Source of the DNA: Myxococcales bacterium 68-20
GTDB lineage: Bacteria > Myxococcota_A > Polyangia > Polyangiales > Polyangiaceae
NCBI GenBank assembly: GCA_001899635.1
Contig: MKVQ01000016.1
Coordinates: forward strand, 88,559-152,558
Direction of reading: 5' to 3'
Length of the DNA: 64,000 nt
The notes beneath the pieces were generated by a model, which was not told the origin of the DNA, searched no databases, and saw only the letters and a list, made by a program, of their open reading frames with translations. Positions 1 through 64,000 of this stretch are shown in pieces. Each line of letters starts with the position of its first letter. Position 1 is the first letter of the stretch. A program made the translations under genes and the position numbers.

Positions 1-482
1 GGCGGTGTTGGAACGGTTGCTGGCGGCGGCTCAGCGAGCTCCTCTGGCTCGGCGAGCTCCTCCGGCTCAGCTCGATCCTCTGGCTCGGCTCCCTCCTCTG
101 GCGGGCGGGCCACGGCGATCATCATCGCGAGGACGACGGACGTCGGCTTGGTGACCTCCTTGCAGCTCTGCCGTTCGACACGGACACTCCGCTCGCCGAG
201 GGCCTCCCCGGACGCGTCCTTCATCGCGAGCGTGACGACGAATCCACGGTCGTCCGCCCGCACCGTCCCTTGCACGAGCAGCTCGGGTGGAACGTCGGAC
301 GGGGATTCTCCGAGACGTGCTTGTGTCGCCTCGATCATCTCCTGTCGCGACGGGCAGCCGTCGGGCGCGGACCAGGAGAGATCGAAGGGCGCTCCGTTCG
401 CCGACGCCGGCCATAGCGCGACGGCGAGCGCGGTCTTGCTCGCCAACGCCCACGCACGCGTGCCGTTCAGCCTTGTGGGCAC
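1..482 (-). CDS. Exported 'APxxCP' protein, first gene of a fourth cassette (D), truncated by window edge
   Basis: Not in the ORF track as a real gene, but the minus frame starting at GTG 482 gives a signal peptide (ALASKTALAVALWPASA) followed by FDLSWSAPDGCPSRQEM. This matches the start of the mature protein in cassette C (51152-52180, LELTWDAPEGCPSSSF), and more loosely those of cassettes A and B. A second conserved Cys follows in the stretch RVERQSCKE, as in the paralogues (EAASCSAL, DSESCEEA, RSADCATV). The frame then enters a Glu/Pro-rich linker built from an 18-nt repeat (about 20-100) and leaves the window. By position it would be the first gene of another ECF-sigma cassette extending left. 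Function unknown; the paralogues end in beta-rich, outer-membrane-like C-termini. About 160 codons are visible. Confidence 0.7.
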   Translation of the reverse strand, partial: MPTRLNGTRAWALASKTALAVALWPASANGAPFDLSWSAPDGCPSRQEMIEATQARLGESPSDVPPELLVQGTVRADDRGFVVTLAMKDASGEALGERSVRVERQSCKEVTKPTSVVLAMMIAVARPPEEGAEPEDRAEPEELAEPEELAEPPPATVPTP

Positions 483-543
483 CCGTGACCTCGGCGCCCG
501 ATGGTACTCGACCGGATGACCAAGCCGAAACGGAACGCCCCCC

Positions 544-570
544 GGCGCGCTCGGCGCGCTCGGCGCGCTC
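544..570. repeat. Three tandem 9-bp units in gene-free stretch 483-842
   Basis: GGCGCGCTC is repeated three times head to tail. The surrounding 360 bp between the cassette D first gene and the IgGFc fragment shows no gene I can support; the ORFs listed there are shadows. It should contain the cassette D promoter, but I cannot identify one. Confidence 0.6.
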
Positions 571-842
571 AGCAGTAGGTCGTGGGAGCCGAGTCTGAAA
601 CGCGAAAGGCGCCCCCGGCGCGGCGGTGCGGGCGGGCTGTCGTCCCACCAGGGTCGTGGAACGGGCACGTCCGGAGGGGCCTCTGCGTGCGGTTGGGACG
701 CGAGCCCCTGATTCAGCGCGTCGCCGTCCGGTGGTGACGCGGCGACCGGGGCAGGCGCCGGCGGTTGAGCTCGGCAGCCCGGCTCGTCGGCTCGCCCCGG
801 TGTAAGAGCCGGAGGTCGCCCCGCCTCGACGCGCTGACGATC

Positions 843-985
843 GGATAGTGCGTCCCGGCGCCACCGTACGGATACATCCACGTGACTCCGACCGGGACAT
901 TGCTCTTCAGGCGGAACGCGTCGCCGATGCCGGAGCTGAAGAGCTGAAAGTCCGCTTCGAGCGCGGGCTCCGCCTCCGTCGGGCC
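843..985 (-). pseudogene. Orphan fragment of an IgGFc-binding-domain gene
   Basis: A 143-bp segment matches 3188-3330 inside cassette A's IgGFc gene with about four mismatches seen by eye (roughly 97% identity). Its minus-strand translation differs from the intact protein by one residue (TEAEPALEADF versus TEAKPALEADF) and covers the stretch ending in YPYGGAGTHYP. Homology stops abruptly on both sides, and no start, signal peptide or remainder of the gene is present. The high identity points to a recent duplication or recombination rather than decay of an old paralogue. Confidence 0.85.
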
Positions 986-1006
986 CGGATACGCACTGCT
1001 ACGCGC

Positions 1007-1864
1007 TCATTTTAGGATCGACCAATCAACAGTGTGATCGCCATCGATGTCATCGAGTCCAGGGAGGCAAATGGAGTACTGTAGCGAGCCAAAACGTCGA
1101 TTGACGAGCAGATACAGGATTCCGAAACAGACCTGAGACCGCTGTTCGTCGACGTAGAGAGCGTGCAGTTGGAGATCTCCGTCCTTGGCGCGAGGATTGC
1201 CAATTACTTGAAACGGGTAGACGCGGAAGGTGTTCTTGCCATGAACGAAGGTGCCGGGTTCGGTACCGGAAAGTGCGTAACCATCTCCATCTACCTTGAA
1301 TCGAATGGGGGTGTTTGGCGGAATCGGGATGTCGAAGGCGGGCAGCGCAATCGACGCGGTGTAGGAGCCGTGAGTTTCGCTCCCCTGCCCAGTAGCGGGC
1401 TCGTCCGCGAGATCGTTTGCCGCTGTGCTCTCGTGGAAAACGTCGGTCATGGTGACGTTGCCATCATCGTCGATATCGACGTAAAGCCAGAGTATCCACA
1501 AGCGGTCCGGAGCGACGGCCCAGAACTGGTAGAGTACCTTGGACTCGAACGGTTGACGCTCGTAGATGAATGCCGGCAGCGTCGCTCCATCGATCTCGAC
1601 GGTCCCGACGTTGTTGGTGAACGAGAAAGCTCCGACGACGTTGGAGCCCCGGCCGGCAATCGTGAGCGCGAAGTCCGTCTCGAGCGAGCTGGACGTCGGG
1701 CCGAGAGCGATCCTCGTCGGAGTCGAGTCGTCCACGCCAGGCGCGTCCAGTCCCGCATCCATCGTAACGTCGGACACATTTTCGGCCGCGGGCGTGCTGA
1801 GCGCGCTCTCTTTGCAGCCGGCAACGAGCGCTACTATTGAGACGAGCCTTGTAAACCAACGCAT
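1007..1864 (-). CDS. Hypothetical lipoprotein, 285 aa
   Basis: The start is placed at ATG 1864, preceded by a GAGG ribosome site, rather than the longer ORF start. It gives a lipoprotein signal, MRWFTRLVSIVALVAGCKES, with the lipobox VAGC. An acidic Asp/Ala-rich linker follows (AGLDAPGVDD), then a beta-strand-rich body of about 230 residues with two Asp-rich stretches (YVDIDDDGN, DDIDGDHT) that could bind calcium. No family recognised. Its codons are visibly more AT-rich than those of the neighbours. It sits between cassette A's terminator-like hairpin and the orphan IgGFc fragment, so it is not part of a cassette. Predicted to be anchored in the outer or inner membrane. Confidence 0.75.
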   Translation of the reverse strand: MRWFTRLVSIVALVAGCKESALSTPAAENVSDVTMDAGLDAPGVDDSTPTRIALGPTSSSLETDFALTIAGRGSNVVGAFSFTNNVGTVEIDGATLPAFIYERQPFESKVLYQFWAVAPDRLWILWLYVDIDDDGNVTMTDVFHESTAANDLADEPATGQGSETHGSYTASIALPAFDIPIPPNTPIRFKVDGDGYALSGTEPGTFVHGKNTFRVYPFQVIGNPRAKDGDLQLHALYVDEQRSQVCFGILYLLVNRRFGSLQYSICLPGLDDIDGDHTVDWSILK

Positions 1865-1977
1865 CGATAATCCTCTTCGCAAAAGTCCATGGGCGATATC
1901 CCTCCCATCGCCCAGCAGGTGGTGCACAGCCCGGCTGAAGTAACGCTCGGATTTCGCGCATCCGCGCGCCGTACCAA

Positions 1978-1996
1978 GGCGCAACTCAGTTGCGCC
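1978..1996. promoter_or_regulatory. Perfect 9-1-9 palindrome upstream of the lipoprotein gene
   Basis: GGCGCAACT-C-AGTTGCGCC is a perfect dyad about 115 bp upstream of the lipoprotein start at 1864. The size and symmetry suit a dimeric repressor operator, but no regulator is identified. A second dyad, TGGGCGAT/ATCGCCCA at 1890-1914, lies in the putative leader. Confidence 0.4.
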
Positions 1997-2043
1997 GATC
2001 CTGAAAAGGTAGATGGCCCTGATCGGATCGGTGGCAAAGACCG

Positions 2044-2084
2044 AGCATTGCGCTCGCCTCGCCCGTCAGGGCGAGCGCAATGCT
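2044..2084 (-). terminator. Long hairpin after cassette A
   Basis: A perfect 15-bp stem (AGCATTGCGCTCGCC with its reverse complement) encloses an 11-nt loop, 60 nt beyond the stop of the last cassette A gene. There is no clear U-tract, so it is a terminator-like hairpin rather than a textbook intrinsic terminator. Confidence 0.6.
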
Positions 2085-2143
2085 GGTCAATTCAAGCGAT
2101 CACGGCCATAGCTCACGTCGACGCGCGCGGTCGCCAATGGCGA

Positions 2144-3928
2144 TCACTTCACCAACGAGAGCGGCGTCTCGACGAGCTTGCGGAACGCCATGCCGCCCGG
2201 ATACGCGTAGCTCGCGGCCACGCCCCAGCCCCAGAGGGTCGCGGAGAACGCCCCCTCGCTCCGCATCCGCTGGAGACCCGTCCTGCACTGCTTGTCCCCG
2301 AACGAGTCGCCGGGTTTGAACCGGCGCGACAGATCGACACGCCTGTATTCGTACTGCCCCGCGTTGTCGATCGGCTTCCAGTCCGGCAGGTCGCCGGCGC
2401 ACTCGAGCCATACGTCCTTGAAGTCGCCGTGCGTCTTCTTGCGGACGATCACGAGCGAGTGCTCGGGGTACGTGGAGTCCGCGTAGAAGCTGTAGGAGCT
2501 CATGTACTGGCCCGTCGGGACGACGTTGACGAACTCCGGATCGCCCATGCTGTCGTATGGGATGCATCCCGTCATGTGCATGCCGAGGTAGAACGGATGT
2601 TCGGCGTCGCGTGAGCGGACGACGAAGGCGTCGTTCGTACGTGCAGTGAAGAGCGCCAGCTCGCCCGCCTCGAGCTTGAGCGGCGCCCCCGGAGGCTTGA
2701 CGGGATCGTACTCGAGCTCCGTGCCGTCGCGACCGCCGACCATGCGGTACCAGACCTCCTCGGCGGTGTTCTTGGTGCGCGGCCGGTAACCGACGCCGAC
2801 GTACTCCGACCCCCATTGTTCGAAGGGCGGGATCTGCTGCGCGAGCGTGTCGCAAGTCCCCACCCCCGTCGGCAAGAACACGCACTCCTGTCCGCCGAGG
2901 GTCACCGTCGGCTTGTTGGAGAAGACGAAGCTGCCGGTGAGCTCCTGGCTCTGGACGATCTGCGCGAACTGGCCCTTCGACAGCATGATCTTCGCCGGCA
3001 TCCCGGCCGCGGCGCCCGTGAAGCCGTCTCCACTCCCGACGTCCTTGTTCCCGAGGATCGTGACCTCAGTGTCATCCTCGGCAGCGAAGATCTGCGTCGC
3101 CGGCGTTCCAAAGCCCGATGTCTCCCATCCGTTGACGACGACGTGCTCCTTCGCCCATGCGCTCACCGGCAAGACGAGCGTCGCCGTCGGATAGTGCGTT
3201 CCGGCGCCACCGTAGGGATACATCCACGTGACGCCGACCGGGACATTGCTCTTCAGGCGGAACGCGTCGCCGATGCCGGAGCTGAAGAGCTGAAAGTCCG
3301 CTTCGAGCGCGGGCTTCGCCTCCGTCGGGCAAGGGCTATGCTCGCTTCTATCCCAGCTCTCGCGCTGTTTGGTGGGGTCCCAGTCGGCGACGAAGAGGAT
3401 CGCGCTCTCTCCTGGGGGGATGGGTCCTGCGAGCGGCTCGAGATCGGTGCTGTTCGGGACGGCTCGGAAGAGCGCACGCGACACGTCGAGCTCTTCACCT
3501 CGCAGCTCGAGAGACACCGTGGCCGGCTTGTTCGACGCGTTGACGACGAACGTTGCGAAGCACGAGGTGATGTCCGGTCTACGGTGCCTAGGCTTCGTGA
3601 AGTAGAAGTCGCAACCGTTCGAGCTTCGGTCGGCCTCCGCCGCTGCGCACGGCTCCTGACACTTGGCGGCGCCGCAGGCGAGATCGTCGGCGCACGTCTC
3701 GAGCACGCCGCCCGTACACGAGTCGATGATCGACCGACCGTCGAGCGAGCACTGGCGGAAACATGCCTCTGCGTCCGGAGCTCCTCCCTCGGGCTCCGTC
3801 TCGAACGTTCGATCGTCCTGGTTGAAGCCGCCGCGATCGTCACCGCAGGCCGCGATCAGCGCGACGATGAAGCCAGAGGCCGAAGCCACGGCGCCGAACG
3901 CGCCGAAGGAGAACCGCGCGCGCCTCAT
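2144..3928 (-). CDS. IgGFc-binding-domain lipoprotein, cassette A
   Basis: 594 aa; the start at ATG 3928 overlaps the RCC1 stop by 4 nt. It has a signal peptide with lipobox-like IAACGDD and then a short Cys-rich module (ACFRQCSLDG to CEFYF-type end). A long beta-rich body with the landmarks of the IgGFc-binding N-terminal family (PF17517) follows: PTATLVLPVSAW, AEDDTEVTILG, GQFAQIVQSQELTGSFV, EQ(I)PPFEQWGSEYVGVGY and DPEFVNVVPTGQY. Proteins of this family bind or adhere to extracellular ligands in animals; bacterial members are uncharacterised. Last gene of cassette A; paralogues at 22573 and 42929. Likely surface-exposed. Family assignment is firm, role inferred. Confidence 0.88.
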   Translation of the reverse strand: MRRARFSFGAFGAVASASGFIVALIAACGDDRGGFNQDDRTFETEPEGGAPDAEACFRQCSLDGRSIIDSCTGGVLETCADDLACGAAKCQEPCAAAEADRSSNGCDFYFTKPRHRRPDITSCFATFVVNASNKPATVSLELRGEELDVSRALFRAVPNSTDLEPLAGPIPPGESAILFVADWDPTKQRESWDRSEHSPCPTEAKPALEADFQLFSSGIGDAFRLKSNVPVGVTWMYPYGGAGTHYPTATLVLPVSAWAKEHVVVNGWETSGFGTPATQIFAAEDDTEVTILGNKDVGSGDGFTGAAAGMPAKIMLSKGQFAQIVQSQELTGSFVFSNKPTVTLGGQECVFLPTGVGTCDTLAQQIPPFEQWGSEYVGVGYRPRTKNTAEEVWYRMVGGRDGTELEYDPVKPPGAPLKLEAGELALFTARTNDAFVVRSRDAEHPFYLGMHMTGCIPYDSMGDPEFVNVVPTGQYMSSYSFYADSTYPEHSLVIVRKKTHGDFKDVWLECAGDLPDWKPIDNAGQYEYRRVDLSRRFKPGDSFGDKQCRTGLQRMRSEGAFSATLWGWGVAASYAYPGGMAFRKLVETPLSLVK

Positions 3929-5376
3929 GGGAGCTTCACCTCCACCGGCTGGAGCACGCTTCCTTTCGGAAGTCCGGCGCCGAGCTGGCCGTAGAAGTTG
4001 CTTCCCCAGCAGTACACTTTGCCATTCGTCAGGATTGCACACGTCGAATAAGGCATGACCTTCACCTCGGCTGCCGGAGCCGGGAGACCGACGACCTGGA
4101 CGGGTTCGAGCGCGAACTGCTTCGTGCCGTTCCCCGCCTGGCCGGCATTGTTGAGTCCCCAGCAGTACACTGCGCCGCTCACCGACGTTGCGCACCAGCG
4201 ACGCCTGTCGAGATACGAAACGTTGTTCTCCCTCACGGACACCGATTGCGACGTTGCGATGCGCGTGATCGGCTCGGGAGTGTCGACCGCGATCGGCAGC
4301 GCACGTGCCAACGAGCCCGCGTTGTCGACATCGTTGCCGCCCCAGCACCAGCCGATCCCGTTCGCGACGGCGCACGCCTGATCGGTAACGGTGTCGATCA
4401 TCGAGACGTGGTCGAGCGCCACCTTCGCGGGTACCCCGCTGTAGTTGAGCGCGGTCGGGCGTCCAATGCTGCCGTTGTAACCCCAGCTCTTGAGCGTACC
4501 GTCGTCGTCGAGCACGAAGGTCGCGACCCCGAGGGCGATGTCCTTGGCTCCGAAGGCGCGCTCGATCGTCTGCGGCTGAGCGTTGAGCTCCGACCGCGAG
4601 ACGCCGACGCCGAGCTGCAGGTAGGAGTTCGAGCCCCAGCAGACCACGCTCCGATCGCGGAGGATGGCGCACCCGGCGCCGTCGTAGCTGCTGCTGCTGA
4701 ACGCGACCTTCGTCGCGGGACCAGGCAGCGGCAGCCGAACGGGCGTCGCTTCCACCGTCTGCGTCGACGCCTCGCTCTGGAGGAATGGGCCTCGTCCCCA
4801 GCAGAAGGCCGAGCCATCGCTGTCGACCGCGCACGTGTGGTCGAGCGCCGTGACCTTCGACAGTCCCGACACGCGCACTGGAACCGGACTGTAGCCGCTC
4901 GTGGCGGGGCGCCCCAGCTGCCCCTCTGCGTTCGCTCCCCAGCATGCCACGGTGCCGTCGTGGAGCAGCGCGCAATAGCCCTCGTCGTTCAGAATGGGGG
5001 AGGAGGACGTCGTGGTGGTCGTCGAGAGCGCGATCGCGCAGGGGGGCTCCTTGCACTCGATCGGCAGCGGCGCGCTGCCTTTGACCACGACATCCGCGAT
5101 GCCGGCGTCGATGACGTCTTCTCGATCGGCCTCGGGAGCGGCATCCGCCGAGCCGTCCGCGTCGCGAGGGTGGGGCTCTCGCGCGTCGCCGTCGCTGCTC
5201 GAGCAGCTCGTGCTCACGGCGACCACGGTCGCGAGGCTCGTGACGAGCGCGAGCAGCGCGGGACCGCGCGGGACGAATGGGCGACGCGTTCGCCGAGCAG
5301 CATCGGCGTCGCGTGGACACGGTTCAGCGACGCTGGACCGAGCCTCCGCTTCAAGGAGTCGTCTTGTGGTACGCAT
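3925..5376 (-). CDS. RCC1-repeat lipoprotein, cassette A
   Basis: 483 aa from ATG 5376; the start codon lies inside the preceding gene, a 26-nt overlap also found in cassette C. A basic N-terminus with a hydrophobic segment (LLALVTSLATVVAVSTSCSS) suggests a lipoprotein. After an acidic linker come RCC1-type repeats, recognisable by units such as TVACWGANAEGQLG, SVVCWGSNSYLQLG and KVYCWGSNFYGQLG, spaced about 50-55 residues apart. These predict a seven-bladed beta-propeller used for protein-protein or ligand contacts. Bacterial extracellular RCC1 proteins have no uniform function. Downstream neighbour is the IgGFc protein (4-nt overlap). Confidence 0.87.
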   Translation of the reverse strand: MRTTRRLLEAEARSSVAEPCPRDADAARRTRRPFVPRGPALLALVTSLATVVAVSTSCSSSDGDAREPHPRDADGSADAAPEADREDVIDAGIADVVVKGSAPLPIECKEPPCAIALSTTTTTSSSPILNDEGYCALLHDGTVACWGANAEGQLGRPATSGYSPVPVRVSGLSKVTALDHTCAVDSDGSAFCWGRGPFLQSEASTQTVEATPVRLPLPGPATKVAFSSSSYDGAGCAILRDRSVVCWGSNSYLQLGVGVSRSELNAQPQTIERAFGAKDIALGVATFVLDDDGTLKSWGYNGSIGRPTALNYSGVPAKVALDHVSMIDTVTDQACAVANGIGWCWGGNDVDNAGSLARALPIAVDTPEPITRIATSQSVSVRENNVSYLDRRRWCATSVSGAVYCWGLNNAGQAGNGTKQFALEPVQVVGLPAPAAEVKVMPYSTCAILTNGKVYCWGSNFYGQLGAGLPKGSVLQPVEVKLP

Positions 5377-6670
5377 GGCGGGCTCCGATTGCCCAGAGGT
5401 TTTGGTTCGAGGTGCCGCGGATCCTGTAGAACGGCGCATTGACCTGCGCGCCGCTGCGCGAGAGCGTCGAGACGGAGAACGTGCCGTCCTCGCTCTCGCG
5501 GAGAACGAGCCCCCACGATGTGAACCACGTCTCGCCGTCACCTCGCCAGAGCGCGCTCGCTCGCCTCAAGTAGGAGGCGGCCATGCTGTCGGCGATCTTC
5601 ACTGGGACGAGCGACTGTTCGAACGAATATCCATCGTCCGTGACGCGAATCGTCGTCGCGTAGGCGTCCTCGAATGAAGTGCCCTTCACTCGGTTGTAAA
5701 GCGCGACGTATTCGGTCGTCGACACCGGAGCGATGTCGACGAGCCACCCGCCTTTCCCTGGGCCGCCGATGAAGAGCGTCCCCGGACGTTCGGCACACGG
5801 CGTGTTGAAGTTGGTCGAGACGACGCCGTCGGCGACGCGCTCCCAGCCGGCAGCCGACTTCCGGACGACGAGCGGGCAGCTGAGGTACCCCCGAACGCGA
5901 GCGCCGACGAACCAGACGTCGTTCGGACCGCTCCCGTGGACGGACGCAAAGAAGATGTGCTCGTTGTCTGCCTCGAGATCGTCGGCGACGTTGACCGCGG
6001 CGAAGCTACCGCTGGCCGGATCACGGTGGAAGATCGTGTTGCTGTAGTACGCATAGACGTCTTCGGCGCCCGTTCCCCAGACGCCGAGCGTCGTGATCGG
6101 CTGCCCACCGCCGTACACATCAATCGGATTCCCGTGACTATCCGTGTGGCCGGCGATGTTGTCCGGGAGGGCCTGCTTCGTCCACGTCCACGTGCCACCG
6201 GAGCGTTTTCCGTGAAAGACGTGCGACGGTCCGACGGTGAAGTACACCTCGTCGGCGTTCGGGGCGTAGATGCGACCAGCGAACGTGCCGATGGGCGGCT
6301 CATTCTGCGTGCCATCGTCGATGTACTGCCACGTGTTCGTCGCCTTCGTCCACTCGAGGACTTTGATGCCCTCGATCCGGCTCTCGGCGATCGCGAAGGC
6401 CACCTCCTCGAAGGGCGCGATGTCACGGAAGACGAGGTCTTCGTCCGGGAAGCCGGTAATGCACCACCCGGCGGGGCTGCAGTCGGGAAGACGACTATCG
6501 GGGACGTCGACGTCGCTGTCTTCATCGCCGCCATCGTCATCACCGCTGTCGGGGACCTCCGACGGCGGCGGCGGATCGGTGCCGACCGAAGGTGCGTCTT
6601 CCGAGCGCGCGCAGGCAGAGGCGATCGCGACCGATGCAATGGCGGACGCGAGGACGATGATCGTTCTCAT
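5351..6670 (-). CDS. Beta-propeller lipoprotein 2, cassette A
   Basis: 439 aa, start ATG 6670 (4-nt overlap with the gene before). Lipoprotein signal MRTIIVLASAIASVAIASAC, then a strongly acidic Asp/Pro linker (DSGDDDGGDEDSDVD). The body carries dispersed propeller motifs of the type seen in myxobacterial 'GPNDVWxVG' proteins: GVWGTGAEDVYAYYSN, SGPNDVWFVGA, IRGTSNQNLWAIG. It ends in HAYHKTTP, the end shared with cassette C's paralogue (46001-47278). Predicted exported beta-propeller; ligand unknown. Confidence 0.8.
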   Translation of the reverse strand: MRTIIVLASAIASVAIASACARSEDAPSVGTDPPPPSEVPDSGDDDGGDEDSDVDVPDSRLPDCSPAGWCITGFPDEDLVFRDIAPFEEVAFAIAESRIEGIKVLEWTKATNTWQYIDDGTQNEPPIGTFAGRIYAPNADEVYFTVGPSHVFHGKRSGGTWTWTKQALPDNIAGHTDSHGNPIDVYGGGQPITTLGVWGTGAEDVYAYYSNTIFHRDPASGSFAAVNVADDLEADNEHIFFASVHGSGPNDVWFVGARVRGYLSCPLVVRKSAAGWERVADGVVSTNFNTPCAERPGTLFIGGPGKGGWLVDIAPVSTTEYVALYNRVKGTSFEDAYATTIRVTDDGYSFEQSLVPVKIADSMAASYLRRASALWRGDGETWFTSWGLVLRESEDGTFSVSTLSRSGAQVNAPFYRIRGTSNQNLWAIGARHAYHKTTP

Positions 6671-7863
6671 GGTTTTCCTCCGAGCGACAACAGCGCTCCT
6701 CGTCCGGCGATCCAGACCTTTCCCGGCGACGGGATCCAGATGCGCTCGAGCCGCGGGCGTCGTCCGCCGAGGCCGGCGACCTTCACGCGCCTCCAGGCGG
6801 TGCCGTCGTAGTGAAAGACGGTGCCCTCGTCTCCGGCGATCCAGATGTCGCTCGGCGACGAGCCGGCGATCACGCGGAGGTGCTGCTTCGTCGGCACTTC
6901 GTCGTAGGTCTCGAAGAAGTGTGGATCCCCGCGCCAGCGACGCACCGTGCCGGTCGAGCCGACGGCCCAGACGTCGTTCGGCCCGGCGGCCCAGACGCTC
7001 TCGAGCGCGACGAGCGTGTCCGTCTCGAAGGCGGACAGCGTCGGCTCGTCGGCCTCGGCGTTCGTGACGCGGAACGCGGCACCTCGCGGCCCGACGGCCC
7101 AGACCTCGTCGGCGGAGCGACCGTGGATTCCATAGACCACCCCGCACGGGACGGTCGACCCGCACTTGTCGAGCGTCGCCGGCGTGAGGGCGAAGCTTCC
7201 GTCGGCGGCCCGCCGCAATCGCCAGAGGCCGCCACGGCGCTGCGTCGTCGCGCCGATCCAGAGTGACGTCGACTCCGCGTGAGCCCACGACGTGTAGACG
7301 CGCCCTTCGGCCCAGGCTGGATGAAGCTTCGCAGAGCCGAAGAGCGACCAACCACCAGCGGATGGAGCTCCCGCGTCGGTATCGAGCCTGCGCGTGTACA
7401 AGCGCTTCGGATTCTCGAAGGCGATCTCGGCCTCGCCGCGTACCCAGAGCGCGAGGAACGAATACTGCGTGTCCGTCACGGACGGCTTCCAGGACGTGCC
7501 ATCGAAGTGTGCGGCCGCGCCGGCGGAACCGACCAGCCATGCATCGGTCGGCGACCGGCCCGCGATCGCTCGAACGTGAGTGCGCACATCCAACATCTCC
7601 GGCGTCGCGACTGCGCCGAAGAGGGGACTTTCGCAGAGCGCGTCGTCGGAGCACTCGTCCGGGTAGTACTCGCAGTCGTCGGCGCAGACCGAGGCGTCTT
7701 CGCCGGTCTCTGCGTCACCACCTGCGTCGGGCTCAGCCGACGGCAAAGGCGTGCTCGCGTCGTCCGAGAGAGAGGTGGGCGTCTCACCGTCGGTCGCGCA
7801 TGCTGCCAGTATGGCGAGCGCGCACACAGTCCCGGTGACGGCAATGAACCAGGTAGTCTTCAT
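6667..7863 (-). CDS. Beta-propeller lipoprotein 1, cassette A
   Basis: 398 aa from ATG 7863, which overlaps the Cys-rich gene's stop by 4 nt; the ORF's upstream Met codons lie inside that gene. Lipoprotein signal ending LAILAACATDG, acidic linker, and a small Cys pair region (CADDCEYYPDEC). Repeated propeller blades follow, with AIAGRSPTDAWLVGS, GRSADEVWAVGP, AAGPNDVWAVGS, AGSSPSDIWIAGDEG and PSPGKVWIAGRG. The end, LLSLGGKP, is shared with cassette C's paralogue (VLSLGGKP). Predicted surface or secreted propeller; partner unknown. Confidence 0.82.
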   Translation of the reverse strand: MKTTWFIAVTGTVCALAILAACATDGETPTSLSDDASTPLPSAEPDAGGDAETGEDASVCADDCEYYPDECSDDALCESPLFGAVATPEMLDVRTHVRAIAGRSPTDAWLVGSAGAAAHFDGTSWKPSVTDTQYSFLALWVRGEAEIAFENPKRLYTRRLDTDAGAPSAGGWSLFGSAKLHPAWAEGRVYTSWAHAESTSLWIGATTQRRGGLWRLRRAADGSFALTPATLDKCGSTVPCGVVYGIHGRSADEVWAVGPRGAAFRVTNAEADEPTLSAFETDTLVALESVWAAGPNDVWAVGSTGTVRRWRGDPHFFETYDEVPTKQHLRVIAGSSPSDIWIAGDEGTVFHYDGTAWRRVKVAGLGGRRPRLERIWIPSPGKVWIAGRGALLSLGGKP

Positions 7864-9110
7864 CGCGGCGGTCCTCCAGCATCCCGAAGCTCGTCGCACG
7901 GCTCGACCATGCATTGACCGTTGACGCATGCCTGACCGGCGATGCCGTCACAGACGACCCCGCACCCACCGCAGTTCTTCGGATCGGATGAAAGGTTGGT
8001 CTCGCAACCGTCATCGCGGCTGCCGTTGCAGTCGCCCCAGCCGGAGTTGCACGACCAGTCGCAACTTCCGTGGACGCAAGCCGCGATGGCGTGCGGCGCG
8101 TCGCGGGGACAAGGGGCCCCGCACGCGCCGCAGTGGTCCGGGTCCGAAGTGAGATCGCGGCAGTTGCCCATTCTCTCGACCTCGACGCCGCCTTGGGTCA
8201 CGGTAGCCCCGCAGAACGTCGTTCCCTTGGGGCACATGCACGCCGGGATGGCCCCGGCGATGCCCAGTGCCATCAGATCGCACGTCATGCCGTCCAGGCA
8301 TCGATTTCCGCACGTTCCGCAGTTGTCGTCGTTGTTACTGAGGTTGGTCTCGCAGCCGTTGTTTGGATTGAGGTCACAATCGCCCCAGCCGGACTTGCAT
8401 TTCAGCTTTCCGCACGCGCTCTCGAAGCAGCCGAAGTACGTGTTCGGCTGCGCCTCGCGGGTCCCGTCACCTTCGGGCGGACAGGCGTTGCCGCACGCAC
8501 CGCAGTTCTTGTCATCGTGGGACGGCTCGAGGCATTCTCCGAGGTCGGGATTGCCGAAGAGCCCTCCGCAGTAGAGCTCGCCCGGCTTGCAGCCACACTG
8601 AAAATCAGAAGTAAGAAGCCCACGGTCGATACACGGCTTGTCTGCGGGGCATTTATTCCCGCAGTATCCGCAATTGTCATTACTAAGAGGCTTCGCCTCA
8701 CAGCCGTTGTCCGGAACGCCGTCGCAGTCGAGCTCAGTCGCGCTGTTGCAGCTCAAGACGCAGCGGCCGTCGGCGCACATGGAGTTTTTCGACGGGCACT
8801 TGTTCCCGCATTCGCCGCAGTTGTTCAGATCCGTGAGGAGATCGACATCGCAGAGGAACTGCGAGGTCGGACACGTAGTGTGGCCCGGGGGACACCGGTT
8901 CGACGGGCAATAGGACCTGAGGTCGTTTTCTTCCCCGGTGACCGCGGCGTCAGCCTCCGGAACGACGAAGACGTTTCCGCCGTCGGACGGAATCTCTTCG
9001 CCGACACGAACCGACTGCGAACAACCCGAAGGAGCGGCAGCGGATATACAAAGAAGCAGAACCGCGCCTACCGCAGCGGCCTTGCCATTCAATCGATCAA
9101 TCCTCGTCAC
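7860..9110 (-). CDS. Cys-rich NCGxCG-repeat lipoprotein, cassette A
   Basis: 416 aa. The signal peptide ends in SAAAPSGCSQ (lipobox-like). The rest is built of repeats of about 45-55 residues with paired cysteines: NCGECGNKCP, NCGYCGNKCP, NCGACGNACP, NCGTCGNRC, HCGACGAPCP and NCGGCGVVC, alternating with WGDCN..GCETN. All Cys look disulfide-ready in an exported protein. Proteins of this type are common in myxobacteria and, as I recall, often carry misleading database names; I see no enzyme signature. Overlaps both neighbours by 4 nt. Confidence 0.82.
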   Translation of the reverse strand: MTRIDRLNGKAAAVGAVLLLCISAAAPSGCSQSVRVGEEIPSDGGNVFVVPEADAAVTGEENDLRSYCPSNRCPPGHTTCPTSQFLCDVDLLTDLNNCGECGNKCPSKNSMCADGRCVLSCNSATELDCDGVPDNGCEAKPLSNDNCGYCGNKCPADKPCIDRGLLTSDFQCGCKPGELYCGGLFGNPDLGECLEPSHDDKNCGACGNACPPEGDGTREAQPNTYFGCFESACGKLKCKSGWGDCDLNPNNGCETNLSNNDDNCGTCGNRCLDGMTCDLMALGIAGAIPACMCPKGTTFCGATVTQGGVEVERMGNCRDLTSDPDHCGACGAPCPRDAPHAIAACVHGSCDWSCNSGWGDCNGSRDDGCETNLSSDPKNCGGCGVVCDGIAGQACVNGQCMVEPCDELRDAGGPPR

Positions 9111-9898
9111 GGTGAACCTCCGACGAGTGCGTCGAGACGGGTGAGATGAGCCGAGCTCGGATACCGAGCGCGAAAGGCGTCGGCTCGCGCGCGTGATTCG
9201 CCCCTTCGTCCGAGCCGGACGAGCGCGTCGATCGCGACGATTTCGCGCTCCTGGTAGAGCGCTCCATGCGGAAATCGCAATGGATGGCCGTTGGCGAGCT
9301 CCAGCGCCTGCGCCGGATCCGACTTGAGCGCGGCGCGCGCGCGACGCAGATAGCTCACTTCGGTCTCGCTCTTTTCGGCGACGGCGGGCTCGCCCGGAAG
9401 CTGACTCGGGGGAGCGGGCTCCACGGGCAACGTCGGCTCCACAGGCAATGCGGGCTCCGCCGGCAATGCGGGCTCCTTCGATGGCCCCGTGAGCTCGCGC
9501 GGAGCGACGACGCGAACGGGCGGACGTGTCGTCGGCAGGAGCGTGGGCTCGTGCGTCGAAAGACGAGCGGGGCGAGTCGGCTCGTTCGCCAACGTCACGC
9601 GTTCGGATGCGACGACCGAACGACGCTCCTCCTTCACGCTCGCGACGCGATCGTCCTTCGACGAGATTTCGAAGACGCTGATGCCGAGCACCGCAAGCGA
9701 CGCACCGATCAACGGAAGGATTCGATGGATCCCGCGCGTCGCCTTCGCAGCCGCGTAGCCCTTCGATGCCGGCGAAGCGTTTTCGAGCCAGTTGTCGAAC
9801 CGATCTTCGAGCCGACGAAGCTGCGCATCGTCGGGATCGCTCCGCCCCGAACGCAGGAGCCGCTCGAGCGCCTGTTCCTCTTCTTGGCTGGTGCTCAT
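9107..9898 (-). CDS. Single-pass TPR-like membrane protein, candidate anti-sigma factor, cassette A
   Basis: 263 aa. A charged N-terminal domain of about 58 residues (predicted cytoplasmic) is followed by one membrane segment at about 59-78 (ILPLIGASLAVLGISVFEI), a Pro/Glu-rich linker and a C-terminal helical module (ARAALKSDPAQALELAN to RLGRRGESRARADAF) that looks like a TPR pair. Position just after an ECF sigma gene with a 4-nt overlap suggests an anti-sigma role. No HxxxCxxC zinc anti-sigma motif is present, so the assignment rests on topology, context and the conserved architecture in cassettes B and C. Confidence 0.68.
   Translation of the reverse strand: MSTSQEEEQALERLLRSGRSDPDDAQLRRLEDRFDNWLENASPASKGYAAAKATRGIHRILPLIGASLAVLGISVFEISSKDDRVASVKEERRSVVASERVTLANEPTRPARLSTHEPTLLPTTRPPVRVVAPRELTGPSKEPALPAEPALPVEPTLPVEPAPPSQLPGEPAVAEKSETEVSYLRRARAALKSDPAQALELANGHPLRFPHGALYQEREIVAIDALVRLGRRGESRARADAFRARYPSSAHLTRLDALVGGSP
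9417..9470 (-). repeat. Three 18-bp tandem units inside the anti-sigma-like gene
   Basis: Units beginning GGCTCC and ending GGCAACGTC/GGCAATGCG encode the linker series PALP(A/V)EP. The copies are nearly identical, so the periplasmic linker could change length by slippage without a frameshift. Confidence 0.75.
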
Positions 9899-10485
9899 TT
9901 CGATTCCTTCGACATTCTGGAGAGCATCGCGAGCGCTTGTTTCTTCGCGGCGGCGAGGCGCGAGTACCCAGTCGCCACGGGACAGCCGACGATCTCTGCG
10001 ATCTCGGTCATCTCGAGGTGCTCGAGCTCGTGGAGGACGAAGACCGCGCGCTTGTCCTCGTCCAGACGAGCGATGACCTGCGCGAGCTGCCGACGCGCAT
10101 GGAGACGGTCGGCCTCCCCGCTGTCCGCCGACGCCGCGAGCTCGGGGACTTCATCGACGAGGACCTCGCGGTGGATGCGAAAACGCCGCCGGTAGCCGGC
10201 GGCTACGCGGACGGAGATCCCGTAGATCCACGCTCGAATCGAGCTCGACCGTTCGAGCTGCGCGAGCTTTTGAAAGATGATGATGAAGACCTCTTGGCTG
10301 ACATCCTCGAGGTCCCGCTCCGCCACGCCCTGATACCGAAGCGTCCGCCACACGAAGGCGCCGTACTGTCGAACGATCTGGCGAGCGGCGGCGTGAGCTT
10401 GCATGGCGACAGCGTCGACCGCGTCCGCGTCGACCGCCGATGCGTCCCCGAGATCGGGAACAGTCGCTCCTGTAGCCCAGGTCAT
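9895..10485 (-). CDS. ECF-family RNA polymerase sigma factor, cassette A
   Basis: 196 aa. Region 2 is visible around residues 38-95 (YGAFVWRTLRYQGV, DLEDVSQEVFIIIFQKL, IRAWIYGISVRVA) and region 4 around 135-185 (LDEDKRAVFVLHELEHLEM, EIAEIVGCPVATGYSRLAAA). The length suits a minimal ECF factor. It follows the first cassette gene by 34 nt and overlaps the candidate anti-sigma gene by 4 nt. It probably directs transcription of its own cassette, but no promoter motif could be assigned. Confidence 0.92.
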   Translation of the reverse strand: MTWATGATVPDLGDASAVDADAVDAVAMQAHAAARQIVRQYGAFVWRTLRYQGVAERDLEDVSQEVFIIIFQKLAQLERSSSIRAWIYGISVRVAAGYRRRFRIHREVLVDEVPELAASADSGEADRLHARRQLAQVIARLDEDKRAVFVLHELEHLEMTEIAEIVGCPVATGYSRLAAAKKQALAMLSRMSKESK

Positions 10486-10519
10486 TCCCGGGAGCAGTGC
10501 GATGACGGTGCGGTCACTC

Positions 10520-11494
10520 TCAAAAAAAATCGAGCGCGACGCCGAAAGAGCCGATCCCCGTCACCGGTGAGCCGCGGTACAGGGACCGCTCGACCCGACG
10601 GTCGTCGAGGACCGTGAAGTCGCTCCGCTGAGGAGTCGCCGCGAAGCCGATCGCGGCGAAGGCGTGGACGCGCTCCCCGAGCCTGTACGTTGCGCTCGCC
10701 TGCGCCAGGCCCCCGAACCTGACCGCCATGCCGCTCCGATCTTTGCCGAAGCCGCTTCCCCACGCGACGGCGAGCTCAGCCTGAGGTCCGATGCACGCCG
10801 TCATCACGAAGCGTCCGGCCGGGATCGTCAGCGGACATACGCCGAGGCCAAACATCGTCCGGAAGAGCCGCACGGTTCGCCCTTCGGGCACCGACTCACC
10901 TTGGCCCCAGAAGAACGCATCGGCGATCAGAGGCCAGAAGCTCCCCGGCACGAGAACGACGGACGCATGAGCTCCGCCTCCTACGCCTCCGGAGGAGCTC
11001 ATGTCGACGGCCGCGCTCGGACCGAGCTTCCCGGTCGAGTGCCAGGGCACCCGACGCCTCTCTCGTTCGTCCGCCAGCTCCTCCGGAGTCGGCGGAAGAT
11101 CGATCATGAGGGCCAGCGCGAGGACGAGTGACTCCGATGCCTCCTCGCAGCTCTCGCTGTCGATCGTGAGGTCACGGCGCCCGAGATGGCGGCCGCTCGG
11201 CGTCGCAAGCGCGATCCGTGCAAGCCACTGAGGCGCAGCATCGGCTCTCTGGATCTCCACGCGAAGGACGCGATCGGCGTGCGCTTGGTCGGCGAATGCA
11301 CGACGCGCGAGCGAGCGCTCGACGTCCTCGATCAGCTCCGACTCCGAAGGACACGCATCTGCCCCCCGGCCCCGCGTCCACTCGAGAAGCACCAGCGATC
11401 GCGGTTGCTCTTCGGCGCCTTCAGCGATCCCCGTCGTGGCGAGACACGTGAGCGGAAGAGCAAGAAGGCACGACCACCACTGCCGTGCACGCAT
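10520..11494 (-). CDS. Exported 'ADACPS' protein, first gene of cassette A
   Basis: 324 aa from ATG 11494, chosen because it starts a clean signal peptide (WWSCLLALPLTCLATTGIAEGA); the ORF's further 220 residues upstream are antisense to sixA. The mature N-terminal domain (VLLEWTRGRGADACPSESE, with a second Cys in DSESCEEASE) matches the paralogues in B, C and D. The C-terminal half is glycine/aromatic-rich with alternating strands and ends in Phe (VALDFF), as outer-membrane beta-barrels do. Unknown function; perhaps a sensor or pore that feeds the sigma/anti-sigma pair. Confidence 0.75.
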   Translation of the reverse strand: MRARQWWSCLLALPLTCLATTGIAEGAEEQPRSLVLLEWTRGRGADACPSESELIEDVERSLARRAFADQAHADRVLRVEIQRADAAPQWLARIALATPSGRHLGRRDLTIDSESCEEASESLVLALALMIDLPPTPEELADERERRRVPWHSTGKLGPSAAVDMSSSGGVGGGAHASVVLVPGSFWPLIADAFFWGQGESVPEGRTVRLFRTMFGLGVCPLTIPAGRFVMTACIGPQAELAVAWGSGFGKDRSGMAVRFGGLAQASATYRLGERVHAFAAIGFAATPQRSDFTVLDDRRVERSLYRGSPVTGIGSFGVALDFF

Positions 11495-11605
11495 GAATCG
11501 GCAGGACGATAGCAGCTCGCACTGGAGCCCGCCCGCGTTCTCCGTGGCGGTAGCTTCTCCCCATTCGGTGGATGGGTGGACGGCCGAACGTCGATTGGCG
11601 ATAGG

Positions 11606-12169
11606 ATGCGCAGCGTGAAGCTCTATGTGATGCGCCACGGGCCTGCGGAGGACAACGCACCGACGGGGCGCGACGAAGATCGTGCCCTGACGCCCGCAGG
11701 CCGAGAGCGAACCCGCGCCGTCGCGCGCGCCTTGCTGGCAGCAGACGAAGCGCCGCTCACGATCATCGCGAGCCCCCTCGTCCGTGCGCTCCAGACCGCG
11801 GAGATCGTCGCCGCTGTGACCGATCTGGAGAAGCGGGTCCGCGAGGCGAAGGAGCCCGGCGGTGCATCCGGCGCGGTCGAGATCCGGCGGGAGATGGCGC
11901 CCGGAGGTGATGCGGTCGGCCTGATCCGCGAGCTGGTGCAGAGCGGCCGCAAGCGCGCCATGATCGTCGGCCACGAACCCGACCTCTCGATGCTCGTAGC
12001 GCGCCTGGTGAACCGTGCCCCTGAGCAAGGGATGCTCAAGTCGATGGTCGTGGGCGTGAAGGTCGAGCCAACACCGGCGGATGCGGCCAACGGCCGATCG
12101 GCGAGCAGCGTGAGCGCTGCGCTTCGCTTCATCCTCGACCCGAAGTCGCTCCACTGGCAGCGCGACTGA
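11606..12169 (+). CDS. sixA: SixA-like phosphohistidine phosphatase (histidine phosphatase superfamily)
   Basis: 187 aa. The catalytic RHG motif is in KLYVMRHGPAED near the N-terminus, and the second active-site His in AMIVGHEPDLS. Conserved Arg/Thr positions lie in ALTPAGRERTRAVA and SPLVRALQTAEIV. SixA family enzymes remove phosphate from phosphohistidine. The start could also be GTG 11615. The gene is divergent from cassette A with about 110 bp between the starts, so both promoters should lie in that gap. Confidence 0.82.
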   Translation: MRSVKLYVMRHGPAEDNAPTGRDEDRALTPAGRERTRAVARALLAADEAPLTIIASPLVRALQTAEIVAAVTDLEKRVREAKEPGGASGAVEIRREMAPGGDAVGLIRELVQSGRKRAMIVGHEPDLSMLVARLVNRAPEQGMLKSMVVGVKVEPTPADAANGRSASSVSAALRFILDPKSLHWQRD

Positions 12170-12237
12170 CCACGCCGGCCACGCTCCGTGCTGCGGCGCT
12201 GCCCCTCCGGAGGCTCCCGGTCAAGCACTTCCGCGTA

Positions 12238-12307
12238 GGGTCATCCAAACATGGCCTAACGACACTTCCTTACGCCGGATTCGGGCCATTTGGGGGGATT
12301 TGACCCC
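12238..12307. repeat. Imperfect 70-bp inverted repeat in the sixA/SprT intergenic region
   Basis: The left arm (GGGTCATCCAAACATGGCC) and right arm (starting GGGCCATTTGGGG and ending TGACCC) are complementary apart from a few insertions, around a loop of about 26 nt. The 222-bp gap 12170-12391 is notably less GC-rich than the genes beside it. It also holds a TTGACA hexamer at 12348 and a short GGGAC-CT-GTCCC dyad at 12358-12369. It could be a terminator for sixA or the remains of a small palindromic element. Confidence 0.5.
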
Positions 12308-12391
12308 GCATTCATGTGGCGGTAAATACAGGATAAATTGGGGTTCCTTGACACCTCGGGACCTGTCCCTTACCCCGCATAAGACCCCCCG

Positions 12392-13321
12392 ATGAGCGCG
12401 CGAACCTGCGTCCCCGAGCTCGATCAGTGGCTGGCTCCGCGCTGGTCACGCGGCGGCACGGGGGCCGCTCGGAGCTCGGTCGGGCGGGGCCGCTCGCTGG
12501 GGCCGATGCCCGCGGCGGCGATTCGCGTCCCCGAGCGGCTCAGCGCGCAGCTCGCGCTCGTCTTCCCTTCGGCGGCGCCGCAGTTGTTCGTTCACGAGGG
12601 CGCGCGCCAGGCGCTCGAGCGGCGGCTGAAGGCAGCTTGCCCGGGTCGTCCGGTGGTCCTCTCGATCACGGACAACCGCCACTCGATCATCTCACACGCG
12701 CTGAAGAACGGCGTCCTCCACGCCCGCGTCCACCACATGTTCCTGGATGCGCCGCCCCGGGTGGTCGACGCGCTCGTGCGCTACGTCACGCGTGACGACC
12801 GCGCGGCGAGCATTCTCGTCGGTCACTACATCGAGGCGAACGGCGCTCGCCTCGCTCGACGCCGGGCACGCGCCATCCCGCTCCACGCGAAGGGCGAGCA
12901 CCACGACCTGCTCTCGCTCTTCAACGACCTGAACGCGCGCTACTTCGACAACGCCTGCCACGCGCTCATCACGTGGGGCCGGCGCACGACGCGGAAGAAC
13001 GACGCGCCGCGCCGCGCGATCAAGCTCGGGAGCTACTCGAGCCTCGAGCGCTTGATCCGCATCCATCCCGTGCTCGATCGCGCCTGGGTGCCACGTTACT
13101 TCGTCGCGTACGTCGTCTACCACGAGATGCTCCATCACATGATCCCGTCGGCCCGCGGCAACGCGCGCCAGGCGAGCTCGAACATCGCATCCGCGAAGGG
13201 GCAGATCGCACGTCGCGTCCTCCACCCGCCGGAGTTCCTCGAGCGCGAGCGTCAGTTCCGCGGCTACGACCGCGCCCTCGACTGGGAGCGGCGTCACATC
13301 AATCGGCTTCTCAGCGGCTAG
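12392..13321 (+). CDS. SprT-like zinc metallopeptidase
   Basis: 309 aa. The zinc motif HExxH is present as VVYHEMLHHMIP near residue 245, preceded by a SprT-like region (LFNDLNARYFDNACHALITWGRRTTRKN) typical of SprT/Spartan-type folds. SprT-family proteins are zinc proteases; several act on DNA-protein crosslinks, while bacterial roles are mostly undefined. No signal peptide, so predicted cytoplasmic. The N-terminal 40 residues are low-complexity, and a start at the internal Met in GPMPAAAIRVPE is possible. Confidence 0.75.
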   Translation: MSARTCVPELDQWLAPRWSRGGTGAARSSVGRGRSLGPMPAAAIRVPERLSAQLALVFPSAAPQLFVHEGARQALERRLKAACPGRPVVLSITDNRHSIISHALKNGVLHARVHHMFLDAPPRVVDALVRYVTRDDRAASILVGHYIEANGARLARRRARAIPLHAKGEHHDLLSLFNDLNARYFDNACHALITWGRRTTRKNDAPRRAIKLGSYSSLERLIRIHPVLDRAWVPRYFVAYVVYHEMLHHMIPSARGNARQASSNIASAKGQIARRVLHPPEFLERERQFRGYDRALDWERRHINRLLSG

Positions 13322-13377
13322 GCCGCACGCAGGTTCGCAGGCGGCACATCCGCGCGACGCGCTCCTAGCGGCCGGGC

Positions 13378-13519
13378 CCGAGGCTCGCCGCACGGCGAAC
13401 GCAGCGGCCCCACGAGGACGGCGTCCAGCTTGGACGACGGAGGCCACGGAAGTCGCCGAGGCTCGCCGGATGGCGAACGGCAGGGAACCGAGGCTCGCCG
13501 AATGGCGAATGCAGGGAAC
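13378..13519. repeat. Three REP-like hairpin repeats
   Basis: The unit CGAGGCTCGCCGxAyGGCGAA followed by xGCAGxG occurs at about 13378, 13456 and 13488; the last two are adjacent with a period of about 31 bp. Each contains the small dyad TCGCC-N4-GGCGA. They fill most of the 240-bp gap between the SprT gene and the next operon. Confidence 0.65.
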
Positions 13520-13560
13520 GTGGTAGCCTCCTCGCGAGTTCGGGGAGGAAGGTAGAGATC

Positions 13561-14040
13561 GTGCGCCCTGCTTCTGCATCTCGTCATGCTCCCCTCGCGG
13601 TGATCCTCGCGCTGTGCTCGTTCGCCTCGTTCGCGAGCGCCTGCGGCGGTGGAAAGCCCGACCCCGCCTCCAGCAAGAATGCCGCGCCGAAGAGCGACGC
13701 GGACGAGCACGCGACGGCCGACGCCGGGAGCGCCGAGCGCGCGTTTGCAGGCTCGCCGGCCGAGGCGACCACGTTGATCTCGGCGGAGGTCGACAAGAAG
13801 GGCTCGGAGATCGGTGCGTGCGTCCGCGAGTTCCGGGTGCGGAAGAACCTGGCCCGCGAGCGTGTCTCGATCTCGTTCGGGATCGACATGGAAGGGCGGC
13901 TCCTCGGCGTGACCTCGAAGGGAAAAGAAGACGACGAGCTCAAGCGCTGCGTGCAGCGCGCGCTCGACGGCGCACAGTTCCCGCGCAGCCATGCGGGCGT
14001 CATCACCGTCACGAAGACGTACCAGGAGCTCGTGCAGTGA
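13561..14040 (+). CDS. AgmX/PglI-type C-terminal domain lipoprotein
   Basis: 159 aa from GTG 13561, behind a strong GGAGGAAGG ribosome site. Lipoprotein signal with SFASFASACGGG. The C-terminal about 85 residues fit the AgmX/PglI C-terminal domain seen in myxobacteria: EIGACVREF, VSISFGIDMEGRL and ELKRCVQRALDGAQFP, with the two conserved Cys and the terminal FP motif. This TonB-C-like domain occurs in motility and envelope proteins. It overlaps the next gene by 4 nt (GTGA), forming a three-gene lipoprotein operon. Confidence 0.75.
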   Translation: MRPASASRHAPLAVILALCSFASFASACGGGKPDPASSKNAAPKSDADEHATADAGSAERAFAGSPAEATTLISAEVDKKGSEIGACVREFRVRKNLARERVSISFGIDMEGRLLGVTSKGKEDDELKRCVQRALDGAQFPRSHAGVITVTKTYQELVQ

Positions 14041-16697
14041 CCCGAAGCTTCCGCGCGACCCTCGCGCTGTCGCTCGCGGTCGCGGCCTGCGGTGGGAAGG
14101 AGGCGCTGTCCCCGGTCGGGACGGATGACGGGCGGCGCGCAGCGGTCGCGCGCAAGGCCAAGGTCGAGCCTCCGGTCGCCGGCCACATGGTCGCGTCGGT
14201 GGGAGAGCGGACGCTCGGTCCCTTCTTCGCGCGACGCGAATCGGGCCTCGCCGCGGCCGGTCTCGTTGCGTGGGTGACGGTCGCCGAAGGCCAGGGCCGC
14301 CGCGTCGTGGTGGTCCCGGTGGCTCCCGACGGCACGCCTCGCGGCGGCGAGACCATCGCCGCCCACGTCTCGGTCGACACCACGATGCTCGTGGTCCGGC
14401 CGTTGCGCGGTCCGGTGCCGGGCTTCCTCATCGCATGGACGTCGCTCACGGATCGCGGCAAGTCGCTGTGGGCGGTCGCCGTGAGCGATAACGGCATGCC
14501 GCGCGCGAAGCCCGTCGAGATCTCGCGGACGAACGACGACATCATCTGGGTCGACGTCATCCCCACCGACCACGGCGCGCTCTGCATGTGGGCGGAGGAG
14601 ACACGCGGAAGCGACGCGAACCTCATCGCCGCCGCGGTCGACACCGATGGCAAGGTGCAGGGCGTCCCGACGCGCGTGGCACGCGGCGTCGTCGGCTGGC
14701 ACGCGCTCGAGCTTCCGGGAGGAGTCGGCCTCTCCACCGTCGAGGCCGCGCCGGCGGATCCGAAGGCCAGGCCGACCGAGCACCGCCTCGTCCGCGATGC
14801 GCGCCCCGGCGGAGCCCTCTCCTTCCACCGCCTCGATGCCGAAGGACGCGAGATTGCTCCGCCGGTCACGGTGACCACGAAGCCGATCGTCAGCGGTGAC
14901 GTCGAGGTCGTGCGTGACGGCTCGCGCTTCGTCTTCGCGTGGACCGACCGCGGGGCCACCGAACCGGCCGTGACGATGGCCGCGATCGACGACAAGAACG
15001 TCGTCGAGCCTCCGCGAAAGGTCGCCGAGGCTCGAGGAGGCGCGTCGCTGCTCGCGCTCACGCGCGGTCCTGCAGGCGTCGCCGTGATGTTCGAGGCCCC
15101 TGCACGCCGGAAGGGCGAGACGCGACGCGTCCACGTCGCGCGTGTCGACAAAGGCCTCGTCCTCGATCGGAGCCCGCTCTCGCTCGAGGTCGTCGGCCGC
15201 GGACAGCCCGAGCTCGCCGCGACGTCGACCGGGTTCGCGGCGCTGGCGACGACCGCAGACTGCGAGCGTGACTCGGCCGCGTGCCTCAACGCGAATGCCG
15301 TCGCGACGCTCTTTCGTACGGACGCGAAGGGCACCGTCGTCCAGCGCGAGCCGCTCACCTTCACCTCGGATCCGGCGACGCTCGGCTGGGGCCTGACGTG
15401 TGACGGAGACTCGTGCTTCGCGCTCGCCGCGTCCCCGGGCCCGCCGGGAACGCCGTCGCGCATTCGCACCGCGACGCTCCGCCCGCGAACCAACGTGGCG
15501 CCCCCGCCGCCGAGGCCCGAAGACCCCCCGAAGGACGGTCCGCACATCACCGACATCACGGCCATCGCCTCCGGCGAGACCGTCGTCGACATCGCGACCA
15601 CACGCTTCGGCGAGGCGAACCTCGTCGCGATGTTGAGCTCCAAGGCGACCGACGGCGCCCGAAGAAGCACGGCGGACGAGGCGAAGACCACACCCTTCAC
15701 GCTCTCGACACGGATCGTCGGCGACGACGGCACCGTCTCCACACCGTCGATCATCTCGAACAAGGCGCTCCATGTCGGGAGCGTCGCGATCGCGGGCGCT
15801 TCGAGTCCCGAGGATGGCGGCGCAATCGCGTGGGTCGCTCGCGAGAACGGCGATCCGGAGGTGCACGTCACGCGGATCGACAAACGCGGCCGGCGCATGA
15901 ACGACGTCCAGCTCACCACGACGAAGGGCGACGCGGCCGACGTGACGATTACGTGGGCTGGCGGCGGATGGATCGTCGCATGGGTCGACAGTCGTGACGG
16001 TCGCGGAGAGGTCTACGCGACCAAGGTTTCGCCCGATCTCACGCGCGTCGCTCGCGAGGAGCGCATCACGAAGGCGCCGGGCGACGCGAGCGACCTCGTC
16101 GCGCTCGCCCACGGCGACGCGGTATGGCTCGCATGGGCCGACTCCCGCGAGAGCCCGAAGGACGGCGTCGCCGACATCTTCGTCTCGGCCGTGAAGATGC
16201 ACGATGCGAAGCGCCTCTTCGAAGAGCAGCGGCTCCTTCCGACGGCCGCGCACTCCCGAACGCCTCGCCTCGCGCTCGGACCGAACGGCATGCACGTCGC
16301 GTGGATCGAGGAGGCTCCGCTGGGCGCGGAGACGCCGAACACGAGCGGCTACGGCGCCTTCTGGACGACGCTCGACGAGGTGGGAAAGCCCAGCGCGAAG
16401 CCGTCACGTATCCCGCTCGCAGGCGAAGGCGCGGCGACCGCAGTCGCGTTCGAGTCGCGCCCCAGTCTCCGCGCCGTCGTCGCACGGAGCACGCCGGAGG
16501 TGATCTCGCTCGACGCCGTCGACCTCGTCGCGTCGCCGCCGAAGGTCTCGTCGCTGCTCGCCCTCGACGGTCCGCCGTCACTCGACATCGCGATGGTCTT
16601 CAACGACGATGTGCTCTACTTCAACGACGAGGGCCCTCACGCGCTCGACCGGCGCGCTCGTCGTGCCCGCATCGCGTGGACCCAGCAAACCAGATGA
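14037..16697 (+). CDS. Large propeller-like lipoprotein, 886 aa
   Basis: The start is placed at GTG 14037, overlapping the preceding stop, instead of the longer ORF start. Lipoprotein signal LALSLAVAACGGKE. The body has many repeats with a Trp core of the type 'xxAWxDxRDGxxxVYAxxV': GGWIVAWVDSRDGRGEVYA, AVWLAWADSRESPKD, FVFAWTDRGATEPAVTMA, GGAIAWVARENGDPEVHV. This suggests one or two sialidase-like beta-propellers without the catalytic residues of sialidases being evident. It overlaps the following lipoprotein by 4 nt (ATGA). Confidence 0.72.
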   Translation: MTRSFRATLALSLAVAACGGKEALSPVGTDDGRRAAVARKAKVEPPVAGHMVASVGERTLGPFFARRESGLAAAGLVAWVTVAEGQGRRVVVVPVAPDGTPRGGETIAAHVSVDTTMLVVRPLRGPVPGFLIAWTSLTDRGKSLWAVAVSDNGMPRAKPVEISRTNDDIIWVDVIPTDHGALCMWAEETRGSDANLIAAAVDTDGKVQGVPTRVARGVVGWHALELPGGVGLSTVEAAPADPKARPTEHRLVRDARPGGALSFHRLDAEGREIAPPVTVTTKPIVSGDVEVVRDGSRFVFAWTDRGATEPAVTMAAIDDKNVVEPPRKVAEARGGASLLALTRGPAGVAVMFEAPARRKGETRRVHVARVDKGLVLDRSPLSLEVVGRGQPELAATSTGFAALATTADCERDSAACLNANAVATLFRTDAKGTVVQREPLTFTSDPATLGWGLTCDGDSCFALAASPGPPGTPSRIRTATLRPRTNVAPPPPRPEDPPKDGPHITDITAIASGETVVDIATTRFGEANLVAMLSSKATDGARRSTADEAKTTPFTLSTRIVGDDGTVSTPSIISNKALHVGSVAIAGASSPEDGGAIAWVARENGDPEVHVTRIDKRGRRMNDVQLTTTKGDAADVTITWAGGGWIVAWVDSRDGRGEVYATKVSPDLTRVAREERITKAPGDASDLVALAHGDAVWLAWADSRESPKDGVADIFVSAVKMHDAKRLFEEQRLLPTAAHSRTPRLALGPNGMHVAWIEEAPLGAETPNTSGYGAFWTTLDEVGKPSAKPSRIPLAGEGAATAVAFESRPSLRAVVARSTPEVISLDAVDLVASPPKVSSLLALDGPPSLDIAMVFNDDVLYFNDEGPHALDRRARRARIAWTQQTR

Positions 16698-18163
16698 CCA
16701 CGAGATCCGAGCGCGGCCCTGCAGTGCTCGCCCTCTTCGCCCTCCCGCTCGCCCTCGCGGCATGCCCGTCCGCACCCGCGCCGATCGATCCGAGCAAGCC
16801 GAGCGCAAAGGCCTCGCACGAGGGTGCGTGCGCCGGGCTCGACTCCCCCGAGTGCGGGCGCGCGCAGGGGCTCCTCTCGGCGGCAGGCGCCTTCGGCAAC
16901 GTCCGCCACGAATACCTGCTCGATCCGGCGAGCGCGATGGTGCCGGGTCGTGGCGTCCAGCGCGGCGAAGCAGGCTCCTTCACGGTGCTTCCCACCCAGT
17001 GCGCCAGCTCGAGAACGCAGTCAGCAGAGCGCGCCGCGCGTGCGGACAAGGTCGATGCCTCGACGATCGACTTCTCGTACATCGGCGTCGCGATCGATCA
17101 GGCGCTCGTCTCGGCGGACGCCGATCTCGCCCCGTGGCTCTCGGCGGGGGCGGAGACGACGGAGCGCAAGATCAGCCTCGTGGCACTGGCGTTCGTACGC
17201 GACCTCGATCCCCAGTTCTTCAACGCCTCCGACGATGTCGCGTTCGGCGGCACGGCTTGCACGTGCGGGCGCGCGACCCACTTCGTCGGCTCGGTGAAGA
17301 TGGGCGGCCTGATCTCGTACGAGATGAGCGTGCGCGCCGGCGAGCTGCGCGGCCGCGCGCTCGACTTCGTCCGCGCGCGCGTCGCTGCGGGAGACACGCG
17401 CATCACGCAGACCGTCGTCGGCGGCCTTGAGGTCGACGGGCTCGACGGTGCATCGAGCACCGACACGAGCAAGCCGCTGACGTTCCGCGTGAAGACGCCC
17501 GTGCCCATCGCGTACGCGGTCTATCCGCTCGCCGACGTGTGCAAGTTCGCCTTCCCCGTGCCGGAGGTCTCGCCCGAGACGCTCGACTTCGGGGAAGTCC
17601 CTCACGGTCGCGAGGAGACCCGCCTCGTTCACATCGTCAATCGGGCGTCGCTCGACCTCCGCGCCACGCTCGGCGAGCAAACGTTCGCGATCCCCGCGCT
17701 CGGCAGCGTCGACGTCCCGCTCACGTGGCGTCCGACGGCACCGACGGCGGGCTGCCAGCCCCAGACACGCGAGGACACGCTCCAGTTCTACCCGCGGGAT
17801 GGGAGCGCGCCGGTCACTCCGAAGACACAGAGCGTCCGCGTCGTCTCGCGCGTGCGCACCGGCAAGGCGGACTTCAAGCGCCACGAGCACGTCGACAGCG
17901 GCTCGGGTCGGAAGCCCGACTACGCTTCGACACGTCGCGACTGGACCTGCCCCCCGGACTACGTGGTTGCGTCGTGCAGGACCGAGAAGGCCGAGTGCGG
18001 CGACGGTCGGTGCTCGACCGACGGCTACGCGGTCAACGCCGAGCCCGGCCAGAACGGCTGCCGCTTCAGCTGCAAAGGCCCGGAGAGCATCTTGCCCGGG
18101 CTCTCGTCGAACTACTGCCGCTTCGACGCACTGATGGAGTGTCGCCTCCGCTGTAGCCCGTGA
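16694..18163 (+). CDS. Lipoprotein with ASH/HYDIN-like domain, 489 aa
   Basis: The start at ATG 16694 overlaps the previous stop. Signal LFALPLALAACPSAP (lipobox LAAC). The middle contains a stretch typical of ASH/HYDIN-type immunoglobulin-like domains (ETLDFGEVPHGREETRLVHI followed by VNRASLDLRATLGE). The C-terminus is Cys-rich (DWTCPPDYVVASCRTEKAEC, GCRFSCKG, MECRLRC) and probably disulfide-bonded. Third gene of the 13561-18163 operon. The protein probably sits outside the cytoplasmic membrane; role unknown. Confidence 0.68.
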   Translation: MTTRSERGPAVLALFALPLALAACPSAPAPIDPSKPSAKASHEGACAGLDSPECGRAQGLLSAAGAFGNVRHEYLLDPASAMVPGRGVQRGEAGSFTVLPTQCASSRTQSAERAARADKVDASTIDFSYIGVAIDQALVSADADLAPWLSAGAETTERKISLVALAFVRDLDPQFFNASDDVAFGGTACTCGRATHFVGSVKMGGLISYEMSVRAGELRGRALDFVRARVAAGDTRITQTVVGGLEVDGLDGASSTDTSKPLTFRVKTPVPIAYAVYPLADVCKFAFPVPEVSPETLDFGEVPHGREETRLVHIVNRASLDLRATLGEQTFAIPALGSVDVPLTWRPTAPTAGCQPQTREDTLQFYPRDGSAPVTPKTQSVRVVSRVRTGKADFKRHEHVDSGSGRKPDYASTRRDWTCPPDYVVASCRTEKAECGDGRCSTDGYAVNAEPGQNGCRFSCKGPESILPGLSSNYCRFDALMECRLRCSP

Positions 18164-18180
18164 GGGGGTTCCCAACTTTC

Positions 18181-18196
18181 TTGGCAACTCCTACGC
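18181..18196 (+). promoter_or_regulatory. Weak sigma-54-like GG-N10-GC element
   Basis: TTGGCAACTCCTACGC has the GG and GC doublets at the sigma-54 spacing, but the -12 half lacks the usual TTGC. It lies about 75 bp before the small gene at 18270. Could be chance in GC-rich DNA. Confidence 0.2.
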
Positions 18197-18269
18197 CGCG
18201 CGGCCGATGAGGGTCCGCACAACGGGCATCGGGGATCCGAGGCCCTCGGCACAAGGAGACACTCGAGCC

Positions 18270-18797
18270 ATGGAACCCCGTACGATTTCCGCGCGTCCCG
18301 ACGTCGCTGTTGCGAGCACGTCCCCCCGTGTGACCCCCACCCCACCCCGCGCGTCGCGCTTTGGCGAGGTCCTCTCCAACACGGTCGTGCGCTCGGCGGA
18401 GTCGGCGATGCGCGTGCTGCCCGGCTCGCCGATGATGGCGGTCGCGGTCCGCGGCGCGACGGGGCCAGGCGCCGCGCTCGGCGTTCCGATGAGCCCGATG
18501 TCGGGCGGGATGTCGACCGCAGCAGGTCCGACCGTGGCCGGCGCGCAGGCCACCACCCCGAGCCTCTCCGGCGCGCTGGGTGCGCCCGGAGTCACGCCTT
18601 CGGGTACCGGAACCGGTGCTCCGGGAGGCGACGCCGCAGGCATCGAGGCGGCGCTCCAGCAGAGCCAGGACATGAACATCTACTACCTGCGCGTGCAGGA
18701 GAGCGTGAACGCCCAGAATCGCCAGTTCACGACGCTCTCGAACGTCCTCAAGGCGGAGCACGACACGGTGAAGACGGCGATCGGCAACATCCGCTGA
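18270..18797 (+). CDS. Small hypothetical protein with helical C-terminus, 175 aa
   Basis: The start is taken at ATG 18270 (MEPRTISARP) because AAGGAG lies just upstream; the ORF track begins 21 codons earlier. The middle is a flexible Gly/Pro/Ala/Met-rich segment and the last about 55 residues form an amphipathic helix (IEAALQQSQDMNIYYLRVQE followed by SVNAQNRQFTTLSNVLKAEH). No signal peptide. The long helical tail recalls rod- or needle-type secretion subunits, but no secretion apparatus genes are nearby, so I leave it unassigned. It precedes another small protein. Confidence 0.6.
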   Translation: MEPRTISARPDVAVASTSPRVTPTPPRASRFGEVLSNTVVRSAESAMRVLPGSPMMAVAVRGATGPGAALGVPMSPMSGGMSTAAGPTVAGAQATTPSLSGALGAPGVTPSGTGTGAPGGDAAGIEAALQQSQDMNIYYLRVQESVNAQNRQFTTLSNVLKAEHDTVKTAIGNIR

Positions 18798-18883
18798 CCG
18801 CACGTCGACGGCAATCGAAGAGCTGGCCCGGATCGCGCCTGTCGCGCATCCGGGCCGACCTGCTGTAGAGTGAGGAGGTCCTC

Positions 18884-19267
18884 ATGGGCATCGATCGCAT
18901 CGGTAAGGGCGGCGCGCCGCCCGCGGCTCCCGAGACCCAAGGCTCGGGGTCGGTCGAGAAGAAGGGGTCGATCGAGAAGGCGTTCTCGGTCGAGCGTCCC
19001 GACGCGACGAAACAGGCCTGGCAGGCCGGTGCCGCCGAGGCCGCGCAGGGCTCGCAGGCGCTGGCGCGGCTCCGGGCCGGCGAGATCGACGTCGACGGCT
19101 ACGTCGACCTCAAGGTCGACGAGGCGACGCGAGGGCTCGAGGGCCTCTCGCCCGCCGAGCTCGAGGACATCAAGAAGGTGCTCCGCGATCAGATGTCGAC
19201 CGATCCGGGCCTCGTGGACCTCGTGCGTACGGCGACCGGCCAGACGCCGAAGATCCCCGAAGACTGA
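18884..19267 (+). CDS. Small hypothetical helical protein, 127 aa
   Basis: Preceded by a strong GAGGAGG site. A disordered, charged N-terminal half (GSGSVEKKGSIEKAF) is followed by a conserved-looking helical domain (LARLRAGEIDVDGYVDLKVD, then GLSPAELEDIKKVLRDQM and DLVRTATG). No signal peptide and no family I can name. Same strand and close to the preceding small gene (86-bp gap), possibly cotranscribed. Confidence 0.65.
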   Translation: MGIDRIGKGGAPPAAPETQGSGSVEKKGSIEKAFSVERPDATKQAWQAGAAEAAQGSQALARLRAGEIDVDGYVDLKVDEATRGLEGLSPAELEDIKKVLRDQMSTDPGLVDLVRTATGQTPKIPED

Positions 19268-19288
19268 GCTCCTGACTCGAGGCGCGGA

Positions 19289-19316
19289 AGCACGAGGCTC
19301 CGCAGAGCCACGTGCT
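19289..19316 (+). terminator. Hairpin after the small-protein pair
   Basis: AGCACGAGGCTC-CGCA-GAGCCACGTGCT forms a 12-bp stem with one mismatch, 22 nt after the stop at 19267. No U-tract. Partly inside the leader of the next gene. Confidence 0.4.
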
Positions 19317-19327
19317 ACCGTGCATGC

Positions 19328-20308
19328 GTGCTCGGGCGCAGGTCCTTCCTCCTCGGTCTCTCGCTCGCCGGTTGCTCGCGGTGCGACCGCGACGCGAGCG
19401 GCGCGCCGAGCGTGTCCGGAGCAGCCTCTGCGAGTTCGACGATCGCCGCGACGGTCCTTCCAGCAGTGGTCCCCGAGAAGCCCGAGATCACCGACGCCGG
19501 CGTCGGCGCGCGCGGCCAGGTGAAGACGGAGACGTGGACGCTGCCCGGAGACGGACGCGCGGTGGCGATCGTCCCGGCGTGGGCAAAGCCGGACGAGAAG
19601 CTGCCGATGCTCTTCGCGTTCCACGGTCGCGGCGAGGCGAACAAGGGCCCCGCGCTCGGCGTGATGGGCTGGCCGAAGGATTACGCGCTCCTTCGCGCGA
19701 TCGAGCGCGTGTGCACGCCGCCCCTCACGACTCAGGACTTCGAGGGAATGGTCGAGGCCAAGCGACTCGCCGCGCACAACGACGCGCTGCGCGCGCGACC
19801 GTTCGCGGGGCTCGTCGTCGTCTGCCCGTATTCGCCCGACGTCGATCTCCGCAAGCCGGCCCAGATCCGCGAGTACTCCGAGTACTTCATGAAGACGGTG
19901 CTGCCACGCGCGAAGAAGGAGCTGCCGGTCCTCGGTACACCTTCGTCGATCGGCATCGACGGCGTCTCGCTCGGCGGCGCGCTCGCCCTCCGGATCGGCT
20001 TCGGCAACCCGGAGGCCTTCGGCGCACTCGGGACGCTCCAGGCCGCGATCGGCGAAGACCAGGTCCCCGAGCTCACCGAGCTCGCGCGCGCTGCGCGCTC
20101 GAAGAACCCGAGCCTGAAGCTTCGCCTCCTCACGAGCGACAAGGACTACTTCCGAAGGGCGCTCCGGACCGCCTCGACCGCCTGGCGTGCCGCGGGGCTC
20201 GAGCACGATTTCGAGGACGTGCCCGGCGTGCACGACTACCCGTTCAATCGGGGCCCCGGCGCGATCGAGATGCTCCTCTGGCACGACCGGCTGCTCGCGA
20301 GGGCGTGA
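19328..20308 (+). CDS. Alpha/beta-hydrolase esterase-like lipoprotein
   Basis: 326 aa from GTG 19328. The N-terminus MLGRRSFLLGLSLAGCSR combines an RR pair with a lipobox (LAGC). The fold landmarks are those of alpha/beta hydrolases: FAFHGRG (oxyanion loop), the nucleophile elbow GIDGVSLGG, an acid candidate in RLLTSDKDYF and the catalytic His in GVHDYPF. It resembles the esterase D/feruloyl-esterase group. Substrate unknown. Confidence 0.75.
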   Translation: MLGRRSFLLGLSLAGCSRCDRDASGAPSVSGAASASSTIAATVLPAVVPEKPEITDAGVGARGQVKTETWTLPGDGRAVAIVPAWAKPDEKLPMLFAFHGRGEANKGPALGVMGWPKDYALLRAIERVCTPPLTTQDFEGMVEAKRLAAHNDALRARPFAGLVVVCPYSPDVDLRKPAQIREYSEYFMKTVLPRAKKELPVLGTPSSIGIDGVSLGGALALRIGFGNPEAFGALGTLQAAIGEDQVPELTELARAARSKNPSLKLRLLTSDKDYFRRALRTASTAWRAAGLEHDFEDVPGVHDYPFNRGPGAIEMLLWHDRLLARA

Positions 20309-20517
20309 GGGGCAACGTGTCTCCTCCGAATACGTAGACGAATCTGAAGCCGAGCTCGCGGAGGAGCCCGCTCTACCCGAGGAAAAACTCTCGCGCGTCC
20401 GGCGTCGCAAGCACATGCAGTCGTGACTGCTGGAAGCGCAGCGGCATGCGATGCATCGCCCCGATGGCGACATCGTCGAGCATCGGTGCGCTGGCAACGG
20501 GCGTATGCTCTCCGATC

Positions 20518-21294
20518 ATGAGCGCACCGCACGAATGGGATGCCGAGGCCTACCAGCGCCTCTCCGATCCGCAGTTCGCGTGGGGACTTCGCGTCCTCGA
20601 GCGTCTTCCGCTCAAAGGAGGAGAGACGGTGATCGACGCGGGCTGCGGCAGCGGTCGGCTCACCGGCGTCCTCGCGCAGAGGTTGCCTCGCGGGCACGTC
20701 ATCGCGGTCGATCGCTCGACGAACATGGTCGAGGAGGCACGGCGGCGCCTGGCGGAGCTCGGTGACCGCGTGACCTTCGTCTGCACCGACCTCACGACGT
20801 TCGTCTCGGACGTCCCCGTCGACGCGGTCTTCAGCACCGCCACATTTCACTGGCTGCACGATCACGATCGGCTGTTCGCGAGCATCCACCGATGTCTTCG
20901 CTCCGGAGGGCGCCTCGTGGCCCAGTGCGGCGGCGCAGGGAACCTGGAGCGGTTCCACGCGCACGCAGAGCGTGTCTGTCTCGACGAGCCCTTCGCGAAA
21001 TGGTTCGTCGACTTCGAGCCGGCGTGGAACTTCCAGGGCCCGGACGCCACCGCCGCACGCTTGCAGCGCGCGGGCTTCGTCGATGTCGCGTGCAATCTCG
21101 AGGATGCGCCGACGCCGTTCGCCGATGAGCCGACCTTTCGCGAGTTCGTCCGTACGGTGGTCCTCCGCCACCACCTTGCACGGCTCCCCTACGACGCGCT
21201 CCGCGCGCGCTACCTCGACGCGGTCGTCGCGCGCGTCGCCCCGTCATTCGAGCTCGACTACGTCCGCCTCAATCTGTCCGCGACGCGCGCTTAG
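20518..21294 (+). CDS. SAM-dependent methyltransferase (trans-aconitate methyltransferase-like)
   Basis: 258 aa from ATG 20518. Class I methyltransferase motifs: motif I VIDAGCGSGRLTGVL, the acidic SAM-ribose residue in HVIAVDRSTNMVEEA, and motif IV-like VFSTATFHWLHDHD followed by LRSGGRLVAQCGG. The 'xWD(A)..Y' N-terminus and the WLHDH stretch resemble trans-aconitate 2-methyltransferase and related small-molecule enzymes. It faces the DUF3829 gene, with a shared terminator between. Confidence 0.82.
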   Translation: MSAPHEWDAEAYQRLSDPQFAWGLRVLERLPLKGGETVIDAGCGSGRLTGVLAQRLPRGHVIAVDRSTNMVEEARRRLAELGDRVTFVCTDLTTFVSDVPVDAVFSTATFHWLHDHDRLFASIHRCLRSGGRLVAQCGGAGNLERFHAHAERVCLDEPFAKWFVDFEPAWNFQGPDATAARLQRAGFVDVACNLEDAPTPFADEPTFREFVRTVVLRHHLARLPYDALRARYLDAVVARVAPSFELDYVRLNLSATRA

Positions 21295-21309
21295 AGCCCG
21301 AGAGCGATA

Positions 21310-21358
21310 CCCGGCTCCACACACCAATCCGTGAAGCGATTGGGGTGAAAGAGCCGGG
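21310..21358. terminator. Bidirectional terminator between convergent genes
   Basis: A nested dyad: outer CCCGGCTC/GAGCCGGG and inner CCAATC/GATTGG around the loop CGTGAAGC. It lies in the 86-bp gap between the converging methyltransferase and DUF3829 genes. Confidence 0.65.
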
Positions 21359-21380
21359 CTGGACGAAACGCCGTTTCGGA

Positions 21381-22385
21381 TCAGAAGCGCAGCGAGTTCG
21401 AGCGGCTCACGAGGTCGTTGTAGTCTCGGCTCACCTTCGCCGTGCTGCCCTCGACCATCCATCCCGAGCCCGACTCGAGCATCCGGATCTCGCTGCTGGT
21501 GTAGGCCTTCTTGTCGCGCACGCGGCGCACGCGCTCCTTGAGCACCTTGAGATAGTCCTCGACCTTGCTCTCGAACATGGACCACATCATGACCTTTCCG
21601 GTCTCGTCCTTGTGCGAGCTGGCGTAGGTCTTCATCTCCTCGACCGCTTTTTCGTACGCGACCATGAGCGGCTCGAGCTCGATGAGCGGGGCCTTCTCTT
21701 CGGTAGCTACGCGGACGCTCGCCTTGGCGTGCTTCAGGACGTTGAGCTTGTGGAAGAGGAGGTTTCGTCCGTGCTGGGCTTCGACCTCCTTCAGCTCGGC
21801 TTCCATCCGGACGTCGTTCGCCTTCACGACGATCGCGCGGAAGTCGTGCGACACCTTGAAGAACTCCTCGGCCAGCGGCCAGAGCCTGGTGTGCAGCTCC
21901 TTGCCCTTGGCGAACTTGTCATCCTTGAAGTCCTTGCGGTCGTAATAGGTGTTCGCCTCGTTGATCACCGGAACGATCTTGTCGGCGACCGCCTTGAACT
22001 TCTCCGACGTGTCCTTGAATTCAGGCTTCGCGCTCGCGAGCTTCAGCCCCTTGTCACACGTGGTCATCTCGTGATCGGTGATCTTGTAGAGCCCCCAGAC
22101 GCTGGTCTCCTTGCCCGTGGGCCCGGGCTGCGGAGCGCCTTCCTTCGCGTCCGGCAACCAGCTCGTGTACCGCTCGAGGCTCTTGGAGATGGCGTGGTCG
22201 AGGCCGTTCAAGCAATCGACGAGACCATTGAGCGCTTCGTCCTCGTCGACGCTTGCGGCCTCCTTCGACGCGGTTTCGCCGCCGGCATCCAGGAGTCGGG
22301 CGCCGGTCTGGGCGAGCTTCTTGCAACCAAGCTGCGTAGAGAGAAGGGCGATGGCGATAGCCATCGCGTACGAAGTGTTTCTCAT
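21381..22385 (-). CDS. DUF3829 (YiiG-like) lipoprotein
   Basis: 334 aa. Lipoprotein signal MAIAIALLSTQLGCKK. The body is helical and contains the DUF3829 landmark YYDRKDFKDDKFAKGKELH around residues 145-165, with LNGLVDCLNGLDHAI near the N-terminus. YiiG-like lipoproteins are common in proteobacteria and lack a known function. It lies downstream of cassette B on the same strand, separated from it by 187 bp in which I see no gene; read-through from the cassette cannot be excluded. Confidence 0.78.
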   Translation of the reverse strand: MRNTSYAMAIAIALLSTQLGCKKLAQTGARLLDAGGETASKEAASVDEDEALNGLVDCLNGLDHAISKSLERYTSWLPDAKEGAPQPGPTGKETSVWGLYKITDHEMTTCDKGLKLASAKPEFKDTSEKFKAVADKIVPVINEANTYYDRKDFKDDKFAKGKELHTRLWPLAEEFFKVSHDFRAIVVKANDVRMEAELKEVEAQHGRNLLFHKLNVLKHAKASVRVATEEKAPLIELEPLMVAYEKAVEEMKTYASSHKDETGKVMMWSMFESKVEDYLKVLKERVRRVRDKKAYTSSEIRMLESGSGWMVEGSTAKVSRDYNDLVSRSNSLRF

Positions 22386-22572
22386 TGGCCCTGCAACCTA
22401 GATCCATCGCCGCTTCGGAACGAAGCGAAAGCAGCAGACACGTGTTGGCGATGATCCGCAGAGCGTGATCACCGTCACCTCAAGTCAACGAACGTGTGCT
22501 TGACAACCGGTGTGCGGATCGAACGAGGTCGCTCCACCGCGACGTAACGCCGCTCCGTCCGGTCACCCGACG

Positions 22573-24384
22573 TCAGTTGACCTCGACGCGGACCTTCGTC
22601 GCCGGGCGGCTGCCGGCGCCGGCGGGATAGCCGTAGCTCGCAAACGAATCGGTACCCCAGACGTAGAGCTCGAACGCGCCGGTGCTCGAGGCTTCGTGGC
22701 GGCCGTACTTGCAGGTGTTGCCGCCGACGCTGGTGCCCTTGCCGTCCTTCGTGAGCACCAGCCAGGTGTATTCGATCTTGCCGTCGGTACCGAGCGGCCG
22801 CCAGTCGCCTACGGTCCCGACGCAGTCCACGTCGACGTCCTGGAAGCCTTGCCCGTCGTTGCGGCGCACCAACGTCACCGAGGTGTTCGCGTAGGTGTGG
22901 TCGATGAAGAAGACGTAGTGATCCAGGAACTGCTCGTCGGGGATCAGGTTCACGAAGTCAGGGTCACCTTGACCGTTGACGTTGTAGCCGGGCTCGCCGT
23001 CATAGGGACTCGGATTGACCGTCCCGCTCATGTACACCGCCACGTAGATCGGATGATCGTTGTCCTGGCTGCGCACGATGAACGGATAGTCCGCTCGGAA
23101 CGTGACGGTCTCTCCACCTTGCATCGTCAGCGGAGCGCCGACCGGACGTGTCGGCTCGTAGTGCAGCGTCGTTCCGTCCTGCGCGCTGACGATGCGGTAG
23201 TGGACGTTCTCGCTGATCTCCAGGCCGTCGAGAGCCGTGCGTCGTGTGCGGTAGGGGACCGCCGAGTACCGTGAGCTCCACTGGCTCAGGGGCGGGATCT
23301 GTTGTTGGAGGGCGTCGCACGCAGCCCATTGCGCCGGAAGGTACGTGCACGGATTGCCCCCGAACACCGCCACAGGGCGGCTCGCTTCGAGCGCGCTCCC
23401 GACCAGACTCTCTCGCTGCGAGATCTCGAGGACCTGCCCGCGCTGAAGCAGCGTGCGACTCACCTCTCCGGCGGGCGTGAACTGGACCGGCGACGTCGAC
23501 GAGCTCGCGGTGATGTCCACCCGCGGGCGAACGAGAACCTCGGTATCGTCTTCTCGCGCGACGATCTGGACGAAGGACCTATCGTCGACACGCTTGTTGT
23601 TCCATCCGTCGACGAGCAGGTAGTTGGTGCCCCAGGACGTCGTCGGCAAGAGCAACGTGGCCGTGGGCATGAAGCTCTTCGCGCCGCCGTACGGGAAGAT
23701 CGAGTAAGCCGCCACCGGGCGATCGGTGAAGAGCTTGAACGTGTCGTAGATGCTCGTCCGGTGCTCGTTCACGATCACGCCGTAGTAGGCCTCCTTCACG
23801 CCCGGAGGACACGGTGTGGCAGTGCCGGTCGGGTCGGGCCCCTGCGCGAGGAAGACGACGCCGGCTTCTCCTACCGGAATCACGCCGTCGAGCGGTTCGT
23901 AGACGGGCGCTCCGTCCGGGCCGGACGTGACCCGATATACACTCTTCGACACGTCGAGCGGCGCGCCGGCGAGCTCGGCAGTGACGTGCACCGGCGTGGT
24001 CCAGGTATTGGACACGATCGCTGCAAAACAGCCTGGAGCTTTGTCCGCCGGAACGTCCGGCGGTACGGCTGCAAAGGAGCAGCCGATGGACCCTTGCGCG
24101 CCGGCCGCGCTGCTACAGGCCGGTACACATTCGCCGTCTGCGCAGCCGCTGTCCGAAGAACACGCTTCGAGCACCGCGCCGGTGCAATTGTCGAGCACGC
24201 TATGCAGGTCGCGTGAGCAACGGCGCCCTTCGCACGCCGCCGGCTCCGGCGCTCCCGCGTCGGTCACCAGGACACCGGACGTCGGCCCGAGATCTCGCGT
24301 CTTGGCGCTGCACGCGGCCAGACAGACCACCAGAGGAACACTCGCTACCGCGAGGCGGAATGACCACATCTCGATTCCCTTCAC
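22573..24384 (-). CDS. IgGFc-binding-domain lipoprotein, cassette B
   Basis: 603 aa from GTG 24384 (4-nt overlap with the RCC1 gene); ATG 24369 is the alternative. Lipobox in VPLVVCLAACSAK. A Cys-rich module (CEGRRCSRDL to CVPACSSAAG) precedes the IgGFc-binding body: SFMPTATLLLPTTSWGTNYL, REDDTEVLVRP, LQQQIPPLSQWSSRYSAVPY, DPDFVNLIPDEQF. This is the most diverged of the three copies (RYSAVPYRTRR where A and C have EYVGVGYRPR). Last gene of cassette B. Confidence 0.87.
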   Translation of the reverse strand: MKGIEMWSFRLAVASVPLVVCLAACSAKTRDLGPTSGVLVTDAGAPEPAACEGRRCSRDLHSVLDNCTGAVLEACSSDSGCADGECVPACSSAAGAQGSIGCSFAAVPPDVPADKAPGCFAAIVSNTWTTPVHVTAELAGAPLDVSKSVYRVTSGPDGAPVYEPLDGVIPVGEAGVVFLAQGPDPTGTATPCPPGVKEAYYGVIVNEHRTSIYDTFKLFTDRPVAAYSIFPYGGAKSFMPTATLLLPTTSWGTNYLLVDGWNNKRVDDRSFVQIVAREDDTEVLVRPRVDITASSSTSPVQFTPAGEVSRTLLQRGQVLEISQRESLVGSALEASRPVAVFGGNPCTYLPAQWAACDALQQQIPPLSQWSSRYSAVPYRTRRTALDGLEISENVHYRIVSAQDGTTLHYEPTRPVGAPLTMQGGETVTFRADYPFIVRSQDNDHPIYVAVYMSGTVNPSPYDGEPGYNVNGQGDPDFVNLIPDEQFLDHYVFFIDHTYANTSVTLVRRNDGQGFQDVDVDCVGTVGDWRPLGTDGKIEYTWLVLTKDGKGTSVGGNTCKYGRHEASSTGAFELYVWGTDSFASYGYPAGAGSRPATKVRVEVN

Positions 24385-25631
24385 GGAAAGACGACGACTT
24401 GCGGCTCGGGATGGCGTCGCTCGTCACGACTGCCACGCCCGAGCTGGCCACGGGTGTTGTCGCCCCAGCACAGCACGCTGCCATCGCTGCGCAGGACACA
24501 CGACGAAGTATTGCCGACGGCGACCGCGACGACGGGCGGGCCTGCGGGAAGCATGACGCGCGTCGGCGCATAGACGCCTTGCTTGGCGACGAGCCCGAGC
24601 TCGCCGCGCGCATTCACGCCGCCCCAGCAGTACACGTCGCTCGTCGTGGTTCGCGCGCACGTATGCTGGTCGGCAGTGGCGACGTCGACCACGGCGATCG
24701 ATGCCGGCAACGCGACGGGCGTGGGCGTGACCTCGTCGCGCCAAAGCCCGCTCCCTAGCTGGCCCCTGCCCCCTCGCCCCCAGCAAGAGAGCTCCCCCGT
24801 CCCGGTGCGCGCACACGCATGACCGCTTCCGACAGCAAGGACCTCAGCGTCGATCAGGCCGAAGACTTGCCTCGGCTCGTCACCCCCATACTGGTGCGCG
24901 AGCTGAGGGCCGTACCCCCAGCTGACCAACCTGCCATCCGCGAGGGCGACCAGGCCGACCTCCTGTCCAAAGCGAACAGCGAGCGGCTTGGCACCTTGCA
25001 CCTGGCGGAGCCCCTGCCCGAGCGACCAGGACTCGCCCCAGCAGACCAGCTCGGACGAGGCGTCGAGGATGCAGCGAGTGATGCCGTCGGGGCCCACGAA
25101 CACGCGCCGTGCCGCTGGGATGTCGGGCACAGTCGTTGGCGTGCGCTGCCAGTCGCTCCAGCACGAGACGGCTCCGCTGGCAGAGACGACGCACGTTCCA
25201 GTGTTCGCCGCCGCGAGATCCACGACGGAGCCGAGCTCGAGCAGGGGCACTGGCTTGCCTGGCTCTGCTTCGGCGCCGCCATCGGCAGGCAGCGGGAGCG
25301 CGTTCGTGTCGCCCCAGCAGCGCACCGAGTGATCGTGCATCGTCGCGCAGTAGTGCTCGGCGCCGGCTGCCAGCGCGATCACGCAGGAGGGCCCGCCGCA
25401 CTGGACCGGGATCGGAGCGGCGTCGAAGGGAGCGGTCGCATCGACGACGTCGCTCGCCGCATCCGGGCTCTCGGTGACTTCGCCGGCGTCAGAGGCGTCC
25501 GCGGCATCCGCATCCGGAGCCGGCGCCTCGATCGGTCCGACGAACGATTCGTTGGAACAGCCCGCGAACGGCAACGTCGCGAGCAGCCCTGCGAGCGGTG
25601 ACACGAGGAGAATGAATCGCGACCGCGTCAT
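24381..25631 (-). CDS. RCC1-repeat lipoprotein, cassette B
   Basis: 416 aa. Signal with lipobox LATLPFAGCSN, then an acidic linker (DADAADASDAGE). RCC1-type repeats follow, including HSVRCWGDTNALPLP, ELVCWGESWSLGQG, ELSCWGRGGRGQLG, DVYCWGGVNARGELG and SVLCWGDNTRGQLG, which predict a beta-propeller. Both ends overlap neighbours by 4 nt, unlike the 26-nt upstream overlap in A and C. Confidence 0.87.
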   Translation of the reverse strand: MTRSRFILLVSPLAGLLATLPFAGCSNESFVGPIEAPAPDADAADASDAGEVTESPDAASDVVDATAPFDAAPIPVQCGGPSCVIALAAGAEHYCATMHDHSVRCWGDTNALPLPADGGAEAEPGKPVPLLELGSVVDLAAANTGTCVVSASGAVSCWSDWQRTPTTVPDIPAARRVFVGPDGITRCILDASSELVCWGESWSLGQGLRQVQGAKPLAVRFGQEVGLVALADGRLVSWGYGPQLAHQYGGDEPRQVFGLIDAEVLAVGSGHACARTGTGELSCWGRGGRGQLGSGLWRDEVTPTPVALPASIAVVDVATADQHTCARTTTSDVYCWGGVNARGELGLVAKQGVYAPTRVMLPAGPPVVAVAVGNTSSCVLRSDGSVLCWGDNTRGQLGRGSRDERRHPEPQVVVFP

Positions 25632-26908
25632 TGCGTGACCGTCCGGTGCAGCGTGATGTTGTTACCGACGACCCATACGTCGCTCTGCGTGCCGTCGGTG
25701 ATGCCGTGCACGGAGTACATGGGACGCGCGATCGGGGTATCGGTATTGGTGATCCGAGAGACCGACCATGCCGTCCCGTCGAAGTGGCTCACCGACCCCT
25801 GTTTTCCGACGAGCCAGACATCGTCCGGGCGACTTCCCCAGATCGCGTTGACAGCGCGGTCTGCCACCATGACGACCGGGAAGACCGAAAAGGAGAGCTC
25901 GTCTGGAGAGCCGTCGACCGGCATCGCGTGCAAGGTCTGCAGGCAGTATCGGTCGCGACACATGACCTGCGCCTGACCGCCCGCGCTGCCGGAGGCCTTG
26001 GCTTGATAGAAGTCGATGTTGCCTCGGGGATCGAGTGCGACCGCCTTCCATGCGCCGCGCCGCGCGCTCGCGCCGCCATCGGCTACAGGCTCGACGCCGG
26101 CGTCGAGCTCGGTCGCGGGTGCGTTCGGGTCCCAGCGCACCAGCAATGCCCTCTGCGGACCATCGCAGTCGAAGCACGGGGCCGACCACTGGGCACCACT
26201 CCCCCAGAAGTCGTTCGGCCCAGTGCCCCAGAGGGAGTAGATGCGTCCGCCCACGATGACGTCAGACAGCGTCGTCGGCGGCGTCACCTCCGTCCATGGC
26301 TCGGCGGCGGCCTCTCCGTTCCAGCGGAACAGCCCTGCCCCCGAGGCCCAGACCTCACTCGCGCTCGCGCCCCACACCGTGCTCACCGGGCCCGGCGTGG
26401 GGACCTCGGCGAACGACCACACGTTTGCGGCGTTCTTCGTTCCACGGAAGAGACGCTGCGTCTCGGTGACGAGCCAGAGCTCGGTCGTGCTGGCACCCCA
26501 GATCCGCAGGAAGCGCGGCCCATCCGCGTAGATCTCTTTCCACGCGACGCCATCCCACGCGAGCACGTCACCGCCGTAGCTGGCCGCGAAGGCCTCGTGG
26601 TTCGGCGCGACCCAGACGGCGCGGAGGTCGTACTTCTTCGGGCTCTCGACCGACTTGGGCAGTGGCGTCGGGCACCAGTGGTCGTAGCTGCATGCACGCG
26701 TCGGCTCGAGCACGTCGGGAGCGTCACCGTCGGGGTCCTCGGGGACGACGGCGGCGTCATCGGGCACCGTCGGGACGACACCGCCGTCTTCGAGGCTCGG
26801 CGTCGTTTCGTGCCACTGCTCTTCTGCATTCGCACAGCCCGCCGCGACCCCCGAGACGGCCGCGGGCACGCCGAGCATCCACAACATGACCCTCACGCGC
26901 CGGCTCAT
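25628..26908 (-). CDS. Beta-propeller lipoprotein 2, cassette B
   Basis: 426 aa from ATG 26908; the longer ORF start lies inside the preceding gene. Signal MLWMLGVPAAVSGVAAGCAN (lipobox). A small Cys pair (CSYDHWCP) precedes the propeller blades: LRAVWVAPNHEAFAAS, RIWGASTTELWLVTE, TVWGASASEVWASGA, SLWGTGPNDFWGSGA and AIWGSRPDDVWLVGK. The C-terminus (ITLHRTVTQ) differs from the HKTTP end of A and C. Predicted exported. Confidence 0.8.
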   Translation of the reverse strand: MSRRVRVMLWMLGVPAAVSGVAAGCANAEEQWHETTPSLEDGGVVPTVPDDAAVVPEDPDGDAPDVLEPTRACSYDHWCPTPLPKSVESPKKYDLRAVWVAPNHEAFAASYGGDVLAWDGVAWKEIYADGPRFLRIWGASTTELWLVTETQRLFRGTKNAANVWSFAEVPTPGPVSTVWGASASEVWASGAGLFRWNGEAAAEPWTEVTPPTTLSDVIVGGRIYSLWGTGPNDFWGSGAQWSAPCFDCDGPQRALLVRWDPNAPATELDAGVEPVADGGASARRGAWKAVALDPRGNIDFYQAKASGSAGGQAQVMCRDRYCLQTLHAMPVDGSPDELSFSVFPVVMVADRAVNAIWGSRPDDVWLVGKQGSVSHFDGTAWSVSRITNTDTPIARPMYSVHGITDGTQSDVWVVGNNITLHRTVTQ

Positions 26909-28095
26909 GGCCGCCTCCGATTCTGCTTCGAGCGGTGCAAAAGAACGCCGTTGCCACCAATCCACACGTCGTCCGGTCCGCTGCCCCACACTGCGTAGAG
27001 CTCCGCCTCGCTCCGGACCGGCGGTAGCCCCGACTCCGCGAGCGCCCAGCTTGCGCCGTCGTAGTGGAGCACCTGCCCTCGATCCCCCACCACCCAGACG
27101 TCGTCCTTCGCGCTGCCCCAGATGGCGTGCAAGTTCACGGCGACGACCGGCTCCTGCTGCTCCCAACGAGGCTCGCCCGCCGCGCCGAATCGGATGATGG
27201 AGCCGTTCGTGCCGACGGCCCACGCGTCGTCCGCATGCGTCCCCCAGACACCTTCGAAGGTCGTCATCAATGGAAGCGGATACGGCGTCCACGCGAAGGT
27301 GCCGGCATCTCCTCCCGCCTCGAGGCGAAATCCGCCTCCGACCCCCATCGCCCACGCCGACGTCGGGCCAAAGCTGTAGATTGCACGCAACTGCGGCCCG
27401 CAGGTGAGGAACGGCCGACAGTCCGTCAACGGGGACCGCCATGTGGCGCCACCATCTTCGTCGGTCACGAGCTGGCGGATGTTCTGGTTGAGCACCCAGT
27501 CGTCGGGGTAATCGGCCGGATCACCGACCAGCCAGACGGCGTCCTTGCTCCCTCCAATCGCCCGGCCTCGACCGACCTTCTCTTTCGGCCCTGGCCAGAC
27601 GTTGCCGGGCACGGGGCTAACCTCGCTCTCGCCGGCGGCGTTCACACGCACGCGGAGCGGCGCCTCGTTCAACGGCACGACCCACGCGACGTTGCGCTCG
27701 ACTCCCCACACGGCGATCAAGGCGTTGGGAAGTTGGGTATCGATCGCGCGAAGCTCTTTGCCGTCGTAGTGGAGGAGGGTGCCGCGAGAGCCGGCGAACC
27801 AGACGTCGTCCGGCGCCGTTCCCGAGATCGCGTTGACGGCGATCTGAGGAGTGACCGCGTTCGGCACGACGCAGAAGTCGGTGCTCTCGCACCCTACGGG
27901 TGCACAGGCATCGGCGGCATCGCAGTCGATGTCGACGTCCGCATCCGTCCGTGCGTCGGTGTCGATCACATACGACGCGTCTTCGCCGACGGTGACGGCG
28001 GCGTCATTCGTGTCAGCGTTGGCGCAGGCCACCCCGACGACCAGACTCGGGGACACGAAGAGAAGCCAGCGCCCCAGCGTTCGCGTGGACCTCAT
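26905..28095 (-). CDS. Beta-propeller lipoprotein 1, cassette B
   Basis: 396 aa. Signal LLFVSPSLVVGVACANAD (lipobox GVAC). Asp-rich linker (DTDARTDADVDIDCD), small Cys cluster (CAPVGCESTDFC), then blades with ISGTAPDDVWFAGS, GVWGTHADDAWAVGT, AIWGSAKDDVWVVGD and AVWGSGPDDVWIGGNG. These regular 'GSxxDDVWxVG' units predict a propeller of about six or seven blades. Overlaps on both sides are 4 nt. Confidence 0.82.
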   Translation of the reverse strand: MRSTRTLGRWLLFVSPSLVVGVACANADTNDAAVTVGEDASYVIDTDARTDADVDIDCDAADACAPVGCESTDFCVVPNAVTPQIAVNAISGTAPDDVWFAGSRGTLLHYDGKELRAIDTQLPNALIAVWGVERNVAWVVPLNEAPLRVRVNAAGESEVSPVPGNVWPGPKEKVGRGRAIGGSKDAVWLVGDPADYPDDWVLNQNIRQLVTDEDGGATWRSPLTDCRPFLTCGPQLRAIYSFGPTSAWAMGVGGGFRLEAGGDAGTFAWTPYPLPLMTTFEGVWGTHADDAWAVGTNGSIIRFGAAGEPRWEQQEPVVAVNLHAIWGSAKDDVWVVGDRGQVLHYDGASWALAESGLPPVRSEAELYAVWGSGPDDVWIGGNGVLLHRSKQNRRRP

Positions 28096-29309
28096 TTCGT
28101 CGGCTCCTCACAAGGCTTGGTCAGGCATTGCCCGTTGACACACGGCTGGCCCGCCGCGATATCGCACTGGATCCCGCATCCGCCGCAATTGGTCGGGTCG
28201 CTCAGAACTTTGGCCTCGCAACCATCGAGGGGATTCTGATTGCAGTCGGAGAGCCCCTCGACACATTCGACCGTGCAGCGGCCTTTTACGCAGGCATTCT
28301 TGGTCCCGGTGTTGGAAATCGCTCCGTTGCACTGGTATCCGCACGCCCCGCAGTTGAACGGATCGTTGTCGAGATCGACACACGTGGTGTCGCATCGGGT
28401 CAGGCCGTCATCGCAGTTGCACGCCGGCGGCTTGTTGAAGGCCGTCGCGAAGCACAGCTTCCCGTCGGCACAGACATTCCCGCAGGCCCCGCAGTTGTTC
28501 CGATCGAGGAACGGACGACCATGCTCGGGATCGGGCGCGCCCAGGTCGACCTCACAGCCGTCGGCGAGGTCGCCATTGCAGTTGGCCCATGTGTGGTTGT
28601 TGTCTTTGACACACTTGAGCTCGCCGCATGTCCCGCCCCCGCAGCCGTAGTACATGTTCGGAGGCGGCTCGGGCAGGCCGGCATCGGACGGATTGGTGAG
28701 ACAATTGAAACGACACGCGCCGCAATGCCTGTCATCGCTGTTCAGGTCGACGCATCCGTCATTGCCGCAAGTGACCCGACCGGGAGGGCACCCACCACAA
28801 TAGAAGTTCAGACAGCGAACTCCGGCCGGGCAGACGATGCCGCATCCGCCGCAGTTGTTGGGGTCCTCACGGAAATACGCTTCACAGCCGTCGTCGACGA
28901 TGCCATTGCAATCGCCGTAGCCGTCATTGCAGCCGGTGCCGCGGCATTTACCTTGATGGCAGGCGACCGTCATGGCCCTGCCGTTGTCGCAAGTGTTGCC
29001 GCACTCGCCACAGTTGTTCTTGTCGTTGGCGAGGTCCGTACCGCAGCGGAACGTCGGCAGCGAACCGTCGTCCCCAGGGCATGTCGCGTACGGGTAGGTG
29101 CACTCGGTCGCCACGCATTGGTTCATCGGGTCGGTCGGAAGCGTCGGGGTGGACGCCTCGGACGCATCGGGCGCCTCGAAGATGGGACCAGGAGCGGCCG
29201 CGTCGGGCAGTCCGCCGCCGACGACGAACGCGCGTTCGCTGCTCGAGCACGCGACGGCGAGCACCGCGCCGAACACGAAGAGCGTCGAGCCGAGTCGAAT
29301 GTGCTTCAT
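28092..29309 (-). CDS. Cys-rich NCGxCG-repeat lipoprotein, cassette B
   Basis: 405 aa. Signal ending VLAVACSSSE (lipobox). Repeats of NCGECGNTC, NCGGCGIVC, HCGACRFNC, NCGACGNVC, NCGACGYQC and NCGGCGIQC, with YGDCN..GCEAY and LSDCN..GCEAK spacers. It ends with GQPCVNGQCLTKPCEE, the same closing pattern as copies A and C (GQACxxGxCxVEPC), which argues for a common ancestor of the whole cassette. Confidence 0.82.
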   Translation of the reverse strand: MKHIRLGSTLFVFGAVLAVACSSSERAFVVGGGLPDAAAPGPIFEAPDASEASTPTLPTDPMNQCVATECTYPYATCPGDDGSLPTFRCGTDLANDKNNCGECGNTCDNGRAMTVACHQGKCRGTGCNDGYGDCNGIVDDGCEAYFREDPNNCGGCGIVCPAGVRCLNFYCGGCPPGRVTCGNDGCVDLNSDDRHCGACRFNCLTNPSDAGLPEPPPNMYYGCGGGTCGELKCVKDNNHTWANCNGDLADGCEVDLGAPDPEHGRPFLDRNNCGACGNVCADGKLCFATAFNKPPACNCDDGLTRCDTTCVDLDNDPFNCGACGYQCNGAISNTGTKNACVKGRCTVECVEGLSDCNQNPLDGCEAKVLSDPTNCGGCGIQCDIAAGQPCVNGQCLTKPCEEPTK

Positions 29310-30109
29310 CGGGTCATCCCTACTGCTGCGCGCACCGGCTCGGCATAGGGGGAGCCAGGTCGCTTGGTCAGGAACTGTTCGGCCAACGCACGCGCTTCGC
29401 TCGTGCGTCCCAGCGCTGCCAGCGCGCGCACTTCGAGCGAGTCGGCCTCGTCGGCGAAGGATTGAGCCGAGTACTCGCGACGGTACGCCTTGACCTCCAC
29501 GAGAGTATCGGACGGCTTGCCCGAAGCGAGCAGACCGCGTGCGCGATCGATGCGCGCGAGCTCATCGTCGAGGCTCGTGTTCGAACGCTCCGCCTTGGCT
29601 GCAAGCGAGGAGGGAGCGAAGCGAGCGCTCGAGCCACCTGGAGCCGGCGACGGAGCACGTCTGGGCTCGCGGGGCGACGGCGGCAGCGCGGAGACATCGA
29701 TCGACGGCAGCGCGGAAGCCGGCTCCTGGACGTCGTTCGCCGGAGGGATGGGGGAGACCGCCGCGATCGGCGCCACGCGAGGCGTCGGCGCGGGCAATTC
29801 GACGTGCGCCGACGGCGCACCTCCGCGGGTGGATGGGGCGCGAGCCCCGAGCTCGTCCGAGGAGGCGTGCCATCCGAACGCGGCGAGGCCGACGGCGGCC
29901 GCCAACCCCGTGTAGACGACGGCGGCGCGCAGCGATCCGAAGCGCTGGGTGAGCGTGGGCATCATGGGCGGCGCGGCCTCGCCGAATCGCGCCATCAGCG
30001 TCGCGCTCTGCGCGGCGGGGTTCGGATGGACGTCTTCGTCTGCGGCGCGCAGCATCGACGCGATCTCTTCAGGAAGCTCGTCATCGAGCAGCGGACTGGG
30101 GTCCTTCAT
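29306..30109 (-). CDS. Single-pass TPR-like membrane protein, candidate anti-sigma factor, cassette B
   Basis: 267 aa from ATG 30109, which overlaps the sigma-factor stop; the ORF's 111 further residues upstream are shadow. Predicted cytoplasmic N-terminus of about 60 residues, one membrane segment at about 62-80 (AVVYTGLAAAVGLAAFGW), a Pro-rich linker, and the conserved C-terminal helical module (ARGLLASGKPSDTLVEV to LAALGRTSEARALAEQF, then KRPGSPYAE). No zinc anti-sigma motif. Same architecture and place as in A and C. Confidence 0.7.
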   Translation of the reverse strand: MKDPSPLLDDELPEEIASMLRAADEDVHPNPAAQSATLMARFGEAAPPMMPTLTQRFGSLRAAVVYTGLAAAVGLAAFGWHASSDELGARAPSTRGGAPSAHVELPAPTPRVAPIAAVSPIPPANDVQEPASALPSIDVSALPPSPREPRRAPSPAPGGSSARFAPSSLAAKAERSNTSLDDELARIDRARGLLASGKPSDTLVEVKAYRREYSAQSFADEADSLEVRALAALGRTSEARALAEQFLTKRPGSPYAEPVRAAVGMTR

Positions 30110-30696
30110 CGGTGGTTTTCCTGCGCGCCCTTTCGAGCGGCGGCCTGCATAAAGAGCTCTCGTGCACGGCGCAGACGCGACGCGACGGTTCCGACGGGAA
30201 GCTCGAGCAGCTCGGCGATCTGCACCGTGCTGAGGCGTTCGAGCTCGAACAAAATGAAGATGGCGCGCGGCTCTTCCGGGATCTTCTCGAGCATGCGCTG
30301 CAGGTCCTGACGCGCTTCCGACTGCGAGATCGCCTGCTCGGGCGTAATCCGAGGATCGATCTGTCGCTTCAGGAGCTCGTCGTCGTGGACTTCGCGCCGC
30401 CGCCGGATCGACCGACGCGCGTGCGAGGCGACGTACATGCACGCGCGAAACAGGAACCCACGCGCCGATGTGATGGAGGCGAGCCGCTTCGAGGCCTCGA
30501 GATAGACCTCCTGCACCGCGTCCTCGAGGTCGGCGTCGGGCACGCCGAGCCGGCGAAGGCTCCGCCAGACGAACTCGTGGTGCTCCAGGATGAGGCCCTC
30601 GACGGTGAGATTCGGGTCAGCCATCGTCGCGGTCACCGGCGCTTGCCCAGCACCGGCGGGGAGCTCGTGAAGCTGAAGAGCACGCGAGTTCGACAT
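30106..30696 (-). CDS. ECF-family RNA polymerase sigma factor, cassette B
   Basis: 196 aa. Region 2: HHEFVWRSLRRLGVPDADLE and DAVQEVYLEASKRL. Region 4: IPEEPRAIFILFELERLSTV and QIAELLELPVGTVASRLRRA, a clear helix-turn-helix. The start could also be the internal ATG of TATMADPNLT (30621). It follows the first cassette gene by 75 nt and overlaps the candidate anti-sigma gene by 4 nt. Confidence 0.93.
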   Translation of the reverse strand: MSNSRALQLHELPAGAGQAPVTATMADPNLTVEGLILEHHEFVWRSLRRLGVPDADLEDAVQEVYLEASKRLASITSARGFLFRACMYVASHARRSIRRRREVHDDELLKRQIDPRITPEQAISQSEARQDLQRMLEKIPEEPRAIFILFELERLSTVQIAELLELPVGTVASRLRRARELFMQAAARKGAQENHR

Positions 30697-30771
30697 CGGG
30701 GAGCTATAAGAAGCCCGGACCCCGCGCCAACGATCGACCTTTCTTCGGTCATGCCGCTTTTCGCGCCGAGC

Positions 30772-31863
30772 TCACTTCCAGCGTGTCGACACGGCAATGC
30801 CGAGCTGGCCGTCGACCGTGACCGGTGGCACTCGATGAGCTTGGCGGACAGGATCGATCAGCGTGAACTCCGGACGCTGAAAGGGGCTGAAGAGACCGAG
30901 CGCAAGCTCCACCCCGACGGGATCCAGGATGGTCACGCGGGTCCTCGCGATGAGGCCCCCCGCAGACCAGCCCGACTCCGCACGACCGCTCCGCGGCAAG
31001 CCTGAGCTTGCCACGGCGAGCTGACCGACCTCGAAGGCGCCGCAGAGAGAGGTGTGCGTGCGCCACCAGACGGTCCCGCCGCAGACTTCGGCACGTGCCG
31101 TTCGCAGCCGATAATCAATCTCGCCGCCACCGACGAGGGGACGGTCGAAGTCCGAGAATCCCCACGAGAGGCGCAGCGCCGGGACGATCGGGGTCGAGGC
31201 GAAGTGGCGAGACCACTCGGCCGACACGCGAGCGCCGAACGCGTCGTCGCCAGCTCTGCTGTATTGGGCTTGAATCCCCGAATCGAACTGCCAAACGCTC
31301 GGAGCAGCGGATTTCGCTCGGCGCGTCGGCGCCACACTCGGGCGTGTGGACTCCGGTCGTGGTGTTGAACGAGGCCGATCGAGCTGCCGCGGCGTGGCTG
31401 GCGTGGGTCGAGGGGCCTCGTCTTCCTTCGGAACAGAGGTCTGCGGAGCCGACTCGGAACGTTCGGCAAGAGCGAGGGCCACGAAGACGGCGAGTGAGCG
31501 CACGACGGTCGCGCAATCGGCGCTCCGCACCTGACGCGTTCCCACCGATCCCTCCTGAGCGACCGTGAGCTGACCTTCGAAGCCGCCATCCCGCTTTTCG
31601 ATGTGGACCGACAAGCGGCGTGGGTCGTCCGCGCCATCTCCGCTCCCACCTTGCGGAGCAGCTACCCGCTTGGCGAGCTCGGCAGCAAATGCCGACGCGT
31701 CGGGGCACTCGGGCGGGGCCGTGTATGGGACCTCCATTGGTGCCGTGTCCGCAGCAGCAACCGCAGCGTGGCCCATGCAGCAAGCAATCGTGCACAGCGC
31801 AACGAACCGCGCCCCCGCAGCTCTGATGCGCGCGTATGTGTCGCCAGCGTGTCGCCGATCCAT
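30772..31863 (-). CDS. Exported 'APPECP' protein, first gene of cassette B
   Basis: 363 aa from ATG 31863, selected because it gives a signal peptide (FVALCTIACCMGHAAVAAAD). The mature N-terminus VPYTAPPECPDASAFAAEL matches the paralogues, with the second conserved Cys in RSADCATVVRSL. A Pro/Arg-rich linker (TPATPRQLDRPRSTPRP) leads to a strand-rich C-terminal half (VSAEWSRHFAST, ALRLSWGFSDF, LGIAVSTRWK) that resembles an outer-membrane barrel. Function unknown. Confidence 0.75.
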   Translation of the reverse strand: MDRRHAGDTYARIRAAGARFVALCTIACCMGHAAVAAADTAPMEVPYTAPPECPDASAFAAELAKRVAAPQGGSGDGADDPRRLSVHIEKRDGGFEGQLTVAQEGSVGTRQVRSADCATVVRSLAVFVALALAERSESAPQTSVPKEDEAPRPTPATPRQLDRPRSTPRPESTRPSVAPTRRAKSAAPSVWQFDSGIQAQYSRAGDDAFGARVSAEWSRHFASTPIVPALRLSWGFSDFDRPLVGGGEIDYRLRTARAEVCGGTVWWRTHTSLCGAFEVGQLAVASSGLPRSGRAESGWSAGGLIARTRVTILDPVGVELALGLFSPFQRPEFTLIDPVRQAHRVPPVTVDGQLGIAVSTRWK

Positions 31864-31983
31864 GCGGGACCAGCACCACGCATCATTCGAGGATCGTCGA
31901 GAGCCGGAAATTCGAAGCATGTCTGCGGCGTCGGCGATATCGCACCCGTAAGGCGCCCCCGGTGCGCTGATCGTGAAGCGCAC

Positions 31984-32434
31984 CGCAGTCTAGTGCGTCG
32001 GCGACGTCTTCCTCGCTGTCGACGTCTCCGAGCGCACGACCGTAGGGCAAAGACGCGCCATCTGGAACCGCGGCGGTGGGCCAGCCACAGCCGCTTGCGC
32101 GCATGCCTCTACTACCTCGACGAGGAAAGGAGGTAGTTGGCTCAGGGCTTGCACACCATCGGTTTCCCGCGAGCCGGCGCCCGTGGCCGTTGAGTCCTCT
32201 CGCTCGGGCAACGGTGTCGAGCGCTCTCGCGGCGCGATGCGTGGGCAGCACCGCGGGCGGTCACGAGGCGAGCGCCATCCCGACTTCGAGACGAGCCGGT
32301 GTGCGCGCCCTCGCCGTGCGGTTCGATGAGACGGACCTCCGCTACTGCAGAGCCTCGTACTGACCCACGGTGCCGCTCCCTGTCGCGCAATCATGCTCGA
32401 GCGTGAGGTCCCCCCGCACGCGAGGCTTGCTAGG
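31984..32434. other. Gene-free gap between cassette B and island 2
   Basis: About 450 bp with only shadow-like ORFs on both strands; none has a signal peptide, family motif or convincing start. The base composition is less extreme than in the genes. It should hold the promoters of cassette B (minus) and the dikinase gene (plus), but no motif is clear. Confidence 0.5.
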
Positions 32435-32443
32435 ATGCGCCGC

Positions 32444-35164
32444 ATGCCGGAGGCCGCTCTTCCCAAGACAGCGCGACGGTCGTCGGAGAGCCGATGGCTG
32501 CTCTCTCTCGATGACCTCATGCGCGACGAGAAGCTCGCGGAGCGCAAGAACGTCGGCGGCAAGGCGGCACGCCTCGCGTGGCTGCAGAACAACGGCTTCC
32601 TCGTCCCGCAGACCTGGGTGCTGTCCCAGAAGGCGTTCGCGTCGGCGATCCGGCAGCTCTCGCCGGCTTGCGAGCCTCGCTCACTCCTCCGCGCCGCCTC
32701 CGGACGCGCGGTCTACGCGCGCGCCGCGGACGCCCGCGAGGAGATCCTCCGTGCGCCGCTGCCGGATGGCCTCGAAGAAGAGCTTGCAGTGCTCTGGCGT
32801 GCAAACCAGGCAGACGCGCCCTGGGGCTTCGCCGTTCGATCGAGCGCGACCTGCGAGGACGGAGCGCTGGTCTCGATGGCCGGCCTCGCCGAGACGGTCC
32901 TCGGCGTCCGCGGGGCCGACGGGCTCGCGAAGGCCGTGCGTACCGTCTGGGCGTCGATCGCCTCGGGGCGCGCGCTCGGCTACCTCGCGGCGCACGGCGT
33001 GCGCGACGTCGGCATGGGCGTCGTCATCCAGCCGATGGTACGCGCTGTCGCGGCCGGGGTGATGTTCACGCGCAAGAGCAGGACGGCCGCGGACGAGCGC
33101 ATCGTCAACGCCGGCGTGGGCCTCGGCTCGCCGGTCGTCGACGGCGTCACCACGCCCGACATGCTCCGCATCGGCAAGAACGGCTCCGTCCTCGAGCAGA
33201 CGATCGCGCGAAAGGCACGCGCGACCGTGGTCGGCTCGACCGGGCTCGAGGAGCACGCCGTCGAACGCCCCGACGAGCCTGCGCTCTCGACCTCCCACGT
33301 GCTCGCCCTCGCCGAGATCGCGGAGAAGCTCGAGAAGCTCGAGGACGTTCCGTGGGACGTCGAGTTCGCGTGCGAAGGCGAACGCGTCTGGGTCGTGCAG
33401 GCACGGCACGTCACGGGCCTCGGATTCCCCGAGGGTGGCGATGCGAACACGGTGTGGAGCAGCGTCAACGTCGGCGAGGCCTTGCCCGGCGTCGCCACAC
33501 CCTTCACGTGGTCGGTCGCAGGCGCGTACAGCGACTCGGGCTTCCGCAAGGCGTTCGGCACGCTCGGCTGCGCCGTCCCGAAGAACGCGGTGCTCGTCGG
33601 CAACGTGCACGGGCGCTTCTACTTGAACCTGTCCGAGTTCATGCGCATCGCGGCGCAGGTCCCGTGGCTCGATCCGCGTACGCTCGTCGATCTCGGCGGA
33701 GGCTCGGGCGGCGACGAGCTCGCGATGCAAATCGGCGATGTATCGCGCAAGGGCTTCTACGCTCGCCTCCCCCTCACGACGACACGGCTCCTGAAGGAGC
33801 AGCTCCGCCTCGACGATCACGTCGCACGCTTCGAGGAAGAGGCCGAGCGCGCGCTCCGCGACCACAACGCACTCGACCTCGCGATCCTCCCGGACGAAGG
33901 CGTCGGCCGGAAGTTCCGTGACGTCCAGGCGCTCCTCGAGCGGACCGGCGACGTGATGCTCACGTGCGCCTCGAGCGCGCTCGGCTCGCACATCCTCCTC
34001 AAGGGCGCGCTGGCGCGAGTGGCGAAGACCCAGGGCGCCGACGCGCAGCGCCTCGCCCACGACCTCACGAGCGGGATCCGCGATCTCGAGAGCGCGCGGC
34101 CCGCGATCGGCGTGATGCGAATCGTCCATCTCGCACGTCGCGATCACGACGCGCGCGCGGTCCTCGAGCAGGAAGGCGCGACGATGGACTCGCTGCCGGA
34201 GGGACCGACCAAGCGAGCTCTCGCGAGCTTCCTCGATCTCTACGGCGATCGCGCGGTCCGCGAAGCGGAGATCTCGACGCCGCGCTGGAAGGAGGATCCG
34301 CGCCCGGTCTTCGCGATGATCCGCGTCGCGCTGCGCGCCGACGCCCGTGATGTCGAGCCCCAGCTCGCGCGCGCGAAGGCGGGCGCCGACGCCGAGATGC
34401 AACGCCTCTTCCGCGGCCTGAACTTCGCCGAGCAGACGGCGGTCCGCCATCTCGTCGCTCGCGCTCAGAAGGCCGCGCGCCTCCGCGAACGGATGCGCAC
34501 CTGGGTCACGCGCGTGCTCGGGATGATCCGCGACGTCGCGCTCGACGCCGATCGCCGCCTCCTGCGCCTCGTGCCCGATCTCGCGCACGACTGGGCCGCG
34601 CTGAAGTCCGGCGCCCCCCTGAACTCACGAGCGACGCAGCCCGAGACGTCCTCGCTCGCAAGCATCCACACCGTCTTCTTCCTCACCGTCGACGAGGTCG
34701 TCCAGGCGTTGCGTGCATCCCGCACGGACCTCGCCCCCCTCGTTCGCGCACGCCGCGCCGAGCTCGCCCGCGACCAGGCGCGCCCGGATCCGCCGCGCAC
34801 GTTCATCGGCGCACCGCCCCCGGTTCAGCTCCCGCCTTCGGGCGGCGCCGTGCTGCGTGGTACCGCCGCGAGCTCGGGCGTCGTCGAGGGCAACGCGCGC
34901 GTCCTCCTCTCCGCCTCGCAGATGAGCGAGCTCCTCCCCGGAGAGATCCTCGTCGTCCACACCACCGACGTCGGGTGGACACCGCTGTTCTGCATCGCAG
35001 CCGGAGTGGCAACCGAGCTCGGCGGCCCGCTGAGCCACGCCGCCGTCGTCGCGCGCGAGCTCGCGGTGCCGAGCGTCGTCAACGTCGACGGCGTGACGCG
35101 AGCGCTCAAGACGGGCGACCGCATCCGCCTCGACGGCGACGCGGGCGTCATCGAGCGGCTGTAG
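32444..35164 (+). CDS. PEP/pyruvate-binding dikinase-family enzyme
   Basis: 906 aa from ATG 32444; ATG 32435 is equally possible. The N-terminal about 330 residues form the ATP-binding PPDK_N domain (KNVGGKAARLAWLQNNGF, PWGFAVRSSATCEDG, VMFTRKSRTAADERIVNAG, VPWDVEFAC). The C-terminal about 80 residues are the PEP-utiliser swivelling domain with its phosphorylatable His in GGPLSHAAVVAREL. The middle differs from PEP synthase and resembles the arrangement in rifampicin phosphotransferases. Such enzymes pass phosphate from ATP through His to pyruvate, an antibiotic or another acceptor; which one cannot be told here. Cytoplasmic. Confidence 0.83.
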   Translation: MPEAALPKTARRSSESRWLLSLDDLMRDEKLAERKNVGGKAARLAWLQNNGFLVPQTWVLSQKAFASAIRQLSPACEPRSLLRAASGRAVYARAADAREEILRAPLPDGLEEELAVLWRANQADAPWGFAVRSSATCEDGALVSMAGLAETVLGVRGADGLAKAVRTVWASIASGRALGYLAAHGVRDVGMGVVIQPMVRAVAAGVMFTRKSRTAADERIVNAGVGLGSPVVDGVTTPDMLRIGKNGSVLEQTIARKARATVVGSTGLEEHAVERPDEPALSTSHVLALAEIAEKLEKLEDVPWDVEFACEGERVWVVQARHVTGLGFPEGGDANTVWSSVNVGEALPGVATPFTWSVAGAYSDSGFRKAFGTLGCAVPKNAVLVGNVHGRFYLNLSEFMRIAAQVPWLDPRTLVDLGGGSGGDELAMQIGDVSRKGFYARLPLTTTRLLKEQLRLDDHVARFEEEAERALRDHNALDLAILPDEGVGRKFRDVQALLERTGDVMLTCASSALGSHILLKGALARVAKTQGADAQRLAHDLTSGIRDLESARPAIGVMRIVHLARRDHDARAVLEQEGATMDSLPEGPTKRALASFLDLYGDRAVREAEISTPRWKEDPRPVFAMIRVALRADARDVEPQLARAKAGADAEMQRLFRGLNFAEQTAVRHLVARAQKAARLRERMRTWVTRVLGMIRDVALDADRRLLRLVPDLAHDWAALKSGAPLNSRATQPETSSLASIHTVFFLTVDEVVQALRASRTDLAPLVRARRAELARDQARPDPPRTFIGAPPPVQLPPSGGAVLRGTAASSGVVEGNARVLLSASQMSELLPGEILVVHTTDVGWTPLFCIAAGVATELGGPLSHAAVVARELAVPSVVNVDGVTRALKTGDRIRLDGDAGVIERL

Positions 35165-35217
35165 CCCGACCGGAGACGGCTCACGCTTCGACCGCGGCCC
35201 GGGCTAAGCTCCCGGCC

Positions 35218-36213
35218 GTGCGTGGTCGCCCTCGCGAGAAGATTTGGGTGGTCCGCCCCGGAGACGGCCGGACGGTCGCCGACATCGTGCGCCGTGCGGG
35301 CGAGAGCCCCGCGGCGATCGAGGATGGTCGCGTCTTCATCGGGAAGAAGCGCGTGACGCGAGCGGATCAGCTCGTGGCTGCCGGCGACGCCGTGCGCATC
35401 GGTCCGGGTCGCCCGCCGGAGTCGAGCCACGTCGCACCGAACGTCGAGATCCTCTTCCACGAAGGCGGCCTCGTCGCCTGCGTGAAGCCGGCCGGATTGC
35501 CGACTGTTCCCGACCACGCCGGGAGCGCGCACTCGCTCGTGGCGATCGTGGCGAGATCGATCGGCGCGAAGACGGAGTACCTCCGCGTCACGTCGCGCCT
35601 GGATCGTGACGTCAGCGGCGTCGTCGTCTTTGCCCTCGACCCGGCGGCAGAGGAGCGGCTCCGGACAGCACGAGCCGAGGGTCGCTACCAGCGCCGCTAC
35701 ATCGCGCTCGCGCTCACGCCCGCGGGCACGCTCGCAGGCGAAGGCATCTGGGACGCTCCGATCGGCCGGGCCCCCGATCCTCGGCTTCGCGCCGTTCGCG
35801 GCCCCGATGCGAAGGACGCAACGACCCGCTGGCGCACGATCGCGACCGGCGAAAGCAGTGCGACGAACGTGGGCCCGCAAGCAATCGCCGTCATGCTGGC
35901 CGTCGATCCGGTGACCGGACGCACGCACCAGATCCGCGTCCACGCGAGCAACGCGGGCGCGCCACTCATCGGCGATCGCGACTACGGCGGCCCGACCCGG
36001 ATCGTCCTCCCGAACGGGCGCATCCTCGCGCCGTCGCGGATCGCGCTCCACGCAGCACGCGTCATCGTTCCCGGCGCCCGTGGCCTGGTCGAAGCCCGCG
36101 CTCCGATCCCGGCCGAGCTCATGGAGACCTGGAGCGCGCTCGGCGGCGATGCCGGCGCGTGGGAGCGCGCGATCGCGAGCGAGACGCCTCCCCTCGACTC
36201 TCGCCACGCCTGA
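35218..36213 (+). CDS. RluA-family 23S rRNA/tRNA pseudouridine synthase
   Basis: 331 aa from GTG 35218, 53 bp after the dikinase stop. An S4-like RNA-binding segment near the N-terminus (ESPAAIEDGRVFIGKKRVTR) precedes the synthase domain: VACVKPAGLPTVP, catalytic Asp in TSRLDRDVSGVVVFA, and GRTHQIRVHASNAGAPLIGD. The enzyme isomerises uridine to pseudouridine in structured RNA; the exact site cannot be assigned. Length fits the family. Confidence 0.88.
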   Translation: MRGRPREKIWVVRPGDGRTVADIVRRAGESPAAIEDGRVFIGKKRVTRADQLVAAGDAVRIGPGRPPESSHVAPNVEILFHEGGLVACVKPAGLPTVPDHAGSAHSLVAIVARSIGAKTEYLRVTSRLDRDVSGVVVFALDPAAEERLRTARAEGRYQRRYIALALTPAGTLAGEGIWDAPIGRAPDPRLRAVRGPDAKDATTRWRTIATGESSATNVGPQAIAVMLAVDPVTGRTHQIRVHASNAGAPLIGDRDYGGPTRIVLPNGRILAPSRIALHAARVIVPGARGLVEARAPIPAELMETWSALGGDAGAWERAIASETPPLDSRHA

Positions 36214-36317
36214 TCGTCACCTCGAGCGATGTGCGCAGGGCGAGCCGCCGGCGCACGATGCCGCAGGGCGAGCGTCACGCTTGGCGGCGCGGCTGAAGCG
36301 TGGAATAGAGCGTCCCG

Positions 36318-36950
36318 ATGGCACGTTCCGCCCGCCCCCCGAGGCGCCACCGGCGAAGTGTCGCGCTGATCGTCGGCGCGCTCGTCGCTGCGGGGGCGCT
36401 CGCTGCGCTGGGCGAGACCGGCGCCCATGCCGACGCCCGCCCACGCGCCGATGCGGGTAACGCGGGTGACGCCGGCGCCGCCGACGCGAAGGCCGACAGC
36501 TCGCAGGCCAGGATCCCTCCGGACCCGCCGGCGCTCTCGGAACGCGAGCAATGGGTGTTCGTCCTCCGCTGGGCGCAGAACGAGCCCTATCTCGTCTCGA
36601 TCCACAAGACGGACATGGGCGCATCGCACCCGACGCCGCGCGTGATGGGTCGCTTTGCCCTCGAGCTCTACGAGGGCCCGACGCTCATCGAGCGCGCACG
36701 GTTCAACTTCCCGATGCTCGGAGCCCCGGAGGCGTCCGACGCGGGGTGGAAGACGCCGCCGCGCTTCGAGCCCGGCCTGAAGACGCGCATCGGCGTCTTC
36801 TTCCCCGCGACCAAGCGCGGCACACGCCTCGAGCTCTGGGACCGGGCGACCGACCGGCGCTGGCCGCTCCCGTGGCCGCCGAAAGAAGCCGTCTTCTCCG
36901 ATCCTCCCACGCCTTCCGCCCCTCCGGACGCGTCCGCCGGCCCGACCTGA
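36318..36950 (+). CDS. Hypothetical single-pass membrane or exported protein, 210 aa
   Basis: A basic N-terminus (ARSARPPRRHRRS) is followed by a hydrophobic segment (VALIVGALVAAGALAALGET), then an Ala/Asp-rich linker and a compact domain of about 120 residues (QWVFVLRWAQNEPYLVSIHK, GRFALELYEGPTLIERARFN). It ends in a Pro-rich tail. No family recognised. It stands between the pseudouridine synthase and a kinase gene on the same strand. Confidence 0.65.
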   Translation: MARSARPPRRHRRSVALIVGALVAAGALAALGETGAHADARPRADAGNAGDAGAADAKADSSQARIPPDPPALSEREQWVFVLRWAQNEPYLVSIHKTDMGASHPTPRVMGRFALELYEGPTLIERARFNFPMLGAPEASDAGWKTPPRFEPGLKTRIGVFFPATKRGTRLELWDRATDRRWPLPWPPKEAVFSDPPTPSAPPDASAGPT

Positions 36951-37110
36951 GCGTGGAGCATTCTACCTCTGCCGTGAAACGGCTCAGATCGGCGACGTTC
37001 CCCGTGCGTAGGACCGGCGTCTCCCCATGTCCCCCACCCCATATGCCTCGAGGCCTCGAGGCCTCCGTGGATCCTCTACAAACCTCGCGACTTGTGCGAC
37101 CCTTCTCCCG

Positions 37111-38697
37111 ATGACTCAGGCGCCTGACACGCAAGGCGACGAGCACCCGCTCGTCGGACAGACCATCGCCGGCAAGTACAAGGTCGTGCGCCTCCTCGGC
37201 GAGGGCGGCATGGGCTGCGTCTACCAGGGCGAGCAGATGCTCGGTACGACCGCCCGCAAGGTCGCGGTCAAGACCCTCCACAAGCACCTCTCGCACGACG
37301 AGTCGATCAAGGCGCGCTTCAAGCGTGAGGTCGGAACGGTCGCTGCCCTCGAGCACCCGAACACGATCCAGGTCTTCGACTTCGGCTCGATGGAGGACGG
37401 AACCCTCTACATCGTGATGGAGTTCGTCCAGGGCCGGAGCGTCGCCGACGTCCTCGAGAAGGACGGCGCAATGCCGCCCGAGCGCGTCCTCAACATCCTC
37501 CGCCAGGTCGTCGGCTCGCTGGAAGAAGCGCACGGACACGGCATCGTCCATCGCGACCTGAAGCCGGACAACGTGGTGCTCGCCGAGCGCGCGGGACAGA
37601 AGGACTGGGTCGAGGTCCTCGACTTCGGCATCGCGAAGCGCTCGAGCGAGCACGATCCGAACGAGGCCAAGCTCACGCAGCAGGGCATGGTCCTCGGGAC
37701 GCCGCCGTACATGAGCCCGGAGCAGTTCACCGGGCAGCCGATCGACGTCCGCTCCGACATCTACGCGCTCGGCGTCATGGCCTACGAGATGCTCACCGGC
37801 CGTCTCCCCTGGGAGGCGAATACCGCCTGGGAGTGGGCGTCGAAGCACATGACCGAGCCGCCGACGCCGCTCGAGCGCCAGCCGCTCGGACCGAACGTCC
37901 CGGACTCGATGCGAAGCGCGATCACCCGTGCGCTCGCGAAGAACAAGGACGAGCGCTTCGGCTCGGTGCGCGAGTTCTTCGACGCGTTCTCCGGCGGCGC
38001 AGTCGCGCCGGTGTCCGTTCCGACGGCCGCGGGAGCAAGCGCCGCGATCGCGAGCGCCGCGACCGCGATGATGGACGCAGCGCCCGCCGACAGCGGCGGC
38101 AACATCGCGCGCGCGAAGACGGAGATGGGCGCGCCCCTCATGAGTGGCGGTCCGTCGTCCGGCTCCTACGGGCCCGGTGCGAGCGCAGCGCCCGCAGTCG
38201 TACCTGCCGGGCCCGCACACGCTCCGAACGCGAACAAGAAGAGCGGTCCGCCGATGCTCGTCATCGGGCTCGGTGGGCTCGCGCTCCTGCTCTTCATCGG
38301 CGCCGGCATCGGCATCGCGATGAGCGGCAAGAAGACCCCGGCCACGACGACGGCGATCGACCTCGGTGGTACCGCGACCGCGACCGCGACCTCGGAGGCG
38401 TCGTCGATGCCCAGCGTCGACGAGCCCGCACCGCCCGTGACGTCGGCGGCTCCGCTCGATACGACGGACACGAAGATCCCGCCGGTGTCGAACAACACCG
38501 GCGGTGGCGGCGGGACGAAGCCGACGACGCCCTCGAACACGAAGCCGACGCCGACGCCCACCCCAGTGCCGACGCCCACGCCGAAGGCCGAGCCCGAGGT
38601 CTGCAAGCGGGCAAGGGACGCGCGCGCGCAGAAGCGCCCGGCCGCGGTCGTCACGGCGCTCGAGACGCAGTGCAAGAGCGCCGGCGGCACGCCCTGA
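37111..38697 (+). CDS. PknB-type Ser/Thr protein kinase with transmembrane segment (copy 1)
   Basis: 528 aa from ATG 37111. Kinase domain about residues 20-285: LLGEGGMGCVYQGEQ (P-loop), VAVKTLHKHL (Lys), IVHRDLKPDNVVL (catalytic loop), LDFGIAKRSS (DFG) and GTPPYMSPEQFTG. An Ala-rich linker precedes a membrane span (MLVIGLGGLALLLFIGAGIG). An extracytoplasmic Thr/Pro-rich tail ends in VCKRARDARAQKRP and ALETQCKSAG. It is a close paralogue of the next gene, tandem on the same strand. Substrates unknown. Confidence 0.93.
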   Translation: MTQAPDTQGDEHPLVGQTIAGKYKVVRLLGEGGMGCVYQGEQMLGTTARKVAVKTLHKHLSHDESIKARFKREVGTVAALEHPNTIQVFDFGSMEDGTLYIVMEFVQGRSVADVLEKDGAMPPERVLNILRQVVGSLEEAHGHGIVHRDLKPDNVVLAERAGQKDWVEVLDFGIAKRSSEHDPNEAKLTQQGMVLGTPPYMSPEQFTGQPIDVRSDIYALGVMAYEMLTGRLPWEANTAWEWASKHMTEPPTPLERQPLGPNVPDSMRSAITRALAKNKDERFGSVREFFDAFSGGAVAPVSVPTAAGASAAIASAATAMMDAAPADSGGNIARAKTEMGAPLMSGGPSSGSYGPGASAAPAVVPAGPAHAPNANKKSGPPMLVIGLGGLALLLFIGAGIGIAMSGKKTPATTTAIDLGGTATATATSEASSMPSVDEPAPPVTSAAPLDTTDTKIPPVSNNTGGGGGTKPTTPSNTKPTPTPTPVPTPTPKAEPEVCKRARDARAQKRPAAVVTALETQCKSAGGTP

Positions 38698-38709
38698 TCG
38701 CGTTCGGCC

Positions 38710-38748
38710 GCCCTCGCGCTCTCGGGCAATAGCTCGAGCCGCGAGGGC
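38710..38748 (+). terminator. Hairpin between the two kinase genes
   Basis: GCCCTCGCG and CGCGAGGGC pair as a 9-bp stem 12 nt after the kinase 1 stop, without a U-tract. A 14-bp direct repeat (CTGCGCGAGGGCA type) follows at about 38748-38780. Confidence 0.45.
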
Positions 38749-38838
38749 GCTGCGCGAGGGCACTGCGCGAGGGCACTGCCAGGAACGGATCGATGGGCCG
38801 CTCCTACGTCCAAGTTTTGGTAGGCTAGCCCGCCGTCG

Positions 38839-40716
38839 ATGCAATGCCCGTCGTGTCACCAATACGTCCAGGGAACGCCGCCTTTTTGCGGCTCCTGTGG
38901 CGCCCCGCTGCCGCGTGAAGCTCCGCCGGATCCGCTGATCGGTCGCGTCATCCACGGCAAGTACAAGATCGTGAAGCTGCTCGGCGAGGGCGGCATGGGG
39001 GCGGTGTACGTGGGCGAGCAGATGCTCGGCGCGAACATCCGCAAGGTCGCGATCAAGACGCTCCACGCGCATCTCTCGCGCGACGAGACGATCCGGGCCC
39101 GGTTCCAGCGCGAGGTCGGCACGCTCGCGTCGCTCGAGCATCCGAACACGGTTCAGGTCTTCGACTTCGGCACGATGGAGGACGGCCACCTGTTCATCGT
39201 GATGGAGCTCGTGCAGGGACGGAGCGTCGCCGACGTCATCGACAAGGACGGGCCGCTCCAGGCCTCGCGTGTCGAACGGATCATCGATCAGATCGGCGGG
39301 TCGCTGGCCGAGGCACACTCGAAGGGGATCATCCACCGCGACCTCAAGCCGGACAACGTCATCCTCACGGACCGCGCCGGGCAGAGGGACTTCGCCAAGG
39401 TCCTCGACTTCGGGATCGCGAAGCGTAGCGGCGAAGAAGATCGCAACGAGGCCAAGCTCACGCAGCAGGGCATGGTGCTCGGAACGCCGCCGTACATGAG
39501 CCCGGAGCAGTTCACCGGGCAGGCGCTCGACGCGCGGAGTGACGTCTATTCGCTCGCGGTCATGGCGTACGAGATGCTGACCGGCACGCTGCCGTTCGAC
39601 GCGAGCTCGGCGTTCGAGTGGGCGACGCTGCACATGACGGCAGCGCCCAAGCCGATCGAGGCCGCGCCGAACGGCGCCTCGCTGCCCGAGTCGATGCGCA
39701 ACGCGATCATGCGCGCGCTCGCGAAGAACAGCGACCAGCGCTTCGCGACCATGAACGAGTTCGTCGAGCGCTTCACGGGCCGGTCGGGTCCGAGCGCCGC
39801 CGAGATCGCGCAGAAGGCCGCGACCCGCGGCGCGGTCGCCGCGCCTGCGCCGGGCATCGCCGCGTTTGCCAATGGCCCCGCCCCTGCGCTGGGCGCGGCG
39901 CCGGCGCCCGAGCCCGCCGGCGCGAGCCTCCGCGGCAAGACGCAGATGGGAGAGCCGCTCGACATGGGGGCTCCGGCAGCATTCAGCGGCGGAGACCCGA
40001 ACGCTTACGGCGCGCCGCGCGGCGGCACCGCGATGGGGGCACCGCTCGCCGCCCCGATGATCGCGCCGGCTGCAGCTCCGTATCCCGAGCCCGCCGCGGG
40101 CCACTACGCGGCGGCACCGGTCGTTGCTGCTCCACACGCGCCCCCGCGGGACAGCGGTGGGCGTAGCGGCGGAAACAAGGGCCTCATCCTCGGCGTCGCG
40201 GGCGTCGTGGGCGTGCTCAGCATCGTCGCCATCCTCTTCGGCGCGGGCGTCTTCGAGAGCTCGTCGACTCCGCCGGTGCCCCCGCTCGATCTCGGCGGAG
40301 GAACGCCGGCCCCGACCGACACATCGACCCCGACCGATCCGTCGACCCCGACCGCGCCGACGTTGACGAACACTGCTGCTCCGCCGCTGACGAACACGGT
40401 TGCTCCGCCGCTGCCGGGCCCGGCACCGGCTCCGGCTCCCAAGCCGAACCCGAACCCGAACCCGAACCCGAACCCCGCACCGACGCCGACGCCGACGCCC
40501 GCGCCGACGCCCACTCCGACGCCGACGCCAGCACCGACGCCGACGCCGACGCCTGCGCCGACGCCGACGCCGACTCCGAAGCCGCCGCCGAGCCCGACGC
40601 CCACGCCGGAGCCGCAAGCGTGTGCTCGCGCACGCGAGGCACGAGCGCAGAGGCGTCCGGAAGCGATCGTCAGGGCGCTCGAGGCTCAGTGCCGGAACGC
40701 TGGCGGCAATCCCTGA
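38839..40716 (+). CDS. PknB-type Ser/Thr protein kinase with zinc ribbon (copy 2)
   Basis: 625 aa. It starts with a four-Cys zinc ribbon (MQCPSCHQYV, FCGSCGAPL) absent from copy 1. The kinase domain follows: LLGEGGMGAVYVGEQ, VAIKTLHAHL, IIHRDLKPDNVIL, LDFGIAKRSG, GTPPYMSPEQFTG. After an Ala/Pro linker there is one membrane span (LILGVAGVVGVLSIVAILFG) and an extracytoplasmic tail containing a long NP/TP repeat, closing with ACARAREARAQRRPEAIVRA and ALEAQCRNAGG. The closing domain matches copy 1, so the pair arose by tandem duplication plus gain or loss of the ribbon. Confidence 0.93.
   Translation: MQCPSCHQYVQGTPPFCGSCGAPLPREAPPDPLIGRVIHGKYKIVKLLGEGGMGAVYVGEQMLGANIRKVAIKTLHAHLSRDETIRARFQREVGTLASLEHPNTVQVFDFGTMEDGHLFIVMELVQGRSVADVIDKDGPLQASRVERIIDQIGGSLAEAHSKGIIHRDLKPDNVILTDRAGQRDFAKVLDFGIAKRSGEEDRNEAKLTQQGMVLGTPPYMSPEQFTGQALDARSDVYSLAVMAYEMLTGTLPFDASSAFEWATLHMTAAPKPIEAAPNGASLPESMRNAIMRALAKNSDQRFATMNEFVERFTGRSGPSAAEIAQKAATRGAVAAPAPGIAAFANGPAPALGAAPAPEPAGASLRGKTQMGEPLDMGAPAAFSGGDPNAYGAPRGGTAMGAPLAAPMIAPAAAPYPEPAAGHYAAAPVVAAPHAPPRDSGGRSGGNKGLILGVAGVVGVLSIVAILFGAGVFESSSTPPVPPLDLGGGTPAPTDTSTPTDPSTPTAPTLTNTAAPPLTNTVAPPLPGPAPAPAPKPNPNPNPNPNPAPTPTPTPAPTPTPTPTPAPTPTPTPAPTPTPTPKPPPSPTPTPEPQACARAREARAQRRPEAIVRALEAQCRNAGGNP
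40441..40612 (+). repeat. Hexanucleotide-type simple repeat coding for (NP)n/(TP)n
   Basis: Runs of CCGAAC followed by CCGACG/CCGACT/GCGCCG hexamers cover about 170 bp inside kinase copy 2. Changes in copy number would lengthen or shorten the extracytoplasmic stalk in frame. Copy 1 has only a short counterpart near 38535-38585. Confidence 0.8.
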
Positions 40717-40852
40717 GCCGGCGGCAACGCCTCGCCTCGGTGAGGCATTCGGGCTCGTGAGTGAGGCATTCAGGCGCGGCTCCCAGCGCGCCTAGCGGTG
40801 GGATTCCCACGGTTCAAGCGCGGGCACGATTCGAGCAATCCAACGACTCGTG

Positions 40853-41998
40853 ATGCCTCACGAGACGCGTAGAGCTCCCTTGTCGCTGTGCAGCGGCGCG
40901 CAGAGGCTCCCGCTCGTCGAGGTCGACAGCTACAACGAAGAGCTCCGCGACGCAGATGGCTACGTCGGCGATCGCGCGAATTCCGGAGCCTTCCGCGCCA
41001 TCCTCGAGGAGTGGCGCGGGCACATGCGCGAGCTCGGCGAAGAGGATCCGCTCGGCGAGCAACCGAGCGGCGCGATCCCGAAGAAGGAGCTCGATCGCGT
41101 GCTCCGCAACGGCCGACCACTCGCGGCTGGGCTCGTCCATACAGCGATCGAAGACTTCGCCACCGAGCTCGCGACCGTCATCACTCGCTTCCTCAGGCTG
41201 AAGTCGTGGCGTGGAACAGAGCGAATCGTCATTGGCGGCGGGCTCCGCGGGAGCCGCGTCGGCGAGGTCGCGATTGGCCGCGCCGCCGTGCTCGTGAAGG
41301 CACGTGGCCACGCGATCGACATCGTGCCGATCCGCTACGCCCCCAACGAGGCCGGGCTCATCGGCAACGTACACCTCGCCCCGTCCTGGATCTTCCACGG
41401 CAGCGACGCGATGCTCGCGGTCGACATCGGCGGCTCGAACATCCGCGCGGGCGTGGTCGCGCTCCACCTCGCGAAAACGCCCGACCTCTCCGCGTGCAGG
41501 GTAATCGCCTCCGAGATCTGGCGTCATGCCAGCGAAGATCCACGACCGAAGCGCGAGGATGCCGTCGCACGGCTGGTGGAGATGCTGCAGACCCTCATCA
41601 AGGCCATGACCAAACAGGGCCTCACACTCGCGCCGTTGATCGGCGTCGCCTGCCCTGGGCGGATCGCCGAGAACGGCTCGATCGAGCGCGGCGGCCAGAA
41701 CCTCCCAGGGAACTGGGAGAGCAGCCGCTTCAATCTCGTGGCGCGGCTCTGCGAAGGAATCCCACGCGTCGGCAAGTACGAGACGCACGTCGTGATGCAC
41801 AACGACGCGGTCGTGCAAGGCCTCAGCGAAGCGCCCTTCATGAGGCACGTCCAGCGATGGGGCATCCTCACGATCGGAACCGGTCTCGGCAACGCGCGCT
41901 TCACGACCCGCTCCACGGAGGTCCGCTCCACGGCGAGCAAGGCGCCGGAGAGTGCGCGCGAGTCGGCCTCTTCGCGATCGCCCAACTGCCGAGCATGA
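40853..41998 (+). CDS. ROK-family protein (sugar kinase-like)
   Basis: 381 aa from ATG 40853 (GTG 40850 also possible). An N-terminal extension of about 185 residues (VDSYNEELRDADGYVGDRAN, ERIVIGGGLRGSRVGE) precedes a ROK core with phosphate loop AVDIGGSNIRAGVVAL, VACPGRIAENGSIERGG, NLPGNWESSRFNL and adenosine-loop LTIGTGLGNARFT. It stops about 28 residues after the last motif with a Ser/Arg-rich tail. ROK members are sugar kinases or repressors. There is no HTH, so kinase or a kinase-derived protein is more likely; the substrate is unknown. Confidence 0.75.
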   Translation: MPHETRRAPLSLCSGAQRLPLVEVDSYNEELRDADGYVGDRANSGAFRAILEEWRGHMRELGEEDPLGEQPSGAIPKKELDRVLRNGRPLAAGLVHTAIEDFATELATVITRFLRLKSWRGTERIVIGGGLRGSRVGEVAIGRAAVLVKARGHAIDIVPIRYAPNEAGLIGNVHLAPSWIFHGSDAMLAVDIGGSNIRAGVVALHLAKTPDLSACRVIASEIWRHASEDPRPKREDAVARLVEMLQTLIKAMTKQGLTLAPLIGVACPGRIAENGSIERGGQNLPGNWESSRFNLVARLCEGIPRVGKYETHVVMHNDAVVQGLSEAPFMRHVQRWGILTIGTGLGNARFTTRSTEVRSTASKAPESARESASSRSPNCRA

Positions 41999-42039
41999 TG
42001 ACGGGCGCGCTCGCGAGCTCGCCGTAGTAGCTTCACCCC

Positions 42040-42771
42040 GTGGCCTCCTTCTCGATCGACGACGTGCGCGCGATCGTCCATCGCTTGTTCATCGCGACGG
42101 AGGAAGCTTCGCTGCGCAAGGAGGACGAACAGAAGAGCAGAGAGGTCGCTGCGCTCGTCTCTCGGCTCGCGCGGATCCGCAAGGGCGCCCATCTGGTGGA
42201 CGCCGCTGCAGGCAAGGCGAGCGTCGGGCTCGTCGCCGCCGAGCTCCTTCCGCTCGGAAGGCTGACGGTCCTCGAACGTGACGCGCGAAGGGTCGAGGCC
42301 TGCCGCGCCGCGCAGGCGCGCGTGGAGCGATCGCTTCCGATCGACATCCGGCACGCCGACGTGGCCGACGATGCAGCGTGGCCCGCTTCACCCGACGCGG
42401 TCGTCGCGCTCCATGCGTGCGGGCCCGCGGCCGACCTCGTCATCGATCAAGCGATCCGCAGCCGTGCACGCTTCGTCTTCGTCGTCCCCTGCTGCTACGG
42501 CGATGCGATCCCGTTCGCCGCTCGAGCACGTGCCGTCGTCGCGGAGATGAGCTTCGTCGCCGACGACCTCATTCGCCAGCGCATGCGTGCGTCGCTCATC
42601 GACATGGAGCGAAAGCTCCGGCTCGAGGCCGCCGGCTACGAGACCGAGCTCACGGAGCTCGTCGGCGCGACGGTGACCCCGCACAACCTCCTCTTCTGCG
42701 GGCGCTGGACGGGCACCGCCGTCCGCATCGATCGCGCAAAGGCGCGCCTCGCAGCACTCCGCGGCGTGTAG
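42040..42771 (+). CDS. SAM methyltransferase of the METTL25/GSTCD type (PF13679)
   Basis: 243 aa from GTG 42040. The SAM site appears as HLVDAAAGKASVGLVAAEL, with LTVLERDARRVEAC following. The family's hallmark pair VVALHACGPAADLVIDQAI and FVFVVPCCYGDAIPF is present. The bacterial members are uncharacterised; METTL25B-type proteins methylate macromolecules in eukaryotes. Follows the ROK gene by 41 bp on the same strand and is probably cotranscribed. Confidence 0.8.
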   Translation: MASFSIDDVRAIVHRLFIATEEASLRKEDEQKSREVAALVSRLARIRKGAHLVDAAAGKASVGLVAAELLPLGRLTVLERDARRVEACRAAQARVERSLPIDIRHADVADDAAWPASPDAVVALHACGPAADLVIDQAIRSRARFVFVVPCCYGDAIPFAARARAVVAEMSFVADDLIRQRMRASLIDMERKLRLEAAGYETELTELVGATVTPHNLLFCGRWTGTAVRIDRAKARLAALRGV

Positions 42772-42781
42772 CGGGAACTTC

Positions 42782-42908
42782 GGCCCCTCATCCCCCGCCG
42801 CGTGATAGACGCCGTCGAAGAACACCGCGTGCACGTGCGGATTGAGCGCAGGTCCGACGAGGTCCGCTCAACGACCAGCACCGCTCCGCTGACGCGCGAC
42901 GGGTCGCG
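42782..42908 (-). pseudogene. Frameshifted remnant of an IS91/IS801-type transposase
   Basis: One minus frame reads SGAVLVVERTSSDLR and the next reads LNPHVHAVFFDGVYHAAGDE. Joined across a frameshift near 42855 they match the conserved core of IS91/IS801-type (Y2) transposases, of the form 'GAVxxxQRxxxxLrLNPHxHxxxLDGVY'. No start, catalytic tyrosines or ends of the element remain. It lies between the 3' end of cassette C and the methyltransferase gene. Confidence 0.75.
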
Positions 42909-42928
42909 CCTTTGCGATCCTCGCCGCG

Positions 42929-44740
42929 TCATCTCGTAACGAGCGGCGTGCTGACGAGCTTCCGGGCGGCCATTCCACTCGGGATGGCGTAGCTGGCGGT
43001 GGTGTCCCAACCCCACAACGTCGCGGTAAACGGGCCTTCGCTCCGCAGGTGATGGGTGCCGTAGAAGCACGCCTTGTCGCCGGACTTGGCACCCGGTAGG
43101 CCAGCGGAAGAGATGTCGACGCGCGCAAACTCGTAGTCGCCGCGTGTGCCGATCGAAGCAAACCCCGTCACCGGACCACCGAGGCACTCGAGGCGGACGT
43201 CTTTGAACTCGCCGTCCGCTTTTGCCCGGACGATGACGAGCGACGTCTCCCCGTAGGTCGGATCGGCGTAGAAGCTCGCGGTGGTCAGATACTGCCCTGC
43301 CGGAACCACGTTCACGAACGCCGGGTCGCCCTTCCCACCGAAGTTGCGTCCGCTGCCCCAGTAGTCTCCGCCTGCGCCGCTCATGTAAGCAGCGACGTAG
43401 ATCGGATGCTCGGCGTCCTGCGTGCGAACGACGAACGCATCTCCGGTGCCGGAGGCGAACGTGGCCGTCTCGCCGGCGTTCAGCTCGAGAGGCGCCCCGC
43501 GCGGAACCTCCGGATCGTAGTCGAGACGCGTCCCGTCCCGCGCGGCGACGATACGGTAAGGCACGGGCTCGTGCTCGTCATTGAGGCGAGGGCGATAACC
43601 GACGCCGACGTACTCGGAGCCCCAGAGGGCAAAGGCAGGGATCTGCGCGGCCATGAGGTCGCAATTCAAGACGTCCGCCGGGACATTCCCGCAGACGTGC
43701 GCTCCGATGATGCTCGTGGGCTTCGTGGAGGTTACGAAGCTCCCCGTGAGCTCTTGCGGCTGGACAAGCTGCAAGAACTGGCCTTTCTGAAGCCGGTAGG
43801 TGGCCGGCACTCCAGCCGCCGATCCTACGACACCAATGCCATCTTGAATGTCGTTTTTCGGTAGGATGGTCACGTCCGTGTCGTCTTCGGATGCCATGAT
43901 CTGGGCACCCGGCGGATAGCTACGTCCGAGGCCCCACGCGTTGATCAGGATGTTCTCCTTCGACCACATCGAGACGGGCAAGAGCAGCGTCGCCGAAGGT
44001 ATTTGGGTCCACGCGCCGCCGAACGGAAAGATGGTGGCGGCGCTGACGGGGGCGTTCGCGCTCAGGTGAAAGGACGAACCGAACTGCGTCCCCTTCGGAT
44101 AATAGTCATAGAGATGTGCGGGGGTCACTCCGAACGGGCAACCCGCATACCTCAGGTTCTCTGCCGAAGGCCGGTCGGGTCGCAGCGGGCGGTCCGAGAC
44201 GAAGAGGATCACGCCGTCCCCTGGAGCAATCGGCCCGTGGTGCTGGACCAGCGTGGGTTCTCCGGGCGCCGTGCGGTACATCGACTTCGAGATGTCGAGC
44301 GCCGTCCCTTCGTACGCGAGCGCGACGTCGACGGGGATCGTCGAGGTGTTGACGACGTAGGCGGCGTAGCAGCTCTGTACCAGGTTGTTGCTGCTCTTGA
44401 GCAGCGGTGGTTGAAGATAGAACTCGCAGCCATTGGAGCTTCCCTCCGCGGCGGCGGCCGCGCACGGCGGCAGGCATCTTCCACCGCCACACGCGAGCTC
44501 GAGCGCGCACGCCTCGATCTGGCCCGAGCATTTGACGACCGCGCGGCCGTCGAGCGAGCAACGGTCCGCGCAGCTGCCGGCGTCGGCGTCGGGCTCACTG
44601 AAGACCTCCGGACCAGTCTCGACTGCGGCGCGATCCGATCCGCATGCACCGGCGGCGACGAAGAAGGCGAGACCGGCGAGCGCGGCCTTCGGCGAGCGTG
44701 ACCAGCGTGGCCCGCATGACAAGCGTGCGTATACGATCAT
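42929..44740 (-). CDS. IgGFc-binding-domain lipoprotein, cassette C
   Basis: 603 aa. Hydrophobic signal ALAGLAFFVAAGACGSDRAA with a lipobox-like Cys. Cys-rich module (CADRCSLDGRAV to CEFYLQ) then the IgGFc-binding body: QIPSATLLLPVSMWSKENIL, SEDDTDVTILPKNDIQ, GQFLQLVQPQELTGSFV, FALWGSEYVGVGYRPR, DPAFVNVVPAGQYL. By eye it is closer to cassette A's copy than to B's. Last gene of cassette C; the transposase remnant follows immediately. Confidence 0.87.
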   Translation of the reverse strand: MIVYARLSCGPRWSRSPKAALAGLAFFVAAGACGSDRAAVETGPEVFSEPDADAGSCADRCSLDGRAVVKCSGQIEACALELACGGGRCLPPCAAAAAEGSSNGCEFYLQPPLLKSSNNLVQSCYAAYVVNTSTIPVDVALAYEGTALDISKSMYRTAPGEPTLVQHHGPIAPGDGVILFVSDRPLRPDRPSAENLRYAGCPFGVTPAHLYDYYPKGTQFGSSFHLSANAPVSAATIFPFGGAWTQIPSATLLLPVSMWSKENILINAWGLGRSYPPGAQIMASEDDTDVTILPKNDIQDGIGVVGSAAGVPATYRLQKGQFLQLVQPQELTGSFVTSTKPTSIIGAHVCGNVPADVLNCDLMAAQIPAFALWGSEYVGVGYRPRLNDEHEPVPYRIVAARDGTRLDYDPEVPRGAPLELNAGETATFASGTGDAFVVRTQDAEHPIYVAAYMSGAGGDYWGSGRNFGGKGDPAFVNVVPAGQYLTTASFYADPTYGETSLVIVRAKADGEFKDVRLECLGGPVTGFASIGTRGDYEFARVDISSAGLPGAKSGDKACFYGTHHLRSEGPFTATLWGWDTTASYAIPSGMAARKLVSTPLVTR

Positions 44741-46026
44741 GGCAAGATCACTTTCACGGGCTCGAGGCTCGGCCTTCGCATGAACCCATCGCCCAACTGC
44801 CCCAGATAGTTGTTGCCGACACAGTAGACGTCACCGCTCGTCACGAGGACGCACGTGGTGTCGTTCGTAGTTTTCACCTGCGCGGCGCGGCCGGGGAGAT
44901 CGACCATCCTCACCGGCCGATAGGCATGGTCCTTCGTACCGTCTCCGGCCTGGCCAGACCTGTTGTCACCCAAGCAATAGACCGCTCCCGAAGCCGCGGC
45001 CGCGCACCACCGCGAAGGCTTGAGGACATCATAGGGAGAGCGGGTATTCACGATCGTCTTCGTCGTGGAGATCTGCACGATTGGCTCGGGCATCGACACC
45101 CGCCGCGGGATTGCTCCGATGTCACCACCCCAGCAGAGCGCGTCACCATCCACCGCTGCGCAGGCGCGCTTCTCTACGACGTCGAGGGCGGTGATCTGCG
45201 CGAAGCTCGTGGGGGCCGGGTACGGATCGGGAGACAGCGACGACGCGCGCGCCAAGAGCGCGTTCGCTCCCCAGCTCTCGGACGTGCCATCCTCCCGGAC
45301 GATGAACGAGGCCTCGTTCACGGCGACCTCGAGGATGGCGGCTCCCGGGCCCAGCGCGATCACGCTCGGCGGGAGGGCTGGATCGGGGGACGCGTCGGGC
45401 GTCACTTGGGCGGACGCGTTCGATCCCCAGCAAAGGACCCCGTCGTCGACCACGGCGCACGCCGTTCGAGGGGAAGCGCTGACCTTCTTGGCCGGGGGGA
45501 TGCCGAGCTTGACGGGCGCGAGCTCCGTCGTGACGCCCGCGTCGCCCTGAAGGAAGGGGCCCGTTGCCCAGCAAAAGGCCGCGCCGTCCCCGTCGACTGC
45601 GCACGTGTGGTCGAGCGCGACGATGTTCGAAAGGCCGACGACCCGGGCCGCCGTCGCACTGCCGACGGACGTGTCTCCGCGGCCGAGCTGACCTTTGTCG
45701 TTGGCGCCCCAGCATGCCACCGTGCCGTCCTGTAGCCGTGCGCAGAAGCTCTCGTCGTGCGAGGTCGTGAGCTCCAAGGCGCACGAGGGAGACGCGCATT
45801 CGACGGGGAGCGGGCGGACAGGCGGGGCTGCGTCCGAGGAACGGTCCGTCACGGCGCCGTCTTCGATCGGGGTCGAAGCTTCGGGCGAGGCGTCTCGGTC
45901 GAACAGCTCGCGGCGCTCCTCTCCTTCGGTCCCGCAGTTGAGCGCTGCCACGGCGGCCGCCGCCGAGAGCAGCGCCACGGTGGACACCGACGAATACCGG
46001 TCAAGGAGTCGTCTTGTGGATCGCAT
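44737..46026 (-). CDS. RCC1-repeat lipoprotein, cassette C
   Basis: 429 aa from ATG 46026, 26 nt inside the preceding gene as in cassette A; the first residues MRSTRRLL match A's MRTTRRLL. Signal VALLSAAAAVAALNCGTEG (lipobox-like). RCC1 repeats include TVACWGANDKGQLGRG, AAFCWATGPFLQGD, DALCWGGDIGAIP, AVYCLGDNRSGQAG and DVYCVGNNYLGQLGDG. Two units have lost the usual Trp of CWG. Predicted beta-propeller. Confidence 0.86.
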   Translation of the reverse strand: MRSTRRLLDRYSSVSTVALLSAAAAVAALNCGTEGEERRELFDRDASPEASTPIEDGAVTDRSSDAAPPVRPLPVECASPSCALELTTSHDESFCARLQDGTVACWGANDKGQLGRGDTSVGSATAARVVGLSNIVALDHTCAVDGDGAAFCWATGPFLQGDAGVTTELAPVKLGIPPAKKVSASPRTACAVVDDGVLCWGSNASAQVTPDASPDPALPPSVIALGPGAAILEVAVNEASFIVREDGTSESWGANALLARASSLSPDPYPAPTSFAQITALDVVEKRACAAVDGDALCWGGDIGAIPRRVSMPEPIVQISTTKTIVNTRSPYDVLKPSRWCAAAASGAVYCLGDNRSGQAGDGTKDHAYRPVRMVDLPGRAAQVKTTNDTTCVLVTSGDVYCVGNNYLGQLGDGFMRRPSLEPVKVILP

Positions 46027-47278
46027 GACGATCTCCTACGAGCCAGATGTTCGTGGCGGACGTGCCTCGGATCTGCGCGATGGTGCCTGCCGCCGGTGCG
46101 CCGTTTCGCGCTGTCCGCGAGTATTGATATTCGCCGGCGTCTGCGCCGATGTCGGCACGGACGACGACGCCCCAACCATCGTCGGTGAGATTGGCACCCG
46201 CCCACAGGCGATCGTCGGGATCCGTCCAGAACGTCCTCCACACGCGCGACGAGAGGCTCGTGCGGCTGACGGCATAGCCGCCGTCTCCCTCAGGGGCGAT
46301 CTGTTGGACGTCCCCCCCGATCAGGAAACGATGGCCGTCCGGCGACTGGAATTGCTGCGGCCATTGCGATTCGCTGCCGCCGAGGAGCAGCGGAACGTCG
46401 GCTCGTGCCGTGCAGGGCAGCCACAAAGCGTCCTGCTGGACACCATCGGCGATCCGCTGGTAGCTGCCGGACGTTTTGCGTACGACGACGTTGCAAGCGT
46501 AGTTATCTTCGTACCGTACGCCGGAAAACCATACGTCGTCGGCACGCGTGCCCGCCGCGCCGACGATGAGGAGGCGCTGCGCTGCCGTGTCCGGATCGTC
46601 CACGATGTACTCCGGCACCCATGAGACCGCGCCAGCGTCACCGATCTTTCGATGAAAGATCGTATTGGAATACCAAGCATAGACATCACCTTTGCCGGTT
46701 CCCCATACGCCGAGCGCCATGCGCTTTTGATCCGCAGTCATGCCAGGGGCGCCCTCGGGGCTGTTGTCCGGGAGACGTTCACTTCGCCAGGTCCACGCCG
46801 TGGCGGGCGGGACGGGGCGCGTGCCGTGATAGATCATCGCAGGCCCTGCCGAGTAGTAGACTTCGTCGACGTTGGGCGCCCAAATCTTCGAGGCGGACTC
46901 GGCGAGCGCTTCGTTCTGGCTGTTGTCGTCGATGTACCTCCACGTGGAGTCCTCGCGCGTCCACTCGAGGACTCGGATGCCGACGGTGGCGCTGTCCGCG
47001 ATGGCGAATGCCCGGTCCGGAAACGGCCAGACGTCACGCAGGAAGAGATCCCCGTCGGGGAGCAGCGTCTCGCACCACCCGTCCGCGCTGCAGAGGGGTG
47101 CGCGCGCTTCGGGGCCCGCGTCGCTGCCGACGACCACTTCACGCTCGGATGCGTCCGGCGTCGGGGCCGGAGACTCTGCGTCCGGCGAAGGCGCCGGCGG
47201 ATCGTCCCCCGTGGAGGCGCACGCGACCACGGTCAGGATCGCCGTCGCCACGCTGCCGACAAGTACGATGCGCCTCAT
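46001..47278 (-). CDS. Beta-propeller lipoprotein 2, cassette C
   Basis: 425 aa. Signal MRRIVLVGSVATAILTVVAC (lipobox VVAC). The body parallels cassette A's copy closely: DGWCETLLPDGDLFLRDVWP, GIRVLEWTREDSTWRYIDDN, GVWGTGKGDVYAWYSNTIFH, GTRADDVWFSGV and the end IRGTSATNIWLVGDRHAIHK. The close match with A (GIKVLEWTKATNTWQYIDDG) shows A and C share this subtype, while B has a different propeller. Confidence 0.82.
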   Translation of the reverse strand: MRRIVLVGSVATAILTVVACASTGDDPPAPSPDAESPAPTPDASEREVVVGSDAGPEARAPLCSADGWCETLLPDGDLFLRDVWPFPDRAFAIADSATVGIRVLEWTREDSTWRYIDDNSQNEALAESASKIWAPNVDEVYYSAGPAMIYHGTRPVPPATAWTWRSERLPDNSPEGAPGMTADQKRMALGVWGTGKGDVYAWYSNTIFHRKIGDAGAVSWVPEYIVDDPDTAAQRLLIVGAAGTRADDVWFSGVRYEDNYACNVVVRKTSGSYQRIADGVQQDALWLPCTARADVPLLLGGSESQWPQQFQSPDGHRFLIGGDVQQIAPEGDGGYAVSRTSLSSRVWRTFWTDPDDRLWAGANLTDDGWGVVVRADIGADAGEYQYSRTARNGAPAAGTIAQIRGTSATNIWLVGDRHAIHKTTP

Positions 47279-48483
47279 GGTTTTCCTCCAAGGGAGAGGA
47301 CGACTCCGTGGCCGCCGATCCAGACGTGACCAGGGCCGGCCGTCCAGACGGTGACGAGGTCAGGACGACGCTCGCCGAGTCCGGCGATCTTCACCCGCGA
47401 CCAACGCGCGCCGTCGTAGTGAAGGACGACCGCATCTTGGCCCACCGCCCAGATGTCGGAGGGGGACGAGCCCCACACGGCGTTGAGATGCGCTCCTGCC
47501 GGGACGTCTGAGACGACCTCCCAGCGGAGAGGATCGCCTGTGTAGTGCCGGATGGTTCCGTCGAATCCGACGGCCCATACGTCGGACGCGGAGGCCGCCC
47601 ATACACCGTACAGCGCGTTGCGCGTTTGGCTGTCGTAGGCCTTGATGCTCGGCGAATCGCCGCCCGCGCCGGTCACACGCACCGCCTTGCCGTTCATCCC
47701 TACGGCCCAGAAGTCGTCCGCGGAAGCGCCGTGAAGATCGTTCAACGTGCCGGTCGTGGTCGCCGCGATCTCGCCCGTGAACGAGCCCGGATCACCCACG
47801 CGCAAGCGAATGAGACCGGAGGGGGTCGACGCCGCGTTCGTCAATGGCCCCGTCGACAACCAGAACCAGTCTTCGCCGGGCGACGCCCACCCGGACGTGA
47901 CGGTCAGCGACGCGGGATTGATACGTGGCGCGGCGATGTTCAATGCACTGTTGTCCGTCCAGTCCCCGCCGGCGTCCGGCGGATCGACGAGGCCGCGCGA
48001 ATAGATCTGATTGAGCCCTTCGATCCCGACTTCATAGTCGGGCCCGAGCCAGAGCGTTCGCAGCGTTGACATGCGACCCTTCGGCGACGGGCCGCCGATG
48101 GGGAGCGCCACTCGCACCCACGACGTCCCGTCGAAGTGGGTGAGCGCCCCGAGCGCGCCGACGACCCAGACGTCGCTCGCGGAGCGGCCGCGAATGAGGT
48201 GGACGGTCGTGCGCACGTCGAACGAATCCGGTCCGCCGTTGGGCTTGGCGGGATCGAACAGGCCGTTGGGGCAGAGGACGTCGTCCGTGCACACCGGCGG
48301 GAAAAACTCGCAGTCGCGCGAGCACGGAGCGTCGGCAGGCGCATCCGAAGCATCGCTGGCTGTGATGACGATCTGGGATGCGTCGGGCGCGGCGAGGGAG
48401 CCCGGCTCGGTGTCGGCGCACGCGCTGAACGTGAAAGCACACGCGGCAACGATCGCCGCTCCTGCAAGGATTCTTGCTCTCAT
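47275..48483 (-). CDS. Beta-propeller lipoprotein 1, cassette C
   Basis: 402 aa from ATG 48483; the ORF's 43 residues upstream are shadow of the Cys-rich gene. Signal ending ACAFTFSACADTE. Blades: LIRGRSASDVWVVGALG, HGASADDFWAVGM, GVWAASASDVWAVGF, AVWGSSPSDIWAVGQ and TAGPGHVWIGGHG, ending VLSLGGKP as in cassette A. The CSRDCEFFPPVCTDDVLC cluster also parallels A. Confidence 0.83.
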   Translation of the reverse strand: MRARILAGAAIVAACAFTFSACADTEPGSLAAPDASQIVITASDASDAPADAPCSRDCEFFPPVCTDDVLCPNGLFDPAKPNGGPDSFDVRTTVHLIRGRSASDVWVVGALGALTHFDGTSWVRVALPIGGPSPKGRMSTLRTLWLGPDYEVGIEGLNQIYSRGLVDPPDAGGDWTDNSALNIAAPRINPASLTVTSGWASPGEDWFWLSTGPLTNAASTPSGLIRLRVGDPGSFTGEIAATTTGTLNDLHGASADDFWAVGMNGKAVRVTGAGGDSPSIKAYDSQTRNALYGVWAASASDVWAVGFDGTIRHYTGDPLRWEVVSDVPAGAHLNAVWGSSPSDIWAVGQDAVVLHYDGARWSRVKIAGLGERRPDLVTVWTAGPGHVWIGGHGVVLSLGGKP

Positions 48484-49691
48484 TGAGCGACCTCGCCCGA
48501 GCACGGTTCGACCACACATCTGCCGCCCGCACATGCTTGGCCGGCGGCGATATCGCAGGTGATCCCGCAGCCGCCGCAGTTCTGCGGATCGCTGAAGGTA
48601 TCGACCTCGCAATCATCGTCGACGTTGCCGTTGCAGTCGGCCCAGCGTCCCGTGCACTCGAGCTTGCATGTGCCGTACTGACAGACGCCTTTGCTGCGTA
48701 GCGTGACGCCGGGACACGCTAGTCCGCAACCGCCGCAGTTCTTCGCATTCGAGGCAAAATCGGCGCAGACGCCGAAGAAAGGTTCGGTGGTGGAGATTCC
48801 GCAAAAGTTCTGACCGGGAGGGCACCTGCACCCGAGGCCGACGTCCTCGAAGTCGGTCGAAAAGACGCAATCCATGCCGATTGCGCGGCAGTTGTCCCCG
48901 CAGGCCACGCAATTTTCGTGGCTCCCCAGGCGTACCTCGCATCCGTCGGACTCGGGTTGACCGAGGTCCATGTTGCAGTCGGCGTATCCGTCTTCACACT
49001 TGAGGCTGCCGCACTGCCCGAGACCGCATCCGTAGTAGGCGTTCGGCGGAGCGGGAGCGGCTCCCGCTCCGCCCGTGCGGTCGCATGCGTTGTCACACAC
49101 TCCACAATGCTCGTCGCTGAACCTCAAATCCTGGCACGTCGGGTAGGCGTTCGCGCAGTACGACTTGGGTTCAGTACATCCGCACGTTGGCGTGGAACCG
49201 CTGAATTCACTACATGGTTTCGTTTCAGGACACTTGTTCCCGCACGCGCCGCAACTGGCATTCTCGAGGTCGCTAGTTTCGCATCCAGTCTCGATGAGAC
49301 CATCGCAGTCCAGGTAGGGTCTCTCGCATCGCATGACGCAGCGACCTTCGAGGCAATCGAAGACCGCACCGGCTCCTTTTTGGGGGCAGGCCGCGCCGCA
49401 TGCGCCGCAGTTCTTCGGATCCGACCGGAGGTCCACGTCGCAAAGGAACTTCGAGTTAGGACACGTCGTAAACCCCGTGGGGCACTTGTTCGAAGCGCAG
49501 TAATTCGTCAGCTCCCGCGTCGAGGCTTCCGTCGATGCGTCGGGCGTGGGCGCGAGCGCCGGGGCGCGTTCGCAGAAGCCGTCGTCGCAGTCCTCGCCGA
49601 TGGCAAGGTCGCGGCTGCTCACGCACGCGGATAGCGCAGCGAGAGGGAGCAAGGCGATGACCCAGGAAAAGGGGGATGGGGATCGTTTCAT
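48480..49691 (-). CDS. Cys-rich NCGxCG-repeat lipoprotein, cassette C
   Basis: 403 aa. Signal IALLPLAALSACVSSR (lipobox LSAC). Repeats NCGACGAACP, SCGACGNKCP, HCGVCDNAC, NCVACGDNC, NCGGCGLACP and NCGGCGITC with WADCN../YADCN.. spacers, ending GQACAGGRCVVEPC. N-terminal NYCASNKCPTGFTTCPNSKF mirrors cassette A's SYCPSNRCPPGHTTCPTSQF almost residue for residue. Confidence 0.83.
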   Translation of the reverse strand: MKRSPSPFSWVIALLPLAALSACVSSRDLAIGEDCDDGFCERAPALAPTPDASTEASTRELTNYCASNKCPTGFTTCPNSKFLCDVDLRSDPKNCGACGAACPQKGAGAVFDCLEGRCVMRCERPYLDCDGLIETGCETSDLENASCGACGNKCPETKPCSEFSGSTPTCGCTEPKSYCANAYPTCQDLRFSDEHCGVCDNACDRTGGAGAAPAPPNAYYGCGLGQCGSLKCEDGYADCNMDLGQPESDGCEVRLGSHENCVACGDNCRAIGMDCVFSTDFEDVGLGCRCPPGQNFCGISTTEPFFGVCADFASNAKNCGGCGLACPGVTLRSKGVCQYGTCKLECTGRWADCNGNVDDDCEVDTFSDPQNCGGCGITCDIAAGQACAGGRCVVEPCSGEVAQ

Positions 49692-50449
49692 TCTCCGGCC
49701 TCTGGCGCGGGCTCGCCCGCGCAGCTCATTTCGACGCGGCGGGTGAGCGCGCCCTTCGTGCGCCCCTCGAGAAAGGCGGTTGCCTCCCGAACGGCATCAG
49801 CGCGGCGCCCCAGGCTGCAGAGGACAACGACGCGCTCGGCCGCGCGCTCGTTCGCGAGCCAGCCACGCGGGAAGGCGCGCGCGTGCTCGTCGAGGAGCGC
49901 GAGCGCACCGGCGCCGTCACCGTTCTTGAGGGCATGTCGGGCGTCCGCGAGGAGACGAGCTTCGCGCTCGAGCGTGTCGCTCGACGAAGGTGTGAGCTCG
50001 GATGCCGACGTCGACGCCGCCACCTTCGTCGCGGCCTTCTCCGTCCGCTGCACGGCCGCGGCGGTCGGAAGCGCATGGACGGAGATGGATGGGACGGCAG
50101 GAGCGCCCTCTCCTTCACGTGGAGCGTCGATCTCCCGCGGCGCAGTGGACGGTAGGGCGATCGTCGTCGGGGCGCTCGCAGGCGGCGGCTCGCGCAGCGT
50201 GATCGCGGCGGTGATCGCCAGAGCCATGCACGAGAGTCCGACGAGCAGGATGCTCTTCCCTTCCCAGGCCGCGGACGCTCGACCGACACTCGCCGTCGAA
50301 GGTCGGGCTGACGACGGGGTGCCGTCGAGCCCCTGCCCGAGTGAGGTCTGGAGCTTCGCGAACAGGCGCTCTGCCTGAGCCTGCGTCGGCCCGTACTCGT
50401 CCGCGAGCGGAGCCAGGAGCAGCGCCTTCTTCTCGGGTTCGACTTTCAC
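49688..50449 (-). CDS. Single-pass TPR-like membrane protein, candidate anti-sigma factor, cassette C
   Basis: 253 aa from GTG 50449, overlapping the sigma-factor stop (GTGA). Predicted cytoplasmic N-terminus of about 64 residues, membrane span at about 66-84 (SILLVGLSCMALAITAAIT), a Pro/Ala linker, and the C-terminal helical module (ARHALKNGDGAGALALLDE to VLCSLGRRADAVREATAFL). No zinc-binding anti-sigma motif. The N-terminal domains of the three copies are hardly alike, whereas the C-terminal modules are. Confidence 0.7.
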   Translation of the reverse strand: MKVEPEKKALLLAPLADEYGPTQAQAERLFAKLQTSLGQGLDGTPSSARPSTASVGRASAAWEGKSILLVGLSCMALAITAAITLREPPPASAPTTIALPSTAPREIDAPREGEGAPAVPSISVHALPTAAAVQRTEKAATKVAASTSASELTPSSSDTLEREARLLADARHALKNGDGAGALALLDEHARAFPRGWLANERAAERVVVLCSLGRRADAVREATAFLEGRTKGALTRRVEMSCAGEPAPEAGE

Positions 50450-51105
50450 TTGTACCTCCAGCCGTCGCGAGCGCGATGTCTCGCCATCGCCGCCTCGACG
50501 GCCTCGCGCGCAAGCCGCAGCCTGCTCGAGACCGTGTTCACGTTGATCTCCAGGATCTCGGCGATCTCGATCAAAGGCTTTCCCTCCAGCTCCACCAGCA
50601 CGAGCACGGCTCGCTTCTCGGGATCGAGAGAGTCGAGGATCGCTTCGAGCAGACGCACGGTCTCACTCGTCTCGGCGCTTCTGTCCGGAGCGGCCGCAGG
50701 CGAGGCCGGAAAGGCGTCCAGGTCCATTCCGTCCTCGGTGAGCGCAGACCGCCTTCGAAACGATCGCCGGTGATGCAGGACGACGCGATAGACGGTCGCG
50801 AAGAGCCAGGCGCGCTCGGCCCCGAGCGTCTCGAACGTGGCGCTGCGGCGATGAGCCGTGAAGAACGTCTCCTGGACGACGTCTTCCACCTCGGCGTCCG
50901 TGACGCCGAGGCGACGGGCCGTCTTCCACACGTACGTGAGGTGCGTCCAGTAGAGCTCGGCGAAGCTGCTCGAGGCTCCGGATCTGCCTTCGCTACGCGC
51001 CACGTTCGCGACACCGGATGCGGGAGGAGGGGGGAGCGTCACTGCGTCGGGCACCACTGCCGACGCACGATCAGCGACGACCTCCGCGCTCCAATGAGCA
51101 ACCAT
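50446..51105 (-). CDS. ECF-family RNA polymerase sigma factor, cassette C
   Basis: 219 aa; the first about 45 residues form an Ala/Pro-rich extension, so a start downstream is possible. Region 2: ELYWTHLTYVWKTARRLGV and VEDVVQETFFTAHRRS. Region 4: LDPEKRAVLVLVELEGKPL and EIAEILEINVNTVSSRLRLA, a classic ECF helix-turn-helix. It follows the first cassette gene by 46 nt and overlaps the candidate anti-sigma gene by 4 nt. Confidence 0.93.
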   Translation of the reverse strand: MVAHWSAEVVADRASAVVPDAVTLPPPPASGVANVARSEGRSGASSSFAELYWTHLTYVWKTARRLGVTDAEVEDVVQETFFTAHRRSATFETLGAERAWLFATVYRVVLHHRRSFRRRSALTEDGMDLDAFPASPAAAPDRSAETSETVRLLEAILDSLDPEKRAVLVLVELEGKPLIEIAEILEINVNTVSSRLRLAREAVEAAMARHRARDGWRYK

Positions 51106-51151
51106 CGCCCCGAAAATTCCCGGGAGGGCCCCCCAGCGTCACGAAAAGCAC

Positions 51152-52180
51152 TCAGGGAATGACGAATTCGGCGCCCAAGCTGAACCTTAAGGCAAGCGAT
51201 GGAGGATCGTGCAAGCGCACGTCGTCGTTCCTCGTGGCAAGGATGAAGGTCGGAGGTCCGACGGGGAGAAGCAGATCGGTCCGCGCATACAGCCCGAGCC
51301 ATCGTGCGACGCGCGCTTCGACCCGAGCTCCGAGCACGGCGGTCAACCACCCTCCCGACGACGTCCACGGTCTCCGAATGCCGAAGCCTTGAAGCTGGAC
51401 GTACGTCGCCTCGATGTTCGCGCACGGCCCGAGCGCGAAGACGCCGAGCGGCACCATGTATCCGGCGAACGCGCCCACGTCGATCATGTCGAACGACGCG
51501 CCGGCGGGCCCATCGAAGTACCGGCGCTGACGAGACGAGATCGTCCCCAGCGCTCCGACACGAAGGCGGTGAAGGCGGAGCGCCGCAGTCGCGACGACGC
51601 CCGTGCTCGCCTGAGGCAGTGGCCCCGACGCGACCGAGGCGCCGAGCCCGAATGCGAACTGCGTGGCCGGTGGCCCGGACGGTAGCGCGTGCGGCCGAGG
51701 CGTCTTCTCCGGTTGGCCGACGTTCGGCGGTGCGGCCGATGGAGGCGCCTCTGCTGGGGCGAGTGGGGCGCCTGGACCTTGTGGATCAAAGAGCTCCTCC
51801 GCAGAGCCTGCTTCATCGATCCGAGCTGCGTCGCTCGATGGATCGATCACGTAGGCAACGACGACCGCAAACGCCTCGGCGAGCGCCGAACACGAAGCCG
51901 CCTCGACCGTTCGATGCTCCTCGACGTCACCGGTGCGCACGCTCAGCGTGACCTTGAGGCGCCCGTGTGCGCCGCCCTCGACCTTCGCCTCCGCGCGGGT
52001 CGGGGCGGTCTGCGGTCCCCGGACGATCTGCTCGATCCGGCGACGGACGAACGACGACGACGGGCAGCCCTCCGGCGCATCCCACGTGAGCTCGAGCGGG
52101 AGCGGCACAGTCTCCGCCATCGCGCGCCGAGGCGTGGTCGCGATCGCACCGATCGCAAGCAGCGACCACACCTTCGTCAC
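51152..52180 (-). CDS. Exported 'APEGCP' protein, first gene of cassette C
   Basis: 342 aa from GTG 52180. Signal peptide WSLLAIGAIATTPRRAMAET. Mature N-terminus LELTWDAPEGCPSSSFVRRR, second conserved Cys in EAASCSALAEAF. A Pro-rich linker separates this from a strand-rich C-terminal half (FAFGLGASVASG, GAFAGYMVPLGVFALGPC, ALRFSLGAEFVIP) compatible with an outer-membrane barrel. It is the closest relative of the truncated cassette D gene at the left edge. Confidence 0.75.
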   Translation of the reverse strand: MTKVWSLLAIGAIATTPRRAMAETVPLPLELTWDAPEGCPSSSFVRRRIEQIVRGPQTAPTRAEAKVEGGAHGRLKVTLSVRTGDVEEHRTVEAASCSALAEAFAVVVAYVIDPSSDAARIDEAGSAEELFDPQGPGAPLAPAEAPPSAAPPNVGQPEKTPRPHALPSGPPATQFAFGLGASVASGPLPQASTGVVATAALRLHRLRVGALGTISSRQRRYFDGPAGASFDMIDVGAFAGYMVPLGVFALGPCANIEATYVQLQGFGIRRPWTSSGGWLTAVLGARVEARVARWLGLYARTDLLLPVGPPTFILATRNDDVRLHDPPSLALRFSLGAEFVIP

Positions 52181-52585
52181 GCGACGAGACTAGCGCGGCT
52201 CTCGGAGCGGCGGCGTTGCTTCCACACCGAACACACGCTCCGCTCCCTTGCGCATGCGCGTGCTCTTTCACGATGCCGCGAGACCGACATGCTGGAGCAC
52301 GCCGCGGCGGCCGGCGATGGCGCCGTTGCGGACGTACCTATCAGCGCGCGGAGGCGGCCCGCAGAGCTCAGCCTTTCCAGGCCGGACGCAGCGAGCACGA
52401 GTGTTCACCCGCAGATGTCGTGGCATCGCCAGCGGAGCAGGAACGCGGCGGATGCTTCGATAGGAGCGATCGCTGCATGGGCGGAGCGACACACTCGTTG
52501 GAAGACAGATGTCCGCTTCTTCAACTCCGGCCACGATCGATAGGGAGAGCCCGTCGGACACGGACCGCGATGAGGCAGGCCCCTG
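52181..52585. other. Gene-free gap upstream of cassette C
   Basis: About 400 bp with no supportable gene; the listed ORFs have no motif or start signal. It should contain the cassette C promoter. No hairpin or consensus promoter stands out. Confidence 0.5.
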
Positions 52586-52831
52586 TCAGAGCCAGTAGCG
52601 CCGAAGCTCGATCGGCCCCGGACTGACCGGAGTGCGGAGGAGGCTCACCCGTCCACTCTCGGCGTCGACGACGAAGCCCTCTGCGCTCCCAGCGAGAGGA
52701 AGGACGCCGTCGCCGTCGAACGAGGGGTCGAGGCTTCCGTCCGGGTTGTAGCGTTTGAGAAAGGCCCCCGATGCCACCCCGGCGCGTGCACGCCGTGAGA
52801 CCGGGCCGACCGGCGACCACATCGGCGCCAT
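52586..52831 (-). pseudogene. C-terminal remnant of a delta-60-repeat protein
   Basis: The minus frame contains FLKRYNPDGSLDPSFDGDGV, the diagnostic delta-60 repeat sequence (RYxxDGxLDxxFxGdG), followed by about 45 residues to a stop (ELRRYWL). Full-length proteins have many such repeats and a signal peptide; here only one is left and there is no plausible start. The kinase gene begins 55 bp away on the other strand. Confidence 0.65.
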
Positions 52832-52886
52832 GGTGAACACCCGTGACGTTGAACCTGGCCGGTCGGCTGGGTAGCATTTCGGGTTG

Positions 52887-54410
52887 ATGGCGCAGCCAGC
52901 GTCCGTGCCGCCGCCGCCGCCTTCGCCGGTCCAACCGGGGGAGGTGGTCGCCGGAAAATACGTCGTCGACCGCGAGATCGCCGCGGGAGGGATGGGGCTC
53001 GTCTTCTCCGCCAAGCACGTCGAGCTCGATCAGGCGGTCGCCCTCAAGTTCATGCGCGCGGAGCTGCGCGGGCACATCTCGACCAGCCGGTTCACCCTCG
53101 AAGCGCGTGCCACCGCGAAGCTCCGGAGCGCACACGTCGCGCGGGTGTTCGATGTAGGCGTCATCGAAGACGGCACGCCGTTCATGGTGATGGAGCTCCT
53201 CGAAGGGATCGACCTCGAGCGGCTCGTCGAAGAACGCGGATGCCTCTCGCCCGAGGTCGCCGCCGAGCTCGTCACGCAGGCGTGCGAGGCGGTGGCCGAA
53301 GCCCACGACGCCGGCATCATCCATCGCGATCTCAAGCCCGCGAACCTCTTCCTCACGAAGACGCCGCAAGGGGCGCCGTTCGTGAAGGTGCTCGACTTCG
53401 GGATCTCGAAGGCGACGGTGGACGCCCCCACCCGCGCGACGGCCGCGGGCACCATCATGGGCTCGCCTCCGTACATGTCTCCGGAGACGCTCAAGTCGTC
53501 ACGCAACGCCGACGTACGAAGCGACATCTGGGCGCTCGGGGTCATCCTCTACGAGCTCGCGACCGGACAGCTCCCGTTCGACGGCGAAGGCGTCGGCGAC
53601 ATCGCGCTGAAGGTTCACAACGACGAGCCCGTCTGGCCGGCCGTCCTCGATCCGAACATCCCGAAGGAGTACGACGAGATCGTCCGGAACTGCCTCGAGA
53701 AGGACCCTTCGAAGCGCTACGGCTCGGTGATCGAGCTGCGTGATGCGCTCGTGGGGTTCGCCGCCTCTCGTGCCACCGACGGGATGACGCTCTCGATCCG
53801 TACGACGTCCCCGCGCATCGTCGTGGTCGACGAGCCGGCGCCGACCCCACCGACGACGCCTCGCACGGTCCGGGCACATCAGGAGCTCGCCGCGACGACC
53901 GTTACTCCCCCCCGCCCGCAAGGCGAGCTCCCTCGGCCCGGACCGAGCCGTCGTGTGCTCGCCGGCGCGCTCGCGATCGGCGCTGGCCTCACGGCCGCGA
54001 TCGCGTTCGTCGCGATGAGCCGAACCGCCGTCCCGCATGCGTCGGCATCGCCTCCCGAAGCTCCCGCCACCACCGCCCTCGCGGCGGCCGAGCCGGCAGC
54101 GGCGGCCGAGCCGGCAGCGACGGCCGAGCCGGCGGCGACGGCCGTACCTGGGGCTGCGCCCGCGGCCCCGCCCGAGACGGGAGTGACGGAGACGGGAGTG
54201 AGGGAGGCGACGCCTCCCTCCGCAACGACGAGCGGCTCCAAACGGGCCGCCGCTCCTCATCCACGCACACGCGCGAAATCGGCGGGAGCTGCGCCGGCAG
54301 TCGACGCTCCCGAGGCGCCCGCTGCTGCAACTTCGACATCCGCTCCGCCGGCGGTGCAGCCTCCCGCTGCACCCTCCACCGGACGGGCACTGAGGGACCG
54401 TGGCTTTTAG
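52887..54410 (+). CDS. PknB-type Ser/Thr protein kinase with transmembrane segment (copy 3)
   Basis: 507 aa from ATG 52887 (the ORF track starts at TTG 52884). Kinase domain about 20-285: EIAAGGMGLVFSAKH, VALKFMRAEL, IIHRDLKPANLFL, LDFGISKATV, GSPPYMSPETLKS. One membrane span (LAGALAIGAGLTAAIAFVAM) is followed by an Ala/Pro/Thr-rich extracytoplasmic tail with an 18-bp tandem repeat coding (EPAAxA)n at about 54089-54146. It is more distant from copies 1 and 2 than they are from each other. It overlaps the next gene by 11 nt. Confidence 0.93.
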   Translation: MAQPASVPPPPPSPVQPGEVVAGKYVVDREIAAGGMGLVFSAKHVELDQAVALKFMRAELRGHISTSRFTLEARATAKLRSAHVARVFDVGVIEDGTPFMVMELLEGIDLERLVEERGCLSPEVAAELVTQACEAVAEAHDAGIIHRDLKPANLFLTKTPQGAPFVKVLDFGISKATVDAPTRATAAGTIMGSPPYMSPETLKSSRNADVRSDIWALGVILYELATGQLPFDGEGVGDIALKVHNDEPVWPAVLDPNIPKEYDEIVRNCLEKDPSKRYGSVIELRDALVGFAASRATDGMTLSIRTTSPRIVVVDEPAPTPPTTPRTVRAHQELAATTVTPPRPQGELPRPGPSRRVLAGALAIGAGLTAAIAFVAMSRTAVPHASASPPEAPATTALAAAEPAAAAEPAATAEPAATAVPGAAPAAPPETGVTETGVREATPPSATTSGSKRAAAPHPRTRAKSAGAAPAVDAPEAPAAATSTSAPPAVQPPAAPSTGRALRDRGF

Positions 54411-55374
54411 AGCTCGAAAGACGGCTGCCGCAGCGCTGACGCTGCTTGCGCTCATGATCCCGCTCCGCGCAGGAGCAGAGCCCTCTCCGCAGGAGAAGGA
54501 GACGGCACGCGCGCTGATGGACCAGGGCGACGAGCGCTTCGAGGAGAAGAACTACGCCGCCGCGCTCCAGGCCTACGCCGGAGCGCATGCGATCATGCGC
54601 GTACCGACCACGGCGCTCGAGGTCGCGAAGGCGCAGGAGGCGCTCGGCAACCTCGTCGAGGCGCGCGACGCGCTCCTCGAGGCCGTTCGCTATCCCAAGT
54701 CACCGAGCGAACCGGCGGCCTACACTGCGGCACGCGTCGAAGCCGAACGACACGCGACGCTCCTCGGTGAGCGGATCCCGTCGATCGTCGTGAAGGTCGA
54801 CGGCCTCCCTCGGGGACAGGACCTCCATGTCTCCGTCGATGGCGTCGCGCTCCCACCGGCGGCAGCGCTCCTCCCGATCCGGGTGAACCCGGGACGCCAC
54901 CGGCTCGTCGCATCGAGCGACGTCACGCACGACGCGAGCAAGGACGTCGAGCTGTCGGAGCACCAGAACATCACCGTCGCTCTCTCGCTGAAGGCACGTC
55001 CGGCCTCCGAGACCACGGTCGCCGCGACCTCACCCGAGTCGTCAGGGAGCACGCTGCGTACGGTCGGGATGATCGGCGCGGGAGTGGGCTTCGCCGGGCT
55101 CGTCGTCGGGACGATGTTCGGGCTTCAGGCGAGCAGCAAGCAGGACGCCGCCGATTGTCCGAACAACGTCTGCAGGGACGACGCCGCGGCGAGCACCCTT
55201 CGCGCGGCGAACGACGCCGCTACGATCTCGACGGTCGCCTTCATCGCAGGCGGCGTCCTCACCGCCGGCGGCGCGACGCTCTGGCTCCTCGGCTCGAGCC
55301 GCTCCTCGAAGACCGCAACCGTGCGACTGACCCCTGCCGGTCCTGCCGGGCTGCTCGCCGTGGGCACGTTCTGA
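54400..55374 (+). CDS. Exported TPR protein with C-terminal membrane segments
   Basis: 324 aa from GTG 54400. Signal peptide TLLALMIPLRAGAEPSP. TPR-like helices (ALMDQGDERFEEKNYAAALQ, ALEVAKAQEALGNLVEARDA) are followed by a PEGA-like beta domain (PSIVVKVDGLPRGQDLHVSV, PIRVNPGRHRLVAS) and two hydrophobic segments (GMIGAGVGFAGLVVGTMFG, FIAGGVLTAGGATLWLLG). This architecture often follows a Ser/Thr kinase in myxobacteria. The overlap suggests the two work together at the envelope. Confidence 0.75.
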   Translation: MAFRARKTAAAALTLLALMIPLRAGAEPSPQEKETARALMDQGDERFEEKNYAAALQAYAGAHAIMRVPTTALEVAKAQEALGNLVEARDALLEAVRYPKSPSEPAAYTAARVEAERHATLLGERIPSIVVKVDGLPRGQDLHVSVDGVALPPAAALLPIRVNPGRHRLVASSDVTHDASKDVELSEHQNITVALSLKARPASETTVAATSPESSGSTLRTVGMIGAGVGFAGLVVGTMFGLQASSKQDAADCPNNVCRDDAAASTLRAANDAATISTVAFIAGGVLTAGGATLWLLGSSRSSKTATVRLTPAGPAGLLAVGTF

Positions 55375-55389
55375 CGCGACGTCGTCGAG

Positions 55390-55409
55390 CGCGCTTCGCT
55401 TCGAGCGCG
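55390..55409. terminator. Short hairpin between convergent genes
   Basis: CGCGCT-TCGCTTCG-AGCGCG in the 51-bp gap between the converging TPR gene and mfd. The stem is only 6 bp, so this is weak. Confidence 0.3.
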
Positions 55410-55425
55410 TGAACGAATCGGCGCG

Positions 55426-58400
55426 TCAGTCCTTCCAGCAGCGCGAGAGCTCCACCAGCATCTGCTCCGCGTTGACGAGGCCGTTCGCGGAGCCGTCGAA
55501 GCGGCGCGTGAGACGCATGTCCGGAGTGATCTTCCAGGGCGAGACCTTGCCCTTCACGAGGCCGAGGATCTTCTGGGCATCGAGCGGGGTGTCGTCGCGG
55601 AGATGGAGCGTGACGCTCTTGGCGTTGGCCTCGCATCCGAGGACGCGCATCCGCCTCAGCTCGCACTTGAGCGTCATCAGGCGGACGAGGCACTTCGCCT
55701 CCGCCGGAGGCGCGCCGAAACGGTCCTCCATCTCGACCGCGATCTGACCGACCTCGGCCTCGTCGCTCGCGCTCGCGAGGCGCTTGTAGATCGAGAGGCG
55801 AACGCCGACGTCGCCGACGTAGTCGTCCGGGAGGAGCGCAGTGACGTCGAACGACAGCTCCGGATCGACGTCGTGGACGATCGGCTCGCCGCGAAGCTCG
55901 TGCACCGCCTCGTCGAGCATCTGGCAGAAGAGATCGAGGCCGACGCTCGCCACGTTCCCGGACTGCTCGGCGCCGAGGAGATCGCCAGCGCCGCGGAGCT
56001 CGAGATCGAGGGACGCGATCTTGAAGCCGCTCCCGAGCTCGGTGTGGCGCTCGAGCGCCTCGATCCTCGCGCGCGCCTCGTCGGTCATCGTGTTCGGAGG
56101 CGGCACGATCAGGTAGCAATACGCGCGCTCCCTGCTCCGACCGACGCGGCCGCGGAGCTGGTAGAGCTGCGCGAGCCCGAAGAGGTCGGCGCGATCGATG
56201 ATGATCGTGTTCGCGCGCGGAATGTCGAGGCCGCTCTCGACGATCGCGGTGGCGCAGAGGATGTCACACTTGCCCTCCACGAAGTCGAGCATCGTCTTCT
56301 CGAGCGCGGTCTCGGTGCCCTCCTTGCTTCCGCCTTTGTTCACATCCCCACGAGTACGTGGGGACCCCTTCGGTCCCCCCATCTGGCCGTGGGCGACCGC
56401 GATGCGCGCGTTCGGGAAGAGCTGCTGGACCTTCTGCGCCTTCTCGTAGAGGCCCTCGACCCGGTTGTAGACGTAGAACACCTGACCGCCGCGCGAGAGC
56501 TCGCGGCCGATCGCCTCCTTGAGCACCTGATCGTCGAACGCCGTGACGAACGTGCGGACGGCGCGGCGATCGACCGGCGGGGTCGTGATGAGCGACAGGT
56601 CGCGGATCCCGGTCACGGCCATCTGCAGCGTGCGCGGGATCGGCGTGGCGGAGAGCGTGAGGACGTCGACGTTCGTGCGGAGCTGCTTGATGCGCTCCTT
56701 GTGGGTGACACCGAAGCGCTGCTCTTCGTCGACGACGAGCAGACCGAGGTTCTTGAAGTGAATGTCCTTCGAGAGGAGACGGTGGGTGCCGATCACGACG
56801 TCGGCCTTGCCGTCTTTCAGGAGCGCGAGCGCCTCGTCCTGCTCCTTCTTCGACTGGAAACGCGACAGCACCTTGAGCGAGATCGGGTAGTCGCGCATCC
56901 GCGCCTCGAAGGTGCGGTAGTGCTGCTGCGCGAGCACGGTCGTCGGACAGAGGACCGCGACCTGCTTGCCGCTCATCGCGACGCGGAACGCCGCCCGGAG
57001 CGCGACCTCGGTCTTGCCGAAGCCGACGTCTCCGCAGACGAGGCGATCCATCGGGCGCGGAGTCTCGAGGTCGCGGTTCACCTCTTCGATCGCGCGCGAC
57101 TGATCGTCGGTCTCGTCGAACGGGAACGTCGCCTCGAAGGCGCGGTAGTCGTCGTTCGCGGCCTCGATCGCGTCGCCGGGCTGCGCCTGGCGCTCGGCGT
57201 AGAGGCGGAGGAGCTCGTCCGCCATCTGGCGGACGGCCTTCTCCACGCGGGACTTCGTCTTCGCGAACGTCACGCCGCCGAGGCGATCGATCTTCGGCTC
57301 TCCCGCCTCACTGCCGGAGAATTTCTGGATCTGGTTGAGGCGATAGACCGGGAGGTAGAGCTTGTCGCCCCCGGAGTATTCGACCACGAGCAGATCGACG
57401 GTGAGCCCGCCGACGTCACGGTGGACGAGACCGGCATACCGACCGATGCCGTGCTCGACGTGGACGACGTAGTCGCCGACGTTCAAGCTGCGGAGGTCCT
57501 CGACGAACGGCCGCGCCGCATCGCGCGACCTCTTCTCGCGGGCGCGGTGCGCTCGGCCGCCGAAGATCTCCTCCTCGGTCACGATCGCGTAGCCCTCGCC
57601 CGGGAGGATCACACCGCGAGCGAGCGGACCGACGATCACCTCGGCGTCGTGATCGACGCCTCCGCTCTCCGAGAGCCAGGCCGGATCGAAGCCGGTGACG
57701 CGCACGCGGGTCGTGAGGCCCTGGTGCTGGAGGAGCGCGGCGAGACGTTCGGCCTGCGTTTGCGCGCGGGCGGTGAGGAAGACGCGGAGCCCGCTCTCCT
57801 TGAAGTGGACGATGCGTCGAGCGACCGGCGCGAGCGCGTTCGTCTTCCCCTTCGACGACCGCGCGGCCTTCACCGCTCGGGTGATGTCCGCGTGATCGGA
57901 GGCCGCCAGGTGGATCGGCTCGTGCGTGGTCTCGAACGCCGCGAGGCCTTCGCCGGCGCCCGCGATCGCCGTGCCGTGGAGGGCGACGACGCGACGCTTG
58001 CCGAGCTCGAGGGCAGCCTCGTCCTCGGAGAGGAAGTGCGCGGAGACGATGAAGCTCGGCTCCTCCGCCTTCGCGGCGTAGTCCTGCTCGGCGCGCGCGA
58101 GCTCGTCGCGAACGACGCGCGTGAGATCCGGCGGCGACGCGAGCACCACGCAAGCGTCGTCCGGGACGTAGTGCCAGAGCGGCGCGAGCTCCTCGTAGTA
58201 CGCCGGGAGAAACCCGTCGGCGCCGAAGAACGCTCGTCCGGTCGCGACGTCGTCGATGAGGACCCGCGTCTTCATCGTCGGCCAATCGATCATGTCGGAC
58301 AGGTTCGCGATCCGTCGCTTGGCGCGATCGACGAGGTCCTTCGCGAGAATGGCGTCGCGAGCCGGCGGGAGCCAGACCTCGGGGAGGCTCGCCTCCTCGG

Positions 58401-59223
58401 CCTTGTCCGTCTTGTCCGTCTTGTCGCGTTTGTCGCTCTCGTCACGTTTGCGCGCGAGGGAGCGCGTCGTCTGCGTCACCGGGTCGAACGGCTTGATCGA
58501 CACGACGAGATCGCCGTAGAGCTCGACGCGCGCGGGCTCGGGCGCGCCTGGTGCCCACACATCGAGCAGCGATCCGCGAACGGCGAACGTCCCCGGGTCC
58601 TCGACGACGGGTACACGGAGCCAACCGGCGTCCGCGAGATCACGCACGATGCGATCGCGATCGAGCTCCTCCTCGTGGACGATCCGTCGCGTATGCGCCT
58701 GGAGAGCGGACGGCGGAACGAGCTTGCGCACGAGGGCCGCCGCCGGGACGACGAGCACACGCCAGGGACGGCCGACCGCGAGATGCGCGAGCGTCGCCAT
58801 GCGCACCATCGCGCCGCGCCGGTCCGGGTTCACGTCGGCATACGGCGACGACTCGGCCATCGCCAGCACGAGCACGTCGCTCGTGTCCTCGAGGTCACCG
58901 GCGCGACCGCCGCGACCGAGCAAGAACGCGACGTCACCGGCGAGACGTCGGGCGGCGTCGGCGTCCTCGGCGATCACGACCGTCGGGGGTGCGCTCGGGT
59001 CGCGTACGAGCGCAGCGACGACCGCAGCGTCGGCGGAGCCACGGACGTCGGCCACGTCGACCCGCGCGTCGTTTCGCGCGGCGATCGCGGCGAGGCGCGT
59101 GACGACCACCCCCTCGGGAGGAAGGACGGAGGGGAGCGGATCGAGCTCTTCCGCCGACGTCCGGACGAGCGCGTCCGCGCCGCCGATGTGCTCACCGATG
59201 CTGGCCCGGAGGTCGTTCGACAT
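55426..59223 (-). CDS. mfd: Transcription-repair coupling factor Mfd
   Basis: 1265 aa. N-terminal UvrB-homology region, then the RNA polymerase-interacting (CarD/TRCF) domain ([19 protein letters not shown]), superfamily 2 helicase motor (Walker [17 protein letters not shown]; motif [49 protein letters not shown]) and the C-terminal TRCF domain. Mfd releases RNA polymerase stalled at lesions and recruits UvrA. It is longer than usual in two places: a charged '[11 protein letters not shown]' insert near residue 265 and about 21 extra residues between AHGQM and LEKTMLDF in the motor. Family identity is certain. Confidence 0.96.
56346..56378. repeat. Overlapping palindromes inside mfd
   Basis: CCCCACG-AGTA-CGTGGGG and GGGGACC-CCTTC-GGTCCCC share four G residues, so the two 7-bp hairpins are mutually exclusive. 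They encode part of the extra segment [17 protein letters not shown]. This looks like a small palindromic element inserted in frame. Confidence 0.75.
58403..58447 (-). repeat. Five degenerate 9-bp tandem units inside mfd
   Basis: TTGTCCGTC-type units code for repeats of Asp-Lys-Thr/Arg ([11 protein letters not shown]). They lie in the N-terminal part of Mfd, and copy-number change would keep the frame. Confidence 0.7.
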
Positions 59224-59316
59224 GCGTGACCGAGCCCGCGTATCTACCTCACGGGCGGTGCGTATGGGAGCCCTGCAGTGAGCTGATCGCCGCCTCGCTT
59301 GCCGGACGCTGCGCTT

Positions 59317-61779
59317 TCAGCTCGAGCGTGCTCGACCGCCGCCTCCCGGCACACCGGGCCTTTGGCGCTCCGCCAGCCGATACGCCGCCGGGACGACGAC
59401 GAGCGAGACGAGCACGCCCACAGTCGAGCCGATCGCTCCGACCTTGCCGACGTCGACGAGGCCGCCGAACCGACAGACGACGAGCGCCCCGAAGCCGGCG
59501 GCGGTCGTCAGAGCCGTGGCCATCCCGAGCGGCGCCTGCTCCGCGATCGCCTCCTCGATCGAAGTCCGCTCCGCCGCGGTGAGCAGGAACAGGACCTCGT
59601 CGAGTGTGATCCCGAGGAGGACGGGCAATACGAGCGCGTCGTAGACGTGCCAGCGAACCGAGAAGACACGCGCGAGGACGAGCACGATAGCGATCTCCGC
59701 CACGAGGACGCCGATCGCGAGGACCACACGCGATGCCCGCCTGAGCGAGGCCCCCAGCACGAGCACGACGATCCCGAGCGCGCCGGCGAGGACCCGAGGG
59801 AGGTCGTGCGCGAGCGTCCGCGCGAGACCGTGCTCGAGATCCGCGAAGCCCGTGATGATCGAGCCGGGATCCGCACCCTCCAGGATCGCACGCGCCGTGT
59901 CCTCCGCGCCCGGGATCGGCGCAACGCGCACGTAGGTGAGCGCGAGTGCCCCGTCGCCGTCCTCCGCGAGGTGACGGCGACGAAGCCACGACCACTGCGG
60001 GTCGTTGGGGCGCAGCCCCAAGTTGTCCGACGCGAGCACGTCGCTCGTGTCGGACTTCGGGTGCTCGAACGCATCGAGCGCAGGCGCGAGCTCTTCGAGC
60101 GCGAAGCCCTCCTCTGCGAGCACGCGCGCGAGGAGCGCGCGACGCGAAGGCAGGTCGAGCTTGTCGCGCTCGGCGAGACGCGTGCGCTGGACCTCGGGCG
60201 ACGGCGCCATGCGGGCCAGCGCATCGAAGCCCGCGATCGTCCCGCCCGCGGCAAGGCGCTCTGCCGCTTCGGCCACCGCGTCGGCGCGTGCGCGCGCGCG
60301 GTCGGGGTCTCGATCGGCCGAGACGACCATGAGCTGCCCGCGCGCACCACCGAACGTCGCGTAGATCGCGTCGTACGTCGCGAGCGCGGGGAGCGTACGA
60401 GCGTCGAGCTTCGCGACCCCTTGCTCGATCCGCGGCGGCCCCATCCAGACCGCACCGATCAGCGCGGCGATGACCGCAAGGACGGCGACGAACGCGCGTG
60501 CGCGCGTCCTGGTGAGCGCGATGATCCACGATGCACGCGGCGGTGCGGGCACCGCGCCTCGCTCGAGGAGCGCACCGAGCTCGGGCACGACGACGAGGAT
60601 CGCCACCGCGGTGAGCACCTCGCCGGCAGCACAGAGAACGCCGAGCTGGCGCATTCCTTCGATGTCCGAAAGCACCAGGCATCCGAAGGCGCCGCCCGCC
60701 GCGAGCGCAGCTCCGAGCGTCGGCCGCCACGTCTCACGACGTGCGACTTCTGCGGCGGCCCCGGGCGACAGGCCCTCGCGACGCGCGCGCAGGAGTCGAC
60801 CATAGACGTGAACGCCCGTGTCGACACCGACACCGATGACGACCGCGGCAAACGCCGTCGCGACCGCGCTGAGGCGTGGGTAGAGGAGCGCGGCCAGCGC
60901 CGTCGTCCAGAGCGTTCCGATGGCGAGCGGCGGGAGCACGCAGGCGAGCGCGCGCAGGCGGCGGAACGTCAGCGCGAACACGAGGGAGGCGAGCACCATC
61001 GAGAGCGCGCCGCTCTTCTCGAGATCGGAGCGCACGAGCGCCTCCGTCTGGCGAGCAACGACGTGACCTCCGGTGAGCTCGAGCGTCACGTGCGCCCCGC
61101 CCTCCTCCACACGCTTCGCTGCGCGCGCGAGGGCGGCCCCGGCCTCGTCGGTGAAGCGGGCCGCCTCTCCTGACTCGAAGGCGCGACCTCGCGGCTCCAC
61201 GACGACGAGGCGCGCGCGCCCGTCGGCGCTGACGAACGCTCCTCGCGGCTCGCCGAGGGCTCCCGCGCCCGCTCCGCGGACGCCGGCCGCGACCTCGATC
61301 TGGTCCTGCCACGGGATCATCGCGAGGCGCAGCGGGTCCCGCGCGATCGTGCTCGCGACGTCGGATGCGCCCGGTGCGAGGAGGAGCGCACGCGTCTCTC
61401 GCAGACGCTCGCGCATGCCGTCCTCCGTGACCGCTCGCGCGAGACGTTCGCGTGCCACCGGCCCTGCGAAGCGCCAGGCCTCCGTCGGATCGAGCGCCGC
61501 CGGCGCCGGCGCAGAAGTGATCGCGCCGGCGACGACGGACATGGCGCGGAGCTCCTCTGCGGCCACCTCTGCCGCACGCTCGACGCTCGACGGGTCCTCG
61601 CCTCGCACGAGGACGAGCGCGACGTCTCCCCCGCCGAACGCGCGCGTCACGCGCGCGAGGGCCTCGGCCGCCGGCGTTCGTGGAAAGAGCGTCGTGAGGT
61701 CGCTCGACAGCTGGAGGCGCGACGCAAGCCAGATCGCGGCGATCGTGAGGACGACGGTGACGATCCGGGCGAGCTTCAT
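59317..61779 (-). CDS. MMPL/RND-superfamily exporter
   Basis: 820 aa. It has the classic two-half layout: an N-terminal span (IVTVVLTIAAIWLAS), a large periplasmic loop with LFPRTPAAEALARVTRAFGG, and five or six clustered spans (VLASLVFALTFRRLRALACV, FAAVVIGVGVDTGVHVYGRL). A second loop and final span cluster follow (LPVLLGITLDEVLFLLTAAE, VGAIGSTVGVLVSLVVVP). The GVGVD and GITLDE stretches are the proton-relay positions of MMPL proteins. Such transporters move lipids or hydrophobic compounds (for example hopanoid or mycolate precursors); the substrate here is unknown. It follows mfd's start by 93 bp in the upstream direction and may share a transcript with it. Confidence 0.85.
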   Translation of the reverse strand: MKLARIVTVVLTIAAIWLASRLQLSSDLTTLFPRTPAAEALARVTRAFGGGDVALVLVRGEDPSSVERAAEVAAEELRAMSVVAGAITSAPAPAALDPTEAWRFAGPVARERLARAVTEDGMRERLRETRALLLAPGASDVASTIARDPLRLAMIPWQDQIEVAAGVRGAGAGALGEPRGAFVSADGRARLVVVEPRGRAFESGEAARFTDEAGAALARAAKRVEEGGAHVTLELTGGHVVARQTEALVRSDLEKSGALSMVLASLVFALTFRRLRALACVLPPLAIGTLWTTALAALLYPRLSAVATAFAAVVIGVGVDTGVHVYGRLLRARREGLSPGAAAEVARRETWRPTLGAALAAGGAFGCLVLSDIEGMRQLGVLCAAGEVLTAVAILVVVPELGALLERGAVPAPPRASWIIALTRTRARAFVAVLAVIAALIGAVWMGPPRIEQGVAKLDARTLPALATYDAIYATFGGARGQLMVVSADRDPDRARARADAVAEAAERLAAGGTIAGFDALARMAPSPEVQRTRLAERDKLDLPSRRALLARVLAEEGFALEELAPALDAFEHPKSDTSDVLASDNLGLRPNDPQWSWLRRRHLAEDGDGALALTYVRVAPIPGAEDTARAILEGADPGSIITGFADLEHGLARTLAHDLPRVLAGALGIVVLVLGASLRRASRVVLAIGVLVAEIAIVLVLARVFSVRWHVYDALVLPVLLGITLDEVLFLLTAAERTSIEEAIAEQAPLGMATALTTAAGFGALVVCRFGGLVDVGKVGAIGSTVGVLVSLVVVPAAYRLAERQRPGVPGGGGRARSS

Positions 61780-61825
61780 GCGCGGCTCCCGGGCAGACCG
61801 GAGGCCGGCGCAGCCGCGGCGGCGC

Positions 61826-63148
61826 TCACGCTAGCGAGTCCGTCGCCGCCCTCGACACGCGAACGCGTACGCGCATGATGCGACGGCGGCTGACGCTCGT
61901 GACCTCGGCGGTCGCCTCGGCGCCGAGCTCCACCTTGTCACTGATGCGCGGGATACGTCCGAGCCGCGCGAGGACGACGGTCCCCACGGACTCCGCCCAC
62001 TCGTTCTCGTCGACCTGCACCCCGATACTGCGCAGCTCTTCGACCGTGGCACGGGCGTCCACGTCCCAGGCGCTGTCGTTGTTCGCCACCGGAACGACAC
62101 GCGCCGCCTCGACGTCGAGCTCGTCGCGGATCTCTCCGACGATCTCCTCGAGGAGATCCTCCATCGTGACGATCCCGCTCGTCCCACCGTACTCGTCGAC
62201 GACGACCGCGATCGGAATCTGCGCGAGCTGCATGTTGCGCAGCACGTCGAGCAGGCTCTGCGTCTCCGGCACGAAGAGGATGTCGCGGCGGACACTGGTG
62301 AGATCCGCGAGCTTCGACGCCGCCGGGTCCACGAGGAAGTCCTTCGCGTAGAGGTAACCGGCGATCTCGTCGACGCTGTGATCCCTCGTGAGGACGACGC
62401 GTGAGAACTGGTGCGTCCGGATCTGGCGCACCGCCTCCTCACCGGTCATCGAGATCTGGATCGTGAAGACGTCGACGCGCGGCACCATCGCGTGCCGCGC
62501 GGTGCGCTGCGCGAAGCGGAGGACACGCTCCACGAGCTCGGCCTTCGCTTTGCCGCCCGGGCTCCGTGCGGCGTTCGCCGCGAGGATGCCCACGAGCTCC
62601 TCTTCGGACAGCGTCCCCTCGCTCGCAGCGTCGGCGCTCATCCCCATCGAACGAAGGATGACCCGCGTCGCGCGCTCGAGGATGAACAGCAGCGGCCGGA
62701 AGACCACGTAGATCAGGTGGAGCGGCGCCGCCGACGAATAGGCGACCTTTTCGGACCGCTGGATCGCGACGAGCTTCGGTACGAGCTCGCCGAAGAGCAC
62801 GTGGCTGAACGTGAGGAGCGAGAAGGCGATGGCGATGGCGACGATCTGCGCGGCCCGCCCGGGCTCGTGACCGAGGGCGGACACGAAGGCGCCGTGAACG
62901 AGCCGCTCGAGCGCGGGCTCGCCGATCCAACCGAGGCCGAGACTGGCGAGCGTGATCCCGAGCTGGGTCACGGACAGATAGCGGTCGATCCTCGAGACGA
63001 TCGCGCGGGCACGGGCGACCCGAGGGTCTTCGCCGCGCGTCTTCTGCGTCCCGGCGAGGGTCGTCGATACCTTGACCAACGCGAATTCGGCCGCGACGAA
63101 GAAGCCATTCAGCGCGATGAACACCGCGGCAAGGAGGAGGCCGAGCAC
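61826..63148 (-). CDS. CNNM/CorC-type hemolysin-family membrane protein
   Basis: 440 aa from GTG 63148. N-terminal DUF21/CNNM membrane domain (LLLAAVFIALNGFFVAAEFA, LGITLASLGLGWIGEPAL, FGELVPKLVAIQRSE), a CBS pair (VPRVDVFTIQISMTGEEAVR, FVPETQSLLDVLRNMQLAQI, VVDEYGGTSGIVTMEDLLEE) and a C-terminal CorC/HlyC domain. Members are implicated in Mg2+/Co2+ transport and its regulation; older names call them hemolysins. The order of domains and length are normal. Confidence 0.9.
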   Translation of the reverse strand: MLGLLLAAVFIALNGFFVAAEFALVKVSTTLAGTQKTRGEDPRVARARAIVSRIDRYLSVTQLGITLASLGLGWIGEPALERLVHGAFVSALGHEPGRAAQIVAIAIAFSLLTFSHVLFGELVPKLVAIQRSEKVAYSSAAPLHLIYVVFRPLLFILERATRVILRSMGMSADAASEGTLSEEELVGILAANAARSPGGKAKAELVERVLRFAQRTARHAMVPRVDVFTIQISMTGEEAVRQIRTHQFSRVVLTRDHSVDEIAGYLYAKDFLVDPAASKLADLTSVRRDILFVPETQSLLDVLRNMQLAQIPIAVVVDEYGGTSGIVTMEDLLEEIVGEIRDELDVEAARVVPVANNDSAWDVDARATVEELRSIGVQVDENEWAESVGTVVLARLGRIPRISDKVELGAEATAEVTSVSRRRIMRVRVRVSRAATDSLA

Positions 63149-63265
63149 GTGACCGCGGAACTCTACTCGATTTGCGGCCCGACACCACGCTGAGCGAAAA
63201 GGCGGCCCGAGAAGCCCCTCTGGCCCATCTGGCCCGTCGCTGGGGGGTGGTCGAGGCCGAGGCCC

Positions 63266-64000
63266 CTACTTCAGCTCGAGCCCGAGGGTCGGGACGCCTG
63301 CCTCTCCACGGTCCAGATAGCCGTAGCGGGCCATGTTCCCGAGAACGCGAGCGACGTAGCCGCGGGTCTCCAGGTACGGGATGGCCTCGACGAACACGTC
63401 GAGCGTCTCGCCCTTCGCATGGCCGAGCCATCGCTGGATGGCCTCCGGGCCCGCGTTGTAGGCCGCGACCGCGAGCGCGACGTTCTCACCGAACGTGTCC
63501 AGCATCTCGCGAAGGTAGAGCGAGCCGAGCGTGATGTTCTGAGCTGGGCTCGTGAGCATCGAGTCGTCGTGGACGAGGCGCGCCGTCTTCGCGGTCGTCC
63601 GTGCCGTCTCGGGCAAGAGCTGCATGAGCCCGACCGCACGCGCGGGGGAGACGACTTCGGGATCGAACGCGCTCTCCTGGCGCATCACTGACCAGACGAG
63701 GTCGGTCGTGATCCTCGAGCTCGCCGCCGCCGTCGTGACACTGCCGGCGTAGGGGCGCGGATAGAGGCACTCCCATGCGCTCCGGTTCTTCCCACCGGGC
63801 GCCGTCGCGAGCTCGCGCTGCGGAACCTGGAGCGAGATCTGATAGCGCCGCTTGCCCCGATCGAGCATCGCGTAGGCCGTGCACAGCGCCTCGGTCCCGC
63901 GCACCTCCGTCTTCGCGACGATCGCAGGCTCGCGCTCGCGGAGCATCAGCTCTGCTTCGCCGTCGAAGCCGATGCGTTGGAGCATGTCGATCGGCGGCGG
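63266..64000 (-). CDS. Soluble lytic murein transglycosylase, C-terminal part (cut by window edge)
   Basis: The frame is open to the window end, so the N-terminus is missing. The SLT domain is intact: catalytic Glu in VWSVMRQESAFDP, then SPARAVGLMQLLPETA, LREMLDTFGENVALAVAAYN and AYNAGPEAIQRWL, with a family-typical EAIPYLETRGYVARVL near the end. Slt-type enzymes cleave peptidoglycan glycan strands to 1,6-anhydro ends in the periplasm. The visible upstream part (ELMLREREPAIVAK) fits the helical superhelical region of Slt70-like proteins. Confidence 0.88.
   Translation of the reverse strand, partial: PPPIDMLQRIGFDGEAELMLREREPAIVAKTEVRGTEALCTAYAMLDRGKRRYQISLQVPQRELATAPGGKNRSAWECLYPRPYAGSVTTAAASSRITTDLVWSVMRQESAFDPEVVSPARAVGLMQLLPETARTTAKTARLVHDDSMLTSPAQNITLGSLYLREMLDTFGENVALAVAAYNAGPEAIQRWLGHAKGETLDVFVEAIPYLETRGYVARVLGNMARYGYLDRGEAGVPTLGLELK

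Follow-up and report, generated by a model that had tools for sequence, protein, structure and literature searches.

A 144-bp IgGFc gene fragment beside an intact cassette in Myxococcales bacterium 68-20, probably the fossil of a lost sister copy

Downstream of an intact gene for an IgGFc-like surface protein in Myxococcales bacterium 68-20 lies a short piece of DNA that is nearly identical to an internal part of that gene. The locus raises the question of how such a fragment came to stand there and whether it serves the intact gene. We addressed it in a window of 64,000 nucleotides, i.e. the whole stretch of DNA analysed, which spans positions 88559-152558 of contig C16 in a draft genome of 11.9 Mb and 52 contigs (G000). 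Of the named relatives, Labilithrix sp. ACE_MYX5 was the closest one found. Coordinates given without a contig name refer to the window, in which the following features are relevant.

741-840, minus strand: putative 3' flank of the lost gene with the greater part of its post-stop hairpin (101 columns aligned to C16:79461-79560, 84% identity)
804-818, minus strand: core motif CGACCTCCGGCTCTT, hallmark of this IgGFc 3' flank (three occurrences)
840/841, no strand: left junction between gene interior and hairpin, from comparison of the fragment with the flanks of cassette A and of the genes at C16:79573 and C4:526700
841-984, minus strand: the fragment, an IgGFc (PF17517) gene remnant equivalent to residues 200-247 of the cassette A protein
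984/985, no strand: right junction, putative end of the lost gene's 5' part, from ungapped comparison with 3301-3370
1007-1864, minus strand: orphan lipoprotein-like gene between fragment and cassette A, no Pfam or NCBIfam match
2140-8951, minus strand: core unit of cassette A (IgGFc, RCC1, two hypothetical genes, Cys-rich), which recurs elsewhere in the genome
2144-3928, minus strand: intact IgGFc-like gene of cassette A (PF17517 IgGFc_binding, E 5.2e-94)
3187-3330, minus strand: block of that gene matching the fragment (BLASTN)

The fragment and its intact counterpart

The fragment and the matching block of cassette A share 140 of 144 positions (97.2% identity, four mismatches, no gaps, BLASTN E about 1e-65), the longest exact run being the 82 bp at 888-969. 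An earlier note on this DNA had described a near-identical repeat of 143 bp at 843-985 and 3188-3330. The repeat is real; its coordinates were one to two bases off, and in that register, which is one base out, 32 of 143 positions agree when paired naively. The note's sharp edges are evident, homology to cassette A stopping abruptly on both sides, at 840/841 and 984/985. The fragment comprises 48 of 594 codons and keeps the reading frame (frame 1, minus strand) without stops; the open stretch of 97 codons continues into unrelated sequence and forms no complete reading frame. Two marks of a gene remnant are found here: homology to an intact gene, at 97.2% over 144 bp, and loss of one or both ends without a complete reading frame.

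In the cassette A protein the equivalent block (residues 200-247) directly precedes the PF17517 domain (residues 248-567). A structure model of low confidence (mean pLDDT 62, several stretches below 50) places strands at residues 223-233 and 236-238, and the proposal that the fragment encodes an exposed beta-rich part is only weakly borne out. The same low-confidence model gave no significant fold match, and a sequence search for solved structures found none.

The window contains three IgGFc genes, ending at 2144, 22573 and 42929. As the earlier note held, its complete paralogues are far more diverged, the other two complete IgGFc proteins being 37% and 49% identical to that of cassette A. The second-best genomic copy of the block reaches 87.5%, and all copies other than that of cassette A are at most 88% identical to the fragment. 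Divergence between fragment and cassette A amounts to 2.8% (95% interval 0.8-7.0%) versus about 14% between intact cassettes of the A group. The identity of 97% alone would not prove recency because intact A-group paralogues also reach at least 97% over 144 bp in two conserved stretches, around 2393 and 3590, though not in the block concerned; it is the comparison restricted to this block that shows recency. When polarised by paralogues, one of the four differences is derived in cassette A, two are derived in the fragment and one is ambiguous. Because they fall in both directions, the two sequences are sisters, each of which has changed since the split. Three of the four differences are synonymous (chance about 0.04 at random), four being too few to show selection.

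A hairpin on one side, an orphan gene on the other

The left flank, 741-840, differs from C16:79461-79560 in 16 columns, and its last 37 bp are identical. The matching sequence corresponds to the 3' flank of an intact IgGFc gene, that of the next cassette to the left, 9.8 kb away, and reaches to 13 nt past the first base of that gene's stop codon at C16:79573. In gene orientation the intact flank consists of the stop codon, a few bases and GAGGTCGTCAGC...CGACCTCCGGCTCTT. The core motif CGACCTCCGGCTCTT lies 35 nt past the stop codons at C16:79573 and C4:526700 as well as beside the fragment, and with up to one mismatch it occurs at these three places in the 2.45 Mb fetched around the full-length IgGFc copies. 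Genome-wide, a longer form of the motif has its whole core intact at the same three places only; weaker matches are mismatched in the core, and the reversed-pattern control yields 17 of that kind. At the fragment the hairpin reads TCGTCAGC..., the first bases of its 5' arm, GAGG, being replaced by fragment sequence.

At equal distance past its stop codon, the A-group gene at C4:526700 carries a related hairpin of high stability. Compared with shuffled sequences, this hairpin folds better (z -4.64); the one at C16:79573 does not clearly do so (z -1.13), and the one beside the fragment, in its present form, does not (z -0.17). A consensus terminator scan found no terminator-like site. We speak of a hairpin and not of a proven terminator because it lacks the T tail that the scan demands.

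Remains of the gene's own flanks, a third mark of a remnant, are present on the 3' side as the hairpin common to the genes at C16:79573 and C4:526700; on the 5' side none were found. Because the post-stop hairpin of such genes, minus GAGG, adjoins the fragment, the left border has the appearance of a deletion in which about 1.05 kb between the interior of an IgGFc gene and that gene's 3' hairpin were lost. The earlier note's recent partial duplication comes close to this reading. The evidence favours, however, a larger duplicate that was later cut down with its 3' hairpin still attached, since copying 144 internal bases alone would not have brought along an IgGFc 3' hairpin.

The interior of the fragment is 97% A-like, whereas the closest match to its flank belongs to a gene whose own interior is about 73% similar. 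Because the present 3' flank of cassette A differs from the left flank of the fragment, which resembles that of another gene, the lost copy was not a simple tandem copy of cassette A carrying its flank. Likewise, the duplicated flanks are not continuous with the parent copy, as they would be in a simple tandem duplication. The mismatch between interior and flank could reflect past conversion, or the hairpin type could simply occur within the A group too, as at C4:526700.

The intact gene of cassette A is followed by structures of its own. A very stable hairpin at 2026-2101 (z -4.73), about 40 nt past the stop codon, is probably the gene's own terminator or structural element. A palindromic element, GGCGCAACTCAGTTGCGCCGATCC, lies at 1976-2006; the genome has about 30 copies (22 exact) versus none in the reversed control, and some of them stand just downstream of IgGFc genes. 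An Rfam search over positions 1-13000 of the window gave no match.

On the right, 22 bases separate the end of the fragment from the stop codon of the orphan gene, whose 3' end marks the place from which the lost copy's upstream part would be absent. Neither 11 genomes of the same genus, nor the rest of its own genome, nor the genome contigs searched yielded a homologue of the orphan gene, and its interpretation as an insert from a known source was rejected on this ground. A consensus promoter scan returned one weak promoter-like site, at 1038-1009.

Origin of the fragment

Taking these data together, we consider it likely that the fragment is a gene fossil, namely a sister copy of the cassette A IgGFc gene that was cut down by deletion. 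IgGFc cassettes would first have spread through the genome, and a sister of the cassette A gene would then have stood directly downstream of cassette A, in the same orientation. Its 3' part, beginning at the equivalent of residue 248, may have been lost in a deletion of about 1.05 kb that reached some 13 nt beyond the first base of the stop codon; the interior of the gene would thereby have come to adjoin what is left of the 3' hairpin, a step supported by the two intact genes with such a flank. A separate event, seen only as the end of homology, would have taken the 5' part together with all sequence as far as the orphan gene. Left over would be 144 bp of in-frame coding sequence with about 100 bp of 3' flank. 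We infer the whole sister gene and the two trimming deletions from these remains. Two points speak against this reading: at the site there is no trace of the 5' part or of any other cassette gene, and the interior and the flank resemble different genes, as described above. The fragment itself is very probably without function. A search with 700-3400 in 37 relatives matched the IgGFc part and revealed no counterpart of the fragment with its flank.

Break repair that copied about 144 bases of the cassette A gene beside an existing intergenic hairpin would account for the sharp edges and the single block, whose template is 2.3 kb away. Microhomology at the borders, which the earlier note proposed to look for, is not visible at the left junction when it is compared with the flanks of surviving genes, and this too would suit a templated insertion. 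We nevertheless regard such an insertion as improbable: the copy would have to land by chance, and in the same orientation, beside a hairpin that is seen elsewhere only after IgGFc genes, and would also have to remove the first bases of that hairpin.

About equally unlikely is a footprint of gene conversion, in which a lost copy of another subgroup had its interior overwritten by cassette A, or the reverse, before it decayed. The A-like interior next to the flank of a gene only distantly alike inside would be explained in this way. Yet the ends of the tract would have to coincide with those of the fragment, no tract border being visible, and divergence within the A group is even, without long near-identical tracts outside the conserved stretches. 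Moreover, conversion is not required, given that the A-group gene at C4:526700 has the same type of hairpin.

It is hardly credible that the fragment acts as a donor or recombination site by which the 3' part of the cassette A gene is varied or looped out. The two blocks are direct repeats with an exact run of 82 bp, and from their coordinates recombination would excise 2,346 bp, comprising the orphan gene and the PF17517 domain from residue 248 on. If such a switch with loss of 2.35 kb and of this domain operated, which we think most improbable, some cells would be without this surface domain; a loop-out, however, is a one-way loss. Silent donor cassettes for antigenic variation are represented by pilS and vls. 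Like these, the fragment covers part of a surface-protein gene, is nearly identical to an intact copy and lies close to it. Unlike them, it is single, belongs to no silent-cassette array and has left no trace of a transfer to the intact gene. Among the best 40 candidates of a genome-wide DNA search with the whole cassette A gene, it is the single A-group fragment of this block, where several partial copies would be expected of silent donors.

A mosaic expressed gene is not seen either. The core of cassette A recurs at four other genomic sites (84-85%) and at a fifth with 78%; among cassette A and the first four, identity is about 85-86% along the whole length, in a star pattern in which no pair stands closer than the others. 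A sliding-identity scan of seven cassettes was even and gave no donor signal, and over the block cassette A is evenly diverged from its paralogues, without anomaly. The earlier note's donor segment for gene conversion thus finds no support, the A-group cassettes being without donor-like mosaics. As for an assembly artefact, the draft has 52 contigs and many repeats, but the four substitutions relative to cassette A, the 16 differing columns relative to the paralogous flank and the position inside a 437-kb contig make an error of this kind very hard to believe.

Turnover in a very large family

A whole-genome search with PF17517 gave 141 matches, with 138 full-length copies among the pieces fetched around them; the 2.45 Mb around all 138 served for the family and fragment scans. 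The same search in 57 relatives returned 0 to 47 first-look candidates each, and the IgGFc family is expanded in this genome, with far more copies than in any of them. Upstream of the 138 full-length genes, on the same strand and within 12 kb, are genes for an ECF sigma factor (120/138), a Cys-rich protein (126/138) and an RCC1 protein (124/138); hypothetical genes also belong to this upstream set. This very large set of sigma-factor-headed surface-protein cassettes, about 120 copies, is more striking than the fragment. A literature search for IgGFc-like families in myxobacteria found no paper.

Five further IgGFc fragments lie outside full-length genes in the 2.45 Mb fetched (59 to 455 bp, 74-95% to the best match), three of them following an intact copy on the same strand at a distance of no more than about 3 kb. 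With the fragment studied here included, four of six lie no more than 3.2 kb downstream of an intact copy and on its strand, against an expected share of about 9% (binomial P about 0.001, or 0.007 without this fragment, a rough and post hoc estimate). Their placement fits local copies that decay beside survivors. The largest, C48:255547-256001, is a decayed piece of 455 bp with stops, 83% identical to its best match and 1.5 kb downstream of an intact IgGFc copy.

Pseudogene remnants shortened by deletion are described for bacteria (e.g. PMC2916853, PMC5447742). Like such remnants, the fragment is short, cut at both ends and absent from relatives; it is unusually legible in that its surviving 3' hairpin fixes one deletion end almost to the base.

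For large paralogous families, birth-and-death turnover is an established concept. The IgGFc genes studied here conform to it in having many intact copies and a few fragments of differing age beside them; they differ in the exceptional size of the family (138 full-length copies) and its link to sigma-factor-headed cassettes. The fragment represents such turnover; it is a gene remnant of an ordinary kind, of which one side is well resolved. Taken alone it means little, being a young fossil of gene loss. It marks, however, one roughly datable event in a very large family that is still turning over, with copies deleted next to survivors, and this turnover bears on how the bacterium came to its about 120 sigma-factor-headed surface-protein cassettes.
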